A stretch of 64,000 nucleotides of DNA, from contig NZ_JACKUK010000023.1 in the NCBI RefSeq assembly GCF_025822765.1, positions 1-64,000 of the forward strand. Reading direction: 5' to 3'. The notes beneath the pieces are model-generated. The model did not search any database and was not told the origin of the DNA. It worked only from the letters and a program-made list of their open reading frames with translations. Below are positions 1-64,000 of this stretch, one piece after another. The stretch is from Mycobacterium barrassiae. Lineage in GTDB: Bacteria > Actinomycetota > Actinomycetes > Mycobacteriales > Mycobacteriaceae. The translations under genes were made by a program, and so were the position numbers. Each line of letters begins with the position of its first letter. Positions within the stretch are counted from its first letter, which is position 1.

Positions 1-120
1 GTGGACGCCAGGCTCCCGCCCCTCAACACACGCACGCCAACTGCTACAACATCCAAACGCCCCCGCACGGGACGTAGACCCCCTATGGCCGCTGAAACAC
101 TTGACTCGACCTACAGCCAG

Positions 121-591
121 CTAGCTTCGCACCGCCCGGATGATCAGCTCGTCGGCCGGTACGCGGTGGCCCTTCTCGCAGCGGATCTCGACGCCGGCTT
201 GGGCACCGCAGTCGGCGTGCGCCAGGCGCAGCGGCATGTGGTCGGACAGGTGACGCCGGCCCCACTCGAACATCGCGAAAACCACCGGCATGAAGTCGAT
301 GCCTGCCTCGGTCAGCACGTACTCGTCGCGGCTGCGCTGACCCGGCTCCTGGTACGGCCGCCGTTCCAGCAGACCGGCCTCCACGAGCTCCGAGAGCCGT
401 GCGGCGGCTGCGGCCTTCGTCACACCGATGCGGCGCCAGAAGTCGTCGAACCGGGTGGTGCCGTAGTACGCCTCGCGCATGAGCAGCATCGCCGATTTGG
501 TCCCCAACAGGCCCATCGTCTTCTCCACGGGGCATTGACCCACCGCGGACCAGGCGTCGCGGTCGGCCAGCCGGCCCTGCAGCATCGTCAC
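121..591 (-). CDS. HxlR-family transcriptional regulator
   Basis: Winged-helix HxlR/MarR-like repressor of about 156 residues. It has the family's N-terminal Cys (GQCPVEKTMGLLG) followed by the wHTH core (FDDFWRRIGVTKAAAAARLSELVEAGLLERRPYQ). The GTG at 591 is chosen because GGGAGGGG lies 7 nt upstream; an ATG two codons later is the alternative. It is transcribed divergently from a thiolase, and the 95-bp gap holds a 9-bp inverted repeat that is a natural operator. Autoregulation and control of the thiolase are inferred. The inducing ligand cannot be read from the sequence. Confidence 0.85.
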   Translation of the reverse strand: MTMLQGRLADRDAWSAVGQCPVEKTMGLLGTKSAMLLMREAYYGTTRFDDFWRRIGVTKAAAAARLSELVEAGLLERRPYQEPGQRSRDEYVLTEAGIDFMPVVFAMFEWGRRHLSDHMPLRLAHADCGAQAGVEIRCEKGHRVPADELIIRAVRS

Positions 592-622
592 GGAATGTCC
601 CCTCCCTCTGAGTTGTTTTAAG

Positions 623-649
623 TATACCCAGGTGTTATAGCTGGGTATA
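623..649. promoter_or_regulatory. Inverted repeat, likely HxlR operator
   Basis: TATACCCAG (623-631) and CTGGGTATA (641-649) are perfect 9-bp arms around a 9-bp AT-rich spacer. The site lies between the divergent HxlR regulator and thiolase starts, so one dimer could block both promoters. That the neighbouring regulator binds it is inferred from position and symmetry. Confidence 0.7.
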
Positions 650-685
650 GGAAGCATTACTCAGTGGTGAGTTCAGGAGGCTGAA

Positions 686-1867
686 ATGGCTGGATATGCA
701 GGCCGCGATGCGGTCATCGTCGAGGCGGTACGCACACCGATCGGGAAAGGCAAGGCCAACGGCGCACTGCATGACGTGCTGCCCGTCGACCTCTTGGCTC
801 ACAGCCTCACCGAACTGGTGAACCGCACGGGTGTCGACCCGGCGCAGATCGACGACGTCATCACCGGCGCCGTCACCCAGGTGGGCGATCAGGCCGTCAA
901 CATCGGGCGCAACGCGCTGCTGGCGGCCGGATTCCCCGAATCCGTACCCGGCACGACCGTCGACCGCCAGTGCGGCAGCAGCCAGCAGGCGATCAGCTTC
1001 GCGGCCCAGGGCGTGCTGGCCGGCGCGTACGACATCGTCGTGGCGGGCGGGGTCGAGTCGATGTCGCGGGTGCCGATGGGTTCGAGCGTGCTGCCGGGCA
1101 GCGACCCGTTCGGCGCGATGGCGAAGCGGTATCCGGAAGGTCTTGTGCCGCAGGGCATCAGCGCCGAACTGATCGCGGCGAAATGGGGCTTCTCGCGTCA
1201 GCAACTCGACGAGTTCTCCGCGGGCAGTCACGAAAAGGCCGCGCAGGCAACAAAAGACGGCCGCTTCGACAACGAGCTGATTCCGATCGCGGGGCTCACC
1301 ACCGACGAGATCATTCGTCCCGGCACCACGGTGGAGACGCTGGCGGGTCTGAAGCCCGCGTTCTACAACCCCGCCTACGAGGCGCGTTTCCCCCAGATCC
1401 AGTGGGAGATCACGCCGGGTAACTCGTCGCCGCTGTCCGACGGCAGCGCCGCGGTGCTGATCACCACGAGTGAGGTCGCCAAGCGGCGGGGGCTGCGTCC
1501 GCTGGCCCGTATTCACACGACGACCGTGGTGGGATCCGATCCGCTGTACATGCTGACCGGCGTCATCCCCGCGACCGAAAAGGTCTTGCAGAGAGCAGGA
1601 CTCACGCTGGCGGACATCGACCTGTTCGAGGTCAACGAGGCGTTCGCCCCGGTGGTGATGTCATGGGCGCACGACGTCGGCGCGGACCTTTCGAAGACGA
1701 ACGTCAACGGCGGCGCGATCGCGATCGGTCACCCGCTGGGCGCATCCGGCGCGCGTCTCATGACGACGCTTGTCAATGCCCTGCAGCAGCGCGGCGGACG
1801 CTACGGGCTGCAGACGATGTGTGAGGGCGGCGGCATGGCCAACGCCACGATCATCGAGCGGCTGTAA
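686..1867 (+). CDS. Acetyl-CoA acyltransferase (thiolase, FadA family)
   Basis: Thiolase of 393 residues, full family length. It catalyses thiolytic cleavage of 3-ketoacyl-CoA, or the reverse condensation. The nucleophilic Cys96 lies in TVDRQCGSSQQ. The C-terminal half has NEAF, GHP (His349) and CEGGGMAN (Cys379), which complete the catalytic set. The start is set by AGGAGG 5 nt before ATG. It is a single gene under the HxlR-flanked divergent promoter. The TVDRQCGSSQQA block resembles FadA6-type thiolases more than the housekeeping FadA, but the substrate is not readable. A family A dyad follows the stop codon. Confidence 0.92.
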   Translation: MAGYAGRDAVIVEAVRTPIGKGKANGALHDVLPVDLLAHSLTELVNRTGVDPAQIDDVITGAVTQVGDQAVNIGRNALLAAGFPESVPGTTVDRQCGSSQQAISFAAQGVLAGAYDIVVAGGVESMSRVPMGSSVLPGSDPFGAMAKRYPEGLVPQGISAELIAAKWGFSRQQLDEFSAGSHEKAAQATKDGRFDNELIPIAGLTTDEIIRPGTTVETLAGLKPAFYNPAYEARFPQIQWEITPGNSSPLSDGSAAVLITTSEVAKRRGLRPLARIHTTTVVGSDPLYMLTGVIPATEKVLQRAGLTLADIDLFEVNEAFAPVVMSWAHDVGADLSKTNVNGGAIAIGHPLGASGARLMTTLVNALQQRGGRYGLQTMCEGGGMANATIIERL

Positions 1868-1871
1868 TCCA

Positions 1872-1924
1872 GCGATTTCGGCGTGTTGAGTCTCGCTCAG
1901 CGTGACTTAGCACGCCGAAATCAC
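1872..1924. repeat. Intergenic dyad, family A copy 1
   Basis: GATTTCGGCGTG (1874-1885) and CACGCCGAAATC (1911-1922) are perfect 12-bp arms between the convergent thiolase and Ddn-like genes. The right arm covers the Ddn-like stop codon. The same arms recur at 55399-55451 and 56729-56800, so this is a dispersed element. A transcription-terminator role is possible but unproven. Confidence 0.8.
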
Positions 1925-2343
1925 GCTTTTTCGAGCTCGAACAGCGGGATGATCCGGCTGGTCTTGGCTTGGTATTCGGCGAACACCGGCGCGCGCTCGA
2001 CCACCTTCGGATAGAGCCCGTCACGCTCCGCGCGCGGAAGTTCACGGGCGACGACGTCGTACTCGGTAGTTCCCAGCTCGATGTGCGCGTTCGGGTTGGC
2101 CCGCAGGTTGTGCACCCACGCCGGATCCTTGTCGGCGCCGGCGAACGACCCGACGATGTAGATCTTGCCGTCGACCTCGAAGTAGGCCAGCGGCGACAGC
2201 CTGGTCTGGCCGGACTTCGCGCCGGTGGTGTGCAGTATCAGCAGCGTGGCGCCCTCGAACGGGCCGCCGACCTTGCCGTCGTTGGCGCGGAATTCCTCGA
2301 CGATGCCGTCGTTGAACGACTTGAAATCGGATATCTCGGTCAT
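1921..2343 (-). CDS. Deazaflavin (F420)-dependent nitroreductase-family protein
   Basis: 140-residue Ddn/FDOR-family split-barrel protein. The conserved centre LLILHTTGAKSGQTRLSPLAYF is followed by GKIYIVGSFAGADKDPAWVHNLRANP, as in the F420H2-dependent Ddn group. The family reduces quinones, nitro compounds and other electrophiles with F420H2; the substrate here is unknown. It is convergent with the thiolase and divergent from an SDR gene. No Shine-Dalgarno sequence is visible before the ATG. Confidence 0.85.
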   Translation of the reverse strand: MTEISDFKSFNDGIVEEFRANDGKVGGPFEGATLLILHTTGAKSGQTRLSPLAYFEVDGKIYIVGSFAGADKDPAWVHNLRANPNAHIELGTTEYDVVARELPRAERDGLYPKVVERAPVFAEYQAKTSRIIPLFELEKA

Positions 2344-2409
2344 TGTTCATCTAAGTCAAGCGCGGGCTCAAGTATTCCGGAGGTATTCCGCACCGCATAA
2401 TCAACAGCC

Positions 2410-3207
2410 ATGCGAGTGATCGTGACCGGCGGCAACAGCGGCGTGGGTAAGGCGACTGTGGCGGCGCTGGCCGCCGCCGGGCACAGCGTGCTGATTGCCT
2501 GCCGCGATGTCGACAAGGGCCGCGCCGCTGCAGCGGAGATCGGCGGCGACGTCGAGGTGGCGGCCCTCGATCTGGCCGACCTCTTCAGCGTGCGAGCGTT
2601 CGCCGATTCGGTGGAATCCGTTGACGTGCTGGTGAACAACGCGGGAGTGATGGGCATGCCATTGACCCGCACTGTCGATGGTTTCGAGGCCCACATGGGT
2701 ACGAACCACCTCGGGCATTTCGCATTGACGTGTCTGCTCGGTGACCGGATCAAGGACCGGGTGGTGTCCGTCGCGAGCGCGACGTACCTGTTGAGCACGC
2801 TGCACCTCGAGGATCTCAACTGGCATATCCGCAGGTACTCGAAGTGGAGCGCGTACGGCGAGTCCAAATTGGCCAACCTGCTGTTTATCAGCGAACTCGC
2901 TGCCCGCGGCATCCGCGCCTACGCATCCGATCCCGGTGCGACGGACACCGACATCACCCGGTCGATGGGCATGGGCGAGCACCGCCGGATCCGGCGACTG
3001 CTCCACACCCCCGAGCAGGGTGCACGTGCCAGCCTGCAGGCGGTGTCGACCGATCTGCCCAGCGGTACGTATCTCGCGCCGCGGTTCAATCAGCTGGGCC
3101 CGCCGAAGGTGACCAAGTTGCGCCCCAAGGCTGTCGACCGCGTGATGGCCCGCCGGTTGTGGGAGCTGTCCGCCGAGCTGACGGGATGCGACTGGTCGGT
3201 CGCCTAG
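2410..3207 (+). CDS. Short-chain dehydrogenase/reductase
   Basis: 265-residue classical SDR with an NAD(P)-binding TGGNSGVG at 6-13, NNAG at 76-79 and the catalytic YGESK (Tyr149, Lys153). The fold and the MGTNHLGHF segment resemble retinol-dehydrogenase/light-dependent-reductase-like SDRs. The substrate is unknown. Its stop overlaps that of aspS, convergently, by 4 bp (3204-3207). Just upstream, TATTCCG occurs twice 11 bp apart (about 2370-2390); its role is unclear. Confidence 0.85.
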
Positions 3208-4970
3208 TCGGACTTGGGTTTCGCGTCGATTCCCGATTCCTTGCGCTGCTGCGGGGTGATCGGCGCGGGCGCATCGGTCAGTGGGTCGACGCCGCCACCG
3301 GACTTCGGGAACGCGATGACCTCGCGGATCGAGTCGAAGCCTGCGAGCAGGGCGGTGATGCGATCCCAGCCGAACGCGATACCACCGTGCGGCGGTGCGC
3401 CGAACATGAAGGCGTCCAACAGGAATCCGAACTTCTCCTGCGCCTCGTCATGGCCGATACCCATCATCGCGAACACGCGCTCCTGCACGTCGCGACGATG
3501 GATACGGATCGACCCACCACCGATCTCGTTGCCGTTGCACACGATGTCGTACGCATTGGCCAACGCCGAACCGGGGTCGGTGTCGAACGTCGCCTCCGAC
3601 TCCGGTTTTGGCGCGGTGAACGCGTGGTGCACGGCCGTCCACGCGCCAGATCCCACCGTCACATCGCCTGCGGCAGTGGCCTCGTCGGCGGCCTCGAACA
3701 GCGGCCAGTCCACCACCCAGGTGAATGCCCACGCGTCGGGGTCGATCATGTCGAGTCGCTTGGCGATCTCGATGCGGGTCGCGCCGAGCAGCGCACGCGC
3801 CGACTTCGCCGTCCCCGCCGAGAAGAAGATGCAGTCCCCCGGCTTCGCCCCGACATGCGCTGCGAGCCCGTCGCGTTCGGCGTCGGTGAGGTTCTTGGCC
3901 ACCGGCCCGCCGAGCGTGCCGTCCTCGGCGACGAGCACGTATGCCAACCCCTTGTGCCCGCGCTGTTTGGCGAATTCCTGCCAGCCGTCGAGTGTGCGCC
4001 TCGGCTGCGACGCGCCACCCGGCATGACGACTGCACCGACGTATGGCGCCTGGAACACCCGGAAAGTGGTGTCGGAGAAGTACTCCGTGCATTCGACGAG
4101 TTCCAGCCCGAAGCGCAGGTCGGGCTTGTCGGAGCCGAACCGGCGCATCGCCTCGGCGTAGCTGATCCGCGGGAGCGGCGTCGGCAGGTCGTAGCCGATC
4201 AACGCCCACAACGCCTTCAGTATCTCCTCGGATACCGCGATGACATCGTCGGCCTCGACGAAACTCATCTCCATGTCGAGCTGGGTGAATTCGGGTTGGC
4301 GGTCGGCGCGGAAATCCTCGTCGCGATAGCAGCGGGCGATCTGGTAGTAGCGCTCCATGCCCGCCACCATCAGCAGCTGCTTGAACAGCTGCGGGCTCTG
4401 CGGCAGGGCGTAGAAGCTGCCGGGCTGCAGCCGCGCGGGCACCAGGAAGTCCCGCGCCCCTTCGGGGGTGGAGCGCGTCAGCGTCGGCGTCTCGATCTCG
4501 ACGAAGTCGTGACGCGCCAGCACCTCGCGCGCCGCGGCATTCACTTTGGAACGCAAGCGAATCGCATTCCCGGGGCCCTCGCGACGCAGGTCGAGGTAGC
4601 GGTACTTCAGCCGGGCTTCCTCACCTGCCTGCTCGTCGAGCTGGAACGGCAGCGGTGCGCTCTCACCGAGGACCGTCAACGCCGTGGCGTTCACTTCGAT
4701 GTCGCCCGTAGGGATTTCAGGATTGGCGTTGCCCTCAGGTCGAATCTCGACGACTCCCTCGACGGCGACGCAGTACTCCGCGCGCAGCCGGTGCGCGTCC
4801 GCCAGCACGTCCGCCTCACGGAACACCACCTGCGACACCCCGGACGAATCGCGAAGGTCGATGAAGATGACGCCGCCGTGGTCGCGGCGACGCGCTACCC
4901 AGCCGGCGAGGGTCACCTTCTGACCGGCGTCGGCGGACCGCAACGAACCGGCGGGATGACTGCGCAGCAC
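3204..4970 (-). CDS. aspS: Aspartate-tRNA ligase
   Basis: 588-residue bacterial-type class IIb AspRS. In order it has an OB-fold anticodon domain ([19 protein letters not shown]), class II motif 1 around [20 protein letters not shown], motif 2 [19 protein letters not shown] and motif 3 GGIAFGWDR. The GTG at 4970 is used because AGGAG lies 5 nt upstream and the N-terminus ([11 protein letters not shown]) then matches family length. Bacterial AspRS of this kind with GatCAB often charges tRNA-Asn too; that cannot be judged here. It is divergent from a ketopantoate-reductase-like gene. Confidence 0.97.
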
Positions 4971-5033
4971 GAACTCTCCTGAGAATGGCCTGTTGGGATG
5001 ACTGCCACAGTGTAGTGGGGCCGCCGAGGCCGG

Positions 5034-5039
5034 TAGCTT
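5034..5039 (+). promoter_or_regulatory. Probable -10 box of a leaderless transcript
   Basis: TAGCTT fits the mycobacterial TANNNT -10 pattern and lies 7 nt before the GTG at 5047. There is no Shine-Dalgarno sequence, so transcription would start at or next to the start codon. Confidence 0.5.
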
Positions 5040-5046
5040 GGCGTTC

Positions 5047-5934
5047 GTGGGTGGCAGCATTGCACTGGTCGGTCCCGGTGCGATCGGTTCGACGATCGCC
5101 GCCCTGCTGTATGCCGCGGGCCACCAGGTCACCCTGTGCGGGCGGACCGCACGTGAGTCCATCGAGGTCAGGCCCGACGAGGGCGCCCCGATCGTCGTAC
5201 CGGGTCCCGTGCTGACGGACCCCATCCGGATCACCGACACCGTCGACGTCGTGCTCCTCGCGGTCAAGGACACCCAGAACGCGCAGGCAGGCGCGTGGCT
5301 GGCCCGGCTGTGCGACGACCGCACGGTGGTATGTGCGCTTCAGAACGGCGTCGAGCAGGTGGAGCGGGTGGGCCGGTACTGCCCGTCGTCATCGGTCGTA
5401 CCCGCCGCCATCTGGATCTCGGCCGAGCCGGACCCAGGAGGGTGGATACGGCAACGCACCGGCGTTCGGCTGGTATTGCCCGTTTCGGATGCGGCGAAGA
5501 AGCTGGCGGAGCTGTTTGGCAGTGCAGGAATCTCGGTGGGCCTCGACCCGGACTTCATCACCGCGGCCTGGCGCAAACTGCTGGTCAACGCCGTGGTCGG
5601 GCTGATGGTCCTCACCGGACGGCGCATGGGCATGTTCCAGCGCGACGACGTCGCAGCCCTGGCGCGGCGCTATCTGGCCGAATGCCTCGCGGTTGCCCGC
5701 GCCGATGGGGCGAACCTCGGCGATGAGGTGATCGACGAGACCATGAGCCTGTTCAGCAATGTCCCTGCCGACATCACGACGTCGATGCTGACCGACCGTG
5801 AAGCGCAGCGGCCGCTGGAATGGGATATCCGCAACGGCGTCATCTCCCGAAAAGCCGCCGAGCACGGCCTGGCTGCGCCCATCAGCGACGTCCTGGTGCC
5901 GCTGCTGGCGGCGGCAAGTGACGGTCCCGGCTGA
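5047..5934 (+). CDS. Ketopantoate reductase-like (ApbA/PanE) NADP-binding protein
   Basis: About 295 residues. The N-terminal Rossmann motif [19 protein letters not shown] is followed by the family's [10 protein letters not shown] segment, and the C-terminal helical domain has [21 protein letters not shown]. The family reduces 2-dehydropantoate to pantoate (CoA pathway), but paralogues of this type often have other substrates, so panE is not assigned. The GTG at 5047 is preferred (a TTG lies at 5038) because a TANNNT box sits 7 nt upstream. It occupies the slot of Rv2573 next to aspS. Confidence 0.8.
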
Positions 5935-5948
5935 TCCACCAGCACCGG

Positions 5949-7454
5949 CTAGTACAGCCCGGCCCAGGCCTTACGGCGCTCGGCGTCGGGATCCTGCACC
6001 ACGGTGTCGCGGGCCGTCATGATGATGCGGGTGAAGCGCCGGTCGGTGTCGTAGACCGGCCAGTCGTGGCCGTTGGACCATGCGATCTCCCCGGTGTCCC
6101 ACCCCTTGGCGGCGAAGTCGAGCCAGGCTTGCTGCATGCGCTTGCCGACCGGCGGCTGGAAACGACGCCCGAGCGGGTGGAGCTTGCGCCCGATGAACGA
6201 CGCGTAGCTGTGCTGGATGTGCACGATCTCGCTGCCGTGCGTAGCGCCAAGTCCCAGCACCCGCAGGCTCCAGCCGACGTGGTCGAACCGGTACATGTGG
6301 GTCGGCGCGATCGCGCTGTACGCGTCGGCGAACGCCCACGCCGGCCCGCCGAACATCACATCGGAGCCGAACGCGATCAGCGCCCCGCGCCTCGGATAGT
6401 CCGGATAGGCGGCAAGCACCTCCGGCTTGGCATCCGGTGCGACACGCTCGAAGTACGCGTCGATGGACGCCTTCGTGGTCGGCAGCATCGGCGGTTTCGT
6501 CCACGCGAACATCGACGCCTCGTGGCTGTTGGTCCCGACGATCAACGGCATCCGCTCGATCGCGCCGTCTCGGGCGGCGTCGACGGGATGCTGCGGCAGA
6601 AGGTCAACGCCGTACGTCAGCCCGTACGCGAGAGTCGGTGTCCGCGACGCACTCTTCAGCTGCAGCATGCCGGCGGCGCGCCGCAGTTGGCGTTGCGGCA
6701 GGGCCTTCACTTCGGCGGCCTCGACGCCCAGCCGTTTCAGGAAGTCGTGTGCCTGTCTGGCCCGGATCTCCCGGTCGGCGATCAGCGGTAGCGCAGGGCT
6801 CTGCGCGATCGCCCGGCTGAACAGTCCCCTGGCCGCCGGGCTCGCCAGCAGCGCCAGGACCGAGGTGGCGCCCGCCGACTCGCCGAACACCGTCACTCGA
6901 TCGGGGTCGCCGCCGAACGCCGCGATGTGGTCGCGAATCCAGCGCAGCGCCGCCATCTGGTCGCGCAGCGCGAGATTGTCGTCGAACCCGTCGCCCAAGT
7001 CGGAAAGCTCGAACCCGCCGAACACCCCGATCCGGTAGGTGACGTTGACGACCACGACGTTTCCGTTGGCCGCCAGCCGCGAACCGTTGTAGAGCTGGAA
7101 CTGGCCCGCGCCGTACACGAACGCACCACCGGGAATCCACACCATCACCGGAAGCGACGCGCTGGTGTCCGGCGACCACACCGTCAGCGTCAGGCACGCT
7201 TCGTCGCGCACCTTCGGGTCGTCCCGACCCCCGCCGACGAACGATTTGCTCTGCGGCGGAAGCGGGCCGTGTTCCAGCGCGTCGCGCACACCGCTCCAGG
7301 GCTGCGGCGGCCCGGGCGCGAGGAATCGACGATCCCCCACCGGCTGCTCGGCGTAAGGCACGCCGCGCCAGACTCCGACGCCGCCTTCAGTCGTACCGCG
7401 CAGATCGCCCAGGTCGGTATGCACGACGGGGGAATGTCCGACAACGACTGACAC
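5949..7454 (-). CDS. Type B carboxylesterase
   Basis: 501-residue carboxylesterase/cholinesterase-fold enzyme that hydrolyses carboxyl esters. It shows WIPGGAF (oxyanion loop near 106-112), the nucleophile elbow VFGESAGATS (Ser193), GTNSHEASMF for the acidic residue and GATHGSEI for the His. No signal peptide is evident, so it is likely cytoplasmic. It resembles the mycobacterial LipT group. The GTG at 7454 lies 6 nt after a TACGAT box, suggesting a leaderless mRNA. Confidence 0.88.
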   Translation of the reverse strand: MSVVVGHSPVVHTDLGDLRGTTEGGVGVWRGVPYAEQPVGDRRFLAPGPPQPWSGVRDALEHGPLPPQSKSFVGGGRDDPKVRDEACLTLTVWSPDTSASLPVMVWIPGGAFVYGAGQFQLYNGSRLAANGNVVVVNVTYRIGVFGGFELSDLGDGFDDNLALRDQMAALRWIRDHIAAFGGDPDRVTVFGESAGATSVLALLASPAARGLFSRAIAQSPALPLIADREIRARQAHDFLKRLGVEAAEVKALPQRQLRRAAGMLQLKSASRTPTLAYGLTYGVDLLPQHPVDAARDGAIERMPLIVGTNSHEASMFAWTKPPMLPTTKASIDAYFERVAPDAKPEVLAAYPDYPRRGALIAFGSDVMFGGPAWAFADAYSAIAPTHMYRFDHVGWSLRVLGLGATHGSEIVHIQHSYASFIGRKLHPLGRRFQPPVGKRMQQAWLDFAAKGWDTGEIAWSNGHDWPVYDTDRRFTRIIMTARDTVVQDPDAERRKAWAGLY

Positions 7455-7460
7455 GCCTGA

Positions 7461-7466
7461 ATCGTA
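7461..7466 (-). promoter_or_regulatory. Probable -10 box of a leaderless transcript
   Basis: On the minus strand TACGAT (TANNNT) ends 6 nt before the GTG of the carboxylesterase, with no Shine-Dalgarno sequence between. This spacing is typical of mycobacterial leaderless promoters. Confidence 0.5.
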
Positions 7467-7529
7467 GTGTGCAAAGCTGGATCAAGGCCCCGTGCGCCGG
7501 GTGCTCCCGTTCCAGAAAGTAGGTGTGCG

Positions 7530-8417
7530 ATGACCTTCCGCGAAGGCATTGAAATCGACACCAGCACCACCTCGACCAGCGGAGGAGGCCGGGGACCAGG
7601 GCGTGGCATCGCAGTCGGCGGCGGCGTCGGCGGGCTCCTGATCCTCGTCGTCGCACTGTTCCTCGGCGTTGACCCCAGCACCGTGATACCGCAGCAGCAG
7701 ATCGATACCGGCGGCGTCGCCACACCCGGCTTCGACACCAGCCAGTGCAAGACCGCCGAGGACGCGAACAACATCGTGCAGTGCCGGGTGATCGCGACCG
7801 GCAACTCGGTGGACGCGGTGTGGCAACAGCTTCTGCCCGGCTACAAACGGCCGCGCATGGAGATCTTCACCAATCAGATTCAGACCGCGTGCGGTCCTGC
7901 GACTAGTGATGTCGGGCCCTTCTACTGCCCGGGCGACCACACGGCCTACTTCGACGTCGGTTTCTTCGATGTGCTGCGCGACCAGTTCGGTTCCAGCGGT
8001 GGGCCATTGGCGCAGGAATACGTCGTCGCCCACGAGTACGGCCACCACGTGCAGAACCTCGAGGGCACGCTCGTGCGTGCGCAACGAGACCCGGAGGGCG
8101 CCACCGGCGGTGGTGTGCGCACCGAGTTGCAGGCCGACTGCTACGCGGGCATCTGGGCGCACTACGCGACCATCACCAAGCAGGAGAGCACGGGCGTCCC
8201 GTTCCTGGAGCCGTTGAGCGACAAAGACATTGCCGATGCGTTGTCCGCCGCGGCATCGGTGGGCGACGACCGCATCCAGCGGGCCGCCACCGGGCGCGTC
8301 AATCCCGAGGCGTGGACGCACGGCTCGTCGGCGCAGCGGCAGAAGTGGTTCACCGAGGGGTATCGCACCGGCGACATCGCCAGCTGCGACACCTTCGCCA
8401 CCAACGACCTGGGCTAG
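7530..8417 (+). CDS. Membrane-anchored neutral zinc metallopeptidase (YpfJ family)
   Basis: About 295 residues. A short cytoplasmic N-terminus is followed by one transmembrane helix (GGLLILVVALFLGV) and an extracytoplasmic peptidase domain. The zinc site is VAHEYGHHVQ, with the third ligand probably in RTELQADCYAG. Cys residues in ACGPATSDVGPFYCPG may form a disulphide. The ATG at 7530 follows AGGTG. It corresponds to Rv2575 in context and type. The substrate is unknown; the family is often linked to cell-envelope protein turnover, which is inference. Confidence 0.88.
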   Translation: MTFREGIEIDTSTTSTSGGGRGPGRGIAVGGGVGGLLILVVALFLGVDPSTVIPQQQIDTGGVATPGFDTSQCKTAEDANNIVQCRVIATGNSVDAVWQQLLPGYKRPRMEIFTNQIQTACGPATSDVGPFYCPGDHTAYFDVGFFDVLRDQFGSSGGPLAQEYVVAHEYGHHVQNLEGTLVRAQRDPEGATGGGVRTELQADCYAGIWAHYATITKQESTGVPFLEPLSDKDIADALSAAASVGDDRIQRAATGRVNPEAWTHGSSAQRQKWFTEGYRTGDIASCDTFATNDLG

Positions 8418-8475
8418 ATTTCGCCGCACAGCTCGCTCGTATCCAGATCCGCGACACAGCTGCCACACTGATCGG

Positions 8476-9012
8476 GTGACGCCGGAGCGCGACCCCATCG
8501 AACCCGACACCAAGGACTGGACGTGGGTCCTATCGCACCCATGCCCCGATTGCGGATTCGATCCGGAGACGGTGCACCACACCGACGTCGCCGAGGCCAT
8601 CCGCACCGATGCGGCCCAGTGGGTGCCCCGACTGGCGCGCGCCGACGCCAGAGAGCGTCCGCGGCCGACGGTGTGGTCGACACTGGAGTACGGCTGCCAT
8701 ATCCGCGACGTGCACCGCATCTTCAACCATCGAGTCCGGCTGATGCTCGACGAACACGAACCGCTGTTTCCGAACTGGGATCAGGATGCGACGGCGCTGG
8801 CCGACAACTACGGCGCACAGGATCCGGCCGCGGTCGCCAACGAGTTGGTCGATGCGGCCAAGACCGTCGCCGACACATACACGAGCGTTCCCGTCGACGC
8901 GTGGTCACGGCGCGGCCTTCGCAGTAACGGCAGCGAGTTCACAATCGCCTCGATTGCGGTTTACCACTTGCACGACATCGTCCATCACGCGCACGATGTC
9001 GACCATGGCTGA
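8476..9012 (+). CDS. DinB-like / mycothiol-dependent-enzyme-fold protein
   Basis: 178 residues from GTG at 8476. A start with CPDCGFDPETV is followed by a four-helix-bundle pattern (DVHRIFNHRVRLML and the closing AVYHLHDIVHHAHDV), typical of DinB_2/maleylpyruvate-isomerase-like proteins in which three His bind metal. Members include mycothiol- or bacillithiol-dependent transferases; the exact activity is unknown. Its last 8 bp overlap the next SDR gene, so the two are probably translationally coupled. Confidence 0.65.
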   Translation: MTPERDPIEPDTKDWTWVLSHPCPDCGFDPETVHHTDVAEAIRTDAAQWVPRLARADARERPRPTVWSTLEYGCHIRDVHRIFNHRVRLMLDEHEPLFPNWDQDATALADNYGAQDPAAVANELVDAAKTVADTYTSVPVDAWSRRGLRSNGSEFTIASIAVYHLHDIVHHAHDVDHG

Positions 9013-9829
9013 AGACAAACCGTTGGCGGGCAAGGTCGCCTATGTCACGGGAGCGGCGCGCGGACAAGGTCGTTCACACTGCGTTCGGTTGGCGCGAGCG
9101 GGCGCCGACATCGTCGCGATCGACGCATGTGCGCCCGTCGCCGAACACAACGGTTATCCCCCGTCGCTGCCCGAGGACCTCGCCGAGACGGTAAACCTGG
9201 TCGAGGGCGAGGGCCGAAAGATCCGCGCCGAAGAGGTCGACGTGCGCGATCTCGAGGGCCAACAGCGGGTGGTGTCTGACGCGATCGAGCAGTTCGGCCG
9301 GCTCGACATCGTCGTCGCCAATGCCGGTGTGCTGAATTGGGGTCGGCTGTGGGAGATTTCGGCCCGACAGTTTCAAGAGGTCATCGACACCAACCTGACA
9401 GGCGTGTGGAACACCCTCAAGGCGGTGGTCCCCGCGATGATCGAGGCGGCTAACGGCGGATCGATCATCAACATCAGCTCGGCGGCAGGCATCAAGGCGG
9501 TACCGGGCTGCGGCCATTACTGCGCAAGCAAGTTCGGCGTCGTTGCGCTGACGAACTCGCTTGCGGTCGAGCTGGGTGAGTTCGGAATTCGGGTCAACTC
9601 GGTCCATCCCTACGGCACCGACACCCCGATGGGCAACGACCCGTCCATGTGGCAACTGTTCGCCGACCACCAGAACTTCATCCACAGCTTCTCGCCGGGC
9701 GCGCTGCCCACCGACTCGCTGGCCGCGCCGGATCTGGTGTCCGACATCGTGCTGTGGCTGGCCAGCGACGCGTCGTCACTTGTGACGGCGGCTCAGATCC
9801 CCGCGGACAAGGGCTATCTGAAGATCTGA
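9005..9829 (+). CDS. Mycofactocin-coupled SDR oxidoreductase
   Basis: 274 residues. The N-terminus GKVAYVTGAARGQGRSHCVR and the DIVAIDAC strand, followed by an insertion (about 40-70), are the hallmarks of the SDR subgroup thought to carry a non-exchangeable NAD that is reoxidised through mycofactocin. Catalytic residues are in NISSAAG and HYCASKFG. The physiological substrate, often an alcohol, is unknown. No mycofactocin maturase genes are in this window. It overlaps the DinB-like gene by 8 bp. Confidence 0.82.
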   Translation: MAEDKPLAGKVAYVTGAARGQGRSHCVRLARAGADIVAIDACAPVAEHNGYPPSLPEDLAETVNLVEGEGRKIRAEEVDVRDLEGQQRVVSDAIEQFGRLDIVVANAGVLNWGRLWEISARQFQEVIDTNLTGVWNTLKAVVPAMIEAANGGSIINISSAAGIKAVPGCGHYCASKFGVVALTNSLAVELGEFGIRVNSVHPYGTDTPMGNDPSMWQLFADHQNFIHSFSPGALPTDSLAAPDLVSDIVLWLASDASSLVTAAQIPADKGYLKI

Positions 9830-9848
9830 GGGGCCCGGCTAGACCCCC

Positions 9849-9908
9849 GCGAGCAGACACAAAGTTGCCCACTTTGACGGCGTGTCGGGTGAATTTGCGT
9901 CTGCTCGC
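9849..9908. repeat. Intergenic dyad, family B copy 1
   Basis: GCGAGCAGACACAAA (9849-9863) pairs with TTTGCGTCTGCTCGC (9894-9908), 14 of 15 positions. It sits between the convergent SDR and thioesterase genes, ending one base before the thioesterase stop. A second copy with the same arms is at 42780-42839. A terminator role is plausible but there is no T-tract. Confidence 0.8.
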
Positions 9909-9909
9909 G

Positions 9910-10794
9910 CTAGAGCCGCGACTGTTCTTTGATCGCGGTGTCGGTGGTACGCAGCGGACGGATCAACCCGTCCTGGCTGAACGATGCGATCAGCTCACCG
10001 CTCTCCGTGTGAACGGTGCCGCGCACGTAGGACATGCCCGCACCCACCTGGGTGCTCTCGTGGGTGTAGAGCAGCCAGCCGTCCCACGAGAACGGCTCGT
10101 GGAAGCTGACCGTCACGGTCATCGGCGCCGTCGACACGGTCAGATGCGACTGCGCGGTTCCGATACCTTCGTGTGCCCGCATTGTCGTCGAAATACCAAG
10201 GTGGCCGGTGAAATACGCGATCAATGCCTTGGCCAGATCATCGCGCGCGGGAATCGGGTCGTAATGCAGCCAGGCATACAGCTCGGGCGGTCCCACCTCG
10301 TCGGGGCTGTTCACGTCGACGACGTCGACCAGGCGCACCTGTCGTCCGGTCATCGGCATCTCGCACACGTTCGCGTCGTCGGGACCTACGACCTGAGGTC
10401 GCGGCAGGTGGTGGCGGATGACGTCGGCGGTGGGGACGTCGGTGAGCACGGTCGCGGTGATGCACCGCTTGCCGTTCTGCTTGGCCGCGACGATCGCAGT
10501 GGCCGTCGACCGACCTTCGCTCACCACGTCCAACTCCAACTCCACCGGACCCGCACCCACCATGACCGCACGGGCGAACACCGCGGACACCGAGCGCACC
10601 GACTTGGCCGGGAAGCGTTTGGCCACAGCGACAATCGCCTGGGCAAGCACCTGCGTTCCCTCGACGACCTGGCGATCATCCTGCCCGGCGGGACCCACCT
10701 CGGCGATGAACTTGTTCTCGCCGTCCGGCTTCACATCGAACAGGTCGAGGAGGCTCTCGACGGTCCACGGCGTCTGCGCTGAGTCTGTGGTCAT
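9910..10794 (-). CDS. Acyl-CoA thioesterase (double hotdog, TesB-like)
   Basis: 294 residues from ATG 10794. The N-terminal half has VVEGTQVLAQAIVAVAKRFPAKSVRSVSAVFARAV and the C-terminal half SVSFHEPFSWDGWLLYTHEST with GMSYVRGTVHTESGELIASFSQDGLIR, the pattern of TesB-type thioesterases that hydrolyse acyl-CoA to free acid plus CoA. It is divergent from a TetR gene with a palindromic operator in the gap, so it probably belongs to that regulon with the amidohydrolase and acyl-CoA dehydrogenases downstream. Substrate chain is unknown. Confidence 0.82.
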   Translation of the reverse strand: MTTDSAQTPWTVESLLDLFDVKPDGENKFIAEVGPAGQDDRQVVEGTQVLAQAIVAVAKRFPAKSVRSVSAVFARAVMVGAGPVELELDVVSEGRSTATAIVAAKQNGKRCITATVLTDVPTADVIRHHLPRPQVVGPDDANVCEMPMTGRQVRLVDVVDVNSPDEVGPPELYAWLHYDPIPARDDLAKALIAYFTGHLGISTTMRAHEGIGTAQSHLTVSTAPMTVTVSFHEPFSWDGWLLYTHESTQVGAGMSYVRGTVHTESGELIASFSQDGLIRPLRTTDTAIKEQSRL

Positions 10795-10826
10795 GGGTGG
10801 GAACAGTAACCGAGGATCGACAAAAG

Positions 10827-10843
10827 CGGTAACGTCGTTACCG
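10827..10843. promoter_or_regulatory. TetR operator 1
   Basis: CGGTAAC-GTC-GTTACCG is a 7-bp perfect palindrome in the gap between the thioesterase and the tetR-type gene. A near-identical site at 11597-11615 shares the core GGTAAYGTCRTTACC. Binding by the adjacent TetR is inferred from position and repetition. Confidence 0.75.
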
Positions 10844-10876
10844 ACAGTCGTGAACAAGCAACCGGGAAGGTGACCC

Positions 10877-11536
10877 ATGGCCAAGCGCAGCGGTCGGTCG
10901 CCGGGCACGGCTGCCCGCCCGGCGGCGGACGGGGTCGTCGACCTGGACCCGGAATCACGCCCGAAGCGGTTCATGAAGTCGGCGTTGGCGATTCTCGGCG
11001 AAACCGGTCGTACCGATTTCACGGTGCTGGAGGTCGTGGAACGGTCCAAGACCTCGCTGCGGTCGTTCTACCAGCACTTCTCCACCAAGGATGAGTTGCT
11101 CCTGGCGCTGGTCGACAAGATCATGTCGGAGTCGACGCGTAAGTGGCGCGAGGACACCGCCGGCCTGCCCGCCGCCGATGCCCTGCGGATCCTCATCGAC
11201 CGCATCTGCACGCCCGCGGAGACCACGACGCAGGACAAGGTCAACCGGGGCCTAACGTTCTACAACGACCGCCTGGCCGAGGCGCTGCCCAGCGAGTACG
11301 CCCGCGTGCTCGCCCCGGTGCACGAGCTGATCAAAGACATCATCCGCAGCGGCATCGACGAGGGCGCCTTCCGCGCCGACATCGACATCGACGCGACCGC
11401 GGCGCTGATCATGCAGTCGGTGCTGGGCGCCATGCGGCTGCGCGTGCTCGGCGCCGAACTCAACGGTGTCCCCGTCGAGGCTGACCACATCTACGACTTC
11501 TGCGTCAGCAGCCTCACCGCCCGCGACCCCGCCTGA
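10877..11536 (+). CDS. TetR-family transcriptional regulator
   Basis: 219 residues with an N-terminal HTH (ILGETGRTDFTVLEVVERSKTSLRSFYQHFSTKDELLLAL, about 37-75) and an all-helical ligand domain. GGAAGG precedes the ATG. It is divergent from a thioesterase and followed by an amidohydrolase and two acyl-CoA dehydrogenases. Both flanking promoters carry the GGTAA-n5-TTACC type palindrome, so it most likely represses itself, the thioesterase and the catabolic operon, with an acyl-CoA as a plausible inducer (inference). Confidence 0.88.
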   Translation: MAKRSGRSPGTAARPAADGVVDLDPESRPKRFMKSALAILGETGRTDFTVLEVVERSKTSLRSFYQHFSTKDELLLALVDKIMSESTRKWREDTAGLPAADALRILIDRICTPAETTTQDKVNRGLTFYNDRLAEALPSEYARVLAPVHELIKDIIRSGIDEGAFRADIDIDATAALIMQSVLGAMRLRVLGAELNGVPVEADHIYDFCVSSLTARDPA

Positions 11537-11596
11537 CCTGCACTGCACCGCATGAAAATCACCTCGACCAGGGGCGGTGTTTTCGCTGGTCCTGAA

Positions 11597-11615
11597 GTGG
11601 TAATGTCATTACCAC
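11597..11615. promoter_or_regulatory. TetR operator 2
   Basis: GTGGTAAT-GTC-ATTACCAC has perfect 8-bp arms and lies 34 bp before the amidohydrolase start. It shares 13 of 17 positions with operator 1, and the four differences are two compensating pairs that preserve the palindrome. Confidence 0.78.
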
Positions 11616-11648
11616 CACAGCCAGTCAAAATTCCCAGGAGGCGAAATC

Positions 11649-12872
11649 ATGACCCGCGCGCTCCCCTATCCGGTGTTCGACGCCGACAACCACTTCTATG
11701 AGCCCAAAGAGGCCCTGACGCAGTTCTTGCCGGACCACCGCAAGCACGTCATCGACTACATCGAGGTGCGCGGCCGCACCAAGATCATGGTTCGCAACCA
11801 GGTCAGCGATTACATCCCGAACCCCACGTTCGAGGTGGTCGCCAGGCCCGGCGCACAGGAGGAGTACTTCCGCCACGGCAGCGGCGGCAAGAGCTTCCGC
11901 GAGGTGATGGGCAAGCCGATGAAGGCCATCCCGGCGTTCCGTGAGCCCGCGGCGCGGCTGGAGGTGATGGACGGGCTCGGACTCGACTACTCGCTGATGT
12001 TCCCGACGTTGGCCAGCCTCGTCGAGGAGCGCATGAAGGACGACCCGGCGCTCATCGCCGACGTCATCCACGCGCTCAATCAGTGGATGTACGAGACGTG
12101 GCAGTTCAACTACGAGGACCGGATCTTCTCAACCCCCGTGATCAACCTCGGGATCATCGACCGCGCGCTCGAAGAACTCGAATGGTGTCTGGAGCGCGGC
12201 GCCAAGACCGTCCTCGTGCGTCCGGCGCCCGTGCCCGGTGTCGGAGGCACACGCTCGTTCGGGCTGCCCGAGTTCGACCCGTTCTGGCAGGCCTGCGTCA
12301 AGGCCGGCATCCCGGTGTCGATGCACGCATCCGACTCGGGTTACGCCGAATACCTCAACGACTGGGAACCCGCCGACGAGTACCTGCCGTTCAAGCCCAC
12401 CGCATTTCGCATGGTTTCGATGGGCAAGCGGCCCATCGAGGATTCGATGGCAGCCTTGGTCTGTCACGGTGCATTGACCCGCAACCCCGATCTGCGGGTT
12501 CTGTCCATCGAGAACGGTGCGGATTGGGTGCCCTACCTGTTCAAGCAGTTCGAGAGCACCTACAAGAAGATGCCGCAGGAGTTCCCCGAGGAGCCGATCG
12601 CCGCGTTCAAGCGCGGTGTCTACGTCGCGCCGTTCTGGGAGGACGACTTCGCGAAGATGGCCGACCTGCTCGGCGTCGACCGGGTGATCTTCGGTTCCGA
12701 CTGGCCCCATCCCGAGGGGTTGGCCGAGCCCACCCACCTGATCGACGACCTGCAGGGCCTCGACGAGGAGGGCCAGCGAAAGGTCATGGGCGGCAATATG
12801 ATCGACTTGTTCAAGGTGCCGAACGAGATCGTCCACAACCCCGACGTTCCCGCGCTCGTCATCCCCGCCTGA
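11649..12872 (+). CDS. Amidohydrolase-family protein (TIM-barrel)
   Basis: 407-residue amidohydrolase_2-type enzyme. A metal-binding DADNH lies at 11-15 and the C-terminal FGSDWPHPEG contains the catalytic/metal Asp351. Relatives are zinc hydrolases or decarboxylases acting on cyclic or aromatic acids. A strong AGGAGG precedes the ATG. It leads an operon with two acyl-CoA dehydrogenase genes under TetR operator 2, so a role in degrading a ring-containing or branched acid as a CoA ester is plausible. The actual substrate is unknown. Confidence 0.85.
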   Translation: MTRALPYPVFDADNHFYEPKEALTQFLPDHRKHVIDYIEVRGRTKIMVRNQVSDYIPNPTFEVVARPGAQEEYFRHGSGGKSFREVMGKPMKAIPAFREPAARLEVMDGLGLDYSLMFPTLASLVEERMKDDPALIADVIHALNQWMYETWQFNYEDRIFSTPVINLGIIDRALEELEWCLERGAKTVLVRPAPVPGVGGTRSFGLPEFDPFWQACVKAGIPVSMHASDSGYAEYLNDWEPADEYLPFKPTAFRMVSMGKRPIEDSMAALVCHGALTRNPDLRVLSIENGADWVPYLFKQFESTYKKMPQEFPEEPIAAFKRGVYVAPFWEDDFAKMADLLGVDRVIFGSDWPHPEGLAEPTHLIDDLQGLDEEGQRKVMGGNMIDLFKVPNEIVHNPDVPALVIPA

Positions 12873-12888
12873 CCCCAACGGCAACCGT

Positions 12889-12927
12889 CGTGAACGTGCG
12901 TGTCGGTCTTCCGGCACGCACTTCACG
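12889..12927. repeat. Intergenic hairpin (single copy)
   Basis: CGTGAACGTGCGTGTCGG (12889-12906) pairs with CCGGCACGCACTTCACG (12911-12927) with one bulge and one mismatch around a 4-nt loop. It lies between two co-directional genes of one operon and might stabilise or attenuate the mRNA. Confidence 0.55.
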
Positions 12928-12951
12928 CGTCAGTGAAAGTGAGCCCGCGCC

Positions 12952-14088
12952 GTGACCGACGTCGTAAACCCAGAACGGCTGCTGTTCGCCTCGACCACCC
13001 AGTCGTTCCTCGAAAAGGGCGCCTCGCTGGCCCGGGTTCGCGAACTCCACGACGCCGGAACACCGTTCGAGAGCGACTGGTGGCGGCGCGCCGCCGAACT
13101 CGGCTGGACCAGCCTGCTGGTGCCCGAGGAACTCGGCGGCGGCAGTGTGTCCGGTGACGGTGTCGCAGACCTCGCGCTGGTGGCCGAACTGTGCGGCCGG
13201 ACCGTCGCACCGGGTCCGCTGCATCCCGTCAGCGTGGTACTGGCCGCGTTGGCAGAAGCACCCGAGAATCACGAGCAGACAATCGAATCCCTGATCTCGG
13301 GCGAGATCGTGGCGTCCTGGGCCGTCTACGAACCGGGTAAACAGTGGTCACCCCTGGACGCGTCGGTGACCGCGACGCGCACCGACACCGGATACCGCAT
13401 CGACGGGGTGAAGGACCGCGTCGAGGCGGGCGCCGAAAGCGCGGTGCTGCTGGTGGTGGCGAACTGCGACGGAGCGGCACGACAGTTCCTCGTCCCGACG
13501 GACGCATCCGGGGTCACGGTCGAATCGCAGCGGTCGATCGACATGGTGAAGACCTATGCCCGAGTGCAATTCGACGGCGTCGAGGTGGACGCCTCCGCGG
13601 TCGTCGGCTCTGCCGAACAGACCCCGGCACTCATCGCGCGGCAGAGCCAGATCGCCGCGATTCTGCAGTGCGCGGAGACCGTCGGCATTCTGGAGACGGT
13701 GCTCGACTTCACCATCCAGTGGGGGTTCGACCGGCACTCGTTCGGCCGGCCCATCGGCTCGTATCAGGCGCTGAAGCACAAGTACGCCGACCTGAAGATC
13801 TCGTTCGAGTCGTGTCGGGCGACGACAAACGCTGCGGTCGCCGAGGTCGCCGCGCGCTCCCCCGGCGCCGAGATGGCCGTCAGCGTCGCGAAATCCTATG
13901 TCGGCGAACATGCTCCGGGCATGTTGCAGGACTGCATCCAACTGCACGGCGGCATCGGTGTGACCTGGGAGCACGACTTGCACATATTTCTGCGGCGGGT
14001 GACGCTGTACCGCTCGCTGTACGGCACCCCCGAGGACCACAACCTCCGCGTGTACGCGCTGACCAAGAACCTGGAGCAGGCATCGTGA
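12952..14088 (+). CDS. Acyl-CoA dehydrogenase, short partner subunit
   Basis: 378 residues from GTG 12952. It has the ACAD N-terminal helical domain (WWRRAAELGWTSLLVPEELGGGS), a beta-domain and a C-terminal domain with FDRHSFGRPIGSYQALKHKYAD and the FAD-contacting QLHGGIGVTWEHDLHIFLRR. The usual YEGTxxIxR end is missing. A short ACAD translationally coupled (GTGA overlap) to a longer one is the arrangement of the alpha2beta2 FadE pairs of mycobacterial steroid catabolism, so this is probably one subunit of a heterotetramer. Substrate unknown. Confidence 0.85.
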   Translation: MTDVVNPERLLFASTTQSFLEKGASLARVRELHDAGTPFESDWWRRAAELGWTSLLVPEELGGGSVSGDGVADLALVAELCGRTVAPGPLHPVSVVLAALAEAPENHEQTIESLISGEIVASWAVYEPGKQWSPLDASVTATRTDTGYRIDGVKDRVEAGAESAVLLVVANCDGAARQFLVPTDASGVTVESQRSIDMVKTYARVQFDGVEVDASAVVGSAEQTPALIARQSQIAAILQCAETVGILETVLDFTIQWGFDRHSFGRPIGSYQALKHKYADLKISFESCRATTNAAVAEVAARSPGAEMAVSVAKSYVGEHAPGMLQDCIQLHGGIGVTWEHDLHIFLRRVTLYRSLYGTPEDHNLRVYALTKNLEQAS

Positions 14089-15341
14089 CGGAAACCGCGC
14101 AGGCGCCTACCGAGACGACGGAGTCGGTCGAGGAGTTCGCGGCCAGGGCCCGAAAATGGTTGGCGGAGAACATGCCCCCGATCGACCCGGCCAACCCGCC
14201 CGAGCATGACCGTGGCGAAGAGGAACCGTGGCAGCGTGCCCGTGAATTGCAGCGCAAGCTGTACGACGGTGGGTTCGCCGGGATCTGCTTCCCCCGCGAG
14301 TACGGAGGCCTCGGCCTGCCGATCGCGTATCAGAAGGCGTTCAACAATGAATCGCGCTGCTACGAACTGCCGGTCATCCTGAACACCCCGACCTTCACCA
14401 TCTGCGCCGCGACAATCCTCGACACCGGCTCCGAAGAGCAGAAACAGCAACACATCTCGGCCGCCCTGCGGGGTGACGAGGTACTGGTGCAGCTCCTCTC
14501 GGAGCCCAGCGGCGGGTCGGATCTCGCAGGCGTCATCACCCGCGCGGACCGCAAAGGTGACAAGTGGGTGATCAACGGCGCCAAGACCTGGAGCACCAGC
14601 GCGTTCGCCGCCGACTACGGGTTGATGCTCGCCCGCACCGACTGGGATGTGCCCAAGCACGAGGGTCTGACCATGTTCCTGGTGCCCATCAAGAGCGAGG
14701 GCATCACGCTGCGGCGCATCAAGCAGGTGAACGGCTCGGTCGAGTTCTGCGAGGAGTTCTTCGACAACCTCGAGCTCGGTGACGACGCCGTCGTCGGCGA
14801 GGTCAACGGCGGCTGGCACGTCGCCTCCCGGCAGCTCTACCACGAGCGCCGCGCCGTCGGCGGCGGGTCGGAATTCGCGAGCGGCATTGGCGCCGAAGGC
14901 AAGTCCGACGTGCCGATCGACTACGTCGCGCTGCTGGAGGCGACGGGTCAGGCGGACAGCGAGCGGGCGCAGGAGCTCGCCGGTCGCGCGCTGGTGCACC
15001 GTGCGGTGCGCGAACAGCTCATCGACCACGTGTATCACGGCGTCCTCGACGGCTCGCTGCCGCCGGCCGCGGGCTCGATCATTCGCGTCACGCACGCCGA
15101 TGTGCACCACCTGGAGTTCGACACGGCGATTTCGCTTACCGCGAGTTCGGGCGTCGTCGACGTCGGCGACGAGATGTTCCGCTATGGCGAGCGGTACCTG
15201 TCGCGGCAGGCGGCGGCGCTCGGCGGCGGTACCACCGAGATCGCGCGCAACATCATCGGTGAACGCGTGCTCGGCTTCCCCCGCGAGTATGCCGCGGACC
15301 GCGGGGTGCCGTTCAATCAGGTGAAGCGCAACAAGGGCTAA
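14085..15341 (+). CDS. Acyl-CoA dehydrogenase, long partner subunit
   Basis: 418 residues from GTG 14085. It has GFAGICFPREYGGLGLP, LLSEPSGGSDLAG (FAD/substrate loop), WVINGAKTWSTSA, the WHVASRQLYHERRAVGGG helix seen in long ACADs and the C-terminal ALGGGTTEIARNIIGERVLGFPRE. The TTEI motif is present, but the position of the MCAD-type catalytic Glu is Gly, so the base must lie elsewhere. It is coupled to the preceding ACAD and most likely forms a mixed complex with it. The gene ends at dyad C, before the convergent radical SAM gene. Confidence 0.87.
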   Translation: MTETAQAPTETTESVEEFAARARKWLAENMPPIDPANPPEHDRGEEEPWQRARELQRKLYDGGFAGICFPREYGGLGLPIAYQKAFNNESRCYELPVILNTPTFTICAATILDTGSEEQKQQHISAALRGDEVLVQLLSEPSGGSDLAGVITRADRKGDKWVINGAKTWSTSAFAADYGLMLARTDWDVPKHEGLTMFLVPIKSEGITLRRIKQVNGSVEFCEEFFDNLELGDDAVVGEVNGGWHVASRQLYHERRAVGGGSEFASGIGAEGKSDVPIDYVALLEATGQADSERAQELAGRALVHRAVREQLIDHVYHGVLDGSLPPAAGSIIRVTHADVHHLEFDTAISLTASSGVVDVGDEMFRYGERYLSRQAAALGGGTTEIARNIIGERVLGFPREYAADRGVPFNQVKRNKG

Positions 15342-15346
15342 CCCTC

Positions 15347-15408
15347 CGCCGAGACTGCTGAGAGATCGCGATGCCGCGGAAATCCGCGATCTGTGAGCAG
15401 TTTCGGCG
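15347..15408. repeat. Intergenic dyad C
   Basis: A 24-nt arm at 15347-15370 (CGCCGAGACTGCTGAG then AGATCGCG) pairs with 15385-15408 (CGCGATCTGTGAGCAG then TTTCGGCG) with about three mismatches. It fills the gap between the convergent ACAD and radical SAM genes and could end transcription in both directions, although there is no T-run. Confidence 0.7.
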
Positions 15409-16425
15409 TTAGAAGAGCGTGGGTTGCAACGCCTCGGCGCAGTCGACGGCCGGAGCCGCTGCGGCACGAAACGGCCGACGGTCGGGCGCCAGGCCGTGCT
15501 TGGCGATGAGCGGAGTCACCCTGTCGTGCAGCATCTTCTTGTAGTCCGACGGCAGATACGCTCCGCGACCGTACAACTCGCGATACACCGCGACCAGTTC
15601 GGGATGCGACCGCGCCAGCCACGCCATGAACCACCCGCGCGTCGACCCCCTCAGGTGCAGTCCGAACGCCGTCACCCCCGTCGCTCCCACCGCGGCGATC
15701 TCACCCAGCAGCGCATCGAGATGCGCCACGGAGTCCGTCAGGTGCGGCAGGACCGGCGCCACCATCACGTGGCAGTCCAGCCCCGCCTCGCGCACCGCGG
15801 AAATGAGCCCGAGGCGGGCCTGCGGTGTCGGCGTCCCCGGTTCGACGTCCTTGTGCAAGTCGGGATCGCCGACGGCCAGCGACACCGCGACACTCACGTC
15901 GACACGCCGAGCCGCCTCCGTGATCAGCGGCAGATCGCGACGCAACAGCGTGCCCTTGGTCAGGATCGAGAACGGCGTACCGGAATCGGCAAGCGCCGCA
16001 ATGATTCCCGGCATCAGCGCGTAACGCCCCTCGGCGCGTTGATACGGATCGGTGTTGGTACCGAGCGCGACGGTCTCCCGCTGCCACGACCGTCGCGACA
16101 GCTCGCGCCGTAGCACCTCGGCCACGTTCGTCTTCACCACGACCTGCGTGTCGAAGTCCGCGCCCGGGTCCAGATCCAGGTACTCGTGGGTGGGGCGCGC
16201 GAAGCAGTAGCGGCAGGCGTGCGAACAGCCGCGGTAGCCGTTGACGGTGTACCGGAACGGCAGCATCGCTGCGTTCGGCACCTTGTTCAACGCTGACTTG
16301 CACAGGATCTCGTGGAACGTCATCCCCTCGAACTGTGGCGACCGAACGCTGCGGATGAAGCCCATCCGCTGCAGACCGGGCAGCGCGCCGTCGTCGACGC
16401 CCACCCCCTGGCCGTCCCACCGCAT
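15409..16425 (-). CDS. Radical SAM protein, Rv2578c family
   Basis: 338 residues from ATG 16425. The [4Fe-4S]/SAM signature CxxxCxxC is GCSHACRYCFAR, followed by a TIM-barrel pattern (TVALGTNTDPYQRAEGRY, FSILTKGTLLRRDL, VAVSLAVGD). The family resembles spore-photoproduct-lyase-like Rv2578c proteins; the reaction is unknown. A perfect mycobacterial SOS box ends 8 bp upstream of the start, so the gene is probably LexA-repressed and induced by DNA damage, as I recall for the M. tuberculosis orthologue. A role in DNA repair or nucleotide modification is inference. Confidence 0.88.
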   Translation of the reverse strand: MRWDGQGVGVDDGALPGLQRMGFIRSVRSPQFEGMTFHEILCKSALNKVPNAAMLPFRYTVNGYRGCSHACRYCFARPTHEYLDLDPGADFDTQVVVKTNVAEVLRRELSRRSWQRETVALGTNTDPYQRAEGRYALMPGIIAALADSGTPFSILTKGTLLRRDLPLITEAARRVDVSVAVSLAVGDPDLHKDVEPGTPTPQARLGLISAVREAGLDCHVMVAPVLPHLTDSVAHLDALLGEIAAVGATGVTAFGLHLRGSTRGWFMAWLARSHPELVAVYRELYGRGAYLPSDYKKMLHDRVTPLIAKHGLAPDRRPFRAAAAPAVDCAEALQPTLF

Positions 16426-16433
16426 ATGTCTAT

Positions 16434-16449
16434 TCGAACTGATGTTCGA
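16434..16449 (-). promoter_or_regulatory. LexA (SOS) box
   Basis: TCGAAC-TGAT-GTTCGA is a perfect match to the mycobacterial SOS consensus TCGAAC-n4-GTTCGA. It lies in the 31-bp gap between the glycosyltransferase stop and the radical SAM start, and so gives the radical SAM gene its own damage-inducible promoter. Confidence 0.9.
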
Positions 16450-16456
16450 GGCGATG

Positions 16457-17689
16457 TCAAGGCAACGACGCCCCGGCGCCCACGCCGCTGACGGCATCGA
16501 CCAGTAGCTTCGCCGCGACCGCCGCACCATCGCCGCGGATCGTGCCGGCCACCTCCGCGGCCCGCGCGCGTACATCCGGGGCCAGTGCCGTGGCGAGCGC
16601 AGCGGACAACGACTCGCGCGTCGGATTCGCGCCGTCGTGCGCCGCCCCGATCCCCAGTGCGGCGACCCGGCCGGCCCAATACGGCTGATCAGCGATCTGC
16701 GGCACCACCACTTGGGGCACCCCTGCCCGCGCCGCCGTCGTCGTGGTGCCCGCCCCACCGTGATGGACGACGGCCGCGACCCGTGGGAACAGCGCCTGGA
16801 GGTTGACCTCGCCGATCACCAGGCAGTCGTCCCGATCGTCGATCGGTTCCAAGTCGGCCCAGCCGCGCGAGATCAGCACGCGGTGGCCCTGTGCGCGGAT
16901 CGCCTCGACGGCCACCGAGGCGACGTCCTCCGGCGCCCGCACGCTGCTGAAGCCCACGTACACCGGCGGAGTGCCGGCCTCGAGGAACGCGGTCAGCTCT
17001 GCGGGCAGCGGACGGGTGTCGGGCAGGATCCACGCGCCCGTCTGCACGACGTCGAAGTCGGGCGAACCCGGCCACGGCGCGAGGATCGGGTCCGCCGCGA
17101 GCCACGGTCGGTCGGTGTGGACGTGATCGCGGACGTTGTCCACCGGCGGTAGCCCGAGCGCCGCCCGGTGCGCGTTCAGCGGAGCGCCATAGAGCGCCTG
17201 CACACGTTCAGCGTCGACCTCCCACAACTCCTTGTTCGTCGCGCTCGGCGGGAACGGGCGGCCGGGCCGCGACAGAGGCGTCTGATGCGGCGAGGGCAAC
17301 ACGCCCGGCATGAACGCCACACACGCGTAGTAGATGCCGAGAGACTCGGCGATCGAGCGCTGGCCGGCAGGCATCAGGCCCGTCGCCACGATCGCGTCGC
17401 AACCCTCTGCGGCGGGCGCTACCGTCTCGAACTGACTGGCCACCAATTCGGCCGCCACGCGCGGCGCGTCGGCGGGCGTCGACGGCTTGTTGCCTGCACC
17501 ACCGTGCACCAGCGCCCGCACTGACTTTCCGGCCGCCCTCATCGGGACACCGATGCGCGCGGCCTGCTCCGCGAAATCAGGTGGCGCGCAGAGGAGCACA
17601 TCGACGCCTCGTGCTTGCAACTGCACCGCCAAGGCGAACATCGGCTCGACGTCTCCGCGCGACCCCCACGTCGACAACAACACTCGCAT
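16457..17689 (-). CDS. rgt: Glycosyltransferase, probable rifamycin-inactivating (Rgt-like)
   Basis: 410-residue GT-B fold, family 1 (MGT-type) enzyme. The N-terminus MRVLLSTWGSRGDVEP is the typical acceptor-domain start, and HHGGAGTTTTAARAGVPQ at 309-326 is the nucleotide-sugar binding block. The ATG at 17689 is used because homologues begin MRVLLSTWGSRGD; an in-frame ATG at 17743 would add 18 residues. This group includes Rgt, which glucosylates the ansa-chain hydroxyl of rifamycins. The RAE-like palindrome in the leader supports that role. It could instead glycosylate another lipophilic metabolite. Confidence 0.72.
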   Translation of the reverse strand: MRVLLSTWGSRGDVEPMFALAVQLQARGVDVLLCAPPDFAEQAARIGVPMRAAGKSVRALVHGGAGNKPSTPADAPRVAAELVASQFETVAPAAEGCDAIVATGLMPAGQRSIAESLGIYYACVAFMPGVLPSPHQTPLSRPGRPFPPSATNKELWEVDAERVQALYGAPLNAHRAALGLPPVDNVRDHVHTDRPWLAADPILAPWPGSPDFDVVQTGAWILPDTRPLPAELTAFLEAGTPPVYVGFSSVRAPEDVASVAVEAIRAQGHRVLISRGWADLEPIDDRDDCLVIGEVNLQALFPRVAAVVHHGGAGTTTTAARAGVPQVVVPQIADQPYWAGRVAALGIGAAHDGANPTRESLSAALATALAPDVRARAAEVAGTIRGDGAAVAAKLLVDAVSGVGAGASLP

Positions 17690-17746
17690 TTCCGGCCCCC
17701 CATTTCGGCTGGTTACTTCGTTGGGTTGCCGATTGTGCGCCATGAC

Positions 17747-17769
17747 GGGGGTCTTGCGGCAAGACCCCC
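17747..17769 (-). promoter_or_regulatory. Rifamycin-associated element (RAE)-like palindrome
   Basis: GGGGGTCTTG-CGG-CAAGACCCCC has perfect 10-bp arms. Its inner 19 bp match the RAE consensus as I remember it (GGGGCTTGCGGCAAGGCCC) except for one compensating base pair. RAEs precede rifamycin-resistance genes (arr, rph, rgt, rox, helR) in actinobacteria. Here it lies 58 bp upstream of the glycosyltransferase start. Confidence 0.8.
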
Positions 17770-17773
17770 ACTG

Positions 17774-17779
17774 CGCTAT
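17774..17779 (-). promoter_or_regulatory. Possible -10 box for the glycosyltransferase
   Basis: TATAGC on the minus strand would place the transcription start about 6 to 7 nt on, at the edge of the RAE-like palindrome, which would then be transcribed as a hairpin at the very 5' end of the mRNA. No convincing -35 is visible. Confidence 0.35.
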
Positions 17780-17791
17780 ATGTTGAAAGTG

Positions 17792-17819
17792 GAAGGGGTT
17801 CGTACACCCCTTCTTTTTT
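17792..17819 (+). terminator. Rho-independent terminator-like hairpin
   Basis: GAAGGGGT and ACCCCTTC pair around a 6-nt loop (17792-17813) and run into TTTTTT (17814-17819) on the plus strand. No plus-strand gene ends here, so it would stop antisense or small-RNA transcription. On the minus strand it may instead be an operator-like dyad upstream of the RAE. Confidence 0.55.
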
Positions 17820-17853
17820 GTTGTCTCCCTTGGGGACTACGTGATCGCGGGAC

Positions 17854-18261
17854 TTACCAGCGACCGAGCTGGCAGAAGGCCGTGGTGGGACCCGTGTTCT
17901 GCACAGCCAACTGGCCGTCGACCCAGATCTCGCAATGCGCGTTCGGCGGAGCCTCCATGGCATGGCCTGCGCGAGCCACGCTGATGTACGCCCACTGCGG
18001 ATCGGTGAGCGTCACGGTGCTCTCCCACGGCACCACGAAGCTGCCCCGCGTCGAGTAGGCGGCGGCGTCGGCGTTGAAGGCCTTGAGGTCCGCGGGCGAA
18101 CTGGTCACATAGTTGATGTCGAAACTCAGCGGTGCGTCCGCGGTGACGACGTACTTGACGTTCGGTTCGGATGGCTGCGCGTTCCCCGTAGCTTGACTGA
18201 CCGCAAGTGAACCTGCCGCCAGCACCAGCGCGGCCCCGACCATGGATATCGCTCTTCGCAT
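17854..18261 (-). CDS. Small secreted protein, MmpS-like C-terminal domain
   Basis: 135 residues. The N-terminal signal peptide (MRRAISMVGAALVLAAGSLA) is followed by a beta-rich domain: VKYVVTADAPLSFDINYV, a PWESTVTLTDPQ strand and CEIWVDGQLAVQN with a late second Cys (AFCQLGRW), suggesting one disulphide. This resembles the extracytoplasmic domain of MmpS-family proteins, but there is no adjacent MmpL. The start at 18261 is chosen because it begins the signal peptide. The function is unknown. Confidence 0.7.
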   Translation of the reverse strand: MRRAISMVGAALVLAAGSLAVSQATGNAQPSEPNVKYVVTADAPLSFDINYVTSSPADLKAFNADAAAYSTRGSFVVPWESTVTLTDPQWAYISVARAGHAMEAPPNAHCEIWVDGQLAVQNTGPTTAFCQLGRW

Positions 18262-18371
18262 GTTGGTCACATCGCCGCACCGTACCCGACCGTTACATGG
18301 ACGAAAGATCGGCTCCGGCGGTACCCACCAACGGCAAACCAACACCTGTCTGCCTACAGGTTAATTTGTTC

Positions 18372-18397
18372 GTCACACGCAGAAATTTAAAAGAAAC
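18372..18397 (+). promoter_or_regulatory. Weak GlnR-like site upstream of urtA
   Basis: GTCAC (18372-18376), GAAAT (18382-18386) and GAAAC (18393-18397) partly follow the GlnR pattern of GTnAC and GaAAC units repeated every 11 bp, although the first spacing is one base short. Nitrogen control of a urea importer is biologically expected. The rest of the 242-bp gap (18262-18503) is relatively AT-rich and must hold both promoters, but no other clear motif was found. Confidence 0.3.
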
Positions 18398-18503
18398 TTC
18401 GCCGCTCTAACGTCCCGATTCGACACCCGGCGGTGTCACAAATTCTGCACTTCAGTCGACACCAACCGCCGATGTGCGCTGGTGACAAAGGGAAAGGCTG
18501 TCA

Positions 18504-19769
18504 ATGCGATTACCACGACGCTCCTCGGTGAGAAGGTCGGCGCTTGCGACGGGAAGCATCCTCGCCGCGAGCGCGCTGCTGCTGGCGGGCTGCGGTAGCA
18601 AAGCGACCGAATCCGATTCGGCAAGCGCGGAGTCGTGCGTGGACACCTCGGGTCCGACGATCAAGGTGGGCTCGCTGAACTCGCTGTCGGGAACGATGGC
18701 GATCTCCGAAGTGACGGTGCGCGACGCCATCGCGTTGGCCGTCGAGCAGATCAACGAAGCCGGCGGTGTGCTGGGCAAGCAGATCCAGATCATCGGTGAG
18801 GACGGCGCCTCGGAGCCGACGGTGTTCGCCGAGAAGGCCGAGAAGCTGATCAGCAGCGACTGCGTGGCCGCGGTGTTCGGCGGGTGGACCTCGTCGAGCC
18901 GCAAGGCGATGCTGCCGGTGTTCGAGAGCGCCAACGCGCTGCTGTACTACCCCGTCCAGTACGAGGGTCTGGAGTCGTCGAAGAACATCTTCTACACCGG
19001 CGCCACGACCAACCAGCAGATCGTGCCCGCGTTGGACTACCTGAAGGAAAAGGGCGTCAAGTCCCTCTACCTCGTCGGCAGTGACTACGTGTTCCCGCAG
19101 ACGGCCAACCGGATCATCAAGGCCTACGCCGAGGCCAACGGCATCGAGATCAAGGGTGAGGACTACACCCCGCTGGGCTCGACGGATTTCTCGACCATCG
19201 TCAACAAGGTCCGCACCGCCGACGCCGACGCCGTGTTCAACACGCTCAACGGCGACTCGAACGTGGCGTTCTTCCGCGAGTACAAGAACGTCGGCCTGAC
19301 GCCGCAGGCAATGCCCGTGGTGTCGGTGTCGATCGCCGAGGAAGAGGTCGGCGGCATCGGTGTCCAGAACATCACCGGCCAGCTGACGGCCTGGAACTAC
19401 TACCAGACGATCGACACCCCCGTGAACGACGCATTCGTCAAGGCCTACAAGGCCAAGTACGGCGCCAACAAGCCGACCTCGGATCCGATGGAGGCGGCCT
19501 ACGTCTCGGTGTACCTGTGGAAGAACACCGTCGAGAAGGCGAAGTCGTTCGACGTGGCGGCGATCCAGGAGAACGCGGGCGGTGTCACGTTCGATGCGCC
19601 CGAGGGCCTCGTCACCATCGACGGCGAGAACAACCACATCACCAAGACGGCACGCATCGGCGAGATCCGCCCGGACGGCCTGATCTACACGATCTGGGAG
19701 TCGCCCGGACCCATCGAGCCGGACCCGTACCTGAAGTCGTACCCGTGGGCCGCCGGCCTCTCCGGCTGA
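18504..19769 (+). CDS. urtA: Urea ABC transporter, substrate-binding lipoprotein
   Basis: 421 residues. The lipoprotein signal peptide has lipobox LLLAGC, so it is anchored outside the membrane. A periplasmic-binding fold of the Leu/Ile/Val class follows ([65 protein letters not shown]). The [10 protein letters not shown] and YPVQYEGLE segments are typical of UrtA rather than amino-acid binding proteins. It is first gene of urtABCDE. The transporter imports urea, usually when nitrogen is scarce. No urease gene is in this window. Confidence 0.93.
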
Positions 19770-19776
19770 TTCGGGT

Positions 19777-20661
19777 ATGGATGTTCTGATCGGGCAGCTG
19801 GCAACGGGATTGAGCCTCGGCTCGATCCTGTTGCTGGCTGCCCTCGGGCTGTCGCTGACCTTCGGCCAGATGGGCGTCATCAACATGGCGCACGGCGAGT
19901 TCATCATGGCCGGCTGCTACACCGCGTACGTGGTGCAGCAGATCATCTCCAGTGCCGGTGCGTCCCTGTTGATTTCGTTGATCGTCGGCTTCTTCGTCGG
20001 CGGCGCGATGGGCGCACTGCTGGAAGTCACCCTGATCCAACGGATGTACGATCGGCCGCTGGACACGTTGCTGGTGACGTTCGGGGTGGGTCTGGTCCTG
20101 CAGCAGATCGCTCGCGACATCTTCGGTGCGCCCGCGGTCAACGTCGTTGCCCCGGTGTGGTTGTCGGGTGGCGTGGAGATCTTCGGGGCCGTGGTTCCCA
20201 AGACCCGCATCTTCATCCTCGTGCTCGCCGTGGCGTGTGTGGCGGCACTGGCCACCGCGCTGAAAGTCAGCCCGATGGGTCGTCGCATCCGGGCGGTGGT
20301 GCAGAACCGCGACCTCGCCGAAACCAGCGGTATCTCGTCCCGTAAGACCGACATCACCACGTTCTTCATCGGCTCGGGGTTGGCGGCCGTCGCGGGTGTC
20401 GCGCTGACGCTCATCGGTTCGACGAGTCCGACGATCGGGCAGAGCTACCTCATCGACGCGTTCCTGGTGGTCGTGGTCGGTGGGCTTGGCCAGATCAAGG
20501 GCACCGTCATCGCGGCGTTCTCCCTTGGGTTCTTGAACTCGTTCATCGAGTACAACACCACCGCGTCGCTGGCCAAGGTGATCGTGTTCGTGATCATCGT
20601 GGTCTTCCTGCAGGTCCGCCCGCAGGGCCTGTTCACCGTTCGCACAAGGAGTTTGGTGTGA
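19777..20661 (+). CDS. urtB: Urea ABC transporter, permease UrtB
   Basis: 294-residue LivH-type permease with about eight membrane helices. LSLTFGQMGVINMAHGEFIMAG near the N-terminus and the FLVVVVGGLGQIKGTVIAAFSLGFLNSFIEY loop near the C-terminus are family marks, and IEYNTTASLAKV is typical of UrtB. It starts 7 bp after urtA and its TGA overlaps the urtC GTG. It forms the membrane channel with UrtC. Confidence 0.93.
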   Translation: MDVLIGQLATGLSLGSILLLAALGLSLTFGQMGVINMAHGEFIMAGCYTAYVVQQIISSAGASLLISLIVGFFVGGAMGALLEVTLIQRMYDRPLDTLLVTFGVGLVLQQIARDIFGAPAVNVVAPVWLSGGVEIFGAVVPKTRIFILVLAVACVAALATALKVSPMGRRIRAVVQNRDLAETSGISSRKTDITTFFIGSGLAAVAGVALTLIGSTSPTIGQSYLIDAFLVVVVGGLGQIKGTVIAAFSLGFLNSFIEYNTTASLAKVIVFVIIVVFLQVRPQGLFTVRTRSLV

Positions 20662-21770
20662 GGACAGTTCTCGGCCGGTGGCAGACGTGGGCGGGCTTCG
20701 GCATCGCGGCGGTGGTGCTGTTCGGCGTGGCGCCTGCGGTGCTGTCTGACTTCCGGCTGTCGCTGCTCGGAAAGTTCCTGTGTTTCGCGATCGTCGCGGT
20801 CGGTATCGGGCTGGCCTGGGGCCGCGGCGGGATGCTGGTTCTCGGTCAGGGCGTCTTCTTCGGGCTCGGCGGCTACATGATGGGCATGCACCTCAAGATC
20901 GCCGACGCGCAGATCCGCGGCGACGACGTGCCCGACTTCATGCAGATCGCCGGGGTGCGGGAACTGCCCGGGTATTGGCAGCCGTTCGCCTCCCCCGCTT
21001 TCACGCTGCTGGCGATCGTGCTGTTGCCGACGGCCATCGCCGCGGCGCTGGGTCTGGGCGTCTTCAAGCGTCGCGTCAAGGGCGCGTACTTCGCGATCCT
21101 GTCGCAGGCGCTGGCCGCCGCGTTGGCGATCCTGCTGGTCGGACAGACCAGCATCGGCGGCAGCAACGGGCTCAACAGGTTTCGTACGTTCTTCGGGTTC
21201 GCACTGAACGACCCTGCGAACCGGCGGATGCTGTACTTCATCGCCGCCGGTGTGCTGCTTCTCGTCGTCGCGGTGGTCCGGCAGCTCATGCAGAGCCGAT
21301 ATGGCGAGCTGCTGGTGGCTGTCCGCGACGGCGAGGAGCGCGTGCGCTTCCTGGGTTACGACCCCGCCAACATCAAGGTCGTTGCCTATACCGTTGCCGC
21401 GCTGTTCGCCAGCATCGCCGGCGCGCTGTTCGCACCGATCGTCGGATTCATCGCACCATCACAGGTCGGGATTTTGCCGTCGATCGCTTTCCTGATCGGT
21501 GTGGCGATCGGCGGACGCACGACGCTGCTGGGGCCGGTACTCGGCGCGATCGGTGTGGCGTGGGCGCAAACCCTGTTCTCCGAACGCTTTCCGTCCGAAT
21601 GGACATACGCACAGGGCCTGTTGTTCATCGTCGTCGTCGGCTTCTTCCCCGCCGGTCTTGCCGGACTGGGGGCGATCCTGAAGTACCGCCGCAAAGCCAA
21701 GGCCGAACCACCGCCGGAGGCGGCCGCCGACTCCGACCCCGACGCAGAGAAGGTGGGCGCCCCGTCATGA
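20658..21770 (+). CDS. urtC: Urea ABC transporter, permease UrtC
   Basis: 370-residue LivM-type permease. GRGGMLVLGQGVFFGLGGYMMGMHLKI, the NGLNRFRTFFGFALND segment and IAPSQVGILPSIAFLIGVAIGGRTTLLGPVLGA are typical of UrtC. A charged, Pro- and Asp-rich tail (KAKAEPPPEAAADSDPDAEK) ends the protein. GTG start overlaps the urtB stop and its own stop overlaps the urtD ATG, so translation is coupled along the operon. Confidence 0.93.
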   Translation: MRTVLGRWQTWAGFGIAAVVLFGVAPAVLSDFRLSLLGKFLCFAIVAVGIGLAWGRGGMLVLGQGVFFGLGGYMMGMHLKIADAQIRGDDVPDFMQIAGVRELPGYWQPFASPAFTLLAIVLLPTAIAAALGLGVFKRRVKGAYFAILSQALAAALAILLVGQTSIGGSNGLNRFRTFFGFALNDPANRRMLYFIAAGVLLLVVAVVRQLMQSRYGELLVAVRDGEERVRFLGYDPANIKVVAYTVAALFASIAGALFAPIVGFIAPSQVGILPSIAFLIGVAIGGRTTLLGPVLGAIGVAWAQTLFSERFPSEWTYAQGLLFIVVVGFFPAGLAGLGAILKYRRKAKAEPPPEAAADSDPDAEKVGAPS

Positions 21771-22600
21771 CCGAGGTCGAAGCAAGCGCTGCGGGTAAGG
21801 AACCCGTCGAGGGCGGCAACGTCGGCATGGGCACCCAGTACCTCGAAGTCCGCGGTCTGACAGTCGATTTCGACGGTTTCAAGGCGGTCAGCGACGTCGA
21901 CCTCACCCTGTTTCAGGGCGACCTGCGGTTCCTGATCGGCCCCAACGGCGCAGGAAAGACGACGGTGATCGACGCCATCACCGGCCTGGTGCCCGCGACG
22001 GGTTCGGTGAACAAGTCCGGCGTCGAACTGCTCGGCAAGAAGGTGCACCAGATCGCCAGGCGCGGGGTGGGCCGTACGTTTCAGACCGCGAGCGTGTTCG
22101 AGCAGCTGACCGTGCTGCAGAACCTCGACATCGCGGCGGGCGCGGGCCGCTCGGCCTGGACCCTGTTGCGGCGGCGAAAGGGCGTGCTGCCCGCGATCGA
22201 GCAGGCGTTGCACACCATCGGGCTCACGCACCTGGCCGATAAACCGGCCGGGGTGCTCGCCCACGGGCAGAAGCAGTGGCTGGAGATCGGCATGCTGCTG
22301 GTCCAGAACGCCGACGTGCTGCTGCTCGACGAGCCGGTGGCGGGCATGAGCACCGAGGAGCGCGAGGAGACCGGAAACCTGTTGCGCCGCATCGGCGCCG
22401 AACGCACGGTCGTCGTCGTCGAACATGACATGGACTTCATGCGCGCGTTCGCGACATCGGTGACGGTGCTGGCGCGCGGACGGGTGATCGCCGAGGGTTC
22501 GGTGGCCGAGGTGCAGGCCAACCCGAAGGTCCAGGAGGTCTATCTGGGCACCGCCGCGGCAGGCGCCGACGGAATCGAACTCGTCGAGGAGAACTCCTGA
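21767..22600 (+). CDS. urtD: Urea ABC transporter, ATP-binding protein UrtD
   Basis: 277-residue LivG-type ATPase. Walker A is GPNGAGKTT, the Q-loop region GRTFQTASVFEQLTVLQNL, the signature region LAHGQKQWLEIGMLL and Walker B LLLDEPVAGM, followed by the His loop VVVVEHDMDF. The LAHGQKQWLEIG form of the signature is characteristic of UrtD. About 25 extra residues precede the domain. It overlaps urtC and urtE by 4 and 1 bp. Confidence 0.93.
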   Translation: MTEVEASAAGKEPVEGGNVGMGTQYLEVRGLTVDFDGFKAVSDVDLTLFQGDLRFLIGPNGAGKTTVIDAITGLVPATGSVNKSGVELLGKKVHQIARRGVGRTFQTASVFEQLTVLQNLDIAAGAGRSAWTLLRRRKGVLPAIEQALHTIGLTHLADKPAGVLAHGQKQWLEIGMLLVQNADVLLLDEPVAGMSTEEREETGNLLRRIGAERTVVVVEHDMDFMRAFATSVTVLARGRVIAEGSVAEVQANPKVQEVYLGTAAAGADGIELVEENS

Positions 22601-23292
22601 TGCTGCAACTGGTCGACGTCCATGCCGGCTACGGCCGCAGCGAGGTCATTCACGGAGTCAGCATCGAGGTGCCGACCGACGGCGTCGCCGCCGTGATGGG
22701 GCACAACGGCGCCGGTAAGACGACGCTGTTACGAGCGGCGGTCGGGCTGCTCAAATGCAGTTCCGGCAAGGTGCTGTTCGGCGGCGAGGAGATCACCAAG
22801 CTGCGGCCCAGCGCACGGGTTGCGCGTGGTCTGGCGTACGTCCCGCAGGGACAGCAGTCGTTCGGTCAGCTGACGACGGCCGAGAACCTTCAGGTCGTCG
22901 CCGACGGCCGCAAGAACGGCAAGCAGCTGATCGACGCGCAGCTCGATCTGTTCCCCGCGCTGAAGGAACTTCTCACGCGGCGGGCGGGCCTGCTTTCGGG
23001 CGGTCAGCGCCAGCAGCTCGCGATCGCCCGCGCATTGATCACCACGCCCAAGTGCCTGATTCTCGACGAGCCGACCGAGGGCATCCAGCCGTCGGTGGTC
23101 GCCGAGATCGAGGCCGCGATCACCGCACTGACCCAGCGGGGCGACCTCGGGGTGCTGCTGGTCGAACAGCACATCGGCTTCGCACTCGAATCGGCGCAGC
23201 GCTACTACATCCTCGAGGCCGGCCGGGTCACCTCCAGCGGCACAGGCGGCTCGGCGTCTGAGGCCGACGTCCGCGCCGCCATGGCCATCTAG
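22600..23292 (+). CDS. urtE: Urea ABC transporter, ATP-binding protein UrtE
   Basis: 230-residue LivF-type ATPase with MGHNGAGKTTLLRA (Walker A), YVPQGQQSFGQLTTAENL (Q-loop), LSGGQRQQLAIARALI (signature) and LILDEPTEGIQPSVV (Walker B). EGIQPS is typical of UrtE. It ends the urtABCDE operon; its ATG shares the last base of the urtD stop. Confidence 0.93.
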   Translation: MLQLVDVHAGYGRSEVIHGVSIEVPTDGVAAVMGHNGAGKTTLLRAAVGLLKCSSGKVLFGGEEITKLRPSARVARGLAYVPQGQQSFGQLTTAENLQVVADGRKNGKQLIDAQLDLFPALKELLTRRAGLLSGGQRQQLAIARALITTPKCLILDEPTEGIQPSVVAEIEAAITALTQRGDLGVLLVEQHIGFALESAQRYYILEAGRVTSSGTGGSASEADVRAAMAI

Positions 23293-23348
23293 CAGCTATT
23301 TTCGGGTTCGCGCCCACCCGTCGACGGTCAGGTGGCACGCTGCAATGC

Positions 23349-23876
23349 GTGGACGCACCGGCACAGACCCAGGTACTCATCGATACGGGCGGGCTCGTCG
23401 TCACCGACGACGGCCGTCGGGTCAACGTCTTCGACCGCTGCACGGGAGCGCTGACGATAGCGGCCTTCGTGCTGGGCATACTCACGTTCGTCGTCGGCGG
23501 GTTCGGCCTGGTGGCGCTCGTCTCGGGAACACCCTCGACCGTCCTCGGCGCGATCTTCCTCGCCGCGGGAGTCGCCGTCGGTGTGATCACATTCCTCGTG
23601 GTGCGCAACATCCGCCGGCGTCGCGGCCAGCCGCTGCACGCCTGCCGCTCCGTCGCGGTCATCGACCGCAAGCTCGGGTTGTTCAGCTACGGCGGCGGCG
23701 CCATCGTTCCGCTGGACCAGGTGCGCTTCGCCCGCAGGATGCAAATCGGTTCCAGCTCACCGAAACTCGTCGCCCTCACCCCCGGCGGAACCAAGGTGCT
23801 CAAGCGCGGCAACCCGTTCGACGGCGGGATCGGAAACGTCGATGAAGTGCTGACGACGGTCGTCCGCGCGGGCTGA
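23349..23876 (+). CDS. Two-helix membrane protein of unknown function
   Basis: 175 residues from GTG 23349. Two hydrophobic helices (ALTIAAFVLGILTFVVGGFGLVALV and VLGAIFLAAGVAVGVITFLVV) follow a 35-residue N-terminal segment, and RRRRGQ then leads to a soluble beta-rich C-terminal domain (CRSVAVIDRKLGLFSYGGGAIVPLDQVRFARRMQ) with a PH-like look. I do not recognise the family. It lies 56 bp after urtE, on the same strand, and may be read through from that operon. Confidence 0.6.
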   Translation: MDAPAQTQVLIDTGGLVVTDDGRRVNVFDRCTGALTIAAFVLGILTFVVGGFGLVALVSGTPSTVLGAIFLAAGVAVGVITFLVVRNIRRRRGQPLHACRSVAVIDRKLGLFSYGGGAIVPLDQVRFARRMQIGSSSPKLVALTPGGTKVLKRGNPFDGGIGNVDEVLTTVVRAG

Positions 23877-23915
23877 GTCAGAGAGTCGTTGACGGCGGTC
23901 TGAAAGACTGACGCC

Positions 23916-24497
23916 GTGGCGGTTCGACTTCTCGCAGTGTTGCTCGCGGTCCTGCTGTGGTGGCCGCATCCCGCACCCTCGATGGATGTACAGCTTGCCG
24001 ACGACACGGAGGCATTCGAGACCGGCGGAATGATTGCCCTGTTCCCCCGCCCCGGGGATGCCGCAGCGTTGGCGGTGCCCGGTGGTGAGCCGGCCGAGGA
24101 ACTGCACCTCACCCTCGTCGATTTCGACCTCGATGTCACCGGACGCCCCGACACCGAGTTGGTGCGACGGATCAGCGAGGTAGTGGCCCGGTGGACCACC
24201 GAGATCAAGGCGCGGGCGTTCGGGCATGCGACATTCAGTCCCGGCTCCCCAAGCGAATGCGAGGTGTATCTCATCGGCGATGCGCCCGAGCTCGTGGACC
24301 TTCGCGATGCCCTCACCGATGCCGCCGCGCAGCTATATCCGCTGCCGCCCCAGCACGATCCGTGGATACCGCATGTGACGGCTCGCTACGGCATGTCCGA
24401 TACCGACCTGTTATATACGGGTCCGGTGGTCTTCGACCGCGTCGGGCTGCGCTGGGGCGATCAGGCGATGGACTTTCCGCTTCAGCCAGCGCGTTAG
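23916..24497 (+). CDS. 2H phosphoesterase (2'-5' RNA ligase-like)
   Basis: 193 residues from GTG 23916. Two H-x-T motifs, LHLTLVDF and HVTARYGM, mark the 2H phosphoesterase superfamily, which includes LigT-type enzymes acting on 2',3'- or 2',5'-linked RNA ends or cyclic nucleotides. The first 22 residues (MAVRLLAVLLAVLLWWPHPAPS) look like a short signal peptide, which would be unusual; starting at the ATG at 23982 gives a cytoplasmic protein. The upstream GTG has no clear Shine-Dalgarno sequence, so the start is uncertain. Confidence 0.72.
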   Translation: MAVRLLAVLLAVLLWWPHPAPSMDVQLADDTEAFETGGMIALFPRPGDAAALAVPGGEPAEELHLTLVDFDLDVTGRPDTELVRRISEVVARWTTEIKARAFGHATFSPGSPSECEVYLIGDAPELVDLRDALTDAAAQLYPLPPQHDPWIPHVTARYGMSDTDLLYTGPVVFDRVGLRWGDQAMDFPLQPAR

Positions 24498-24515
24498 CGG
24501 CGTCGTTCCTCCGAT

Positions 24516-24537
24516 CGGGGGACATGAGGGTCCCCCG
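24516..24537. terminator. GC-rich hairpin between transcription units
   Basis: CGGGGGAC (24516-24523) and GTCCCCCG (24530-24537) pair perfectly around a 6-nt loop, 18 bp after the phosphoesterase stop and before the cyclase promoter. It could terminate upstream transcription although it lacks a T-run. Confidence 0.5.
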
Positions 24538-24582
24538 GGCAAATGCGCCGGTCGGCGGATATTGAGCGGCTGCACAGACTTT

Positions 24583-24588
24583 TAGATT
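24583..24588 (+). promoter_or_regulatory. -10 box of a leaderless transcript (PAS-GGDEF gene)
   Basis: TAGATT fits TANNNT and ends exactly 6 nt before the ATG at 24595. There is no Shine-Dalgarno sequence, so the mRNA probably begins at the start codon. Confidence 0.55.
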
Positions 24589-24594
24589 CAATTC

Positions 24595-25563
24595 ATGTCC
24601 GTTGACCAAATCGTGACAATCCCGCCGCTCAACCGAGACAGGGCCCGATCGGAGGCCAAGGACTACTACCGGGCCGTCGTCGACGTCCTGGCCACCGGTT
24701 TGGTGGTGTTCGACCGCGACGGCCACATCGAGTGCGTCAACCCGGCGGCCCAACGGATTCTCGGTGTCGAGGCGCACGACCTGGTCCATGGCCAGGGTGC
24801 AGGCACCATCAGTCGGAGCATGTTCGACGCCGACGGCCGCGGGATCGGTGACGACCGCTGGTCGATGGCCCGCCGCGTGCGGACCATCCGTAAAGCTGTC
24901 GGCCGGGTGGTGGGCGTCGACCGTCCGGACGGTAAGCGAGTGTGGCTGTCCACCAGCTGGTCCCTGCTGGACCCGGTCGACTGCCACCGCTCGCCGCTGC
25001 TGGTGTCGTTCACCGACATCACCGCCGAGTTCGCGGCCAGCCGCCGGCTCGCCCATCAGGCAAACCACGACGCGCTGACCGGCCTGCCGAACCGTGCGTG
25101 TGTGCTGTCCAAACTGACCGAGGCGCTGAGCGCATCAGACGAAAGCGCTTTGGCGGCAATACTGTTCATTGATCTGGACAACTTCAAGGGTATCAATGAC
25201 ACGCTCGGCCACGAGGCCGGCGACACCGCGCTGAAGATCGTTGCGGATCGGCTGCGGCGCGCCGTGCGTCCCGACGACGTGGTGGGTCGTCTCGGGGGTG
25301 ACGAGTTCGTCGCCGTTCTGCGCGGATCCCTCACGACCGCCGACGTCGACCGCCTCAGCGAACGGATACACGCCCTGCTGTCTGAGTCGGCGACCATCGG
25401 GGGAACAAAGGTGCAGTTGGGCGCCAGCGTCGGTATCACCGAAATCGCGCCCAGCGAAGACCGCGATGCGGACGAGCTGCTGCGCGCGGCAGACCATGCG
25501 ATGTACAGCGCCAAGAAGTCGGGCCGGGGTTGCAGCCGTCGGCTCACGGGGCGGGTCGCCTGA
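24595..25563 (+). CDS. PAS-GGDEF diguanylate cyclase
   Basis: 322 residues. An N-terminal PAS sensor domain (about 25-150: VLATGLVVFDRDGHIECVNPAAQRILG) is followed by a GGDEF domain starting at HDALTGLPNR. The active-site motif GGDEF is intact at 234-238, and an RxxD product-inhibition site (RPDD, 225-228) lies five residues before it, so the protein should make cyclic di-GMP from GTP with feedback control. There is no EAL domain. No transmembrane helix is seen, so it is cytoplasmic. The MFS gene starts 1 bp after its stop and is probably co-transcribed. Confidence 0.9.
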   Translation: MSVDQIVTIPPLNRDRARSEAKDYYRAVVDVLATGLVVFDRDGHIECVNPAAQRILGVEAHDLVHGQGAGTISRSMFDADGRGIGDDRWSMARRVRTIRKAVGRVVGVDRPDGKRVWLSTSWSLLDPVDCHRSPLLVSFTDITAEFAASRRLAHQANHDALTGLPNRACVLSKLTEALSASDESALAAILFIDLDNFKGINDTLGHEAGDTALKIVADRLRRAVRPDDVVGRLGGDEFVAVLRGSLTTADVDRLSERIHALLSESATIGGTKVQLGASVGITEIAPSEDRDADELLRAADHAMYSAKKSGRGCSRRLTGRVA

Positions 25564-25564
25564 C

Positions 25565-26914
25565 ATGAGCCGGCCACTGTTCGCGCAGGGCGCGTTCTAC
25601 ACCGCGGGTGTGCAGTTGAGCAATGCGTCAGTGGTTTTGCCGTTCGTCTGCGCTCAGCGTGGCTTCGGGTGGGTCGCCGGGCTGCTCTTCCCCGTCTTTT
25701 CCATCGGCAGCATCGTCGGTAACACCACGGCGCCGGTCATCCTGCACCGGGCCCGCCATTCCAAGCACCTGGTCGTCGCCGCGGCGGCCTTGATCATGTC
25801 GCTTCTGGTCGCATCCGAAGCGGTCGAGGCACTGACCAATCACGCGGTGCTGCTGCTGCTGACGTCGGCAGGGATCGGGGTGACGGCCGGCATCAGCACC
25901 GTGGCCTTCTCCGATGTGGTCTGCACCAAACTGTCCGACGCACGGCGCGGACGGCTGCTGCTGACCCAGGGTGCTGCCGGTTCGGTGCTGGCGACAGCGA
26001 CGACACTGGTGGTGGCGCCGATGCTCTTCCCTGGCGGTTCGCCGGCCGGTCACGTCCATGTGCTCTGGCTCGGGGCCGGGGTATTGGCAATCGCCGCGGT
26101 CGCCGCGCTGTTCCTCAAGCCGGCCCAGTGCAGCCCGAAGGCGACCGCGCCGCACGGCTCGTCTCTGCAGACCTACCGGAAGGGCCTTCGCATCGCTCGC
26201 ACGCAGCCCTGGTTCCGTCGCTACGCAATCACCCATCTGACGTACGTCCCGATCCTGTTCGGCACCACCTTCCACACCCTGCGCGCCGCAGACGGCGACG
26301 TGACCCTGCATGTGCTCGTGGTGACCTCCAGCATCGGCCTGGTTGCCGGATCGGTTGTGTGGCAGTCGGTCTCGCGCAGGTTCGGCGTGCGGGGCATGCT
26401 GCTCGGCAGTGCCGCACTCAGTGCTTTCGCCGCCCTTGCCTCCACGGTCGCCGAGACACTTCGGCTGACTGCCAACGTGTGGTTGCAGACCGCCATCATC
26501 CTGATGGCCGCCATGGCGGCTCAGGCGGTGTTCACCGCGGCGATCTCCTGGATCGGCGCGTTCGCCGAGGAGGAGCACCGCGCGACGCTGATCGGATTCG
26601 CGGCCGCGATGGTGGCCGTCACGTCCGCCGCGGTGGGTGCCCTGCTGGGTCTGCTCGCGCAGGTTCCGTCCCAGGGTTGGCCGGTTCTGGTGGTGCTGAT
26701 TCTCAACGTGGCCGCCGGTTGCATGGCGCTGCGGGCTCCGGGCCCGATCACCCCGGCGGATACGGAATCAGACCCGGCTCAGGCGCGTGAGGATGACGCT
26801 GTGAACGTCATCGACGGGTACATCGACCTGTTCGCCTGTCGCGAGGCTCTTCACCCCAACGGTCCCCGCCTCGATGTCGCGGTCGCCGGCAACCAGGGCT
26901 ATCGATGCGCCTGA
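25565..26914 (+). CDS. MFS-type transporter
   Basis: 449 residues with about twelve hydrophobic helices in two halves (for example [23 protein letters not shown] early and [24 protein letters not shown] late). The fold is that of the major facilitator superfamily. There is no diagnostic substrate motif. After the last helix the frame continues about 50 residues (from [15 protein letters not shown]) antisense to the conserved 3' end of hisS, giving a 147-bp convergent overlap. That tail may be dispensable or may arise from loss of an earlier stop. Confidence 0.8.
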
Positions 26915-28033
26915 CCGGTCCGCGGCGCGCATCGCACCCTTGATGCCGCGGTCACCGTAGGACAGATCGACGCGCACCCCCGCTGCGCGCAGTCGCGCGG
27001 CCACCACCGCCAGGGTGAGCTTGGCCTGCTCGCCCAACGGGACGCCGTACACGTCGACCCGCGACGATCCACCGACCGACTTACCCTCCGCCTTGAGCGC
27101 GAGCACCGTGCGGTCGACACCGAGACCAAAGCCGATGCCGGACAGGTCCTTTCCGCCGAGCTGGCGCATCAGGCCGTCATACCGGCCGCCGCCGCCGATG
27201 CCCGACTGTGCGCCGAGCCCGTCGTGCACGAATTCGAAGGTGGTCTTGGTGTAGTAATCCAGCCCGCGCACCATCCGAGGATTGATGACATACGGCACGC
27301 CGAGCGCGTCCAGATGCGCCAGCACGGTGTCGAAGTGCTGCTTTGCCACATCGGAGAGGTGATCGAGCATGACGGGTGCGTCCGCGGTCATCTCACGCAC
27401 CTTGGGCCGCTTGTCGTCGAGCACCCGCAGCGGGTTGATCTCGGCGCGGCGCCGGGTCTCTTCGTCAAGATCCAACTTGAACAGGAAGTCCTGCAACATC
27501 TCCCGGTACTGCGGGCGGCACGTGTCGTCACCCAGCGAGGTGATCTCGAGCCGGAACCCGTCAAGTCCTAGCGAGCGGAAACCGGCATCGGCGACGGCGA
27601 TCACCTCGGCGTCCAAGGCCGGGTCGTCGACGCCGATGGCCTCCACCCCGACCTGCTGCAGCTGGCGGTAGCGGCCGGCCTGCGGGCGCTCGTAGCGGAA
27701 GAACGGCCCGGCGTAGCAGAGCTTGACCGGCAGCGGCCCGCGGTCCAAGCCGTGCTCGATCACCGCGCGCATCACCCCCGCGGTGCCTTCCGGGCGCAGC
27801 GTCACCGAGCGGTCGCCGCGGTCGGCGAAGGTGTACATCTCCTTGGAGACCACATCGGTGGACTCCCCGACGCCGCGGGCGAACAACGCGGTGTCCTCGA
27901 AGATCGGTAGTTCGATATCGCCGTAGCCGGCGCGGCGGGCCACGTCCAATAGGCCGTCGCGGACACCGACGAACTGCGCTGAGTCGGGCGGCAGATAGTC
28001 CGGGACGCCCTTGGGCGCCTGAAATTCACTCAC
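26768..28033 (-). CDS. hisS: Histidine-tRNA ligase
   Basis: 421 residues from GTG 28033, the usual length. Class II features: motif 2 around [20 protein letters not shown], the HisRS A-motif [14 protein letters not shown] and motif 3 [15 protein letters not shown] with [11 protein letters not shown]. The C-terminal anticodon-binding domain ends in [12 protein letters not shown]. Its GTG overlaps the glyoxalase II stop by one base, so the two are coupled. The last 147 bp lie opposite the MFS reading frame. Confidence 0.97.
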
Positions 28034-28707
28034 TAGTACAAGCCTTCGAGAAACGGGTTGGTGCGGCGTTCGTGTCCGATCGTGGACTTCTCGCCGTGCC
28101 CCGGTAGTACCACGGTGTCGTCGTCGAGAACCAATAGTTTTGTGACGATCGAGCCGAGGAGGTCACGGCCGCTGCCCCCGGGCAGATCGGTGCGCCCGAC
28201 GGACTGCCGGAACAGGGTATCGCCGGTGAAGACCACCTCGTCGGGGCCCTCGGAAACGCGGAACACGACCGAGCCGCGCGTGTGCCCCGGGGTGTGGTCG
28301 ACGGTGACCGTGATGCCGCCCAGCTCCACCTTGTCGCCGTCCTTGTCCAGCTCGATGACCTGCCTGGGCTCGCGGAACAGGGCGCCGAAGGCGATCTGCG
28401 CGAGTCCGCCGAAAAACCCCCTCCCGAAGTCCTTGATCGGGTTGGTCAGCATGAACCGGTCTTCGGGGTGGATGTACGCCGGGCAGCCGTACATGTCGGC
28501 CACCTTCTGTGCCGACCAGATGTGGTCGACGTGCCCGTGGGTGAGCAGCACCGCCGCGGGCGTCAGGTGGTTGTCGTCGAGAATCTGCTGCAACCGCCCG
28601 ATCGCCCGCTGGCCCGGATCGACGATGATCGCGTCCGTTCCTGCGCGCCGAGCCAGCACGTAGCAGTTGCACGCCAACATGCCAGCCGGGAATCCGGTGA
28701 CCAACAC
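28033..28707 (-). CDS. Metallo-beta-lactamase-fold hydrolase, glyoxalase II-like
   Basis: 224 residues from GTG 28707. The binuclear metal motif THGHVDH is followed by [28 protein letters not shown] and a late [12 protein letters not shown], the glyoxalase II/persulfide-dioxygenase set. It likely hydrolyses a thioester of a low-molecular-weight thiol; in mycobacteria that thiol would be mycothiol (inference). It corresponds to Rv2581c and is coupled to hisS. It is divergent from the cyclophilin genes. Confidence 0.9.
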
Positions 28708-28809
28708 ACGTCCAGTTTTCCATCCCTACTGACGTGGGTCGCAACGCCACACTCAGCAACGCCTGGCACACTCGTTGCCGACCGATCAACACAAGGAGGG
28801 ACACCGGCG

Positions 28810-29682
28810 GTGCCGACCAACGAACAACGGCGGGCGACAGCGAAGCGCAAACTGGAGCGGCAGCTGGAACGCCGGGCGGCCAAGGAGCGCAAGCGTCGCC
28901 TCATCACCATCGTCGGATCCGCCGTGGCCGCCGTCATCGTCGTCGCCGCGGTGGTGGCCGTCGTCGTCACCAGGGACAACGCGGACAGCAAGAACACCGC
29001 TGCGACCGACAGCCCCACCACGACCAGCGCGGCGCCGTCCGAGGGCGGCCTGCCCGCATTCGCCGCTCCGGCAGGCCTCGGTGACAACTGCCAGTACCCC
29101 GCCTCCGCCTCGAAGGCCAGCAAGCCGGTCAAGCCGCCGCGGACGGGCAAGGTGCCGACCGAACCCGCGCAGGTCAGCGCCAGCATGGAGACCAACCAGG
29201 GCGATATCGGCCTGATGCTGGACAACGGCAAGTCGCCGTGCACCGTCAACAGTTTCGCAAGCCTGGCGAATCAGGGCTTCTTCAAGGACACCACCTGCCA
29301 CCGGCTGACCACCTCGGAGTTCCTTTCGGTACTGCAGTGCGGCGATCCGACCGGCCAGGGCACCGGCGGCCCGGGCTACCAGTTCCCGAACGAGTATCCG
29401 ACGAACCAGTACCAGCCCGACGATCCCAAGCTCGCCGAGCCGGTGGTGTACCCGCGCGGCACGCTGGCCATGGCCAATGCCGGACCGGGCACGAACGGCA
29501 GCCAGTTCTTCCTGGTGTACCAGGACTCGAAGCTGCCGCCCAACTACACGGTGTTCGGCACCATCGACGACACCGGACTTGCGACGTTGGACAAGATCGC
29601 AGCGGCGGGCACGGCCGACGGCTCGGAGGACGGTAAGCCGAAGACGGAGGTCAAGATCACGTCGTTGATGCTGGATCCGTGA
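28810..29682 (+). CDS. ppiB: Membrane-anchored cyclophilin-type peptidyl-prolyl isomerase
   Basis: 290 residues from GTG 28810, with AAGGAGG 10 nt upstream. A basic, coiled N-terminus (QRRATAKRKLERQLERRAAKERKRR in part) precedes one membrane helix (IVGSAVAAVIVVAAVVAVVV), a Ser/Thr/Pro linker and an extracytoplasmic cyclophilin domain (SASMETNQGDIGLML, GTLAMANAGPGTNGSQFFLVY, LPPNYTVFGTIDDTGLATLDKIAAAG). It corresponds to Rv2582. It should assist folding of exported proteins. Its stop overlaps the start of a second cyclophilin gene. Confidence 0.92.
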   Translation: MPTNEQRRATAKRKLERQLERRAAKERKRRLITIVGSAVAAVIVVAAVVAVVVTRDNADSKNTAATDSPTTTSAAPSEGGLPAFAAPAGLGDNCQYPASASKASKPVKPPRTGKVPTEPAQVSASMETNQGDIGLMLDNGKSPCTVNSFASLANQGFFKDTTCHRLTTSEFLSVLQCGDPTGQGTGGPGYQFPNEYPTNQYQPDDPKLAEPVVYPRGTLAMANAGPGTNGSQFFLVYQDSKLPPNYTVFGTIDDTGLATLDKIAAAGTADGSEDGKPKTEVKITSLMLDP

Positions 29683-30707
29683 CGAACCCACCCCCTCCGT
29701 ACGGCGCCTACCCGCCGCCGTACGGCGAGTACCCGCCGCCTTACGACTATTCGTCGACATCCCCCGGCTATCCGGCGCCGAAGTCGACGAACACGCTGGC
29801 CGTCCTGGCGTTGGTGTGCGCATTCGTGTTCGCACCGCTGGGGATCGTGTTCGGCCACATGTCCATGTCGCAGATCAAGAAGACCGGCGAGGAGGGCCAC
29901 GGAATGGCCCTGGCGGGCCTGATCATCGGCTACGTGATCACGGCGCTGTCCATCCTCGTGGTCGTGCTGAGCCTGTTGTTCCTGATCGCGGTGGGCCGCA
30001 CCCTGGAGAGCCTCGACGGGATGGTCCCCGACACCACCTACACGGCCGAGCCGACACCTAGAGTCGACACCGACCCACTACCCGACTTCAAGCCGCCCGC
30101 CACGCTGGGGTCCAACTGCCAATATCCGGCCACGACGGAACCGGCGAGCAAGCCCGCCAAGCCGCCGCGCACCGGTCGGGTGCCCACGACACCGGCGCAG
30201 GTCAGCGCCAGCATCATGACCAACCGCGGCGGGATCGGGCTGCAGTTGGACAACGCCAAGGCGCCGTGCACGGTGAACAACTTCGCCAGCCTGGCGCAGC
30301 AGGGCTTCTACGACGACACGACGTGTCACCGGCTGACCACCGGCCCGTCGCTCGGCGTGCTGCAGTGCGGTGATCCCAGCGGAACCGGCACAGGCGGTCC
30401 GGGCTACCGCTTCCCGAACGAGTACCCAACCAACCAATTCCGGTTGTCCGACCCGGCGCTGGAGAGGCCGCTGCTGTATCCGCGCGGCACGCTCGCCATG
30501 GCGAACAAGGGCCTCGGCACGAACGGCAGCCAGTTCTTCCTGGTGTACGAGGATTCGATGCTGCCGCCGACGTACACCGTCTTCGGCACCATCGACAAGA
30601 CCGGGTTGGCCACTCTGGACAAGATCGCCGCAGCAGGCACCTCCGACGGCAGCGACGACGGCAAGCCCAAGCAGAGCGTGACGATCGCGTCGGTGCGGCT
30701 GGACTAG
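29679..30707 (+). CDS. Second cyclophilin-type isomerase fused to a DUF4190-like membrane module
   Basis: 342 residues from GTG 29679. The N-terminus has PPYG/PPPY repeats, then two helices of DUF4190 type (LAVLALVCAFVFAPLGIVFGHM, and HGMALAGLIIGYVITALSILVVVLS) around QIKKTGEEG. A cyclophilin domain follows that closely matches its upstream neighbour (SASIMTNRGGIGLQLDNAKAPCTVNNF; GTLAMANKGLGTNGSQFFLVY). The C-terminal parts are clearly a tandem duplication while the membrane anchors differ. Coupled by a GTGA overlap. Both domains keep the SQFF core. Confidence 0.88.
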   Translation: MTNPPPPYGAYPPPYGEYPPPYDYSSTSPGYPAPKSTNTLAVLALVCAFVFAPLGIVFGHMSMSQIKKTGEEGHGMALAGLIIGYVITALSILVVVLSLLFLIAVGRTLESLDGMVPDTTYTAEPTPRVDTDPLPDFKPPATLGSNCQYPATTEPASKPAKPPRTGRVPTTPAQVSASIMTNRGGIGLQLDNAKAPCTVNNFASLAQQGFYDDTTCHRLTTGPSLGVLQCGDPSGTGTGGPGYRFPNEYPTNQFRLSDPALERPLLYPRGTLAMANKGLGTNGSQFFLVYEDSMLPPTYTVFGTIDKTGLATLDKIAAAGTSDGSDDGKPKQSVTIASVRLD

Positions 30708-30719
30708 CGCCGCTTGGGC

Positions 30720-31013
30720 CTAGCTGCTGGGCTTCGTCTCGATGTAGAACTCGACGTCATCACCGTCGACCTTGGTGATCTTCATGTCGGCGGTGTACTC
30801 GGTGCCCTCGGGCCCGGTGAACTTGCACTCGAAGGTCGTGTTCACTTTTGCTTCCACACCCTCTGGACACTTCACGTCCTTGGGTTCGAAACCTGTTTGC
30901 TTCTTCACCAGATCGACGACGGATTGCGCGGCACCCTCGGGCTTGATGGTCGACCCGCAACCGGCGATCAGCAGGGCGACGGCCGTGAGAGTGGCCACGA
31001 GAGCGGTGCGCAT
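30720..31013 (-). CDS. DUF4333 lipoprotein
   Basis: 97 residues. The signal peptide has lipobox LLIAGC, then a small domain with two Cys (VKCPEG, FECKFTG) that probably form a disulphide, ending in DVEFYIETKPSS. This is the DUF4333 pattern common in mycobacterial lipoproteins. The function is unknown. It is convergent with the second cyclophilin gene and lies 50 bp downstream of rel. Confidence 0.8.
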   Translation of the reverse strand: MRTALVATLTAVALLIAGCGSTIKPEGAAQSVVDLVKKQTGFEPKDVKCPEGVEAKVNTTFECKFTGPEGTEYTADMKITKVDGDDVEFYIETKPSS

Positions 31014-31063
31014 CGCCGAATTATGACAGAAATCGGATCCGGCGAGATTATTTGCTCAAAACG

Positions 31064-33454
31064 TCAGGCGGCCGAAGTCACGCGGTAGACGTCGTACACG
31101 CCCTCGACATTGCGCACCACGTTGAGCAGGTGTCCCAGGTGCTTCGGATCACCCATCTCGAAGGTGAACCGGCTGACGGCCACCCGGTCGTCGGAGGTCG
31201 TCACCGACGCGGACAGAATGTTGACCTTCTCGTCGGCCAGCACGCGGGTGACGTCCGAAAGCAACCGGTGCCGATCGAGCGCCTCGACCTGGATGGCGAC
31301 CAGGAACACCGACGACGGCGACGGCGCCCATTCCACGTCGATGATCCGCTCCGACTGCTGCTTCAGCGAGGACGCGTTGGTGCAGTCGGTGCGATGCACG
31401 CTGACCCCGCCGCCGCGCGTGACGAACCCCATGATCACGTCGCCGGGCACCGGGGTGCAGCACTTGGCAAGTTTGGTCAGCACACCGGGCGCGCCGGGCA
31501 CGGCCACACCGACGTCCTCGTTGCTGCGCTGACGCACCGGCATGGTGGACGGCGTCGAGCGCTCGGCGATCTCGTCGGTGGCGTCCTCGTCGCCGCCCAG
31601 TTGGGCAACCAGTCTCTGCACCACGTGCCGAGCCGACACGTGACCTTCGCCGACCGCGGTGTAGAGCGCAGACACGTCCGCGTACCGCAGCTCACGGGCC
31701 AGCGTCGCCACCTGTTCGGCATTCATCAACCGCTGCAACGGAATTCCGGCACGACGTACCTCGCGGGCGATGGCATCCTTGCCCGCCTCCAGCGCCTCTT
31801 CGCGCCGTTCCTTGGCGAACCACTGGCGGATCTTCGCCTTCGCGCGCGGCGAGACCACGAACGTCTGCCAGTCGCGAGACGGGCCGGCGTTGGGCGCCTT
31901 AGACGTGAACACCTCGACCTGGTCGCCGTTTTCGAGCTTGCGCTCCAACGCGACCAGCCGGCCGTTGACGCGTGAGCCGATGCAGCGGTGCCCGACCTCG
32001 GTGTGCACGGCGTAGGCGAAGTCGACCGGGGTCGACCCGGTGGGCAGCGTGATCAGATCGCCCTTCGGGGTGAACACGAAGATCTCCTGGACCGCCAGGT
32101 CGTAGCGCAGCGATTCGAGGAATTCGCCCGGGTCGGCGGCCTCCCGCTGCCAGTCGAGCAGTTGCCGCATCCAGGCCATGTCGTCGATCTCGGCGGCGGC
32201 GTAGCTGGCCGGAAGTCCGTTGCGGCCCTTGGCTTCCTTGTAGCGCCAGTGCGCGGCGATGCCGTACTCGGCGGTCTTGTGCATGTCGATGGTGCGGATC
32301 TGCACTTCCAGGGGCTTGCCCTCGGGACCGACGACGGTGGTGTGCAGCGACTGGTACACCCCGAACCGTGGTTGGGCGATGTAGTCCTTGAACCTGCCCG
32401 CGATCGGCTGCCACAGCGAATGCACCACGCCCACAGCCGCATAGCAGTCCCGGACCTCGTCGCAAAGGATGCGGACGCCGACGAGGTCGTGGATGTCGTC
32501 GAAGTCGCGACCCTTCACGATCATCTTCTGGTAGATCGACCAGTAGTGCTTCGGCCGGCCTTCCACCACCGCGTTGATCTTCGAGGCGTTCAGGGTGGCC
32601 GTGATCTCGGCGCGCACCTTCGCCAGATAAATGTCGCGGGACGGCGCCCGATCGGCCACCAGTCGCACGATCTCCTCGTACTTCTTCGGATGCAGGATCG
32701 CGAACGACAGATCCTCGAGCTCCCACTTGACCGTGGCCATGCCGAGCCGATGCGCAAGCGGCGCAATCACTTCCAAAGTTTCGCGCGACTTCGCCGCCTG
32801 CTTCTCCGGCGGCAGGAAGCGCATGGTCCGCATGTTGTGCAACCGATCGGCGACCTTGATCACCAAAACCCGAGGATCGCGAGCCATCGCGAGGATCATC
32901 TTGCGGATGGTCTCGCCTTCGGCCGCGGTGCCCAGCGCGACCTTGTCCAGCTTCGTCACCCCGTCGACGAGGTGGCCGACCTCCGCACCGAACTCCTCGA
33001 TCAGCGCTTCCAGGGTGTATCCGGTGTCCTCGACGGTGTCGTGCAACAGCGCCGCGATCAGCGTCGTGGTGTCCATCTCGAGTTCGGCCAGAATGTTGGC
33101 GACGGCCAGCGGATGGGTGATGTACGGGTCACCGGAGCGGCGCAACTGATCGGCGTGACGCTCCTCGGCCACCTCGTACGCGCGCTGCAGCAGCGCCAGG
33201 TTTGCCTTGGGATAGAACTGCTTGTGGACGGCGACCAGAGGTTCGAGCACCGGGTTGATGGCACTGCGCTGTGAGGTCATCCGGCGGGCCAGCCGGGCGC
33301 GCACCCGTCGGGATGCGCTGGTCCCCGTTTTTGCCGAATCCGTCTTGGAATCGGTCTTCGAATCCGCCTTGGGCAGCTCCATCGGCTGCGTTTCCGGCGC
33401 CTTGGCGTCGGGCAGCGACTGCACAGCCTGTCCCGTACCGGGGTCCTCGGCCAT
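31064..33454 (-). CDS. rel: Bifunctional (p)ppGpp synthetase/hydrolase
   Basis: 796 residues from ATG 33454, preceded by GGGAGG. After a low-complexity start ([10 protein letters not shown]) come the HD hydrolase domain (LLHDTVEDT, His138-Asp139), the synthetase domain with [10 protein letters not shown] (the RxKD form of bifunctional Rel enzymes), the TGS domain ([25 protein letters not shown]), a helical/zinc-finger-like region ([14 protein letters not shown]) and a C-terminal ACT domain. It makes and degrades the stringent-response alarmone. It is downstream of apt on the same strand (75-bp gap). Confidence 0.97.
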
Positions 33455-33529
33455 GGTCACCTCCCGTCCGCTCAGACGAGCGCCGATCGCGCGCCCGTCG
33501 ATAACTCATTGCGACTTCGAGGATACGGC

Positions 33530-34078
33530 TCAGATGGTGAGCAGGGACGTCACCGGTAGGGGTTCGAGCACCTCGCGACCGTTGAGCCCACCCAATTCGA
33601 GGACGACCGCCGCGGAGGCGACCGTCGCCCCGCAGTGCCGCAGCAGCTTTTCCGTTGCGGCGACGGTTCCGCCGGTGGCCAGGACGTCGTCGATGATGAC
33701 GATCGTGCGGCCGGCGAGCTCGATGCCGTCGGCCGGTAATTCCAGCGTGGCCGAGCCGTACTCGAGCTGGTAGGTCTCGCTGTGCACCGGCGGCGGCAGC
33801 TTGCCGCCTTTGCGGACCGCGAGCACACCGGTGCCGAGCCGCAGCGCCACCGCCGCGCCGAGCAGGAAGCCCCGTGCATCAATGCCCGCGACCAGATCGG
33901 CGCCCTTTGCGGTCTCGGCGAGGGCGTCGGTCACTTCGGCCAGACCGTGCGCGTCGGCCAGCAGCGGCGTCAGATCCTTGAACTGGATGCCGGGTTCGGG
34001 GAAATCGGGCACATCCCGCATCAATGAGGCGACGAGCCTCGCGATGTCTTTATCGGCTTTTGCCGCGCCAGGGGTCAC
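33530..34078 (-). CDS. apt: Adenine phosphoribosyltransferase
   Basis: About 182 residues if GTG 34078 is used; this overlaps the TGA of the upstream lipoprotein gene (GTGA). An in-frame ATG at 34108 is the alternative. [17 protein letters not shown] is the type I N-terminal signature and [20 protein letters not shown] is the PRPP-binding motif. It salvages adenine to AMP. Position between a transport lipoprotein and rel is conserved in mycobacteria. Confidence 0.94.
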
Positions 34079-35730
34079 TGCTCCAGCACCCAGCGATCCA
34101 TGTTCCATCCCGCACCCCATCGAGTCGGATTGCTACTCACCGCGTACATGTCTTTCGACGTCACCACGGTCCGCTGCTGACGATAAAGCGGAAGGGTCGG
34201 CATGTCAGTCCACAGGATCGATCCGCCCTCACCGAGCAGCCGCGACACTTCCTTGGGGTCGGCCGCCACCGCCAGCGCCGCGATGATGCCGTCGACACGT
34301 TCGTTGTTGTAGCGGGACAGGTTGTTGCCGTTGCCGGAATGCAAGGTGTAGGCATCCATCGCGTTGGATCCGGTCGATCCGCTGCCGGCAGCGCCACCCG
34401 TGCTGGCGAGCAGCACGTCGATCTTGTTGTCGCGCAACGTCAACGGGCCGGTGTCGTTGGTCGCGACGTCGAGCACCGTGATGCCCGCGGGCGCGCACGC
34501 CTTGGCGATGGCGCCGACCGTCGCCGCGAGCCTGGCGTTGGGACTCTGATACCCGATCCGAACGGTCAGGGGCCGTCCGTTGATCGCGGCCCGCGCGGCG
34601 TCGGGATTGGCGACGGTGAACTGGCGGCCCTCGGCCGCGCTCTCGGCCGCGCTGTAGGCGTCCTCGCTGACGGGGTTGAGGCGCGAATTCGCGATCGGCG
34701 CCGCCGCGTTGCGGGCGATCACATCGCGCGGTGTGCAGTGGGCAAGGGCGCGGCGCTCCGGTGTCTGGGACATCGGGCCCGCCGAGGCGAAGATGAGCTG
34801 CTCGATACCCGCGGACGGCGAATCGGTCCGGACGTAGTTGTCGGGCAGGTTCAACGTGCCCGACGAGCCGGCCGCGACGTCGACGACGTCGTAGGCCCCC
34901 TGGTTGATGCGGTCCTGGATGTCGGCTCCGCGCGGCCACACGGTGACCCTGGAGGTGACGGGCGGTGCTCCCCACCATTTGTCGTTGGCGACGAGCACGA
35001 CCGCGCCGTCGGAGGTCACCGAGTCGAGCTTGTACGGGCCCGACGACGGGAACTTCTTCAGATCGAGGTCCGGCTTCAGGGTCCACGTGGTGTTCCACAC
35101 CTGCGCGATGCGCTCGATCGTCGGGCCGTCGTTGTTGGTGATCGCGGTGGTGACGCCGCCGTCGCCGAGACCGAGCGCGTCGGCGATCACGTGCGACGGC
35201 ATCATCGACGTCGCGTCGAACAGCTGGCCGTAGTCGACGAATGCGCGGTCCTGCGCGAATGAGACACGTGCCTTCTTCTGCCCCGGTGAACAGTCGACAG
35301 AAGCGATATCGACGTAGCCGGCGCGGCTGGCGGCGTCGAAAAAGGGGAACCGGCCCGACTGTGCCGCCCAGGCCAGCACCATGTCGTCGCACGTGATGGG
35401 TTTGCCGTCGGAGTACACCGCGTTGGCGTTGATCTCGTAGTCCAGGATCAGCGGCGCACGCCCGACGACCGAGATCTTGCCGAAGTCGTGATCGCCGACG
35501 ATCTGGCCGTCGGGACCGTGGTAGTTGAAGCCGGTCAGCACCCGCGCGAACGCCTGCGGGCCGCCCGATGCGGCGCCGGCGACGGTGTTGGTGTTGTAGG
35601 TCGTCAGCATCCCGTCGACCGCGAAGTCAATGCTGTCGGCCGGGCCGCGCGAACACGATGACAGTCCTGCGGCGCCGACCACGAGGGCGGCGGCCAGTAC
35701 ACCCGCACGTCGCGTCCAGGCCGTGATCAT
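34075..35730 (-). CDS. ABC-type peptide-binding lipoprotein (SBP family 5)
   Basis: 551 residues. The signal peptide ends in a lipobox-like GLSSC, giving a membrane-anchored lipoprotein. The mature part follows the family 5 oligopeptide/dipeptide-binding pattern ([63 protein letters not shown]). No permease or ATPase genes are adjacent, and family 5 members without partners are known in this locus (Rv2585c). It lies 5 bp after secF and its stop overlaps apt, so it may act with the Sec genes, but that is speculative. Confidence 0.87.
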
Positions 35731-35735
35731 CGGGA

Positions 35736-37031
35736 CTACCGCCGCCGGGTGTTGCGCTTACCCGATGGTCGCCCGGTCTTGCCGCTCGTGGGACGGGTCG
35801 GGCGCGCTCCGGGCGCGGGCTTCTCGGGTGCCGTCGTCGTGGGTGCTGTCGTCGTGGGTGCTGTGGACGTGCTCGCCACCGCGGCCTTCGCCGGCGCCTT
35901 GGCTTCCTCCGACGCCGATCGCTCGTCGTCGCTGTCCGACGTCCGCGCGGCACTCCCCTTGCGACGGTTGAGCACCCGGCGGGTGTGTGACCGCACCTCG
36001 TCGGTGCGTTCCCGCAACGACACCAGCAGTGGCGTAGCGAAGTAGATCGACGAATACGTTCCGACGATCACGCCGACCAGCTGCACGAGCGCCAAATCCA
36101 TCAGCGTGCCAACACCCAGCAACCAGACCGCGATCACCATCAGAGCCAGAATCGGAAGCACCGAGATGAGGCTGGTGTTGATCGACCTCATGAAGGTCTG
36201 GTTGACCGCCAGGTTGGCGTGCTCGGCGAACGTCCGGCGCGTCGTGTGCTGGAAACCGTGGGTGTTCTCCTCGACCTTGTCGAAAACGATCACCGTGTCG
36301 TAGAGCGAGAAACCGAGGATGGTCAGCAGACCGATCACCGTCGCCGGCGTGACCTCGAAGCCGACGATGGAGTAGATCCCGGCGGTCACGACGAGGTCGA
36401 ACACCAGCGTGGCCAACGCCGCCGCGGCCATGTAGCGCTCGTAGCGCACGGTGATGTAGACGGCGGCCAGCGCGAGGAACACCACCAGGGCGATGAGAGC
36501 TTTCTTGGTGATCTGCCCGCCCCAGGTCTCCGACACCGCCGAATCGCTGATCGCGTTCTTGCTGGGCTGTCCGTCCGGTCCCCGCGGTTGGAACGCGTCG
36601 AACAGCGCCGTGCGCAGCTTCTCGATCTCTTCGTTGTTCAGGGTTTCCGAGCGGATCTGCACCGTGGCCGAATCGCCGCTGCCGACGAGGACCACGGCCT
36701 CGGCTTCCTTGCCGAGCGCCTCGCTGAACACGTCTTCGACCTGTTGCGTGGTCACGGTGCCGGTCGCGGTCTGCGCCGGCATGGACACCTTGGTGCCGCC
36801 CTCGAAATCGATGCCGAAGGTGAAGCCGCGCAGCAGGATGCTCAGGACGGCAACGGCCACGATGACGCCGGAGACCGTGTACCAGAGCTTGCGCTTACCG
36901 ATGACCTCGAACGCGCCCGTGCCGGTGTAGAGCCGGGTGAAGAAGCCGTGCTGCGGTGTCGCCGTGCTTTCGAGGTCGGGTGCCTCGACGGCTTCGGTCG
37001 TCAGCTCCGCTGAATCCTTGTTCTTGGCCAT
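35736..37031 (-). CDS. secF: Protein translocase subunit SecF
   Basis: 431 residues, longer than typical. Six membrane helices are present, with the family segments FGIDFEGGTKV, ALAALVFDLVVTAGIYSI-like and TPATVIGLLTILGFSLYDTVIVFDKVEEN. The last 75 residues form an acidic then Pro/Thr/Lys/Arg-rich cytoplasmic tail (TSTAPTTTAPTTTAPEKP to SGKRNTRRR). With SecD and YajC it uses the proton gradient to help late steps of SecYEG export. It starts 4 bp after secD. Confidence 0.95.
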   Translation of the reverse strand: MAKNKDSAELTTEAVEAPDLESTATPQHGFFTRLYTGTGAFEVIGKRKLWYTVSGVIVAVAVLSILLRGFTFGIDFEGGTKVSMPAQTATGTVTTQQVEDVFSEALGKEAEAVVLVGSGDSATVQIRSETLNNEEIEKLRTALFDAFQPRGPDGQPSKNAISDSAVSETWGGQITKKALIALVVFLALAAVYITVRYERYMAAAALATLVFDLVVTAGIYSIVGFEVTPATVIGLLTILGFSLYDTVIVFDKVEENTHGFQHTTRRTFAEHANLAVNQTFMRSINTSLISVLPILALMVIAVWLLGVGTLMDLALVQLVGVIVGTYSSIYFATPLLVSLRERTDEVRSHTRRVLNRRKGSAARTSDSDDERSASEEAKAPAKAAVASTSTAPTTTAPTTTAPEKPAPGARPTRPTSGKTGRPSGKRNTRRR

Positions 37032-37035
37032 CTCG

Positions 37036-38856
37036 CTACCCCCGTCCCGTCAGGTGTGCGGCGGCTCGTCGCTCGCGGGCGATCTGCTGCACCGCGCCCA
37101 GACCGTTCAGCCTCGGCTTGGCCAGCGTCGGCGACTTCGACGCGATGTAGACGAGTGGCCAGGTCACCAGGACCACGACCACGACGTCGAGAATGGTTGT
37201 GAGGCCCAAGGTGAACGCGAAACCCTTCACCTGGCCGACAGCCAGGACATAGAGGACGGCGGCGGCCAGGAACGTCACTGCGTTGCCGGACAGGATCGTC
37301 TTGCGCGCCCTGTTCCAGCCTCGGGGCACGGCCGAGCGGAACGAGCGGCCGTCGCGTATCTCGTCCTTGATGCGTTCGAAGAACACCACGAACGAGTCGG
37401 CCGTCATACCGATACCGATGATCAGACCCGCGATGCCGGCCAGGTCGAGCGTGTAGTTGATGTATCTGCCGAGAAGCACCAGGATCGCGTAAACCATTGC
37501 GCCGGAAGCGACCAGCGACAGCGCGATCAGCACGCCCAGGACGCGGTAGTACAGCAGCGAATAGAGCAGCACCAGTGCCAGCCCGACCGCACCCGCGATC
37601 AGACCTGCCCGCAGCGACGTCAAACCCAGTGTCGCCGAGACGGTTTCGGCTTCCGAGGACTCGAAGGACAGCGGAAGCGAGCCGTACTTCAACACGTTGG
37701 CCAGTTCGCGGGCCGTCGACTCGGTGAACTGTCCGCTGATCTGCGTGCGGCCGCCCGGAATGGGCTCGCGAATCTCGGGGGCGCTGACCACCTTCGAGTC
37801 GAGCACGAAGGCGGTCTGGGTGCCGACGTTCGCCGCGGTGAAGTCGGCCCAGATCTTGGTGGCGTCGCTCTTGAACTGGAGGTCGACGATGTACTGGGCC
37901 GATTGCTGATCCAGTCCCGAGCTCGCGTTCTCGATCTGTTCGCCGCTGATGATCGACTTGTCGAGGAGATAGACCTCGTTGCCGTTCTGCGAGCACGTGA
38001 TCAACGGCAGGTTCGGGTCGTCGTTGCCGGCCAGCACGTCGTCCTCGCCACATCGGGTTGCCTGGAACTGCAGCGCGAGGATCTGGATCTGTTGGTCGGT
38101 GCTCTGCCGCAGTTCCTTCTCGTCGGCGATGCGCTGCTGGAGCGTGGGTTCTCCGGGTGGCGGGGCCGGGGTCGGCTCCTGTCCCGGAGGCGCGGGCTGG
38201 GTCTGCTGGCCCGAAGGCGCAGGCTGAGGCGACGGCGCTGGGGTCGGCGAGGGCTCGGGTGAGGGCTGGGTGGGCGGTTGCTCCGGGTAGGGCCGCGGCT
38301 GCGGGGCCGGAGACTGCGCAGGCGGTGCGGGCTGTGCGGGCGCTCCTGGCGGGACTCCTGCGCCCCCTGGCGGAAGTTCGGCGCCTCCCGGCGGTGCCGG
38401 GGCCCCGGGCTCTTCCGGAGGAAGCGGAGGTGCGCCCTCGGGCTCCTCGATCGGCGGCTGCTGGCCGGCCGGTACGGCTGGCATCACATGGATGACGGGC
38501 CTGATGTACAGCCGTGCCGTCTGACCCAGGTTGCGGGCCTCGCTGCTGTCGCTGCCGGGCACGGTGATGACGAGGTTGTCGCCGTCGATGATGACTTCGG
38601 ATCCCGAAACGCCCAGGCCGTTCACCCGGTCGCTGATGATCGACTGCGCCTGGAGCAGGGCGTCGCGGGTGGGGCGCGAGCCGTCCGGCGTGCGAGCGGT
38701 GAGCGTTACGCGGGTGCCGCCCTGCAGATCGATACCGAGCTTCGGCTCGGCTTTCTTGTCCCCGGTCAGGAACACCAACAAGTATGCGCCGACCAGCAAT
38801 ACCAAGAAGAGCGCAAGGTATCGGGCAGGGTGCACCGGCGTCGAAGACGATGCCAC
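37036..38856 (-). CDS. secD: Protein translocase subunit SecD
   Basis: 606 residues from GTG 38856. Helix 1 ([18 protein letters not shown]) precedes the P1 domain with [13 protein letters not shown] strongly Pro-rich insertion at about 130-237 interrupts the extracytoplasmic domain. Five C-terminal helices follow, including [26 protein letters not shown]. It works with SecF in protein export. It is 72 bp downstream of yajC, with a hairpin in that gap. Insertion length looks lineage-variable. Confidence 0.95.
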
Positions 38857-38906
38857 GTTTCTAGGGTCTCCTCGAGATCAGTTCGTCAGCACCGCAAAGG
38901 TTACGT

Positions 38907-38926
38907 GCTGAGGCTGAGTCCTCAGC
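38907..38926. other. Hairpin in the yajC-secD gap
   Basis: GCTGAGG (38907-38913) and CCTCAGC (38920-38926) pair perfectly around a 6-nt loop directly after the yajC stop. It may be an mRNA processing or partial-attenuation site between yajC and secDF. Confidence 0.45.
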
Positions 38927-38928
38927 CC

Positions 38929-39273
38929 TCAGTCCTTCTTGTTCGGGCTTTCGGTGATTTCGGTGGCCGTCGACTCTTCGTCGTCGAAGTCCTCGAAATC
39001 TTCGTCCTCGTCGGTCTCGGGCTCGATCTTGTCGCGCACCGCCAGCTTCATCCAGGTGGTGACCACGCCGGGTGCGATCTCCAGGTCCACGGAGTCGTCG
39101 GTGATGCCGGTGATCGTGCCTTCCAGGCCCGACGTGGTGTGGATGCGGTCACCGATTTGAAGCGACTCATGCAGATCGATGGTGGCCTGCATCGCCTTCT
39201 TCTGACGGCGCGACGCGAAGAACATGAAGAGGCCCATGATGATGATGAGCGGCAGGAAAATGACCAGATCCAT
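38929..39273 (-). CDS. yajC: Preprotein translocase subunit YajC
   Basis: 114 residues from ATG 39273. One N-terminal helix (DLVIFLPLIIIMGLFMFFA) is followed by RRQKKAMQA and the conserved beta core (LQIGDRIHTTSGLEGTITGI). The tail is acidic (EPETDEDEDFEDFDDEE). It is first in the yajC-secD-secF block and is an accessory of the Sec translocase. Confidence 0.92.
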   Translation of the reverse strand: MDLVIFLPLIIIMGLFMFFASRRQKKAMQATIDLHESLQIGDRIHTTSGLEGTITGITDDSVDLEIAPGVVTTWMKLAVRDKIEPETDEDEDFEDFDDEESTATEITESPNKKD

Positions 39274-39403
39274 GTGAGCAGCTGTCTTTCGTATCGGTCT
39301 CGGTTCACAGCGCAAGACCGGCAGGTCAGACGCTTCGTCAGGGACCAGTGTGCCATTGCGGGCGCAGATCACCGAGTGCGCCCGTCCCTAGAGCTGGCAG
39401 TGC

Positions 39404-39409
39404 TAGCTT
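39404..39409 (+). promoter_or_regulatory. -10 box of a leaderless transcript (VOC gene)
   Basis: TAGCTT (TANNNT) ends 6 nt before the GTG at 39416 and no Shine-Dalgarno sequence is present, as in several other genes of this window. Confidence 0.45.
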
Positions 39410-39415
39410 CCGTGG

Positions 39416-39825
39416 GTGCTCGGTCACCTCGGCATCAACGTCGAAGACCTGACCGCGGCCAAGAACTATTACGACGTACTCATGCCCTTGCTGGGCTTCG
39501 AGGAATTCCTCAGCGCAGAGGACGAGTTCGCTTACCGGCCAGCGGGCGGCAAGCCCGGCACATATCTTTTCTTCTATCCGTCGGCCGAGCCGTCGCAATA
39601 TTCACGGCACCAGGCCGGACTCCAGCATCTCGCGTTCATTGTCAAACCCGGTCGCGGGTGAACGAGGTCCATGAGCTCGTCACCGCGTTGACGCCGCGGT
39701 GGGGCGGGCAGGTGCTCCATCCGCCACAAACTTTTCCGCAATATCCGCAGCCGTATTTCGCCACGTTCTGGCTCGACCCGTGGGGCGTAATGCTCGAAGC
39801 CGTGTGCCACTACGACCGGGGCTGA
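39416..39825 (+). pseudogene. VOC (glyoxalase-fold) protein, frameshifted
   Basis: The first frame (39416-39661) encodes HLGINVEDLTAAKNYYDVLMPLLGF to LQHLAFIVKPGRG and then stops. The +1 frame continues the same domain, TRSRVNEVHELVTALTP and ATFWLDPWGVMLEAVCHYD, to the TGA at 39823-39825. Loss of one base near 39644-39646 (GTCAAACCC) explains both. The intact protein would be about 136 residues with VOC metal-site residues in both halves. It is either a recent pseudogene or a sequencing error in a C-run. Confidence 0.82.
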
Positions 39826-39976
39826 CCGAACTGCGACGAAATCCGTTGCGTCGTCCCGCGGCAGCCGTTGATTCCGCCACGACCTACCGGAGTTTTCAAT
39901 CGGATCGGTGCGCCGCCGACTAGGCTCGTACCGCGACGCGTCGCGCGTCGAAACCCCAGTTCGTCAGGAGGCGGAA

Positions 39977-41317
39977 TTGAGCACCCTCGAGCAGAGCCGC
40001 TACCTCGCCACCGCGATACCCGGCCCGCTGTCGCAGGCGCTCATCGACAGGAAGAGCGCCGCCGTGTCCCGTGGGGTGGGCAACACCATGCCTGTGTATG
40101 CGTCGCGGGCGTTCGGCGGCATCGTCGAGGACGTCGACGGCAACCGGCTCATCGACCTCGGTTCGGGTATCGCGGTGACCACCATCGGGAACGCGTCGCC
40201 GGCCGTCGTCGCCGCCATCGGCGATCAGGCGGCCCGATTCACCCACACCTGCTTCATGATCACGCCCTACGAGGGGTATGTCGCGGTCGCCGAACAGCTC
40301 AACCGGCTGACGCCCGGCAGCTTCGAGAAACGGTCGGCGCTGTTCAACTCGGGGTCGGAGGCCGTGGAGAACGCGATCAAGATCGCCAGGACCTATACGC
40401 GTAAGCCCGCGGTGGTGTCGTTCGATCACGCGTATCACGGCCGGACCAACCTGACGATGGCGTTGACCGCCAAGTCGATGCCCTACAAGCACGGCTTCGG
40501 CCCGTTCGCACCCGAGATCTACCGCGCCCCGCTGTCGTACCCGTTCCGCGACGCGGAGTTCGGCAAGGAGCTGGCCACCGACGGTGAGCTCGCGGCCAAA
40601 CGCGCCATCACGGTGATCGACAAACAGGTGGGCGCCGACAACCTCGCTGCGGTGATCATCGAACCCATCCAGGGTGAGGGCGGCTTCATCGTGCCTGCCG
40701 ACGGCTTCCTGCCGACCCTGTTGGACTGGTGCCGGAAGAACAACGTGGTGTTCATCGCCGACGAGGTGCAGACCGGGTTCGCGCGCACCGGCGCGATGTT
40801 CGCGTGCGAACACGAGGGCATCGAGCCGGACCTCATCGTCACCGCCAAGGGCATCGCCGACGGTATGCCGTTGTCCGGCGTCACCGGCCGCGCCGAGATC
40901 ATGGACGCCCCGCACGTCAGCGGGCTCGGCGGCACGTACGGCGGCAACCCGGTGGCATGCGCGGCCGCGCTGGCCACGATCGAAACCATCGAAGCCGACG
41001 GCCTGGTGGAGCGCGCGCGTCAGATCGAAGCCCTGATGAAGGACCGGCTGGGCCGGCTGCAGGCCGAGGACGACCGCATCGGCGACGTCCGCGGTCGCGG
41101 GGCGATGATCGCGATGGAGTTGGTCAAGCCCGGCACCACCGAGCCCGACGCCGATCTGACCAAGGCGCTGTGCGCGGGCTGTCACGCCGCGGGCGTGATC
41201 GTGTTGTCCTGCGGCACATTCGGCAACGTGCTGAGATTCCTTCCACCGCTGACCATCAGCGACGACCTTCTCGTCGAAGGTCTCGATGTCCTTGCCCTTG
41301 TTCTCAAAGACCAGTAA
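39977..41317 (+). CDS. gabT: 4-aminobutyrate aminotransferase
   Basis: 446 residues from TTG 39977, which sits 5 nt after AGGAGG; no better start exists. Class III PLP aminotransferase: FNSGSEAVENAIKIAR, HAYHGRTNLTMALT, the cofactor Asp in FIADEVQTGFARTG and the Schiff-base Lys in IVTAKGIADGMPLSG. It transfers the amino group of GABA to 2-oxoglutarate to give succinate semialdehyde. It is followed 18 bp later by an aldehyde dehydrogenase that probably supplies GABA. Confidence 0.93.
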   Translation: MSTLEQSRYLATAIPGPLSQALIDRKSAAVSRGVGNTMPVYASRAFGGIVEDVDGNRLIDLGSGIAVTTIGNASPAVVAAIGDQAARFTHTCFMITPYEGYVAVAEQLNRLTPGSFEKRSALFNSGSEAVENAIKIARTYTRKPAVVSFDHAYHGRTNLTMALTAKSMPYKHGFGPFAPEIYRAPLSYPFRDAEFGKELATDGELAAKRAITVIDKQVGADNLAAVIIEPIQGEGGFIVPADGFLPTLLDWCRKNNVVFIADEVQTGFARTGAMFACEHEGIEPDLIVTAKGIADGMPLSGVTGRAEIMDAPHVSGLGGTYGGNPVACAAALATIETIEADGLVERARQIEALMKDRLGRLQAEDDRIGDVRGRGAMIAMELVKPGTTEPDADLTKALCAGCHAAGVIVLSCGTFGNVLRFLPPLTISDDLLVEGLDVLALVLKDQ

Positions 41318-41335
41318 CCGAAGGAGTTCACATCC

Positions 41336-42769
41336 ATGACGAAGGTTCAGAATTTCATCGGCGGCGAGCTCGTCGACTCCGTCAGCGGGGCCACGATGCC
41401 GCTGGTGGATCCCACCACCGGCGAGGAGTACGCCACGGCGCCGATCTCCAACGAGGCCGACATCGACAACGCGTACGCGGCGGCGTCGAAAGCGTTCGCC
41501 GACTGGAAGCGCACGACGCCGTCGCATCGCCAGAAGGCGCTGCTCGACTTCGCCGACGACGTCGAGCGCAACGCGCAGGCACTCGTCGAGGCCGAGGGAC
41601 GCAACACGGGTAAGCCGAACCACGTCACCGCGGCCGAAGAGATTCCGCCGATGCTCGACCAGATCCGGTTCTTCGCAGGCGCGGCGCGGCTGTTGGAGGG
41701 TAAGTCCGCCGGCGAGTACATGGAGAACCACACGTCGTGGATCCGCCGCGAGCCCGTCGGCGTCATCGGCCAGGTCTCCCCCTGGAACTACCCGATGATG
41801 ATGGCGATCTGGAAGTTCTGCCCGGCGATCGCCGCGGGCAACACCGTGGTGATCAAGCCGAGCGACACCACGCCGGTGACCACCGTGATGCTCGCCGAGA
41901 TCGCCGCCAAGCATTTCCCGCCAGGCGTGCTGAATGTCGTGTGCGGCGACCGGAATACGGGTGCCGCGGTGGTGGCGCATCCGACACCGGAGATGGTGTC
42001 GATCACCGGTTCGGTGGCCGCGGGCCGCGCGGTGGCCGTCAGCGCGGGCGGACATCTGAAGCGCACGCACCTGGAGTTGGGCGGCAAGGCGCCGGTGATC
42101 GTGTTCGACGACAGCGACATCGCCAGCGCCGCCGAGGGCATCGCGACGGCTGGCTACTTCAATGCCGGCCAGGACTGCACCGCGGCCACCCGGGTGCTGG
42201 CGACCGCCAAGGTGGCCTCGGATCTGACCGAGGCGCTGGCCGAGCAGGCACGGGGTGCGACGACGACGTTCGGCAAGGCCGCCGACGACGAGGACGCCTG
42301 GGTGCCGCCGGTCAACAATGTCAACCAGATGGAGCGGGTGCTGTCGTTCTTCGAGGATGTGCCGTCGCACGCCAACCTGGCTGTCGGCGGAAAACGCCAG
42401 GGCGACAAGGGTTTCTATGTGGAGCCGACGGTCATCGGCGGGCTGCACCAGGACGACCGTCTGGTGCAGCAGGAGATTTTCGGACCGGTGATCACGGTGC
42501 AGTCGTTCTCGGATGAGGACGAGGCGATCGCGTGGGCCAACGGCACCGAGTACGGACTCGCGTCATCGGTGTGGACGAAGGACGTATCGCGGGCCCTACG
42601 GGTGTCGGCAGCGCTGAACTTCGGGTGCGTGTGGATCAACACCCACATTCCGTTGGTCGCCGAGATGCCGCACGGCGGGTTCAAGTCGTCGGGCCACGGC
42701 AAGGACCTGTCGATGTACGGTTTCGAGGACTACACGCGCATCAAGCACGTGATGGCCTTCACCGGCTAG
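41336..42769 (+). CDS. Gamma-aminobutyraldehyde dehydrogenase-like ALDH
   Basis: 477 residues. ALDH fold: [21 protein letters not shown], catalytic Glu in LELGGKAP and Cys in [12 protein letters not shown]. The segment [24 protein letters not shown] resembles enzymes that oxidise 4-aminobutanal to GABA rather than succinate-semialdehyde dehydrogenases. With gabT in the same operon the likely route is putrescine-derived aminobutanal to GABA to succinate semialdehyde. The last step's enzyme is not in this window. A family B dyad follows the stop. Confidence 0.87.
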
Positions 42770-42779
42770 CTTTTCCTGC

Positions 42780-42839
42780 GCGAGCAGACGCGAAAACCCT
42801 TATTTCGACGGCATTTTGGGGGTTTTCACGTCTGCTCGC
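42780..42839. repeat. Intergenic dyad, family B copy 2
   Basis: GCGAGCAGACGCGAAAACCC (42780-42799) pairs with 42820-42839, matching at 19 of 20 positions. It shares the GCGAGCAGAC arms with copy 1 at 9849-9908. The right arm lies inside the 3' end of the hydrolase gene and encodes part of its last residues (RADVKTP). Confidence 0.82.
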
Positions 42840-43645
42840 CAAAAGGAGGTGACGAGCCGCAGGATCCGGTCGCGGTCGAGCAGCAACGGCGAGACGTGAC
42901 CGGTGCCTGCGACCTCCTCGACACGACAATCCGGAATCTTGGTGCACGTTTCGCGGGCCTCGGCGGGGCGCCATCCGGTGACGTCGTCGCGCACCGACAT
43001 GACCAACGTCGGCACCGTGATGCGCGGCAGCAGATCTTCGATGCCGGTGCGTTTCAGCATCATCGACCGCATCGCGCGATACATCGCTGTGCGATCGGCG
43101 TCGTGGAATGACGCCATGATCGTCTCGGCCAGTTCCGGTTGTGCGGCGATCGCATCGGCGCCGAGCAACGAGTCGAACAGCTGCTTCATGATGAACCCGC
43201 TGGGCCCGGCGAGTCGGTACATCGCGACGAGCGGCCACGCCGTGGCGAGCTTTTCCCGCAGATTGAATCCCTGCACGGGCGTACCGATCGTGGTCAATGT
43301 CCGCAGCCGCGATCCCGTGGCGAGCCGAATCCCGACGTGCCCGCCCCACGCATTGCCCAACCAGTCGACGGGTCCGGTCAGACCGAGACGGTCCAGTGCC
43401 TGCTCCGCGGCGGCAGCGACTTCCTCGAACGTGAAATCCCGCCGCACTTCTTCGCTCTTGCCGTGTGACGGGCCGTCGATGCAGTAGACCGTGCGGTCGG
43501 CCGCCAGGGCCACGGCCAGCGGCTTCCACGAGCGGGAATCGATAAACAGGCTGTGCCACAACACAACCGGCGGACCTGTTCCGCTGCGCTGGACATGAAG
43601 CCGGCCGAGGTCGGTGCTGACGAAATTCGGGCTCGGGGTGATCAT
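42800..43645 (-). CDS. Alpha/beta-hydrolase-fold protein lacking the Ser nucleophile
   Basis: 281 residues. The fold is clear (VVLWHSLFIDSRSW; YCIDGPSHGKS; VMSVRDDVTGW acid region; GTGHVSPLL His). The nucleophile elbow reads WLGNAWGGHVG, so the expected Ser at position 99 is Ala, read directly from GCG. It may be non-catalytic, a binding protein, or use another mechanism. The last residues come from a family B repeat. It is divergent from a MarR gene and probably controlled by it. Confidence 0.82.
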   Translation of the reverse strand: MITPSPNFVSTDLGRLHVQRSGTGPPVVLWHSLFIDSRSWKPLAVALAADRTVYCIDGPSHGKSEEVRRDFTFEEVAAAAEQALDRLGLTGPVDWLGNAWGGHVGIRLATGSRLRTLTTIGTPVQGFNLREKLATAWPLVAMYRLAGPSGFIMKQLFDSLLGADAIAAQPELAETIMASFHDADRTAMYRAMRSMMLKRTGIEDLLPRITVPTLVMSVRDDVTGWRPAEARETCTKIPDCRVEEVAGTGHVSPLLLDRDRILRLVTSFWRADVKTPKMPSK

Positions 43646-43662
43646 CGCGCCGCTCCAATTAC

Positions 43663-43682
43663 TTCGGAAACCGAAACTTCGG
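43663..43682. promoter_or_regulatory. Candidate MarR operator
   Basis: Two overlapping palindromes share one half: TTCGG-aaa-CCGAA (43663-43675) and CCGAA-ac-TTCGG (43671-43682). They lie in the gap between the divergent hydrolase and marR genes. Binding by the adjacent MarR is inferred. Confidence 0.55.
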
Positions 43683-43705
43683 TATCCGTAGTATCCTCAC
43701 CTGTC

Positions 43706-44170
43706 ATGGCCGCGTCAAGGGATCGGGCGCAAGACCGCCTGGCGATCGGGCAGCTCCTGGTCAGGCTGTTGCGTGAGTTTCGTGACGACCTCGCCGCGCC
43801 GCGCGCCGAAGCCGGTTACAGCGATATACGCGAGACGCACTTCCAGATCTTCGGCAATATCCGGATGGGCGGGATCCGCCTCACCGAACTGGCCGACCGT
43901 GCACAGCTGAGCCTGGCCGCCGCTTCGGAATTGGTGAACGATCTCGTCGACCTCGGCTATCTGACCCGCCGCCCGGATCCGGCGGACGGCCGTGCCAAGC
44001 TCATCGACCTGACGAAGCGGGGTCAGGCGCTGATGGTTGACGCGGGCGAACGCGTCATCGACATCGAACGCAGGTGGGCACAGATCGTCGGGGAGCGGAA
44101 CTTCGCGCAGATGACGCGGACGATGCAGCGTCTGCTCGACGAATTGGACCCCAAAGAGTCGAGGAGTTAA
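43706..44170 (+). CDS. MarR-family transcriptional regulator
   Basis: 154 residues with a winged helix (GGIRLTELADRAQLSLAAASELVNDLVDLGYLTRRPDPADGRAKLIDLT); the DGRA wing is typical. It is divergent from the atypical alpha/beta-hydrolase and likely regulates it and itself. It converges on the P450-like fragment, with a 4-bp overlap of stop codons (44167-44170). The inducer is unknown. Confidence 0.88.
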   Translation: MAASRDRAQDRLAIGQLLVRLLREFRDDLAAPRAEAGYSDIRETHFQIFGNIRMGGIRLTELADRAQLSLAAASELVNDLVDLGYLTRRPDPADGRAKLIDLTKRGQALMVDAGERVIDIERRWAQIVGERNFAQMTRTMQRLLDELDPKESRS

Positions 44171-44472
44171 CCGGCGCAGACGACGAGATCCGCGACGAAC
44201 CGGCGGATGTCATCGGTCGTCAGCGCCTGTCCGTCGATCTCGACATCGATCAGCTGCGAGAGCAGATCGTCGGTGGGGTGCGTGCAGCGGTCAGCGATCA
44301 TGACGTCGACGTACTGGTGCAGCGCGTCACGCGACTTCGACGACATCGGGGTTTCGGCCCACCGTGTGAACAGGCGCCAGTCCCGCTCAGGCACGCCGAG
44401 CGCCTCGCAGATGGCGACGACCGAATGCTGGCGTGCCGCATTGGAATCCGTGGTACCCGGCCTGTAGGTCAT
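44167..44472 (-). CDS. Orphan cytochrome P450-like fragment
   Basis: 101 residues. VVAICEALGVPERDWRLFTRWAE and HPTDDLLSQLIDVEIDGQALTTDDIRRFVADLVVCAG match the D-to-I helix region of bacterial P450s, but the protein stops in the I helix. The heme-binding Cys loop, ExxR and the N-terminal part are absent, so it cannot be a monooxygenase. Yet AAGGAGG lies 5 nt before the ATG and two similar sites lie upstream, so it appears to be expressed. It is either a remnant with a living promoter or a repurposed small protein. Confidence 0.68.
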   Translation of the reverse strand: MTYRPGTTDSNAARQHSVVAICEALGVPERDWRLFTRWAETPMSSKSRDALHQYVDVMIADRCTHPTDDLLSQLIDVEIDGQALTTDDIRRFVADLVVCAG

Positions 44473-44493
44473 CTCGGCCTCCTTGAAAACGAG

Positions 44494-44510
44494 TAGATAA
44501 GTCGACTATC
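44494..44510. promoter_or_regulatory. Operator-like site 1 upstream of the P450 fragment
   Basis: TAGATA-AGTCGA-CTATC has the same half-sites and spacing as site 2 (44563-44579) and centres on GTCGAC. It lies 22 bp upstream of the fragment's start. The regulator is unknown. Confidence 0.5.
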
Positions 44511-44562
44511 GGTTGCGCCGAGCCGCGAATCATCCGCCGGTCGGCGTACTTTCGATCAGAGT

Positions 44563-44579
44563 TAGATAGTCAGGCTATC
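44563..44579. promoter_or_regulatory. Operator-like site 2 upstream of the P450 fragment
   Basis: TAGATA-GTCAGG-CTATC repeats site 1 with the same 6-bp spacing, 69 bp away. Within it AGATAG and CTATCT form a perfect 6-bp palindrome (44564-44580). Confidence 0.5.
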
Positions 44580-44682
44580 TTCTGCGGCCCCGGTGGTCAG
44601 TCATGCAAGTCACATCCCGCTTGTGAGGCTCGTCCCACCGGCCGGGTGTTGGGGCGGACGTGACCACGCCAAATATCGGCGG

Positions 44683-44739
44683 CGAAATAGCATTCCGGGC
44701 CGTCGAAGCCGTAGCCCGACAACCCGGAATGCTATTTCG
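44683..44739. repeat. Long perfect dyad D
   Basis: CGAAATAGCATTCCGGG (44683-44699) and CCCGGAATGCTATTTCG (44723-44739) are perfect 17-bp arms around 23 nt, ending 8 bp after the stop of the membrane protein encoded on the minus strand. It could form a strong hairpin or cruciform, and a terminator role is possible. Only one copy was seen here. Confidence 0.72.
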
Positions 44740-44747
44740 AGGAAGCG

Positions 44748-45380
44748 TCAGTGCGCGTGCGTCCGCCGCCGGCTGAACGTGTCACGCCAGCGATGGCGCC
44801 CCGTCGAACTGGCCGTCGGCTGGATCTCGGTGACCGCATCGGTGTCCGCGAGCGCCGACTCCGCCTGCTCAGCAGCGACCGGGCGGTCGACGTACTCGAC
44901 GTCACGCACGCTGCGTACCGAAATGCGGCCCACCGCCGCCGCCCCGAGGAACACGATCAACGCACCGAGTCCGTAGAAGTACGCCAACTCGAGCACCACT
45001 GCCTTGGTCTCCGTCACCGCGACGGGTGCACCCACGTCACCGATGCCCAGCAGTCCTGCCGACGCGCGACCGACGATGAACCAGGCGCCCGCGAGCACGG
45101 CCAGCCACGCCCCGAACATCGCGGTGGCCCGATTGCGGGAAACGAGCAACAGAAGTCCGCCCACTACCGCCACCGCACCGGGCAGCACCTCGAGCCACCC
45201 GCGCGCCTCGGTCCACGTCCAGGCCCGGTCGGGGCTGAAGGCGAAGTCGAAGAACGGTCCGACGAACGGAATGAGAGCGCCCCAGGCGCCCAGAAGTACC
45301 AGCAGAAAACCGCTCATTGCGCCCCGACTGCGCTGCATCTGAAGGCGGCCCCCGCGGGTCCGAACTCGCGTATCAGTCAT
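44748..45380 (-). CDS. Four-helix membrane protein of unknown function
   Basis: 210 residues from ATG 45380. Hydrophobic segments: GFLLVLLGAWGALIPFVGPFF, VLPGAVAVVGGLLLLV, MFGAWLAVLAGAWFIVG and ALIVFLGAAAVGRI, then a cytoplasmic C-terminal tail rich in Arg and Ala ending RRRTHAH. No family is recognised. It is divergent from the carboxylic acid reductase; the 249-bp gap between them shows no clear motif beyond the reductase ribosome binding site. Confidence 0.7.
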   Translation of the reverse strand: MTDTRVRTRGGRLQMQRSRGAMSGFLLVLLGAWGALIPFVGPFFDFAFSPDRAWTWTEARGWLEVLPGAVAVVGGLLLLVSRNRATAMFGAWLAVLAGAWFIVGRASAGLLGIGDVGAPVAVTETKAVVLELAYFYGLGALIVFLGAAAVGRISVRSVRDVEYVDRPVAAEQAESALADTDAVTEIQPTASSTGRHRWRDTFSRRRTHAH

Positions 45381-45629
45381 GTAGGTCGGAGTACCCGCAC
45401 CAGACAACCCGTAACCCGCCTCCGGCGGCCGCGACAACCGTTGTGGCCACCGCAAACCTGACGCCTGTGATAGTCGCCACCACCCATGTGGCCCAGCTGG
45501 CCATCCAAGGCGCTCACAGCGAACTGACAGCAACCAGCCGGAATAGCTTTAGTTTCGCTAACGATCCTTCTAGTAGTGGGCTCAACGAGGCGCCCGACCA
45601 ATTGATTTGTGTTATCGAAGGATTCCTCG

Positions 45630-48600
45630 ATGTCCACTGATACCCGTGAAGAGCGCCTGGAGCGCCGCATCGCAAATCTGTACGCCACCGATCCACAGTT
45701 CGCCGCCGCCAAACCCGACGCGACGATCAGCGAGGCCATCGAACAGCCAGGGTTGCCGCTGGACGAGCTGGTGCGCGTGGTGATGGAGGGCTACACCGAC
45801 CGTCCCGCACTCGGCGAACGCGCGATTGAACACGTCACCGACGCGCAGGGTCGCACCACCGCAAAGCTTCTCCCCCGTTTCAACACCATCACCTATCGCG
45901 AGCTGTGGAACAGGGTCAACGCGGTCACCAGCGCCCTTGCCGACGTCCGTCCCGGCGATCGCGTCGCGATCCTCGGCTTCGCCAGCGTCGACTACACGGT
46001 GCTCGACATGTCCACCATCACGCTCGGCGCCGTCTCGGTGCCGCTGCAGACCAGCGCCCCGCTCACATCGCTGCGTCCCATCGTCACCGAAACCGCACCC
46101 ACCGTCATCGCGTCGAGCATCGACTATGTCGACGACGCAGTCGAACTCGTGTTGACCGGCCACACGCCGACCACTCTGATCGTCTTCGACTACGACCCTG
46201 AGATCACCGACCATCGCGAGGCCTATGACGCCGCGCGCGCTCACCTAACGGATCACCCCGTCGTAGTGGAAACGCTGCAGGACGTGTTGGAGCGCGGAAA
46301 GAAGTTGCCCCCGAAGCCTGTTGCTCATCGCGAGGCAGAGGATTTGGCACTGCTGATCTACACCTCGGGCAGCACGGGTGCGCCGAAGGGCGCGATCTAC
46401 ACCCGCAGTTTGTTCGCCAAGTTATGGCTGCCCCACCATTGGGGCTGGGCCGACAGCCTGGAACCGTCGATCATCCTGAGCTTCATGCCGATGAGTCACG
46501 TCATGGGACGCTTCGGCCTCTACGGAGCGCTGGCCCACGGCGGCACAGCGTATTTCGCCGCCAAGAGCGACCTTTCGACCTTCCTCGACGACCTCGGTCT
46601 CGTGCGGCCGACACAGCTGTCCTTCGTGCCGCGCGTCTGGGACATGCTGTCCGCGGAAGTGCACAGCCAGTTGAACCGTCACGCGGCCGACGGCGCCGAC
46701 ACCCTGTCCGACGCCGAATTCCTCGGCGTGGTGCGGGATCGCTTGATCGGCAACCGGTATTTGACCGCGGTCACCGGGTCCGCCCCGACGTCGCCGGAGC
46801 TGACGTCCTGGGTCGAGTCCTTCCTCGACCTGGACCTGCACGACGGCTACGGATCCACCGAGGCGGGCGGAGTGCTCCTCGACGGACAGTTGAAGCGCCC
46901 ACCGGTCCTTGACTACAAGCTCGTGGACGTGCCGGATCTGGGCTACTTCAGCACTGACCGCCCTTATCCCCGAGGCGAACTGCTGCTCAAGACCACCAAC
47001 ATGTTCCCCGGCTACTACAAGCGTCCCGAGGTGACCGCCGACGTGTTCGACGCGGACGGCTACTACCGGACCGGCGACGTCATGGCCGAGCTCGGCCCGG
47101 ATCAGCTGCAGTATGTGGACCGGCGGAACTTCGTCCTCAAGCTGTCGCAGGGCGAGTTCGTTACCGCGTCGAAGCTGGAGCCGGTGTTCGAAACCAGTCC
47201 CCTGGTGCGGCAGATCTATATCTACGGCAACAGCGCCCGCGCCTACCTGCTCGCGGTGATCGTGCCAACCCCCGAAGCGCTCGCCCGCTATGACGGTGAG
47301 CAACTGCGCGCCGCGATCAGCGAATCGCTGGCCGACGTCGCGAAGGCGGCCGGTCTGCAATCCTTCGAGGTGCCGCGTGACTTCATCGTGGAGACAACGG
47401 CATTCACGTTGGAGAACGGTCTGTTGACCGGGATCCGTAAGCTGGCCCGGCCCAAGCTGAAGGAGATCTACGGTCCTCGGCTGGAGGAGCTGTACTCCGA
47501 ACATGCGGAGGGCCAGGCCGCCGAGTTGCGCGAGTTGCGACAGAACGGTGCCGCGCGGCCCGTCATCGAGACCGTCAGTCGGGCGGCCGCAGCGCAGCTC
47601 GGTACCGCGGCGGCAGACCTGTCACCCGACGCCCACTTCACCGACTTGGGTGGGGATTCGTTGTCGGCGTTGACGTTCGCCAATCTGCTGCACGACATTT
47701 TCGACATCGAGGTCCCCGTCGGCGTGATCGTGAGCCCCGCCAATGACCTTGCCGCGCTTGCCGATTACATCGAGACCGAACGCTCCGGTAGCAGCCGTCC
47801 GACGTTCGCGTCGGTGCACGGTCGCGGTGCCACCACGGTGCACGCCGCCGAGCTGACCCTGGACAAGTTCCTCGACGCCGCCACCCTGGCGTCCGCACCG
47901 GCACTGCCGTATCCCAGCCAAGAGGTGCGCACCGTGCTGCTGACCGGCGCGACCGGGTTCCTGGGCCGTTATCTGGCCCTGGAATGGCTGGAGCGGATGC
48001 ATCTCGTCGACGGCAAAGTGATCTGTCTCATTCGCGCCAAGGACGACGCCACCGCGCGGCAGCGCCTCGACGAAACCTTCGACAGCGGCGACCCGGCATT
48101 GCTGAACCACTACCGGCGACTGGCGGCCGAGCATCTGGAGGTGCTCGCCGGCGACAAGGGTGAGTCAGATCTCGGACTCGACGAGAAGACCTGGCAGCGA
48201 CTGGCCGACACCGTCGACCTGATCGTGGACCCCGCCGCACTGGTCAACCACGTCCTGCCGTACGACCAGCTGTTCGGACCCAACGTCGTCGGGACCGCCG
48301 AGCTGATCAAATTGGCGCTGACCACGAAGTTGAAGCCGTTCATCTACCTGTCCACGGTCGGCGTCGGTGATCAGGTCGAACCGTCGAAGTTCGTTGAGGA
48401 CGCCGACGTTAGGCAGATGAGCGCGACGCGCTCGGTCAACGACGGCTACGCCAACGGTTACGGCAACAGCAAGTGGGCCGGTGAGGTGCTGCTGCGCGAA
48501 GCCCACGATCTCAGCGGTCTGCCGGTGGCGGTGTTCCGGTGTGACATGATCCTGGCCGAGCCCCGCTACGCCGGTCAGCTCAACGTGCCCGACATGTTCA

Positions 48601-49118
48601 CCCGGCTGCTGCTGAGTCTGGTGGCCACGGGAATCGCACCCGGATCGTTCTACGAACTGGACGCCGCGGGGCATCGGCAGCGGGTCCATTATGACGGTCT
48701 CCCAGTCGATTTCATCGCCGAGGCGATCTCCACCCTGGGCGCGCGCCAAGCCCACGGGTTCGAGACTTACCACGTGATGAACCCCTACGACGACGGCATC
48801 GGGCTCGACGAATACGTCGACTGGCTGGTCGAGGCCGGCTACCCGATCGACCGGGTTGCGGACTACGCGGAGTGGCTACAGCGGTTCGAGACGAGCATGC
48901 GGGCCCTGCCGGATCGGCAGCGTCAGGCGTCGCTACTGCCGCTGCTGCACAGCTATGCGCAGCCCGCCAAGCCGCTTCGCGGTGCCTTGGCCACCACCGA
49001 GCGGTTCCGCGCCGCGGTGCAGGAGGCGAAAATCGGTCCGGACAAAGACATCCCACATGTCACGGCCGACATCATCGTCAAGTACATCACCGACCTGCAG
49101 TTGCTCGGGCTGCTGTAA
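45630..49118 (+). CDS. car: Carboxylic acid reductase (FadD9-type)
   Basis: 1162 residues from ATG 45630, which has GAAGGA 7 nt upstream. Domains in order: an adenylation domain ([11 protein letters not shown], from Tyr244; GYGSTEAGG), a carrier domain with the phosphopantetheine Ser677 in [10 protein letters not shown], and a thioester reductase with Rossmann TGATGFLG (772-779) and active-site YGNSK (Tyr944, Lys948). It reduces carboxylic acids to aldehydes with ATP and NADPH and must be activated by a phosphopantetheinyl transferase. It corresponds to Rv2590 in position, between gabT and ruvB. Confidence 0.95.
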
Positions 49119-49124
49119 GCGGCG

Positions 49125-49517
49125 CTACGTCGCCAGCGCGACGCCCAAGAGCACGATCGCGATCAGGGGCAGAATGCCCTGGGTGATCGCGGCTCGTGCC
49201 TTGTCGGGCGACGACAGCAGCAGCACCAGCGCCGCGGCGAGCATGGATCCGGTGCCGGCGAAGACGAGAGCCAACCCGACGCCGCAGTGCCCGAGCGCGC
49301 CGACGACGATGCCGACGAAGGTCACGATCGCCAGAAACAGGTTGTAGAAGCCTTGGTTGAAGGCGAGTTCCTTGGTGGCCAGCGCTTCTTCCTCGCTGAT
49401 CCCGAATGTCGCCCTGGTGCGTGGCGAGGTCCAGGTCAACGACTCCATCACCCAGATGTAGACGTGCAACAGGGCCGCGAGACCCGCGAACCCCAATCCT
49501 GCGTAAATCAACGCCAT
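49125..49517 (-). CDS. DUF1304 membrane protein
   Basis: 130 residues with four helices (LGFAGLAALLHVYIWVME, FNLFLAIVTFVGIVVGAL-type, GLALVFAGTGSMLAAALVLLL, GILPLIAIVLLGVALA). HVYIWVMES and ATKELAFNQGFYNLFLA are the DUF1304 signature. Function unknown. It lies 4 bp after ruvB on the same strand, so it may be the last gene of the ruvCAB operon. Confidence 0.85.
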   Translation of the reverse strand: MALIYAGLGFAGLAALLHVYIWVMESLTWTSPRTRATFGISEEEALATKELAFNQGFYNLFLAIVTFVGIVVGALGHCGVGLALVFAGTGSMLAAALVLLLSSPDKARAAITQGILPLIAIVLLGVALAT

Positions 49518-49521
49518 TCCC

Positions 49522-50580
49522 CTATTCGAACAGACCGGGCTGCCCGAAACCGGCGGTTCCGGCAGGCGGCGTCATTCCGAGGTGGGTCCAGGCCTGGGCG
49601 GTGGCGACACGTCCGCGGGGCGTACGGGCGATCATGCCGGCACGCACGAGGAACGGCTCGCACACCTCCTCGACCGTCGTGGCTTCCTCCCCCACCGCGA
49701 CCGCCAGTGTGGACACCCCGACGGGCCCGCCGCCGAAACTCTTTGTGAGCGCGGACAATACGGCCCGGTCCAGACGATCCAGCCCAAGCTCGTCCACGTC
49801 GTACACCGCAAGCGCGGACTTGGCGATGTCGCGGGTGATGACGCCGTCGGCGCGCACCTCGGCGAAGTCCCGGACCCGTCGCAGCAGCCGGTTGGCGATA
49901 CGCGGCGTGCCGCGTGACCGCCGGGCGACCTCAGCTCCGGCGTCGGCCTGCAACTCGATGCCGAGGATGCCGGCCGAGCGGGTCAACACCCGCTCGAGTT
50001 CGGCGGGTTCGTAGAAATCCATGTGGGCGGTGAAGCCGAACCTGTCACGCAACGGGCCCGTCAGCGCACCGGAGCGGGTGGTGGCCCCGACGAGGGTGAA
50101 CGGCGCGACCTCCAGCGGAATGGACGTGGCACCCGGACCCTTTCCGACCACGACGTCGACCCGGAAGTCCTCCATCGCGAGGTAGAGCATCTCCTCCGCC
50201 GGCCTGGCGATGCGGTGGATCTCGTCGATGAACAGCACGTCGTGCTCGACGAGGTTGGACAGCATCGCCGCCAGATCGCCCGCACGTTCCAGCGCGGGCC
50301 CGGAGGTGACCCGCAGCGACGTGCCGAGTTCGGCCGCGATGATCATCGCCAGCGAGGTCTTGCCCAGCCCCGGCGGACCGGACAACAGGATGTGATCCGG
50401 TGTGCCGCCGCGGTTCTTGGCGCCCTCGAGCACCAGTTGCAGCTGCTCGCGGACGCGAGGCTGGCCGATGAACTCCGCAAGCGACCGGGGCCGCAGGCTG
50501 GCGTCGATGTCGCCCTCGCCGACGGTCAGCGCCGGGCTGACCTCCCGCTCCTCGGACGCGTCGTCGTCGAACCTGTTCAT
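49522..50580 (-). CDS. ruvB: Holliday junction helicase motor RuvB
   Basis: 352 residues. AAA+ motor with Walker [10 protein letters not shown], Walker B LFIDEIHR, sensor [16 protein letters not shown] and a C-terminal winged helix ending [13 protein letters not shown]. It drives branch migration with RuvA. Its ATG overlaps the ruvA stop. It is probably SOS-inducible through the box before ruvC. Confidence 0.97.
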
Positions 50581-51164
50581 TTCCTACCCAACATCGACAG
50601 AGCCGAGCGCAACGCCGTCGACTGCGTGGCCTCGGGTTCGTTGGCGAGCACCTTGTCGGTGGCCTCTTCAGCCTGCTTGACCGCAAAACCAAGCCCGACA
50701 AGCGCTTCCACGACGGGGCCACGCACCGAATGGCCGTTGAGCGCGGCGGCGCCGGACGTCGTCACCGCACCCACCTTGTCGCGCAGGCTGAGCGCCATCA
50801 GTTCGGCCGTCTTCTTGCCGACCTTGGGTATCCGCGTCAGCGCGGCGATGTCGCCCTCGGCGATCGCACGCCGCAGTGTGGGCCCGTCGTACATCGCCAG
50901 GGCACCCAGCGCGATGCTGGGCCCGATGCCCGACACCCCCAGCAGCGTCAGGAACAGGTTGCGGGCGTCCGCGTCGGCGAAGCCGTACAGCGTCATCGAA
51001 TCCTCGCGCACGACCATCGCGGTGATCAGCCGGGCCTCGTCACCGCGGTGCAGTGTCGCCAGGGTGGACGGGGTGGCCATGACCTTGTAGCCGACGCCTG
51101 CGGCCTCGATGACGACGTGGTCGAGGGCGATGTCGAGGACCTCGCCGCGAACGGATGCGATCAT
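50577..51164 (-). CDS. ruvA: Holliday junction DNA-binding protein RuvA
   Basis: 195 residues. An OB-fold N-terminus ([28 protein letters not shown]) is followed by two helix-hairpin-helix units ([39 protein letters not shown]) and a C-terminal RuvB-binding domain ([22 protein letters not shown]). It overlaps ruvC and ruvB by 4 bp each. Confidence 0.96.
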
Positions 51165-51727
51165 CGTGTCGCCTTTGCTTTCGCTTTGATCGTCGCCTTG
51201 AACTTGCGTTGTTGCTCCGCGGCCAGCGCCTCCGCCGCCGCCATCCGCGCGATCATCGGGGCGCGCCAGCAGTGACAGATCGCCAGCGCCAGTGCGTCGG
51301 CGGCATCGGCGGGTGTCGGTTTGGTCTGCAGCGCAAGGATTCTCGTCACCATCGCGGTGACCTGCGCCTTGTCGGCATTACCGTTGCCGGTGACGGCGGC
51401 CTTGACCTCACTGGGCGTGTGGAAGTGAACGTCGATTCCCCGTCGGGCCGCCGCCAGCGCGATGACCCCGCCCGCCTGTGCGGTACCCATCGCCGTGTTC
51501 GCGTTCTGGTTGGCGAACACCCGCTCGATGGCGATCACGTCGGGCACGTGGGTGTCCATCCAGTGCTCGACGGTGTCGCTGATGGTGAGCAAGCGGTGCT
51601 GCAGCGGCTCATCGGAGGGCGTGCGCACGACGTCGACGTCCAGGGCGACGACCTGCCGGCCCTTGCCGCCTTCGATGACGGACAACCCGCAGCGCGTCAA
51701 CCCGGGGTCGACACCCATAACCCGCAC
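51161..51727 (-). CDS. ruvC: Holliday junction resolvase RuvC
   Basis: 188 residues from GTG 51727, chosen because AGGAGG lies 7 nt upstream and the protein then begins [14 protein letters not shown], with catalytic Asp7. Other active-site residues are in [12 protein letters not shown] and the [14 protein letters not shown] helix. It cuts Holliday junctions brought by RuvAB. An SOS box with one mismatch lies 14 bp upstream. It is first gene of ruvCAB. Confidence 0.96.
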
Positions 51728-51740
51728 GTCAGAGCCTCCT

Positions 51741-51756
51741 GTGAACATCTGTTCGA
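51741..51756 (-). promoter_or_regulatory. LexA (SOS) box of ruvCAB
   Basis: Read on the minus strand, TCGAAC-AGAT-GTTCAC matches the TCGAAC-n4-GTTCGA consensus with one mismatch, just upstream of the ruvC ribosome binding site. SOS control of ruvC is established in mycobacteria. Confidence 0.82.
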
Positions 51757-51799
51757 GAGACTAGCCCGCAGCACCGACCGCACCGGGGAGGACACGCGG

Positions 51800-52108
51800 C
51801 TAGACGAGGAAGTACCCGGGACGGTCGTCCGGCGCGACTTCATGCGCGATCTCGTTCATGCGGAGCTTCGACGTGGTCCACCCGCGCACCAACTCTTTGC
51901 GCACCCGTTCACCGTCGCGCTCGACGGTGATCACCCACCGCACGCCGCAGAACTTGGCCAGCAGCCAGAACGGCCACAGCACCGTGAAGACCAGCGCGAT
52001 GAGACTCTCCACCCAGCCGAAGGTCACATCGAGCAGCCCGTTGGGGAAGGGCCACCACCGCCTCTTGATCGACCACTCGACGCCGTTGCGATCCGTGATA
52101 ACTGCCAC
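51800..52108 (-). CDS. Small membrane protein of unknown function
   Basis: 102 residues. A polar start (MAVITDRNGVEWSIKRRWWPF) precedes a hydrophobic stretch (WVESLIALVFTVLWPFWLLAKF) and a basic strand-rich end (WVITVERDGERVRKELVRGW) finishing in PGYFLV. One or two membrane passages are likely. No family is recognised. It lies upstream of ruvC, 72 bp away, on the same strand. Confidence 0.62.
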   Translation of the reverse strand: MAVITDRNGVEWSIKRRWWPFPNGLLDVTFGWVESLIALVFTVLWPFWLLAKFCGVRWVITVERDGERVRKELVRGWTTSKLRMNEIAHEVAPDDRPGYFLV

Positions 52109-52162
52109 GGGGAGCTATTTTGCTTGTCAGAGTGGGCATTCCGCACGATTGAAGGCCACGCA

Positions 52163-52783
52163 TCAGGTCGATGTGACGATGCCAACACCGCGGCTAGCGG
52201 GTGCACGCTGAGTCAGCGCTACGCCGCTGTACTGCGGCGCGAGCGCCCGCCCCGCGGCGAGCAACGGCTCGGTGCTACGCAGCGTGCGCGCCAGTACGAA
52301 CGCACCCTCCAACGCGCCGACGATCGTCAGCGTTACGTCGCGTGCCGTCGCCGGGTCCAGGCCGCGGGCGGTGAAATACGCGGCGCCGCCGTCGATCCAG
52401 CTGCTGAACACGGCCGCGGAGGTTTCGCGGAGTTCCTCGACGGTGTCGGCGACCTCGGCGGCCACGCTCGCGACCGGGCACATGTTGGCGAAGCCGGTCT
52501 GGGCCATGTCCTCTGCGGCCTGGGTGAACAGTGCGTCGATCGCCTCGCCCAGGTCGGTGTGGGTGTCGACGATCGACGGGATGAGCAGGCCGTACGCCAT
52601 GCCGGCGTTGATCAGCGCCTCGCGTGCGATCTGGACCTTGCCGCCGCGGAAGTGGTGATACAGCGAGCCGATCGGGGCGCCGGAGGCCGCGGCGATGTCC
52701 TTCATGCCGACCGCGCCGTAGCCCTTGTGCCGCATCAGCTCGGCCGCGGCGGTCAGGATCGCCTCCCTGGTGGACCTTGCCAT
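52163..52783 (-). CDS. TetR-family transcriptional regulator (YxaF/LmrA-like)
   Basis: 206 residues from ATG 52783, with AGGAGG 5 nt upstream. HTH: RHKGYGAVGMKDIAAASGAPIGSLYHHFRGGK (about 20-50). A C-terminal domain with MCPVASVAAEVADTVEELRE is typical of the LmrA/YxaF-type TetR group. It is divergent from an alpha/beta-hydrolase; the gap holds TAGA/TTCTA repeats that fit this family's operators. Confidence 0.87.
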   Translation of the reverse strand: MARSTREAILTAAAELMRHKGYGAVGMKDIAAASGAPIGSLYHHFRGGKVQIAREALINAGMAYGLLIPSIVDTHTDLGEAIDALFTQAAEDMAQTGFANMCPVASVAAEVADTVEELRETSAAVFSSWIDGGAAYFTARGLDPATARDVTLTIVGALEGAFVLARTLRSTEPLLAAGRALAPQYSGVALTQRAPASRGVGIVTST

Positions 52784-52804
52784 TCGCACCTCCTGAGGAC
52801 AGAC

Positions 52805-52834
52805 TAGAGCATACGTTCTAGAATCAACGTTCTA
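52805..52834. promoter_or_regulatory. TetR operator region with overlapping half-sites
   Basis: TAGAGC-atac-GTTCTA (52805-52820, one mismatch) overlaps TAGAA-tcaacg-TTCTA (52819-52834). ACGTTCTA occurs twice, 14 bp apart. TAGAAT at 52819-52824 could also be the -10 of the hydrolase gene, so bound repressor would cover the promoter. Confidence 0.68.
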
Positions 52835-52847
52835 ATGAGAGGTCGCC

Positions 52848-53750
52848 ATGAAATCCGTCGACGTCACCGCAGGGACCATCGAGTACCGCGAGAAGGGCGA
52901 CCCCACCGGTGCGCCCGTCGTGCTGCTGCACGGCCTGCTGATGAACGACACGCAGTGGAACCTCGCGCTGCCCCACCTGCCGACGGGGTTCCGCTATCTG
53001 CTTCCCGTCCTGCCGATCGGCGGGCATCGGATCCCCATGCGCGACGACGCGGACCTCACGATGCCTGGGATGGTCGACGTCGTCGCGGACTTTCTCGACG
53101 CCCTGAATCTCACCGATGTCACGCTGGTGATCACGGACTGGGGTGGCCCGCTGTTCCTCACCGACCGGGGTCGCGACGGTCGCGTGGCGCGCATGGTGAT
53201 CTGCCCGTCGGAAGCGTTCACGAACTTCCCGCCCGGGTTCCCCGGCAAGGTCACGTGGGCGGCCACGCGTAGCACCGGCACCGTCAAGCTGGCGATGCAG
53301 CAGCTGCGCATCGCCCGGCTGCGCAACCGGTTCTTCATGTTCGGGATGATGGCCGCCAAGCCCATCCCCCAGGACATCGCCGAGGCGTGGACGGACGCCG
53401 GCCTCGCCGACATCCGGATCCGTCGCGACCTGCTGAAGTATGCGCGCACCAAGTTCGACAAGGCCGATCTGGCGCGTGCCACCAACCGGCTGGCCGACTT
53501 TCGCGGGGACGTGCTGGTGCTGTGGAGCCGGAACCGCGTGATGCCCGTGGCCCACGCTGAGGCGTTGGCCGAATTGACCGGCGGCACACTGCGTTACGTC
53601 GACGACGCGAAGGTGCTGATCATGCTCGACCAGCCTGAGGAGACCGCGCGGGCGATCGGCGAGTTTCTCAGCGCTCCAGCAGGCCGATCTGTCGCATCTG
53701 CGCCAGAACGTCGACCACACCCCACGTCTCGGCCACGTGACCGTCGATGA
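52848..53750 (+). CDS. Haloalkane-dehalogenase-like alpha/beta-hydrolase
   Basis: 300 residues. VVLLHGLLMNDTQWN is followed by the elbow VITDWGGPLFLTDRGRDGRV, with Asp97 and Trp98 as in haloalkane dehalogenases. Where those enzymes have the catalytic His (before a D-x-P) this one reads AKVLIMLDQPEETARAI, so the His appears to be Val. It may be inactive as a dehalogenase or act on another substrate. The last 27 codons lie antisense to the SnoaL gene. It is divergent from, and probably controlled by, the TetR gene. Confidence 0.8.
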   Translation: MKSVDVTAGTIEYREKGDPTGAPVVLLHGLLMNDTQWNLALPHLPTGFRYLLPVLPIGGHRIPMRDDADLTMPGMVDVVADFLDALNLTDVTLVITDWGGPLFLTDRGRDGRVARMVICPSEAFTNFPPGFPGKVTWAATRSTGTVKLAMQQLRIARLRNRFFMFGMMAAKPIPQDIAEAWTDAGLADIRIRRDLLKYARTKFDKADLARATNRLADFRGDVLVLWSRNRVMPVAHAEALAELTGGTLRYVDDAKVLIMLDQPEETARAIGEFLSAPAGRSVASAPERRPHPTSRPRDRR

Positions 53751-54102
53751 AGCGGAAGATGAAGATCTCGTTGTAGGTCACCGATGTACCGGTGGGCGCG
53801 GTGCCCATGAACTCGCCCAGCTGCGTGCCGGTGACGGTGTTGCGGACGACGATCTTGTCGCCCGCCGCGATCAGGTCGTCGACGGCGAGGTGCAGGTCGG
53901 GATAGACCGCGAAGAGCATCGACCACACCCGCTTGAGCTTCTCCGGGCCCGTCGCGTCGATCGGCAACGGCGTGCGGATCTCGGCATCGAGCAGAACGAA
54001 GTCGTCGATGGTTCGCGCGAGGGCCTCCAAATCGTGTGCGTTCACCGCGTCGTGGAAACGCTTGAACGCCGCGATGTTTCGTGCCTCCTCGGCGCTGGGC
54101 AT
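53668..54102 (-). CDS. SnoaL-like polyketide-cyclase-fold protein
   Basis: 144 residues of cone-shaped NTF2/SnoaL fold: RNIAAFKRFHDAVNAHDLEALARTIDDFVLLDAEI, then GPEKLKRVWSMLFAVYPDLHLAVDDLIAAGDKIVVR and IFIFRFIDGHVAETWGVVDVLAQMRQIG. This matches SnoaL-like ester cyclase/isomerase relatives whose reactions vary. It lies 14 bp after yebC on the same strand and overlaps the end of the convergent hydrolase gene by 83 bp. Confidence 0.82.
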   Translation of the reverse strand: MPSAEEARNIAAFKRFHDAVNAHDLEALARTIDDFVLLDAEIRTPLPIDATGPEKLKRVWSMLFAVYPDLHLAVDDLIAAGDKIVVRNTVTGTQLGEFMGTAPTGTSVTYNEIFIFRFIDGHVAETWGVVDVLAQMRQIGLLER

Positions 54103-54116
54103 ATGGCGCGACCGGG

Positions 54117-54872
54117 CTAGCCCTCGTCGAGTTGCGCCGCCACGTCGTCCGGGATGTCCATGTTGGTGTAGACGTCCTGGACGTCGTCGCTGTCTTCGAG
54201 CGCGTCGACAAGCTTGAGCACCTTGCGGGCCCCTTCGAGGTCGACCGGCACCGTCACCGACGGCTGGAAGCTGGCCTCTGCGGACTCGTAGTCGATACCC
54301 GCATCCTGCAGCGCGGTACGGACAGCCACGAGATCGGTGGGCTCGCAGACGATTTCGAAGCTGTCGTCGAGGTCGTTGATCTCCTCGGCGCCGGCCTCGA
54401 GGACCGCGGTCAACACGTCGTCCTCGGTCAGCCCGTTCTTCTCCAGGGTGACCAGTCCCTTGCGGGAGAACAGATACGACACCGAGCCGGGGTCGGCCAT
54501 GTTGCCGCCGTTGCGGGTCATCGCGACGCGCACCTCACCCGCGGCGCGGTTGCGGTTGTCGGTCAGGCATTCGATGAGCACCGCGACGCCGTTGGGGCCG
54601 TAGCCCTCGTAGGTGATGTTCTGGTAGTCGGCGCCGCCGGCTTCCTCGCCGGCGCCGCGCTTGCGGGCCCGCTCGATGTTGTCGTTGGGCACCGACGATT
54701 TCTTGGCCTTCTGGATCGCGTCGTAGAGCGTCGGGTTGCCGGCCGGGTCACCGCCGCCGACTCGCGCGGCCACTTCGATGTTCTTGATCAGCTTTGCGAA
54801 GTTCTTGCCGCGGCGTGCGTCGATGACGGCCTTCTTGTGCTTTGTGGTGGCCCACTTGGAATGGCCGCTCAT
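54117..54872 (-). CDS. yebC: YebC/PmpR-family protein (TACO1)
   Basis: 251 residues, family length. Start [37 protein letters not shown] is diagnostic, followed by [24 protein letters not shown]. Family members act as transcription factors or as translation factors that relieve stalling at proline-rich stretches; which applies here is open. It corresponds to Rv2603c. Confidence 0.95.
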
Positions 54873-54942
54873 GCGTGTACTACTCGCTTCCTAGAAGTCG
54901 TGCTCAACGTCCGACCGACGAGTCTACGTGGACGTTTGCCCC

Positions 54943-55377
54943 TTACCGAACCGCGCTGGGCGGCGTGATCGCCACGATTCGGTAGCCGACACCCGCCGGC
55001 CAGCCGAGGTGGCCCTGAAGATGCACCTGAATCCACGTCGGCGTACCAGACGGATCGTCGGTGAACGTGGCGGCGGCGTCGACGATTGCGCTGGTGTCGC
55101 CCGCGGCCCGCAGCACCACCGAGATCGACAACGTCGGATCGCCGAGCTTGGCCCGGTCGTAAGCCAGGCTGTCTGGGATGAAGAACGACGTCGTGAAGTT
55201 GGGCGTGCGAATCCCGCGCGGCGCGTTCGGACCCCGTCGCAGCAACAGCCCGGCGAGCTGCGGTTTCCCGTCGAACCACACGGTGCCGACGTACTCGGTG
55301 CGCCGCGCCTCGGAGCCGTCGAGCAGCCGCACGATCGTGTCGATGCGCGGCTGGGGCTCGACCTCGACCATCGTCAT
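54943..55377 (-). CDS. Conserved hypothetical protein
   Basis: About 144 residues from ATG 55377 (ATG 55371 is an alternative). The sequence is beta-strand rich (DTIVRLLDGSEARRTEYVGTVWFDGKPQLAG; TTSFFIPDSLAYDRAKLGDPTLSISVVL; TWIQVHLQGHLGWPAGVGYRIVAI). No signal peptide, membrane helix or known motif is visible. It lies upstream of yebC on the same strand. A family A dyad and a small palindrome lie in the divergent gap before the acyl-CoA dehydrogenase gene. Confidence 0.6.
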   Translation of the reverse strand: MTMVEVEPQPRIDTIVRLLDGSEARRTEYVGTVWFDGKPQLAGLLLRRGPNAPRGIRTPNFTTSFFIPDSLAYDRAKLGDPTLSISVVLRAAGDTSAIVDAAATFTDDPSGTPTWIQVHLQGHLGWPAGVGYRIVAITPPSAVR

Positions 55378-55398
55378 CTTCTGGATTGTGCGTGATTT

Positions 55399-55451
55399 GC
55401 GATTTCGGCGTGGCTGGTCACGCTGAGCGTGACTGCGCACGCCGAAATCGC
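55399..55451. repeat. Intergenic dyad, family A copy 2
   Basis: GCGATTTCGGCGTG (55399-55412) and CACGCCGAAATCGC (55438-55451) are perfect 14-bp arms. The loop holds a second dyad, GTCACGCT-G-AGCGTGAC (55417-55433). This copy lies between divergent genes, so it is not simply a terminator. Confidence 0.85.
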
Positions 55452-55495
55452 CATGTCGCGAACGTTAGGTGGGCCACAGAGACCTTCCCGCCTAA

Positions 55496-55511
55496 CTTAC
55501 TCAGAAGTAAG
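55496..55511. promoter_or_regulatory. Palindromic operator-like site upstream of acyl-CoA dehydrogenase
   Basis: CTTACT-caga-AGTAAG is a perfect 6-bp palindrome ending 8 bp before the acyl-CoA dehydrogenase ATG. Its form fits a TetR-type repressor; no regulator gene is adjacent. Confidence 0.55.
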
Positions 55512-55519
55512 ATAGGCGC

Positions 55520-56731
55520 ATGTCCTTCTCACTGGAGCTGTCCCCCGATCTGGTGCACATTCGTGACTGGGTGCACGAATTCGCCGCCGACGTGATTCGC
55601 CCCGCCGCGGCGGAGTGGGACGAACGCGAGGAGACGCCCTGGCCGATCATCCAGGAGGCGGCCAAGGTCGGCGTCTACTCGATGGAGTTCTTCGCCGAAC
55701 AGGCCGCCGAGCCGTCCGGACTGGGCATGCTCGTCGCGTTCGAGGAGATGTTCTGGGGCGACGCGGGGATCGCACTGTCGATCCTCGGCACCGGCTTGGC
55801 CGCGGCGTCGCTGGCCGGCAACGGCACACCCGAGCAGATGGCCGAGTGGCTGCCGCAGATGTTCGGCACCGTCGACGACCCGAAGGTGGGGTCGTTCTGC
55901 TCGTCGGAGCCGGGTGCCGGGTCCGACGTCGGCGAGATTCTCACCCGCGCGCGTTACGACGAGGCGACCGACGAATGGGTGCTCAACGGGACGAAGACGT
56001 GGGCGACCAACGGTGGCATCGCGGAGGTTCACATCGTCGTCGCATCGGTGTATCCCGAACTCGGTGCGCGGGGCCAGGCGACGTTCATCATTCCGCCGGA
56101 CATACCCGGATTCCGGCAGGGGCAGAAGTTCCTCAAGCACGGGATCAGGGCGTCGCACACCGCCGAGGTGGTGCTGGAGGACGTCCGCATTCCCGGCCGT
56201 CTGATCGTCGGCGGCCGAGAGAAGTTCGAAGAGCGGATCGCACGCGTCCGCGAGGGCAAGAGCTCGAAGGGTCAGGCCGCGATGGCCACGTTCGAGCGGA
56301 CCCGGCCCACCGTCGGCGCGATGGCCGTCGGCGTTGCCCGGGCCGCCTACGAGTACGCGCTCGACTACGCATTGCAGCGTGAGCAGTTCGGGCGCAAGAT
56401 CGGCGAATTCCAGGCGATCGCTTTCAAATTGGCGGATATGAAGGCCCGGATCGACGCGGCGCGGCTGCTCGTCTGGCGGGCGGGCTGGATGGCACGCAAC
56501 GGCAAGTCGTTCGACAACGCCGAGGGTTCGATGGCCAAGCTGGTCGCCAGCGAGGCCGCCGTCTACGTCACCGACGAGGCGATCCAGATCCTCGGCGGTA
56601 ACGGCTATACGCGGGACTACCCCGTCGAACGTATGCACCGCGACGCGAAGATCTTCACCATCTTCGAGGGCACCAGCGAGATTCAGCGGCTGGTCATCGG
56701 TCGTGCGGTGACGGGACTGCCGATCCGCTAG
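55520..56731 (+). CDS. Acyl-CoA dehydrogenase (FadE family)
   Basis: 403 residues, a complete homotetrameric-type [18 protein letters not shown] and [14 protein letters not shown] bind FAD and substrate, [21 protein letters not shown] is the FAD helix region, and the end [16 protein letters not shown] contains the EGT catalytic Glu. It oxidises acyl-CoA to 2-enoyl-CoA. Chain length is not readable. It is probably repressed through the palindrome overlapping its promoter. The stop codon is part of a family A dyad shared with pdxT. Confidence 0.9.
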
Positions 56732-56800
56732 TTTTTGCGGCGATTTCGGCGTGGCTGGTCACGCTGAGCGTGACCCAGCACGCCGAAATCGCAAAAACTA
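56729..56800. repeat. Intergenic dyad, family A copy 3 (bidirectional terminator-like)
   Basis: GCGATTTCGGCGTG (56740-56753) and CACGCCGAAATCGC (56779-56792) extend outward as TAGTTTTTGC and GCAAAAACTA, so both convergent stop codons are inside the dyad. The inner GTCACGCT-G-AGCGTGAC is also present. The T5 runs on each side give it terminator character in both directions. Confidence 0.85.
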
Positions 56801-57382
56801 CAGCTGCTCGACGAAGAGTTTGTGGATGCGACGGTCGCCCGTCATCTCCGGATGAAACGACGTCGCGAGCACCTTGCCCTGCCGCACCGCGACGATGTGT
56901 CCCCCGGCCTGACCCAGCACCTCGACGTCAGGTCCGACACGTTCGACCCACGGCGCCCGGATGAACACCGCGTGCACAGGCGTGTCGAGGCCCGTGAAGT
57001 CGATATCAGCCTCGAACGAATCCACTTGTCGCCCAAAGGCATTGCGCCGCACCGTCATGTCGATCGCCTTCAACGGTGAGGCCTCACGCCCGGCGGCGCC
57101 GGCGTCCAAGATCTCGGTGGCGAGCAGAATCATGCCCGCACACGACCCGTAGGCCGGCATGCCGTCGGCCAGCCGAACGCGTAGGGGGTCGAGCAACTCG
57201 AAATCCCGCAGCAGATGGGTCATCGCAGTGGACTCCCCACCGGGGATCACCAACGCATCGACGGCCTCGAGTTCACGTAGCCGCCGCACAGTGGACGCCT
57301 CCGCCCCCGCCTCACGCAACGCAGCCAGGTGTTCGCGAGTGTCGCCCTGAAGCGCCAATACGCCGACGCGTGGCGTACTCAC
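56798..57382 (-). CDS. pdxT: Pyridoxal 5'-phosphate synthase glutaminase subunit
   Basis: 194 residues from GTG 57382, which overlaps the tesB stop (GTGA). Class I glutamine amidotransferase: PGGEST (from 47), nucleophile Cys81 in [11 protein letters not shown] and the His177/Glu179 pair in SFHPEM. It releases ammonia for PdxS to make PLP from ribose 5-phosphate and glyceraldehyde 3-phosphate. In this locus pdxS, tesB and pdxT are consecutive. Confidence 0.95.
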
Positions 57383-58215
57383 GGCTTGTAGTCGCGCTTG
57401 TAGCGGGTCAGGCCCTCCTGCGTCACCGCCGCCACCATTTCGCCGGTCTGGGTGTAGATCGTGCCCTGGGTCAGCGCCCGACCGCCCGATGCCGACGGCG
57501 ACGTCTGGTCGTAGAGCAGCCATTCGTCGGCGCGGAACGGCCGCATGAACCACATCGCGTGATCCAGCGAGGCGACCTGCAGATGGTCGCGTTCCTCGGC
57601 GTGATGCACCTGCGCCGAGCCGAGCAGCGTCAGGTCGCTGAGATAGGCCAATGCGCAGATGTGCAGCACGAAATCGTCGGGCAACGGATCCCGGTGACGG
57701 AACCACACCTGCTGTTGAGAAGCCTTGCCCGGCAATCGTTCCAGCTTCTCTTGCGGCACGACCCGCACATCCCACTCCGCGAACTGCTTGAAGCCGGCGT
57801 CGTCGAACGCCTTGACCTCCGTCAGACCCGGCAGGTCGTCGGGCGGCGGCGCCGACGGCATGACGTCCTGGTGGTGGATGCCGCTCTGGTCGGTCTGGAA
57901 CGACGCCGACATCGAGAAGATGGTCTCGCCGTGCTGGATCGCGTTGACCCGACGCGTCACGAACGAGCCGCCGTCGCGCAGCCGCTCGATGATGAACACC
58001 GTCGGCGCCTTGGCGTCTCCGGGCCGCAGGAAGTAGCCGTGCAGCGAGTGCACCTGATACTGCGGTTCGACCGTGCGCACCGCGGAGACCAACGCCTGAC
58101 CGGCCACATGGCCGCCGAAGGTGCGCTGCCAGTTTCCCGATTCGGGGCTGAAGACACTGCCGCGGTAGATGTTGACCTCGAGTTGCTCGAGATCAAGGAT
58201 CTCTTCGATCGCCAT
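57379..58215 (-). CDS. tesB: Acyl-CoA thioesterase II
   Basis: 278 residues. Double hotdog fold: [22 protein letters not shown] (conserved N-terminal block), [31 protein letters not shown] and the C-terminal [36 protein letters not shown], which holds the Asp/Thr/Gln active-site set. It hydrolyses medium- and long-chain acyl-CoA. It lies between pdxS and pdxT, a conserved but functionally unexplained placement. Confidence 0.94.
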
Positions 58216-58257
58216 GCGGTTATCTTGACTCGTCGCCTGGGCGGCCCATCGCGGCGG

Positions 58258-59166
58258 CTACCAGCCGCGTTCGGCGAGCCGGTGCGGAGCGGCCACATCC
58301 TCGACGTTGATGCCGACCATCGCCTCGCCCAGCCCGCGCGACACCTTCGCCAGCACGTCGGGATCGTCGTAGAACGTGGTGGCCTTCACGATCGCGGCGG
58401 CGCGGCTGGCCGGGTCGCCGGACTTGAAGATCCCCGAGCCCACAAACACACCCTCGGCGCCGAGCTGCATCATCATCGCCGCGTCGGCCGGGGTGGCGAT
58501 GCCACCCGCGGTGAACAACGTCACAGGCAGCTTGCCCGCCCGAGCCACCTCGACGACGAGGTCGTAAGGCGCCTGCAATTCCTTTGCGGCAACGAACAAC
58601 TCGTCTTCGGACAGCGAGGACAATTGCCGGATCTCGCCGCCGATTGCCCGCATGTGAGTGGTCGCGTTGGACACGTCGCCGGTGCCGGCTTCACCCTTGG
58701 AGCGGATCATCGCCGCACCTTCGGTGATGCGGCGCAGCGCCTCGCCGAGGTTGGTCGCGCCACACACGAACGGCACCGTGAACTTCCACTTGTCGACGTG
58801 GTGGGTGTAATCGGCGGGCGTGAGCACCTCGGACTCGTCGATGTAGTCGACACCGAGGCTCTGCAGGATCTGCGCCTCGACGAAATGCCCGATGCGGACC
58901 TTGGCCATCACCGGGATGGTCACCGCGTCGATGATGCCCTCGATGAGATCGGGATCGCTCATCCGCGCGACGCCGCCCTGAGCGCGGATGTCAGCGGGCA
59001 CCCGTTCCAGGGCCATGACGGCCACCGCGCCGGCGCCCTCGGCGATGCGGGCCTGCTCGGGCGTGACGACGTCCATGATCACGCCGCCCTTGAGCATCTC
59101 TGCCATGCCGCGCTTGACCCGCGCGGTGCCGGTCTGGGTCACCGACCCATTAGGTGCGGTATCCAC
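58258..59166 (-). CDS. pdxS: Pyridoxal 5'-phosphate synthase subunit PdxS
   Basis: 302 residues from GTG 59166, with GGAGGAG 6 nt upstream. TIM-barrel synthase with [22 protein letters not shown], the lysines in [15 protein letters not shown] and [21 protein letters not shown], and [20 protein letters not shown]. It forms a 12-mer with PdxT. Vitamin B6 genes here replace any need for the DXP-dependent route. Confidence 0.96.
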
Positions 59167-59232
59167 TGCTATCTCCTCCGAATCGCTACTGATCCAGTCT
59201 AAGGGCGGTCGCAAATCCATTGATTCCGCAGT

Positions 59233-60291
59233 TCAGCGGATGGATTGCAACTGCCGCCAAGGCACCCCGCCACGGGCGTCGGCAAGCGCGTTCGCCTCGT
59301 CCAGTAGCTCGCCGAGCTGCACGGGATACACCTTTTCACCCTTGGCGACCAGCTCGTCGATCATTGTCGCATCGCACCAGCGGTGCCCGTGAATGTAGGC
59401 CCGCTCCAGACCGGTATGCCCGGCCGCCGAGGGTTCGAAGCGATCGGTGCGGTGGATGAAGAACATCTCCTCGCTGTGGATGACCGACCCGTTGAAGTCG
59501 ATCACCGCATCGCGTTGCCAGACCGGCCCCACCATGTCGGCCGGGGAGACGCGCAGCCCGATCTCCTCCTCCAGCTCGCGCACGGCGGTTTCCGCCAGCG
59601 TCTCCCCCTCTTGTGTCGCGCCGCCGACGGTGAACCACCAGCGCGGCGCCTGGCGGTCCGAATTGTCGGGTATCGCCGGATCCGATCCGCACAACAGCAG
59701 CACCGCACCCGTGCGATCCAGCAGCACGACGCGCGCCGACACCCGTCTGTTCACCGTGGGCACCGCGTCACCGGATGCCGCCGGAGACTCCAGCGCCCGC
59801 TCGGCGATCTCGAAATAGGTTGGCAGCGCGGCGGTTCCACCGAGCCGCAGCAACCTCACCGCCGGGCGCTCGCGCAGGGCCAGGGTGTCCCGGACCGCGT
59901 CGTTGTGGAACCGGCGAGCCAGCAGAACCCGCGCCTCGGCGTCAGCCAGCTCGGCGACCAGCGCCAGCGGCAACGACGACGGATCGACCAGTGCCAGGGC
60001 CGCGGACAGTTCATTTTCAGCAGCCTCGCGCCGCTCCCGTGGCGCACGTTCGGCGGCGTCGGCCAGTGCCGCCAGCCGCTTACCCGCCGGCCCGCCCCCG
60101 TAGGCGTCGACGGCCACCGCGCGGGCGACCACGGCCCGACGCGCCAGGACGCTGTCGAGGGCCTGCCAGGACAGGTCGTACCGCACATGCAGCCTGTCCA
60201 GCCGGTTGGCGGTTTTAAACGCCCAAAATCCCACCAGCAGGAGCACCACGAGCAGCACCGCCAGCGCGATCACGACGACCCAGGTGGTCAA
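59233..60291 (-). CDS. Membrane-anchored Nudix hydrolase with LemA-like N-terminus
   Basis: 352 residues from TTG 60291, which overlaps the pimA stop (TTGA). One N-terminal helix (VVVIALAVLLVVLLLVGFWAF) is followed by a helical region (NRLDRLHVRYDLSWQALDSVLARRAVVARAV) similar to LemA proteins. A C-terminal Nudix domain has a complete box, GGATQEGETLAETAVREL continuing EEEIGL. It probably hydrolyses a nucleoside-diphosphate derivative at the membrane. It corresponds to Rv2609c and ends the PI/PIM operon. Confidence 0.88.
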   Translation of the reverse strand: MTTWVVVIALAVLLVVLLLVGFWAFKTANRLDRLHVRYDLSWQALDSVLARRAVVARAVAVDAYGGGPAGKRLAALADAAERAPRERREAAENELSAALALVDPSSLPLALVAELADAEARVLLARRFHNDAVRDTLALRERPAVRLLRLGGTAALPTYFEIAERALESPAASGDAVPTVNRRVSARVVLLDRTGAVLLLCGSDPAIPDNSDRQAPRWWFTVGGATQEGETLAETAVRELEEEIGLRVSPADMVGPVWQRDAVIDFNGSVIHSEEMFFIHRTDRFEPSAAGHTGLERAYIHGHRWCDATMIDELVAKGEKVYPVQLGELLDEANALADARGGVPWRQLQSIR

Positions 60292-61469
60292 TTCGATCCC
60301 CTGGCCTTCGCGCGCCGTGCGCCGACGGCGTTACCCGAAGCCCCCGCCACCCGCACCTTCGTTCCCGAACTCGCGACCGTCTCGTACACACGCATGATCT
60401 GGCCGGCCACCACCGACCAGTCGTAGCGGCGCACCGCCTCGGATGCGACCTTGACGTAGCGCTTGCGGACGACGTCGTTCTCCAGCACCTCGATCAGCCC
60501 GTCGGCCAACGCCTCCGGGTCGTCGACCGCCACCAGCCGGCCGGCCTTTCCGTTCATCAACACCCGCCGGAACGCGTCGAGTTCGCTTGCGACCACCGCG
60601 GTGCCCGCAGCCATCGCCTCGACCAGCACGATGCCGAAGCTCTCGCCGCCGGTGTGGGGTGCGCAGTACACGTCGGCGCTGCGCATCGCCGAGGCTTTCG
60701 CGGCGTCGTCGACCTGGCCGAGCAACCGCAGATGTTTCGCGAGCTTCCCCGCAGAGCGACGCAGTTCTTCCTCGTCGCCGCGGCCGACGATCAGCAACTC
60801 GATGTCGTCGAACCGCTCGACCAGCCGAGGCAAGGCGCGCAGCAGGACGGCCATCCCCTTGCGGGGTTCGTCGTAGCGCCCCAGGAACAACACCGACTTG
60901 CCCGCGCGGGGATAGCCGTCAATCAGCGGAGCCGACGCGAACGCCGCGACATCCACGCCGTTCGGTATCTCGACCGCGTCGCTGCCGAGGGCCTCCATCT
61001 GCCAGCGCCGCGCCAGATCCGACACCGCGATGCGGCCGACGATCTTCTCGTGCATCGGCCGCAGGATCGGCTCGAACACGCTGAGCGTCAACGACTTCGT
61101 GGTCGACGTGTGAAAGGTCGCCACGATCGGACCCTCGGCGATGTTCAACGCCAGCATCGACAGGCTCGGCGCATTGGGCTCGTGCAGATGCAACACATCG
61201 AACTGGCCCTGCATCAGCCACTTCTTCACCATCCGGTGCGTGGCGGGACCGAACCGCAGCCGTGCCACCGACCCGTTGTACGGGATGGGCACGGCCTTGC
61301 CACCGGACACCACGTAGTCGGGCAGCGACGCGTGCGCGTCGGACGAGGTGGGCGCCAGCACGCTGACCACGTGACCGCGGTCGTGCAAAACCTCCGCCAG
61401 TTGCAACACATGGGACTGCACCCCACCCGGCACGTCGAACGAGTAAGGGCAGACCATGCCGATGCGCAT
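60288..61469 (-). CDS. pimA: Phosphatidyl-myo-inositol mannosyltransferase PimA
   Basis: 393 residues from ATG 61469, which overlaps the upstream stop. GT-B, family 4: MRIGMVCPYSFDVPGGVQSHV is the acceptor-side N-terminus and GGESFGIVLVEAMAAG contains the E-x7-E donor motif. It transfers mannose from GDP-mannose to the 2-OH of phosphatidylinositol on the cytoplasmic face, the first committed step of PIM, LM and LAM. The neighbours supply PI (pgsA) and acylate the product. Confidence 0.96.
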   Translation of the reverse strand: MRIGMVCPYSFDVPGGVQSHVLQLAEVLHDRGHVVSVLAPTSSDAHASLPDYVVSGGKAVPIPYNGSVARLRFGPATHRMVKKWLMQGQFDVLHLHEPNAPSLSMLALNIAEGPIVATFHTSTTKSLTLSVFEPILRPMHEKIVGRIAVSDLARRWQMEALGSDAVEIPNGVDVAAFASAPLIDGYPRAGKSVLFLGRYDEPRKGMAVLLRALPRLVERFDDIELLIVGRGDEEELRRSAGKLAKHLRLLGQVDDAAKASAMRSADVYCAPHTGGESFGIVLVEAMAAGTAVVASELDAFRRVLMNGKAGRLVAVDDPEALADGLIEVLENDVVRKRYVKVASEAVRRYDWSVVAGQIMRVYETVASSGTKVRVAGASGNAVGARRAKARGSN

Positions 61470-62407
61470 CAGGTCACCCCGAGTTTGGCGCGCCGTTCGT
61501 CGGAAAGGTCGGACAGCCACTGCGGCTGCATCATGTGCCAGTCGGCGGGGTGCGCGGCGATGTTGCGCGCGAACCGATCCGCCAACGCCTGCGTGATCAG
61601 GGTGACGTCTTTCGAGCTGGTGTCGAGCGGCTCCTGCAGGTCGATGACGCAGTCGTCGCCGTCGTAATAGACGTGCGCCGGAATCAGCGCGGCGCCCGTG
61701 GTGATCGCCAGCTTCGCCGGACCCGCGGGCAGCCGGGTGCGTTCGCCGAAGAAGTCGACCTCGACGCCGGACCGGGTGAGGTCACGGTCGGCCATCAGGC
61801 AGACGAACTTGTTCTCCCGCAACCGTTCCGAGAGCAACTCGAACGGCGGCCGCTCGCCGCCCGAGGCCGGAAACACCTCGAACCCCAGGCTTTCCCGGAA
61901 CTCGATGAAGCGCCGGTACAACGACTCGGGCTTCAGTCGCTCGGCCACCGTCGAGAACGTGCCGTGCTTGTGCACCAGCCACACACCGGCCATATCCCAG
62001 TTACCGCTGTGCGGCAACGCCATCACCGCGCCCCGACCGGCGTCGAGCGCCTCCTGCGGCCGGTGCGCGCCGATGCAGACTTCGTCGAGCCGTTGTGCGA
62101 CCGCGGACAGGTCCATCGTGGGCAACCGGAACGCCTCCCGCCAGTATCGGGCGTAGGAGGCAAGCGAAGCACGGATGAGCCCGTCCGGCACGCGGGCGGG
62201 CTCGACACCGATGACGCGGGCGAGGTTCTTGCGGAGCTGTTCGGGGCCGCCGCCGCGCGCGGCATAGTGTGCGCCGGCGCCGAAAGCGTTGCGCGCCACC
62301 ACTTCCGGCATCGCACGCACAAGGCGCCAGCCGGCGGCGTATCCCCAGTCCGCGAACCTGCCGCTCACCGAGAAGCCAGAAGACGGATCGGGAATGGGTG
62401 TGGTCAT
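61469..62407 (-). CDS. patA: PIM acyltransferase (PatA-type)
   Basis: 312 residues from ATG 62407. Lysophospholipid/HtrB-like acyltransferase with the catalytic H-x4-D, PHSGNWD (His133, Asp138), and LMADRDLTRSGVEVDFFGE. It transfers a palmitoyl group to the mannose added by PimA. It overlaps pgsA and pimA by 4 and 1 bp, as in Rv2611c. No strong membrane helix is present, in line with peripheral membrane association. Confidence 0.92.
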   Translation of the reverse strand: MTTPIPDPSSGFSVSGRFADWGYAAGWRLVRAMPEVVARNAFGAGAHYAARGGGPEQLRKNLARVIGVEPARVPDGLIRASLASYARYWREAFRLPTMDLSAVAQRLDEVCIGAHRPQEALDAGRGAVMALPHSGNWDMAGVWLVHKHGTFSTVAERLKPESLYRRFIEFRESLGFEVFPASGGERPPFELLSERLRENKFVCLMADRDLTRSGVEVDFFGERTRLPAGPAKLAITTGAALIPAHVYYDGDDCVIDLQEPLDTSSKDVTLITQALADRFARNIAAHPADWHMMQPQWLSDLSDERRAKLGVT

Positions 62408-63105
62408 GACTCGTCCGGTTGTTGCGCTGCGGGTGGGCGATTCTCCGACGCTTCCGGCGTCTGACCGCCGGCGTCCGGTTTGATCAGCAGGTCCATCGCG
62501 CCGGGTGAGGTGCGCACGCTGTGCACGCGCTGACCCAGGGTGATGAGGCTGGTCAACGCCAGCAGCCACATCGCCACGTGCAGCAGCCACGGCACGCCGA
62601 ACAGCCCCGATAACCCCGCGCCGGTCAGCACGATGACCAACCGCTCAGGCCGCTCGATCATGCCGCCTTCAGCAGCCAGGCCGCTGGCCTCGGCGCGCGC
62701 CTTGATGTACGAGATCACCTGCGAGCTGACCAGGCAGATCAACGTGGCGACGACCAGCGACGTGCTGCGCATGCCGAAGGCCGCCCACCACAACAGGCCG
62801 CAGAAGATCGCACCGTCGCCGATCCGGTCGCAGGTGGCATCGAGGACGGCGCCGAATCGCGTGCCGCCCCCGCGTTGACGGGCCATCGCGCCGTCGAGCA
62901 TGTCGGCGAGCACGAACACAAAGACGGCCACACCGCCCCACCACAGCTGGCCGATCGGAAACAGGGTGAGCGCGCCAAGCACGGTGCCCGCAGTGCCCAG
63001 GATCGTGATGCTGTCGGGCGTGAGGCCCGCGCGCAGCGCAGCCTTCGCCACCGGCCGGGACAACTTCTCGTAGGCCGCACGCGTCATCAAATAGAGGTTG
63101 CTCAG
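62404..63105 (-). CDS. pgsA: Phosphatidylinositol(phosphate) synthase PgsA1
   Basis: About 233 residues. CDP-alcohol phosphotransferase with DMLDGAMARQRGGGTRFGAVLDATCDR (D-x2-DG-x2-AR-x8-G-x3-D-x3-D), several membrane helices and ISYIKARAEASGL. It condenses CDP-diacylglycerol with inositol phosphate. The start is odd: GGAGG lies 8 nt before a CTG at 63105, and the M. tuberculosis protein as I remember it begins (MSKLPF) just where this CTG encodes LSNLYL. In-frame options are ATG 63087 without a ribosome binding site or GTG 63162 inside the HIT gene. Confidence 0.9.
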   Translation of the reverse strand: MSNLYLMTRAAYEKLSRPVAKAALRAGLTPDSITILGTAGTVLGALTLFPIGQLWWGGVAVFVFVLADMLDGAMARQRGGGTRFGAVLDATCDRIGDGAIFCGLLWWAAFGMRSTSLVVATLICLVSSQVISYIKARAEASGLAAEGGMIERPERLVIVLTGAGLSGLFGVPWLLHVAMWLLALTSLITLGQRVHSVRTSPGAMDLLIKPDAGGQTPEASENRPPAAQQPDES

Positions 63106-63122
63106 TGGTTCATCCTCCGTCG

Positions 63123-63734
63123 CTATCCTCCGCTGTCGCGCCCGTCGGACTGCTTCGCCCACTCCGTCGCCAGCAGTTCACGCGTCTCGCTCAGCAGCTG
63201 CGGGACCACCTTGGCGCCGCCGATGATTGTGATGAAGTTCGCGTCGCCGATCCAGCGCGGCACCACGTGCATGTGCAGATGCTCGGCCAGTGACCCACCG
63301 GACACCCTGCCCAGATTCAGCCCGACGTTGAACCCCATCGGGTTGGACACGCTCTTGATGACGCGAATCGCCTTCTGGGTGAAGGCCATCAGTTCGGCGC
63401 TCTCCGCGTCGGTGAGGTCCTCGAGTTCGGAGACCATGCGGTACGGCACCACCATGAGATGCCCCGGGTTGTACGGGTACAGGTTCAGCACGACGTAGAC
63501 CAACTCGCCACGCGCCACCACCAGACCGTCCTCATCGGACAGCTTGGGGATGTCGGTGAACGGCCGTGACGGCTCCGAACTGTCGCGCCGCGTCGGCGCT
63601 TCGGCGATGTAGGTCATCCGATGCGGTGTCCACAATCGCTGCAAGTGGTCGGGCTCGCCGGCGCCGTGGTCGACGATCGTCTGGTCGTCCTGCGATCCGG
63701 TCAGGTCGTCGCGCAGATGCTCGTCGTGGGTCAC
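63123..63734 (-). CDS. HIT-family hydrolase
   Basis: 203 residues from GTG 63734, overlapping the thrS stop. The HIT motif [10 protein letters not shown] lies near the C-terminus, preceded by [16 protein letters not shown] and [17 protein letters not shown]. Relatives cleave Ap4A or nucleoside phosphoramidates. It corresponds to Rv2613c, reported to be an Ap4A phosphorylase; the placement beside thrS, a source of Ap4A, fits. Confidence 0.9.
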
Positions 63735-64000
63735 GTCGCGATGCCCACCTTGACCAGTTCGGCTGTCGGAGTGGCATTTTCCCGCCGCGCGATCCACTCG
63801 CCGATAGCCGCCACCGCCACGTCGCGCGGCACGCCGTTGATCTGGGTGCGGTCACCGAAGCGGAAGCTGACCGCGTTGGCCTCGATGTCCCTGTCGCCGG
63901 CGACGAGCATGAACGGCACCTTCTGGTTGGTGTGGTTCACGATCTTCTTCGCCATCCGGTCGTCGCTGGAGTCGACCTCGGCGCGAATCCCCGCCATCTT
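63731..64000 (-). CDS. thrS: Threonine-tRNA ligase, C-terminal part
   Basis: Only the last 89 codons are inside the window. [50 protein letters not shown] and the end VKVGIAT are the class II anticodon-binding domain of ThrRS. Its stop overlaps the HIT gene start (GTGA), opening a chain of overlapping genes through to the Nudix gene. Confidence 0.93.

Follow-up and report, generated by a model that had tools for sequence, protein, structure and literature searches.

In the sections on the rifamycin-associated element (RAE) in a 2026 paper (PMC12802891) and a 2022 review (PMC10719064), the mechanism of this element and any regulator that acts on it are presented as still to be found. According to part of that review, the helD gene of M. 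smegmatis, which is reported to be rifamycin-inducible, has two sense promoters: P1, which starts ~20 bp upstream of the RAE, and P2, whose −35 region lies over the RAE; deletion of half of the RAE abolishes helD induction (PMC10719064). HelD is not named in the main-text sections of the M. smegmatis start-site paper (PMC6448022). In the helD/pps alarm of B. subtilis, as set out in part of the 2026 paper, two convergent promoters are separated by 39 bp, and regulation is lost when this distance is cut by 17 bp (PMC12802891).

The current analysis dealt with a 64-kb stretch of Mycobacterium barrassiae DNA (positions 1 to 64,000 of its contig, referred to below as the window), in which an RAE precedes a gene for a glycosyltransferase, and with RAE loci from many other genomes. 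The comparison suggests that the RAE is the center of a mirror-image pair of predicted promoters, one of which faces the gene, while the other one, referred to here as averted, faces away from it.

The Rgt-type gene and the RAE in the window

The gene for the family 1 glycosyltransferase of the Rgt type occupies positions 16457 to 17689 on the minus strand (410 amino acids and a stop codon), as called from its model match and from the starts of its relatives, which begin at the same codon as ATG 17689. The open reading frame around it extends from 16457 to 17743; the in-frame ATG at 17743 sits upstream of the gene-facing −10 box proposed below and is an unlikely start for the glycosyltransferase. 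The top NCBIfam model for this protein is NF000354 (Rgt), with 513 bits over residues 1 to 404 versus 75 bits for the runner-up, which bears out the Rgt-type assignment made in the initial annotation. The score is below the curated Rgt equivalog cut-off of 800 bits, as are those of nine further family members scanned (338 to 697 bits; the RAE core is exact in eight of these and relaxed in one). The Pfam matches are EryCIII-like_C and Glyco_transf_28. In a tree of 79 rows, the window enzyme falls inside a mycobacterial clade of 11 rows (support 100/97), all 11 with the exact RAE core, and it shares about two-thirds identity, in the best segment, with its nearest Streptomyces relatives. Judging by these matches, the gene product is probably a rifamycin-inactivating enzyme of the Rgt type and, because such an enzyme sits under an RAE, the gene is probably a rifamycin-inducible resistance gene.

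The glycosyltransferase gene is followed by an Rv2578c-type radical SAM gene (15409 to 16422, minus strand). On its other side, a small open frame without a match to any family (17837 to 18280, minus strand) lies just upstream of the RAE region and reads in the same direction. Beyond this frame, the plus strand encodes a substrate-binding protein (Peripla_BP_5) and a branched-chain-type permease (18504 to 20661). No match to Arr was found in the organism's own genome.

The leader of the glycosyltransferase gene contains a 19-bp dyad at 17749 to 17767 (no strand; GGGTCTTGCGGCAAGACCC), so placed that a gene of a rifamycin resistance family, Rgt, lies downstream. It is identical in 17 of 19 positions to the RAE 19-mer (GGGNCTTGCNGCAAGNCCC) that was used as the query; the two differing positions make up the ±6 pair. 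The perfect dyad reaches beyond the 19 bp, covering 23 bp from 17747 to 17769 (GGGGGTCTTG CGG CAAGACCCCC), exactly as reported in the initial annotation, and the window contains no other dyad with 10-bp arms around a 3-nt loop. In the same genome, there is one exact RAE (0 mismatches), upstream of a helR gene whose product scores 1209 bits against the solved HelD. When up to 3 mismatches are allowed, the reversed control pattern matches as well (1 and 4 times), so that three-mismatch matches are at chance level; the only genome sites better than that are the one in the window (2 mismatches) and the one upstream of helR.

Conservation upstream of related genes provides a stronger test of RAE identity than mismatch counts. 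A scan of the genome collection with the window protein returned 79 loci, of which four were set aside because their match starts elsewhere than at the start codon. Of the 75 loci kept, 59 carry TTGCNGCAA within the 400 nt that precede the start codon, mostly at a distance of 57 to 72 nt, and 7 others have, at a fitting place, a match within 2 of 17 positions. The dyad at 17747 to 17769 is a true RAE, as proposed in the initial annotation; the second half of that proposal, a compensated change of one base pair, did not hold up (see below). The other 9 of the 75 loci have no RAE upstream; they are two further loci and seven Glycomyces ones (L049, L051, L055, L058, L060, L063, and L075, without an RAE within 400 nt), whose enzymes are sister to the mycobacterial clade in the tree and whose genes, on this pattern, may have lost the element. 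In four other loci (L038, L052, L054, and L056), the variant core CTTGCTTCAAG stands upstream of rgt instead of CTTGCNGCAAG. The label of L052, Mycobacterium sp. KBS0706, may be wrong; the tree places this locus with Phyllobacterium (80/77).

Distribution of the RAE and its mirrored promoter-like boxes

The pattern GGGNNTTGCNGCAAGNCC was detected in 132 of 201 genomes drawn from the family of the window organism and in 29 of 296 genomes drawn from its phylum; among the matches listed, the reversed control was present in 19 of the 201 and 12 of the 296 genomes, respectively. The pattern-found sites covered, 116 from among the matches listed, lie upstream of helR, rox, arr, rgt, or rph genes in 108 cases and upstream of none of these in 8. 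An RAE core is also located within 300 nt upstream in 17 of the 22 helR loci fetched by gene. One of the exceptions has only 152 nt of upstream sequence, and the helR genes L207, L217, L218, and L227 show no core within 300 nt despite at least 900 nt of upstream sequence. The element is present across Actinomycetota and Pseudomonadota and on one Gemmatimonadota plasmid. In one locus (L171, positions 1577 to 1735), the RAE is followed by a 53-codon frame with a glycosyltransferase-like beginning and then by rph, which looks as if rph stood behind the leader of a decayed rgt gene.

For the comparison of flanks, 186 strict RAE sites were collected, with 11 duplicate loci left out, and oriented by the downstream gene and not by the flanks themselves. 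They comprise 176 classified sites (64 helR, 62 rgt, 39 rox, and 11 arr) and 10 unassigned ones. Six of the latter precede rph, five according to NCBIfam matches of partial proteins and one (L187) according to its frame and sequence likeness; the other four (L092, L133, L177, and L178) have no helR, rgt, rox, arr, or rph gene behind them. The 176 sites are partly gene-selected, 57 coming from the glycosyltransferase scan, 17 from the helR scan, one being the window, and the rest coming from the RAE pattern. One locus may recur in two collections, which was handled by thinning the set to 107 clusters at 65% flank identity.

Housekeeping promoters have a −10 element of the TANNNT type, a purine start 6 to 8 nt further on, and a TTG-type −35 element upstream; TANNNT is a stronger −10 element than CANNNT. 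On the strand leaving the gene, TANNNT is found exactly 21 to 26 bp from the RAE center in 162 of the 176 sites; towards the gene, CANNNT occupies exactly the same interval in 161 sites, and both boxes are present together in 157. The polarity of the pair is fixed: TANNNT towards the gene is seen in 0 of the 176 sites and CANNNT away from the gene in 1. At other offsets within 95 bp, TANNNT occurs in 0.2% of the sites on average and in 5% at most. The thinned set gives the same picture, with the averted TANNNT in 100, the gene-facing CANNNT in 100, and both in 96 of the 107 clusters. Split by source, the classified sites with both boxes are 95 of the 101 found by the pattern, 44 of the 57 found by the glycosyltransferase scan, and 17 of the 17 found by the helR scan; the rph sites have both in 6 of 6 cases, and the four unassigned sites without a resistance gene have neither. 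Among all pattern-found sites, both boxes are present in 102 of the 108 upstream of resistance genes versus 0 of the 8 elsewhere. These totals include five pattern matches on one strand only, one of them a rox site with both boxes and the other four without either the boxes or such a gene.

In the window, the proposed gene-facing −10 is CACAAT (17732 to 17737, minus strand; +21 to +26 from the RAE center), and the corresponding −35 would be TTGCCG (17757 to 17762, minus strand), inside the RAE and separated from the conserved −10 by a 19-bp spacer. At the mirrored offset, the proposed averted −10 is TATGTT (17779 to 17784, plus strand), with its −35, TTGCGG (17754 to 17759, plus strand), also inside the RAE, mirroring the gene-facing one, and at the same 19-bp spacing. 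The initial annotation had placed a possible gene-facing −10 at 17774 to 17779; there is indeed a conserved AT-rich box there, which is better read as the plus-strand −10, with which the earlier hexamer shares a single base, 17779.

The 19 exceptions among the 176 sites are eight sites from Rhizobiales, one from Bosea, five that seem to be displaced by one or two bases (L020, L036, L074, L093, and L121), and five with one changed letter. In the helR site L093, one extra G in the left arm has moved the averted box by one base relative to the near twin L094. The Rhizobiales sites (L057, L059, L062, L065, L066, L068, L070, and L072) keep the dyad and have ATCTAA and TAGAAC (in one case, TAAAAC) in the −10 places, perhaps reflecting another register or another polymerase. 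The Gemmatirosa (Gemmatimonadota) plasmid site has TATAGT as the averted box and CAGAAT as the gene-facing one; in a Streptomyces plasmid site, TACCGT is present and the gene-facing box is missing (GAAGAT).

The alignment of the 176 sites also contains a second dyad, TGCGGCA...TGCCGCA, centered at +9.5 and running from −3 to +22 relative to the RAE center, in the spacer of the gene-facing promoter. Its paired fraction is 0.66 versus 0.37 or less at other centers, its pairs are uninformative on covariation, and its location is reminiscent of operators placed between the −35 and −10 elements.

The predicted averted start, its terminator-like hairpins, and M. smegmatis helD

The letter frequencies of the averted box over the 176 sites (T93, A93, free, G54, T69, and T94) are the hallmark of a −10 element. 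Further out, 33 and 34 bp from the RAE center and thus 7 to 8 nt past the averted −10, G is found in 91% and 92% of these sites. The window has the conserved GG at the expected distance (17791 and 17792, plus strand), where the averted RNA is predicted to start. With TATGTT, the GG start, and TTGCGG, the averted promoter of the window would fit the housekeeping type, its 19-bp spacer being long.

The predicted start is also the first position of a hairpin with a run of six T residues that resembles an intrinsic terminator (17791 to 17819, plus strand; hairpin 17791 to 17814, T run 17814 to 17819; GGAAGGGGTTCGTACACCCCTTCTTTTTT) and has a predicted folding energy of −13.9 kcal/mol. In a test of our own design, which looked for a hairpin plus a T run in the 74 nt beyond the averted box and used 20 shuffles as a control, such structures were detected on the averted strand of 43 of the 176 sites, the window among them, versus a mean of 0.35 and a maximum of 2 in the shuffles. 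The same stretch read in the gene's direction gave 2, and the sequence downstream of the gene-facing −10 gave 0. By family, the averted terminators were found in 26 of the 62 rgt, 11 of the 64 helR, 6 of the 39 rox, and 0 of the 11 arr sites, the test being negative in 133 of the 176 sites, including all 11 of arr. Copies of the element from Lysobacter carry a terminator on the averted strand.

In 35 of the 43 terminator-bearing sites, the hairpin begins 32 to 33 bp from the RAE center; because this onset coincides with the predicted start, the predicted averted RNA would be hardly more than a terminator. Since the promoter runs straight into the terminator in these 43 of 176 sites, the averted RNA there would be only ~30 nt long. 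The upstream neighbors point both ways, so that the averted promoter would have no fixed neighbor to serve: of 160 sites callable by a rough GC3 criterion, the neighbor reads the gene's way in 80, away from it in 66, and unclearly in 14. No description of an averted promoter at the RAE was found in the open-access literature surveyed.

The helD gene of M. smegmatis itself was not found in the genome collection. The nearest locus is L226, whose product is 94.8% identical to the solved HelD chain, which comes from M. smegmatis, over the first 97 residues of that chain. Matched by distance only, GTACCCT and CAAAAT of L226 fall where P1 and P2, respectively, would be expected, and the published P2 agrees with the gene-facing −10 found here.

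Proposed mechanism, its rivals, and known systems

The preferred reading, to which we assign a probability of roughly 55%, is that the RAE is the shared center of back-to-back promoters of the housekeeping type, with an averted decoy that would hold the gene for a rifamycin-type glucosyltransferase off until rifamycin appears. The RAE would overlap the −35 regions of both divergent promoters, and the polymerase would use one of them at a time because both need the RAE as their −35 region. The stronger-looking TANNNT promoter would face away and yield only a terminated RNA of ~30 nt, leaving the weaker-looking CANNNT promoter to drive the gene. With no drug, the polymerase would be drawn to the averted decoy and the gene would be off; with rifamycin, promoter use would move to the gene-facing arm. 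A protein that responds to rifamycin, is widespread, and binds to the RAE dyad would most likely be needed for this shift. Such a regulator is proposed because a rifamycin-arrested polymerase on the decoy should further block the gene-facing promoter, and a bound protein is likely because the RAE arms are nearly invariant, beyond the needs of a −35 hexamer. From the mirrored boxes with their fixed polarity, the conserved GG, and the terminator in a subset of sites, all of which the site comparison shows, we infer that both promoters are active and rival each other and that a regulator tips the balance between them when rifamycin is present. If true, the mirrored pair with its decoy arm would provide a testable handle on rifamycin sensing by RAE genes.

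Several points speak against this model. The 19-bp spacers are longer than usual, and the conservation of the RAE arms goes far beyond the −35 hexamer, which promoter competition alone would leave unexplained. The second, sense reading of the left box described below, the terminator-negative majority of sites, the deviating boxes of the Rhizobiales and Streptomyces plasmid sites, and the helR genes that lack an RAE also weigh against it. No regulator gene common to the RAE loci was seen among seven neighbor proteins from four Proteobacteria-type loci or among the scanned neighbors in the window. Of the seven proteins, two have no family match, four match families of other kinds, and one resembles a sigma factor (Sigma70_r2, Sigma70_r4_2, and DUF6596); this last one is encoded at L056:4272-5687 on the minus strand, beside a Mesorhizobium relative of rgt.

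The sensor could instead be the RNA polymerase itself, with rifamycin hitting the busy averted promoter harder and freeing the gene-facing one without any transcription factor. This possibility, which we hold to be doubtful, stays alive because no common regulator gene was seen adjoining the element and because the element is shared by Actinomycetota, Pseudomonadota, and one Gemmatimonadota plasmid. The fixed TANNNT/CANNNT polarity fits it too, and so do, as far as the cited sections go, the published precedents of two promoters with unequal traffic, B. subtilis helD/pps and the tandem rpoBC promoters of M. smegmatis (PMC12802891, PMC10719064). However, the RAE promoters are divergent and overlapping, so that an arrested polymerase should block both, whereas the B. 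subtilis pair is convergent, and the near-invariant arms suggest a bound protein. An RAE-binding shared regulator is therefore ranked as more likely than a polymerase-only sensor. In its strictest form, the RAE would be a self-contained, factor-free rifamycin sensor, whose averted decoy, with its terminated ~30-nt transcript, reads the state of the polymerase and frees the gene-facing promoter upon drug binding; this form is unlikely, and if true, it would explain how one cassette of ~60 bp comes to stand before five unrelated resistance genes in several phyla. Another tentative reading dispenses with averted transcription and makes the RAE only an operator for a rifamycin-responsive activator or repressor, with the left AT-rich box as a second sense promoter or a regulator site. 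A regulator at the RAE is the supposition published in parts of both sources (PMC12802891, PMC10719064). A tandem sense promoter is possible because the left box also fits CANNNT on the sense strand, at an offset larger by one base, in 152 of the 176 sites. The sense promoter P1 reported for M. smegmatis helD in part of the review (PMC10719064) points the same way, its relative L226 having a G-preceded TACCCT at the matching distance. Yet in no group does a sense −10 at the place of P1 rank among the seven most frequent offsets, and without averted transcription there would be no purpose to the terminators on that strand or to the GG where the averted RNA would start.

The initial annotation also suggested that the mRNA might begin with the palindrome, which could then act as an RNA hairpin, and the minus-strand transcript across it does fold well (predicted energy, −19.1 kcal/mol). 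This is very improbable: the conserved gene-facing −10 (17737 to 17732 in the window) lies downstream of the palindrome, so that the gene-facing transcript would lack it. Nor do the variable pairs of the arms lend support to an RNA stem. The ±6 pair, the most variable one within the 19 bp and the one taken earlier for a compensated change, is Watson-Crick in 38 of the 176 sites versus 30 expected by shuffling and is unpaired in 138, and the ±9 pair does not covary either (151 paired versus 152 expected); most of the remaining pairs never vary in the 176 sites and are uninformative on covariation. As ±6 is so often unpaired, with no covariation, the dyad is best taken as a feature of the DNA. 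Finally, the glycosyltransferase might act on another substrate, such as a glycopeptide, or be promiscuous, making its link to the RAE incidental. Its score below the Rgt cut-off would allow this, as would its nearest solved structures, GtfB, GtfA, and GtfD, which are glycopeptide enzymes. A promiscuous antibiotic glycosyltransferase, Ngt-1, is known from part of another source (PMC13214531). This reading is quite unlikely, given that a search with nothing but the RAE pattern led to sites upstream of helR, rox, arr, rgt, or rph in 108 of 116 cases.

The preferred reading, the mirrored promoter pair with an averted decoy, has partial parallels in known systems. Similarly to the helD/pps alarm of B. 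subtilis, as presented in part of its description (PMC12802891), a stronger-looking antisense promoter and a weaker-looking sense promoter stand before a rifampicin resistance gene; unlike that alarm, the boxes at the RAE are divergent with overlapping −35 regions and do not converge over ~39 bp. Overlapping divergent switches, such as the one of the pLS20 conjugation genes in the portion of the work that describes it (PMC4207663), also have promoters that share DNA, between which the polymerase must choose, but one arm of the RAE pair would serve no fixed gene and, in a subset of sites, would stop at once. The window protein resembles Rgt1438 in having NF000354 as its best family match over the full length and in having an RAE upstream; it differs in its score, 513 bits versus the cut-off of 800, and its putative activity is assigned by the family model. 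With the known RAE of the helR, rox, arr, rgt, and rph genes, the element of the window shares the sequence, the position, and the families of the downstream genes; whereas the literature describes a 19-bp palindrome, here this palindrome appears as the center of a mirrored promoter pair of ~60 bp.
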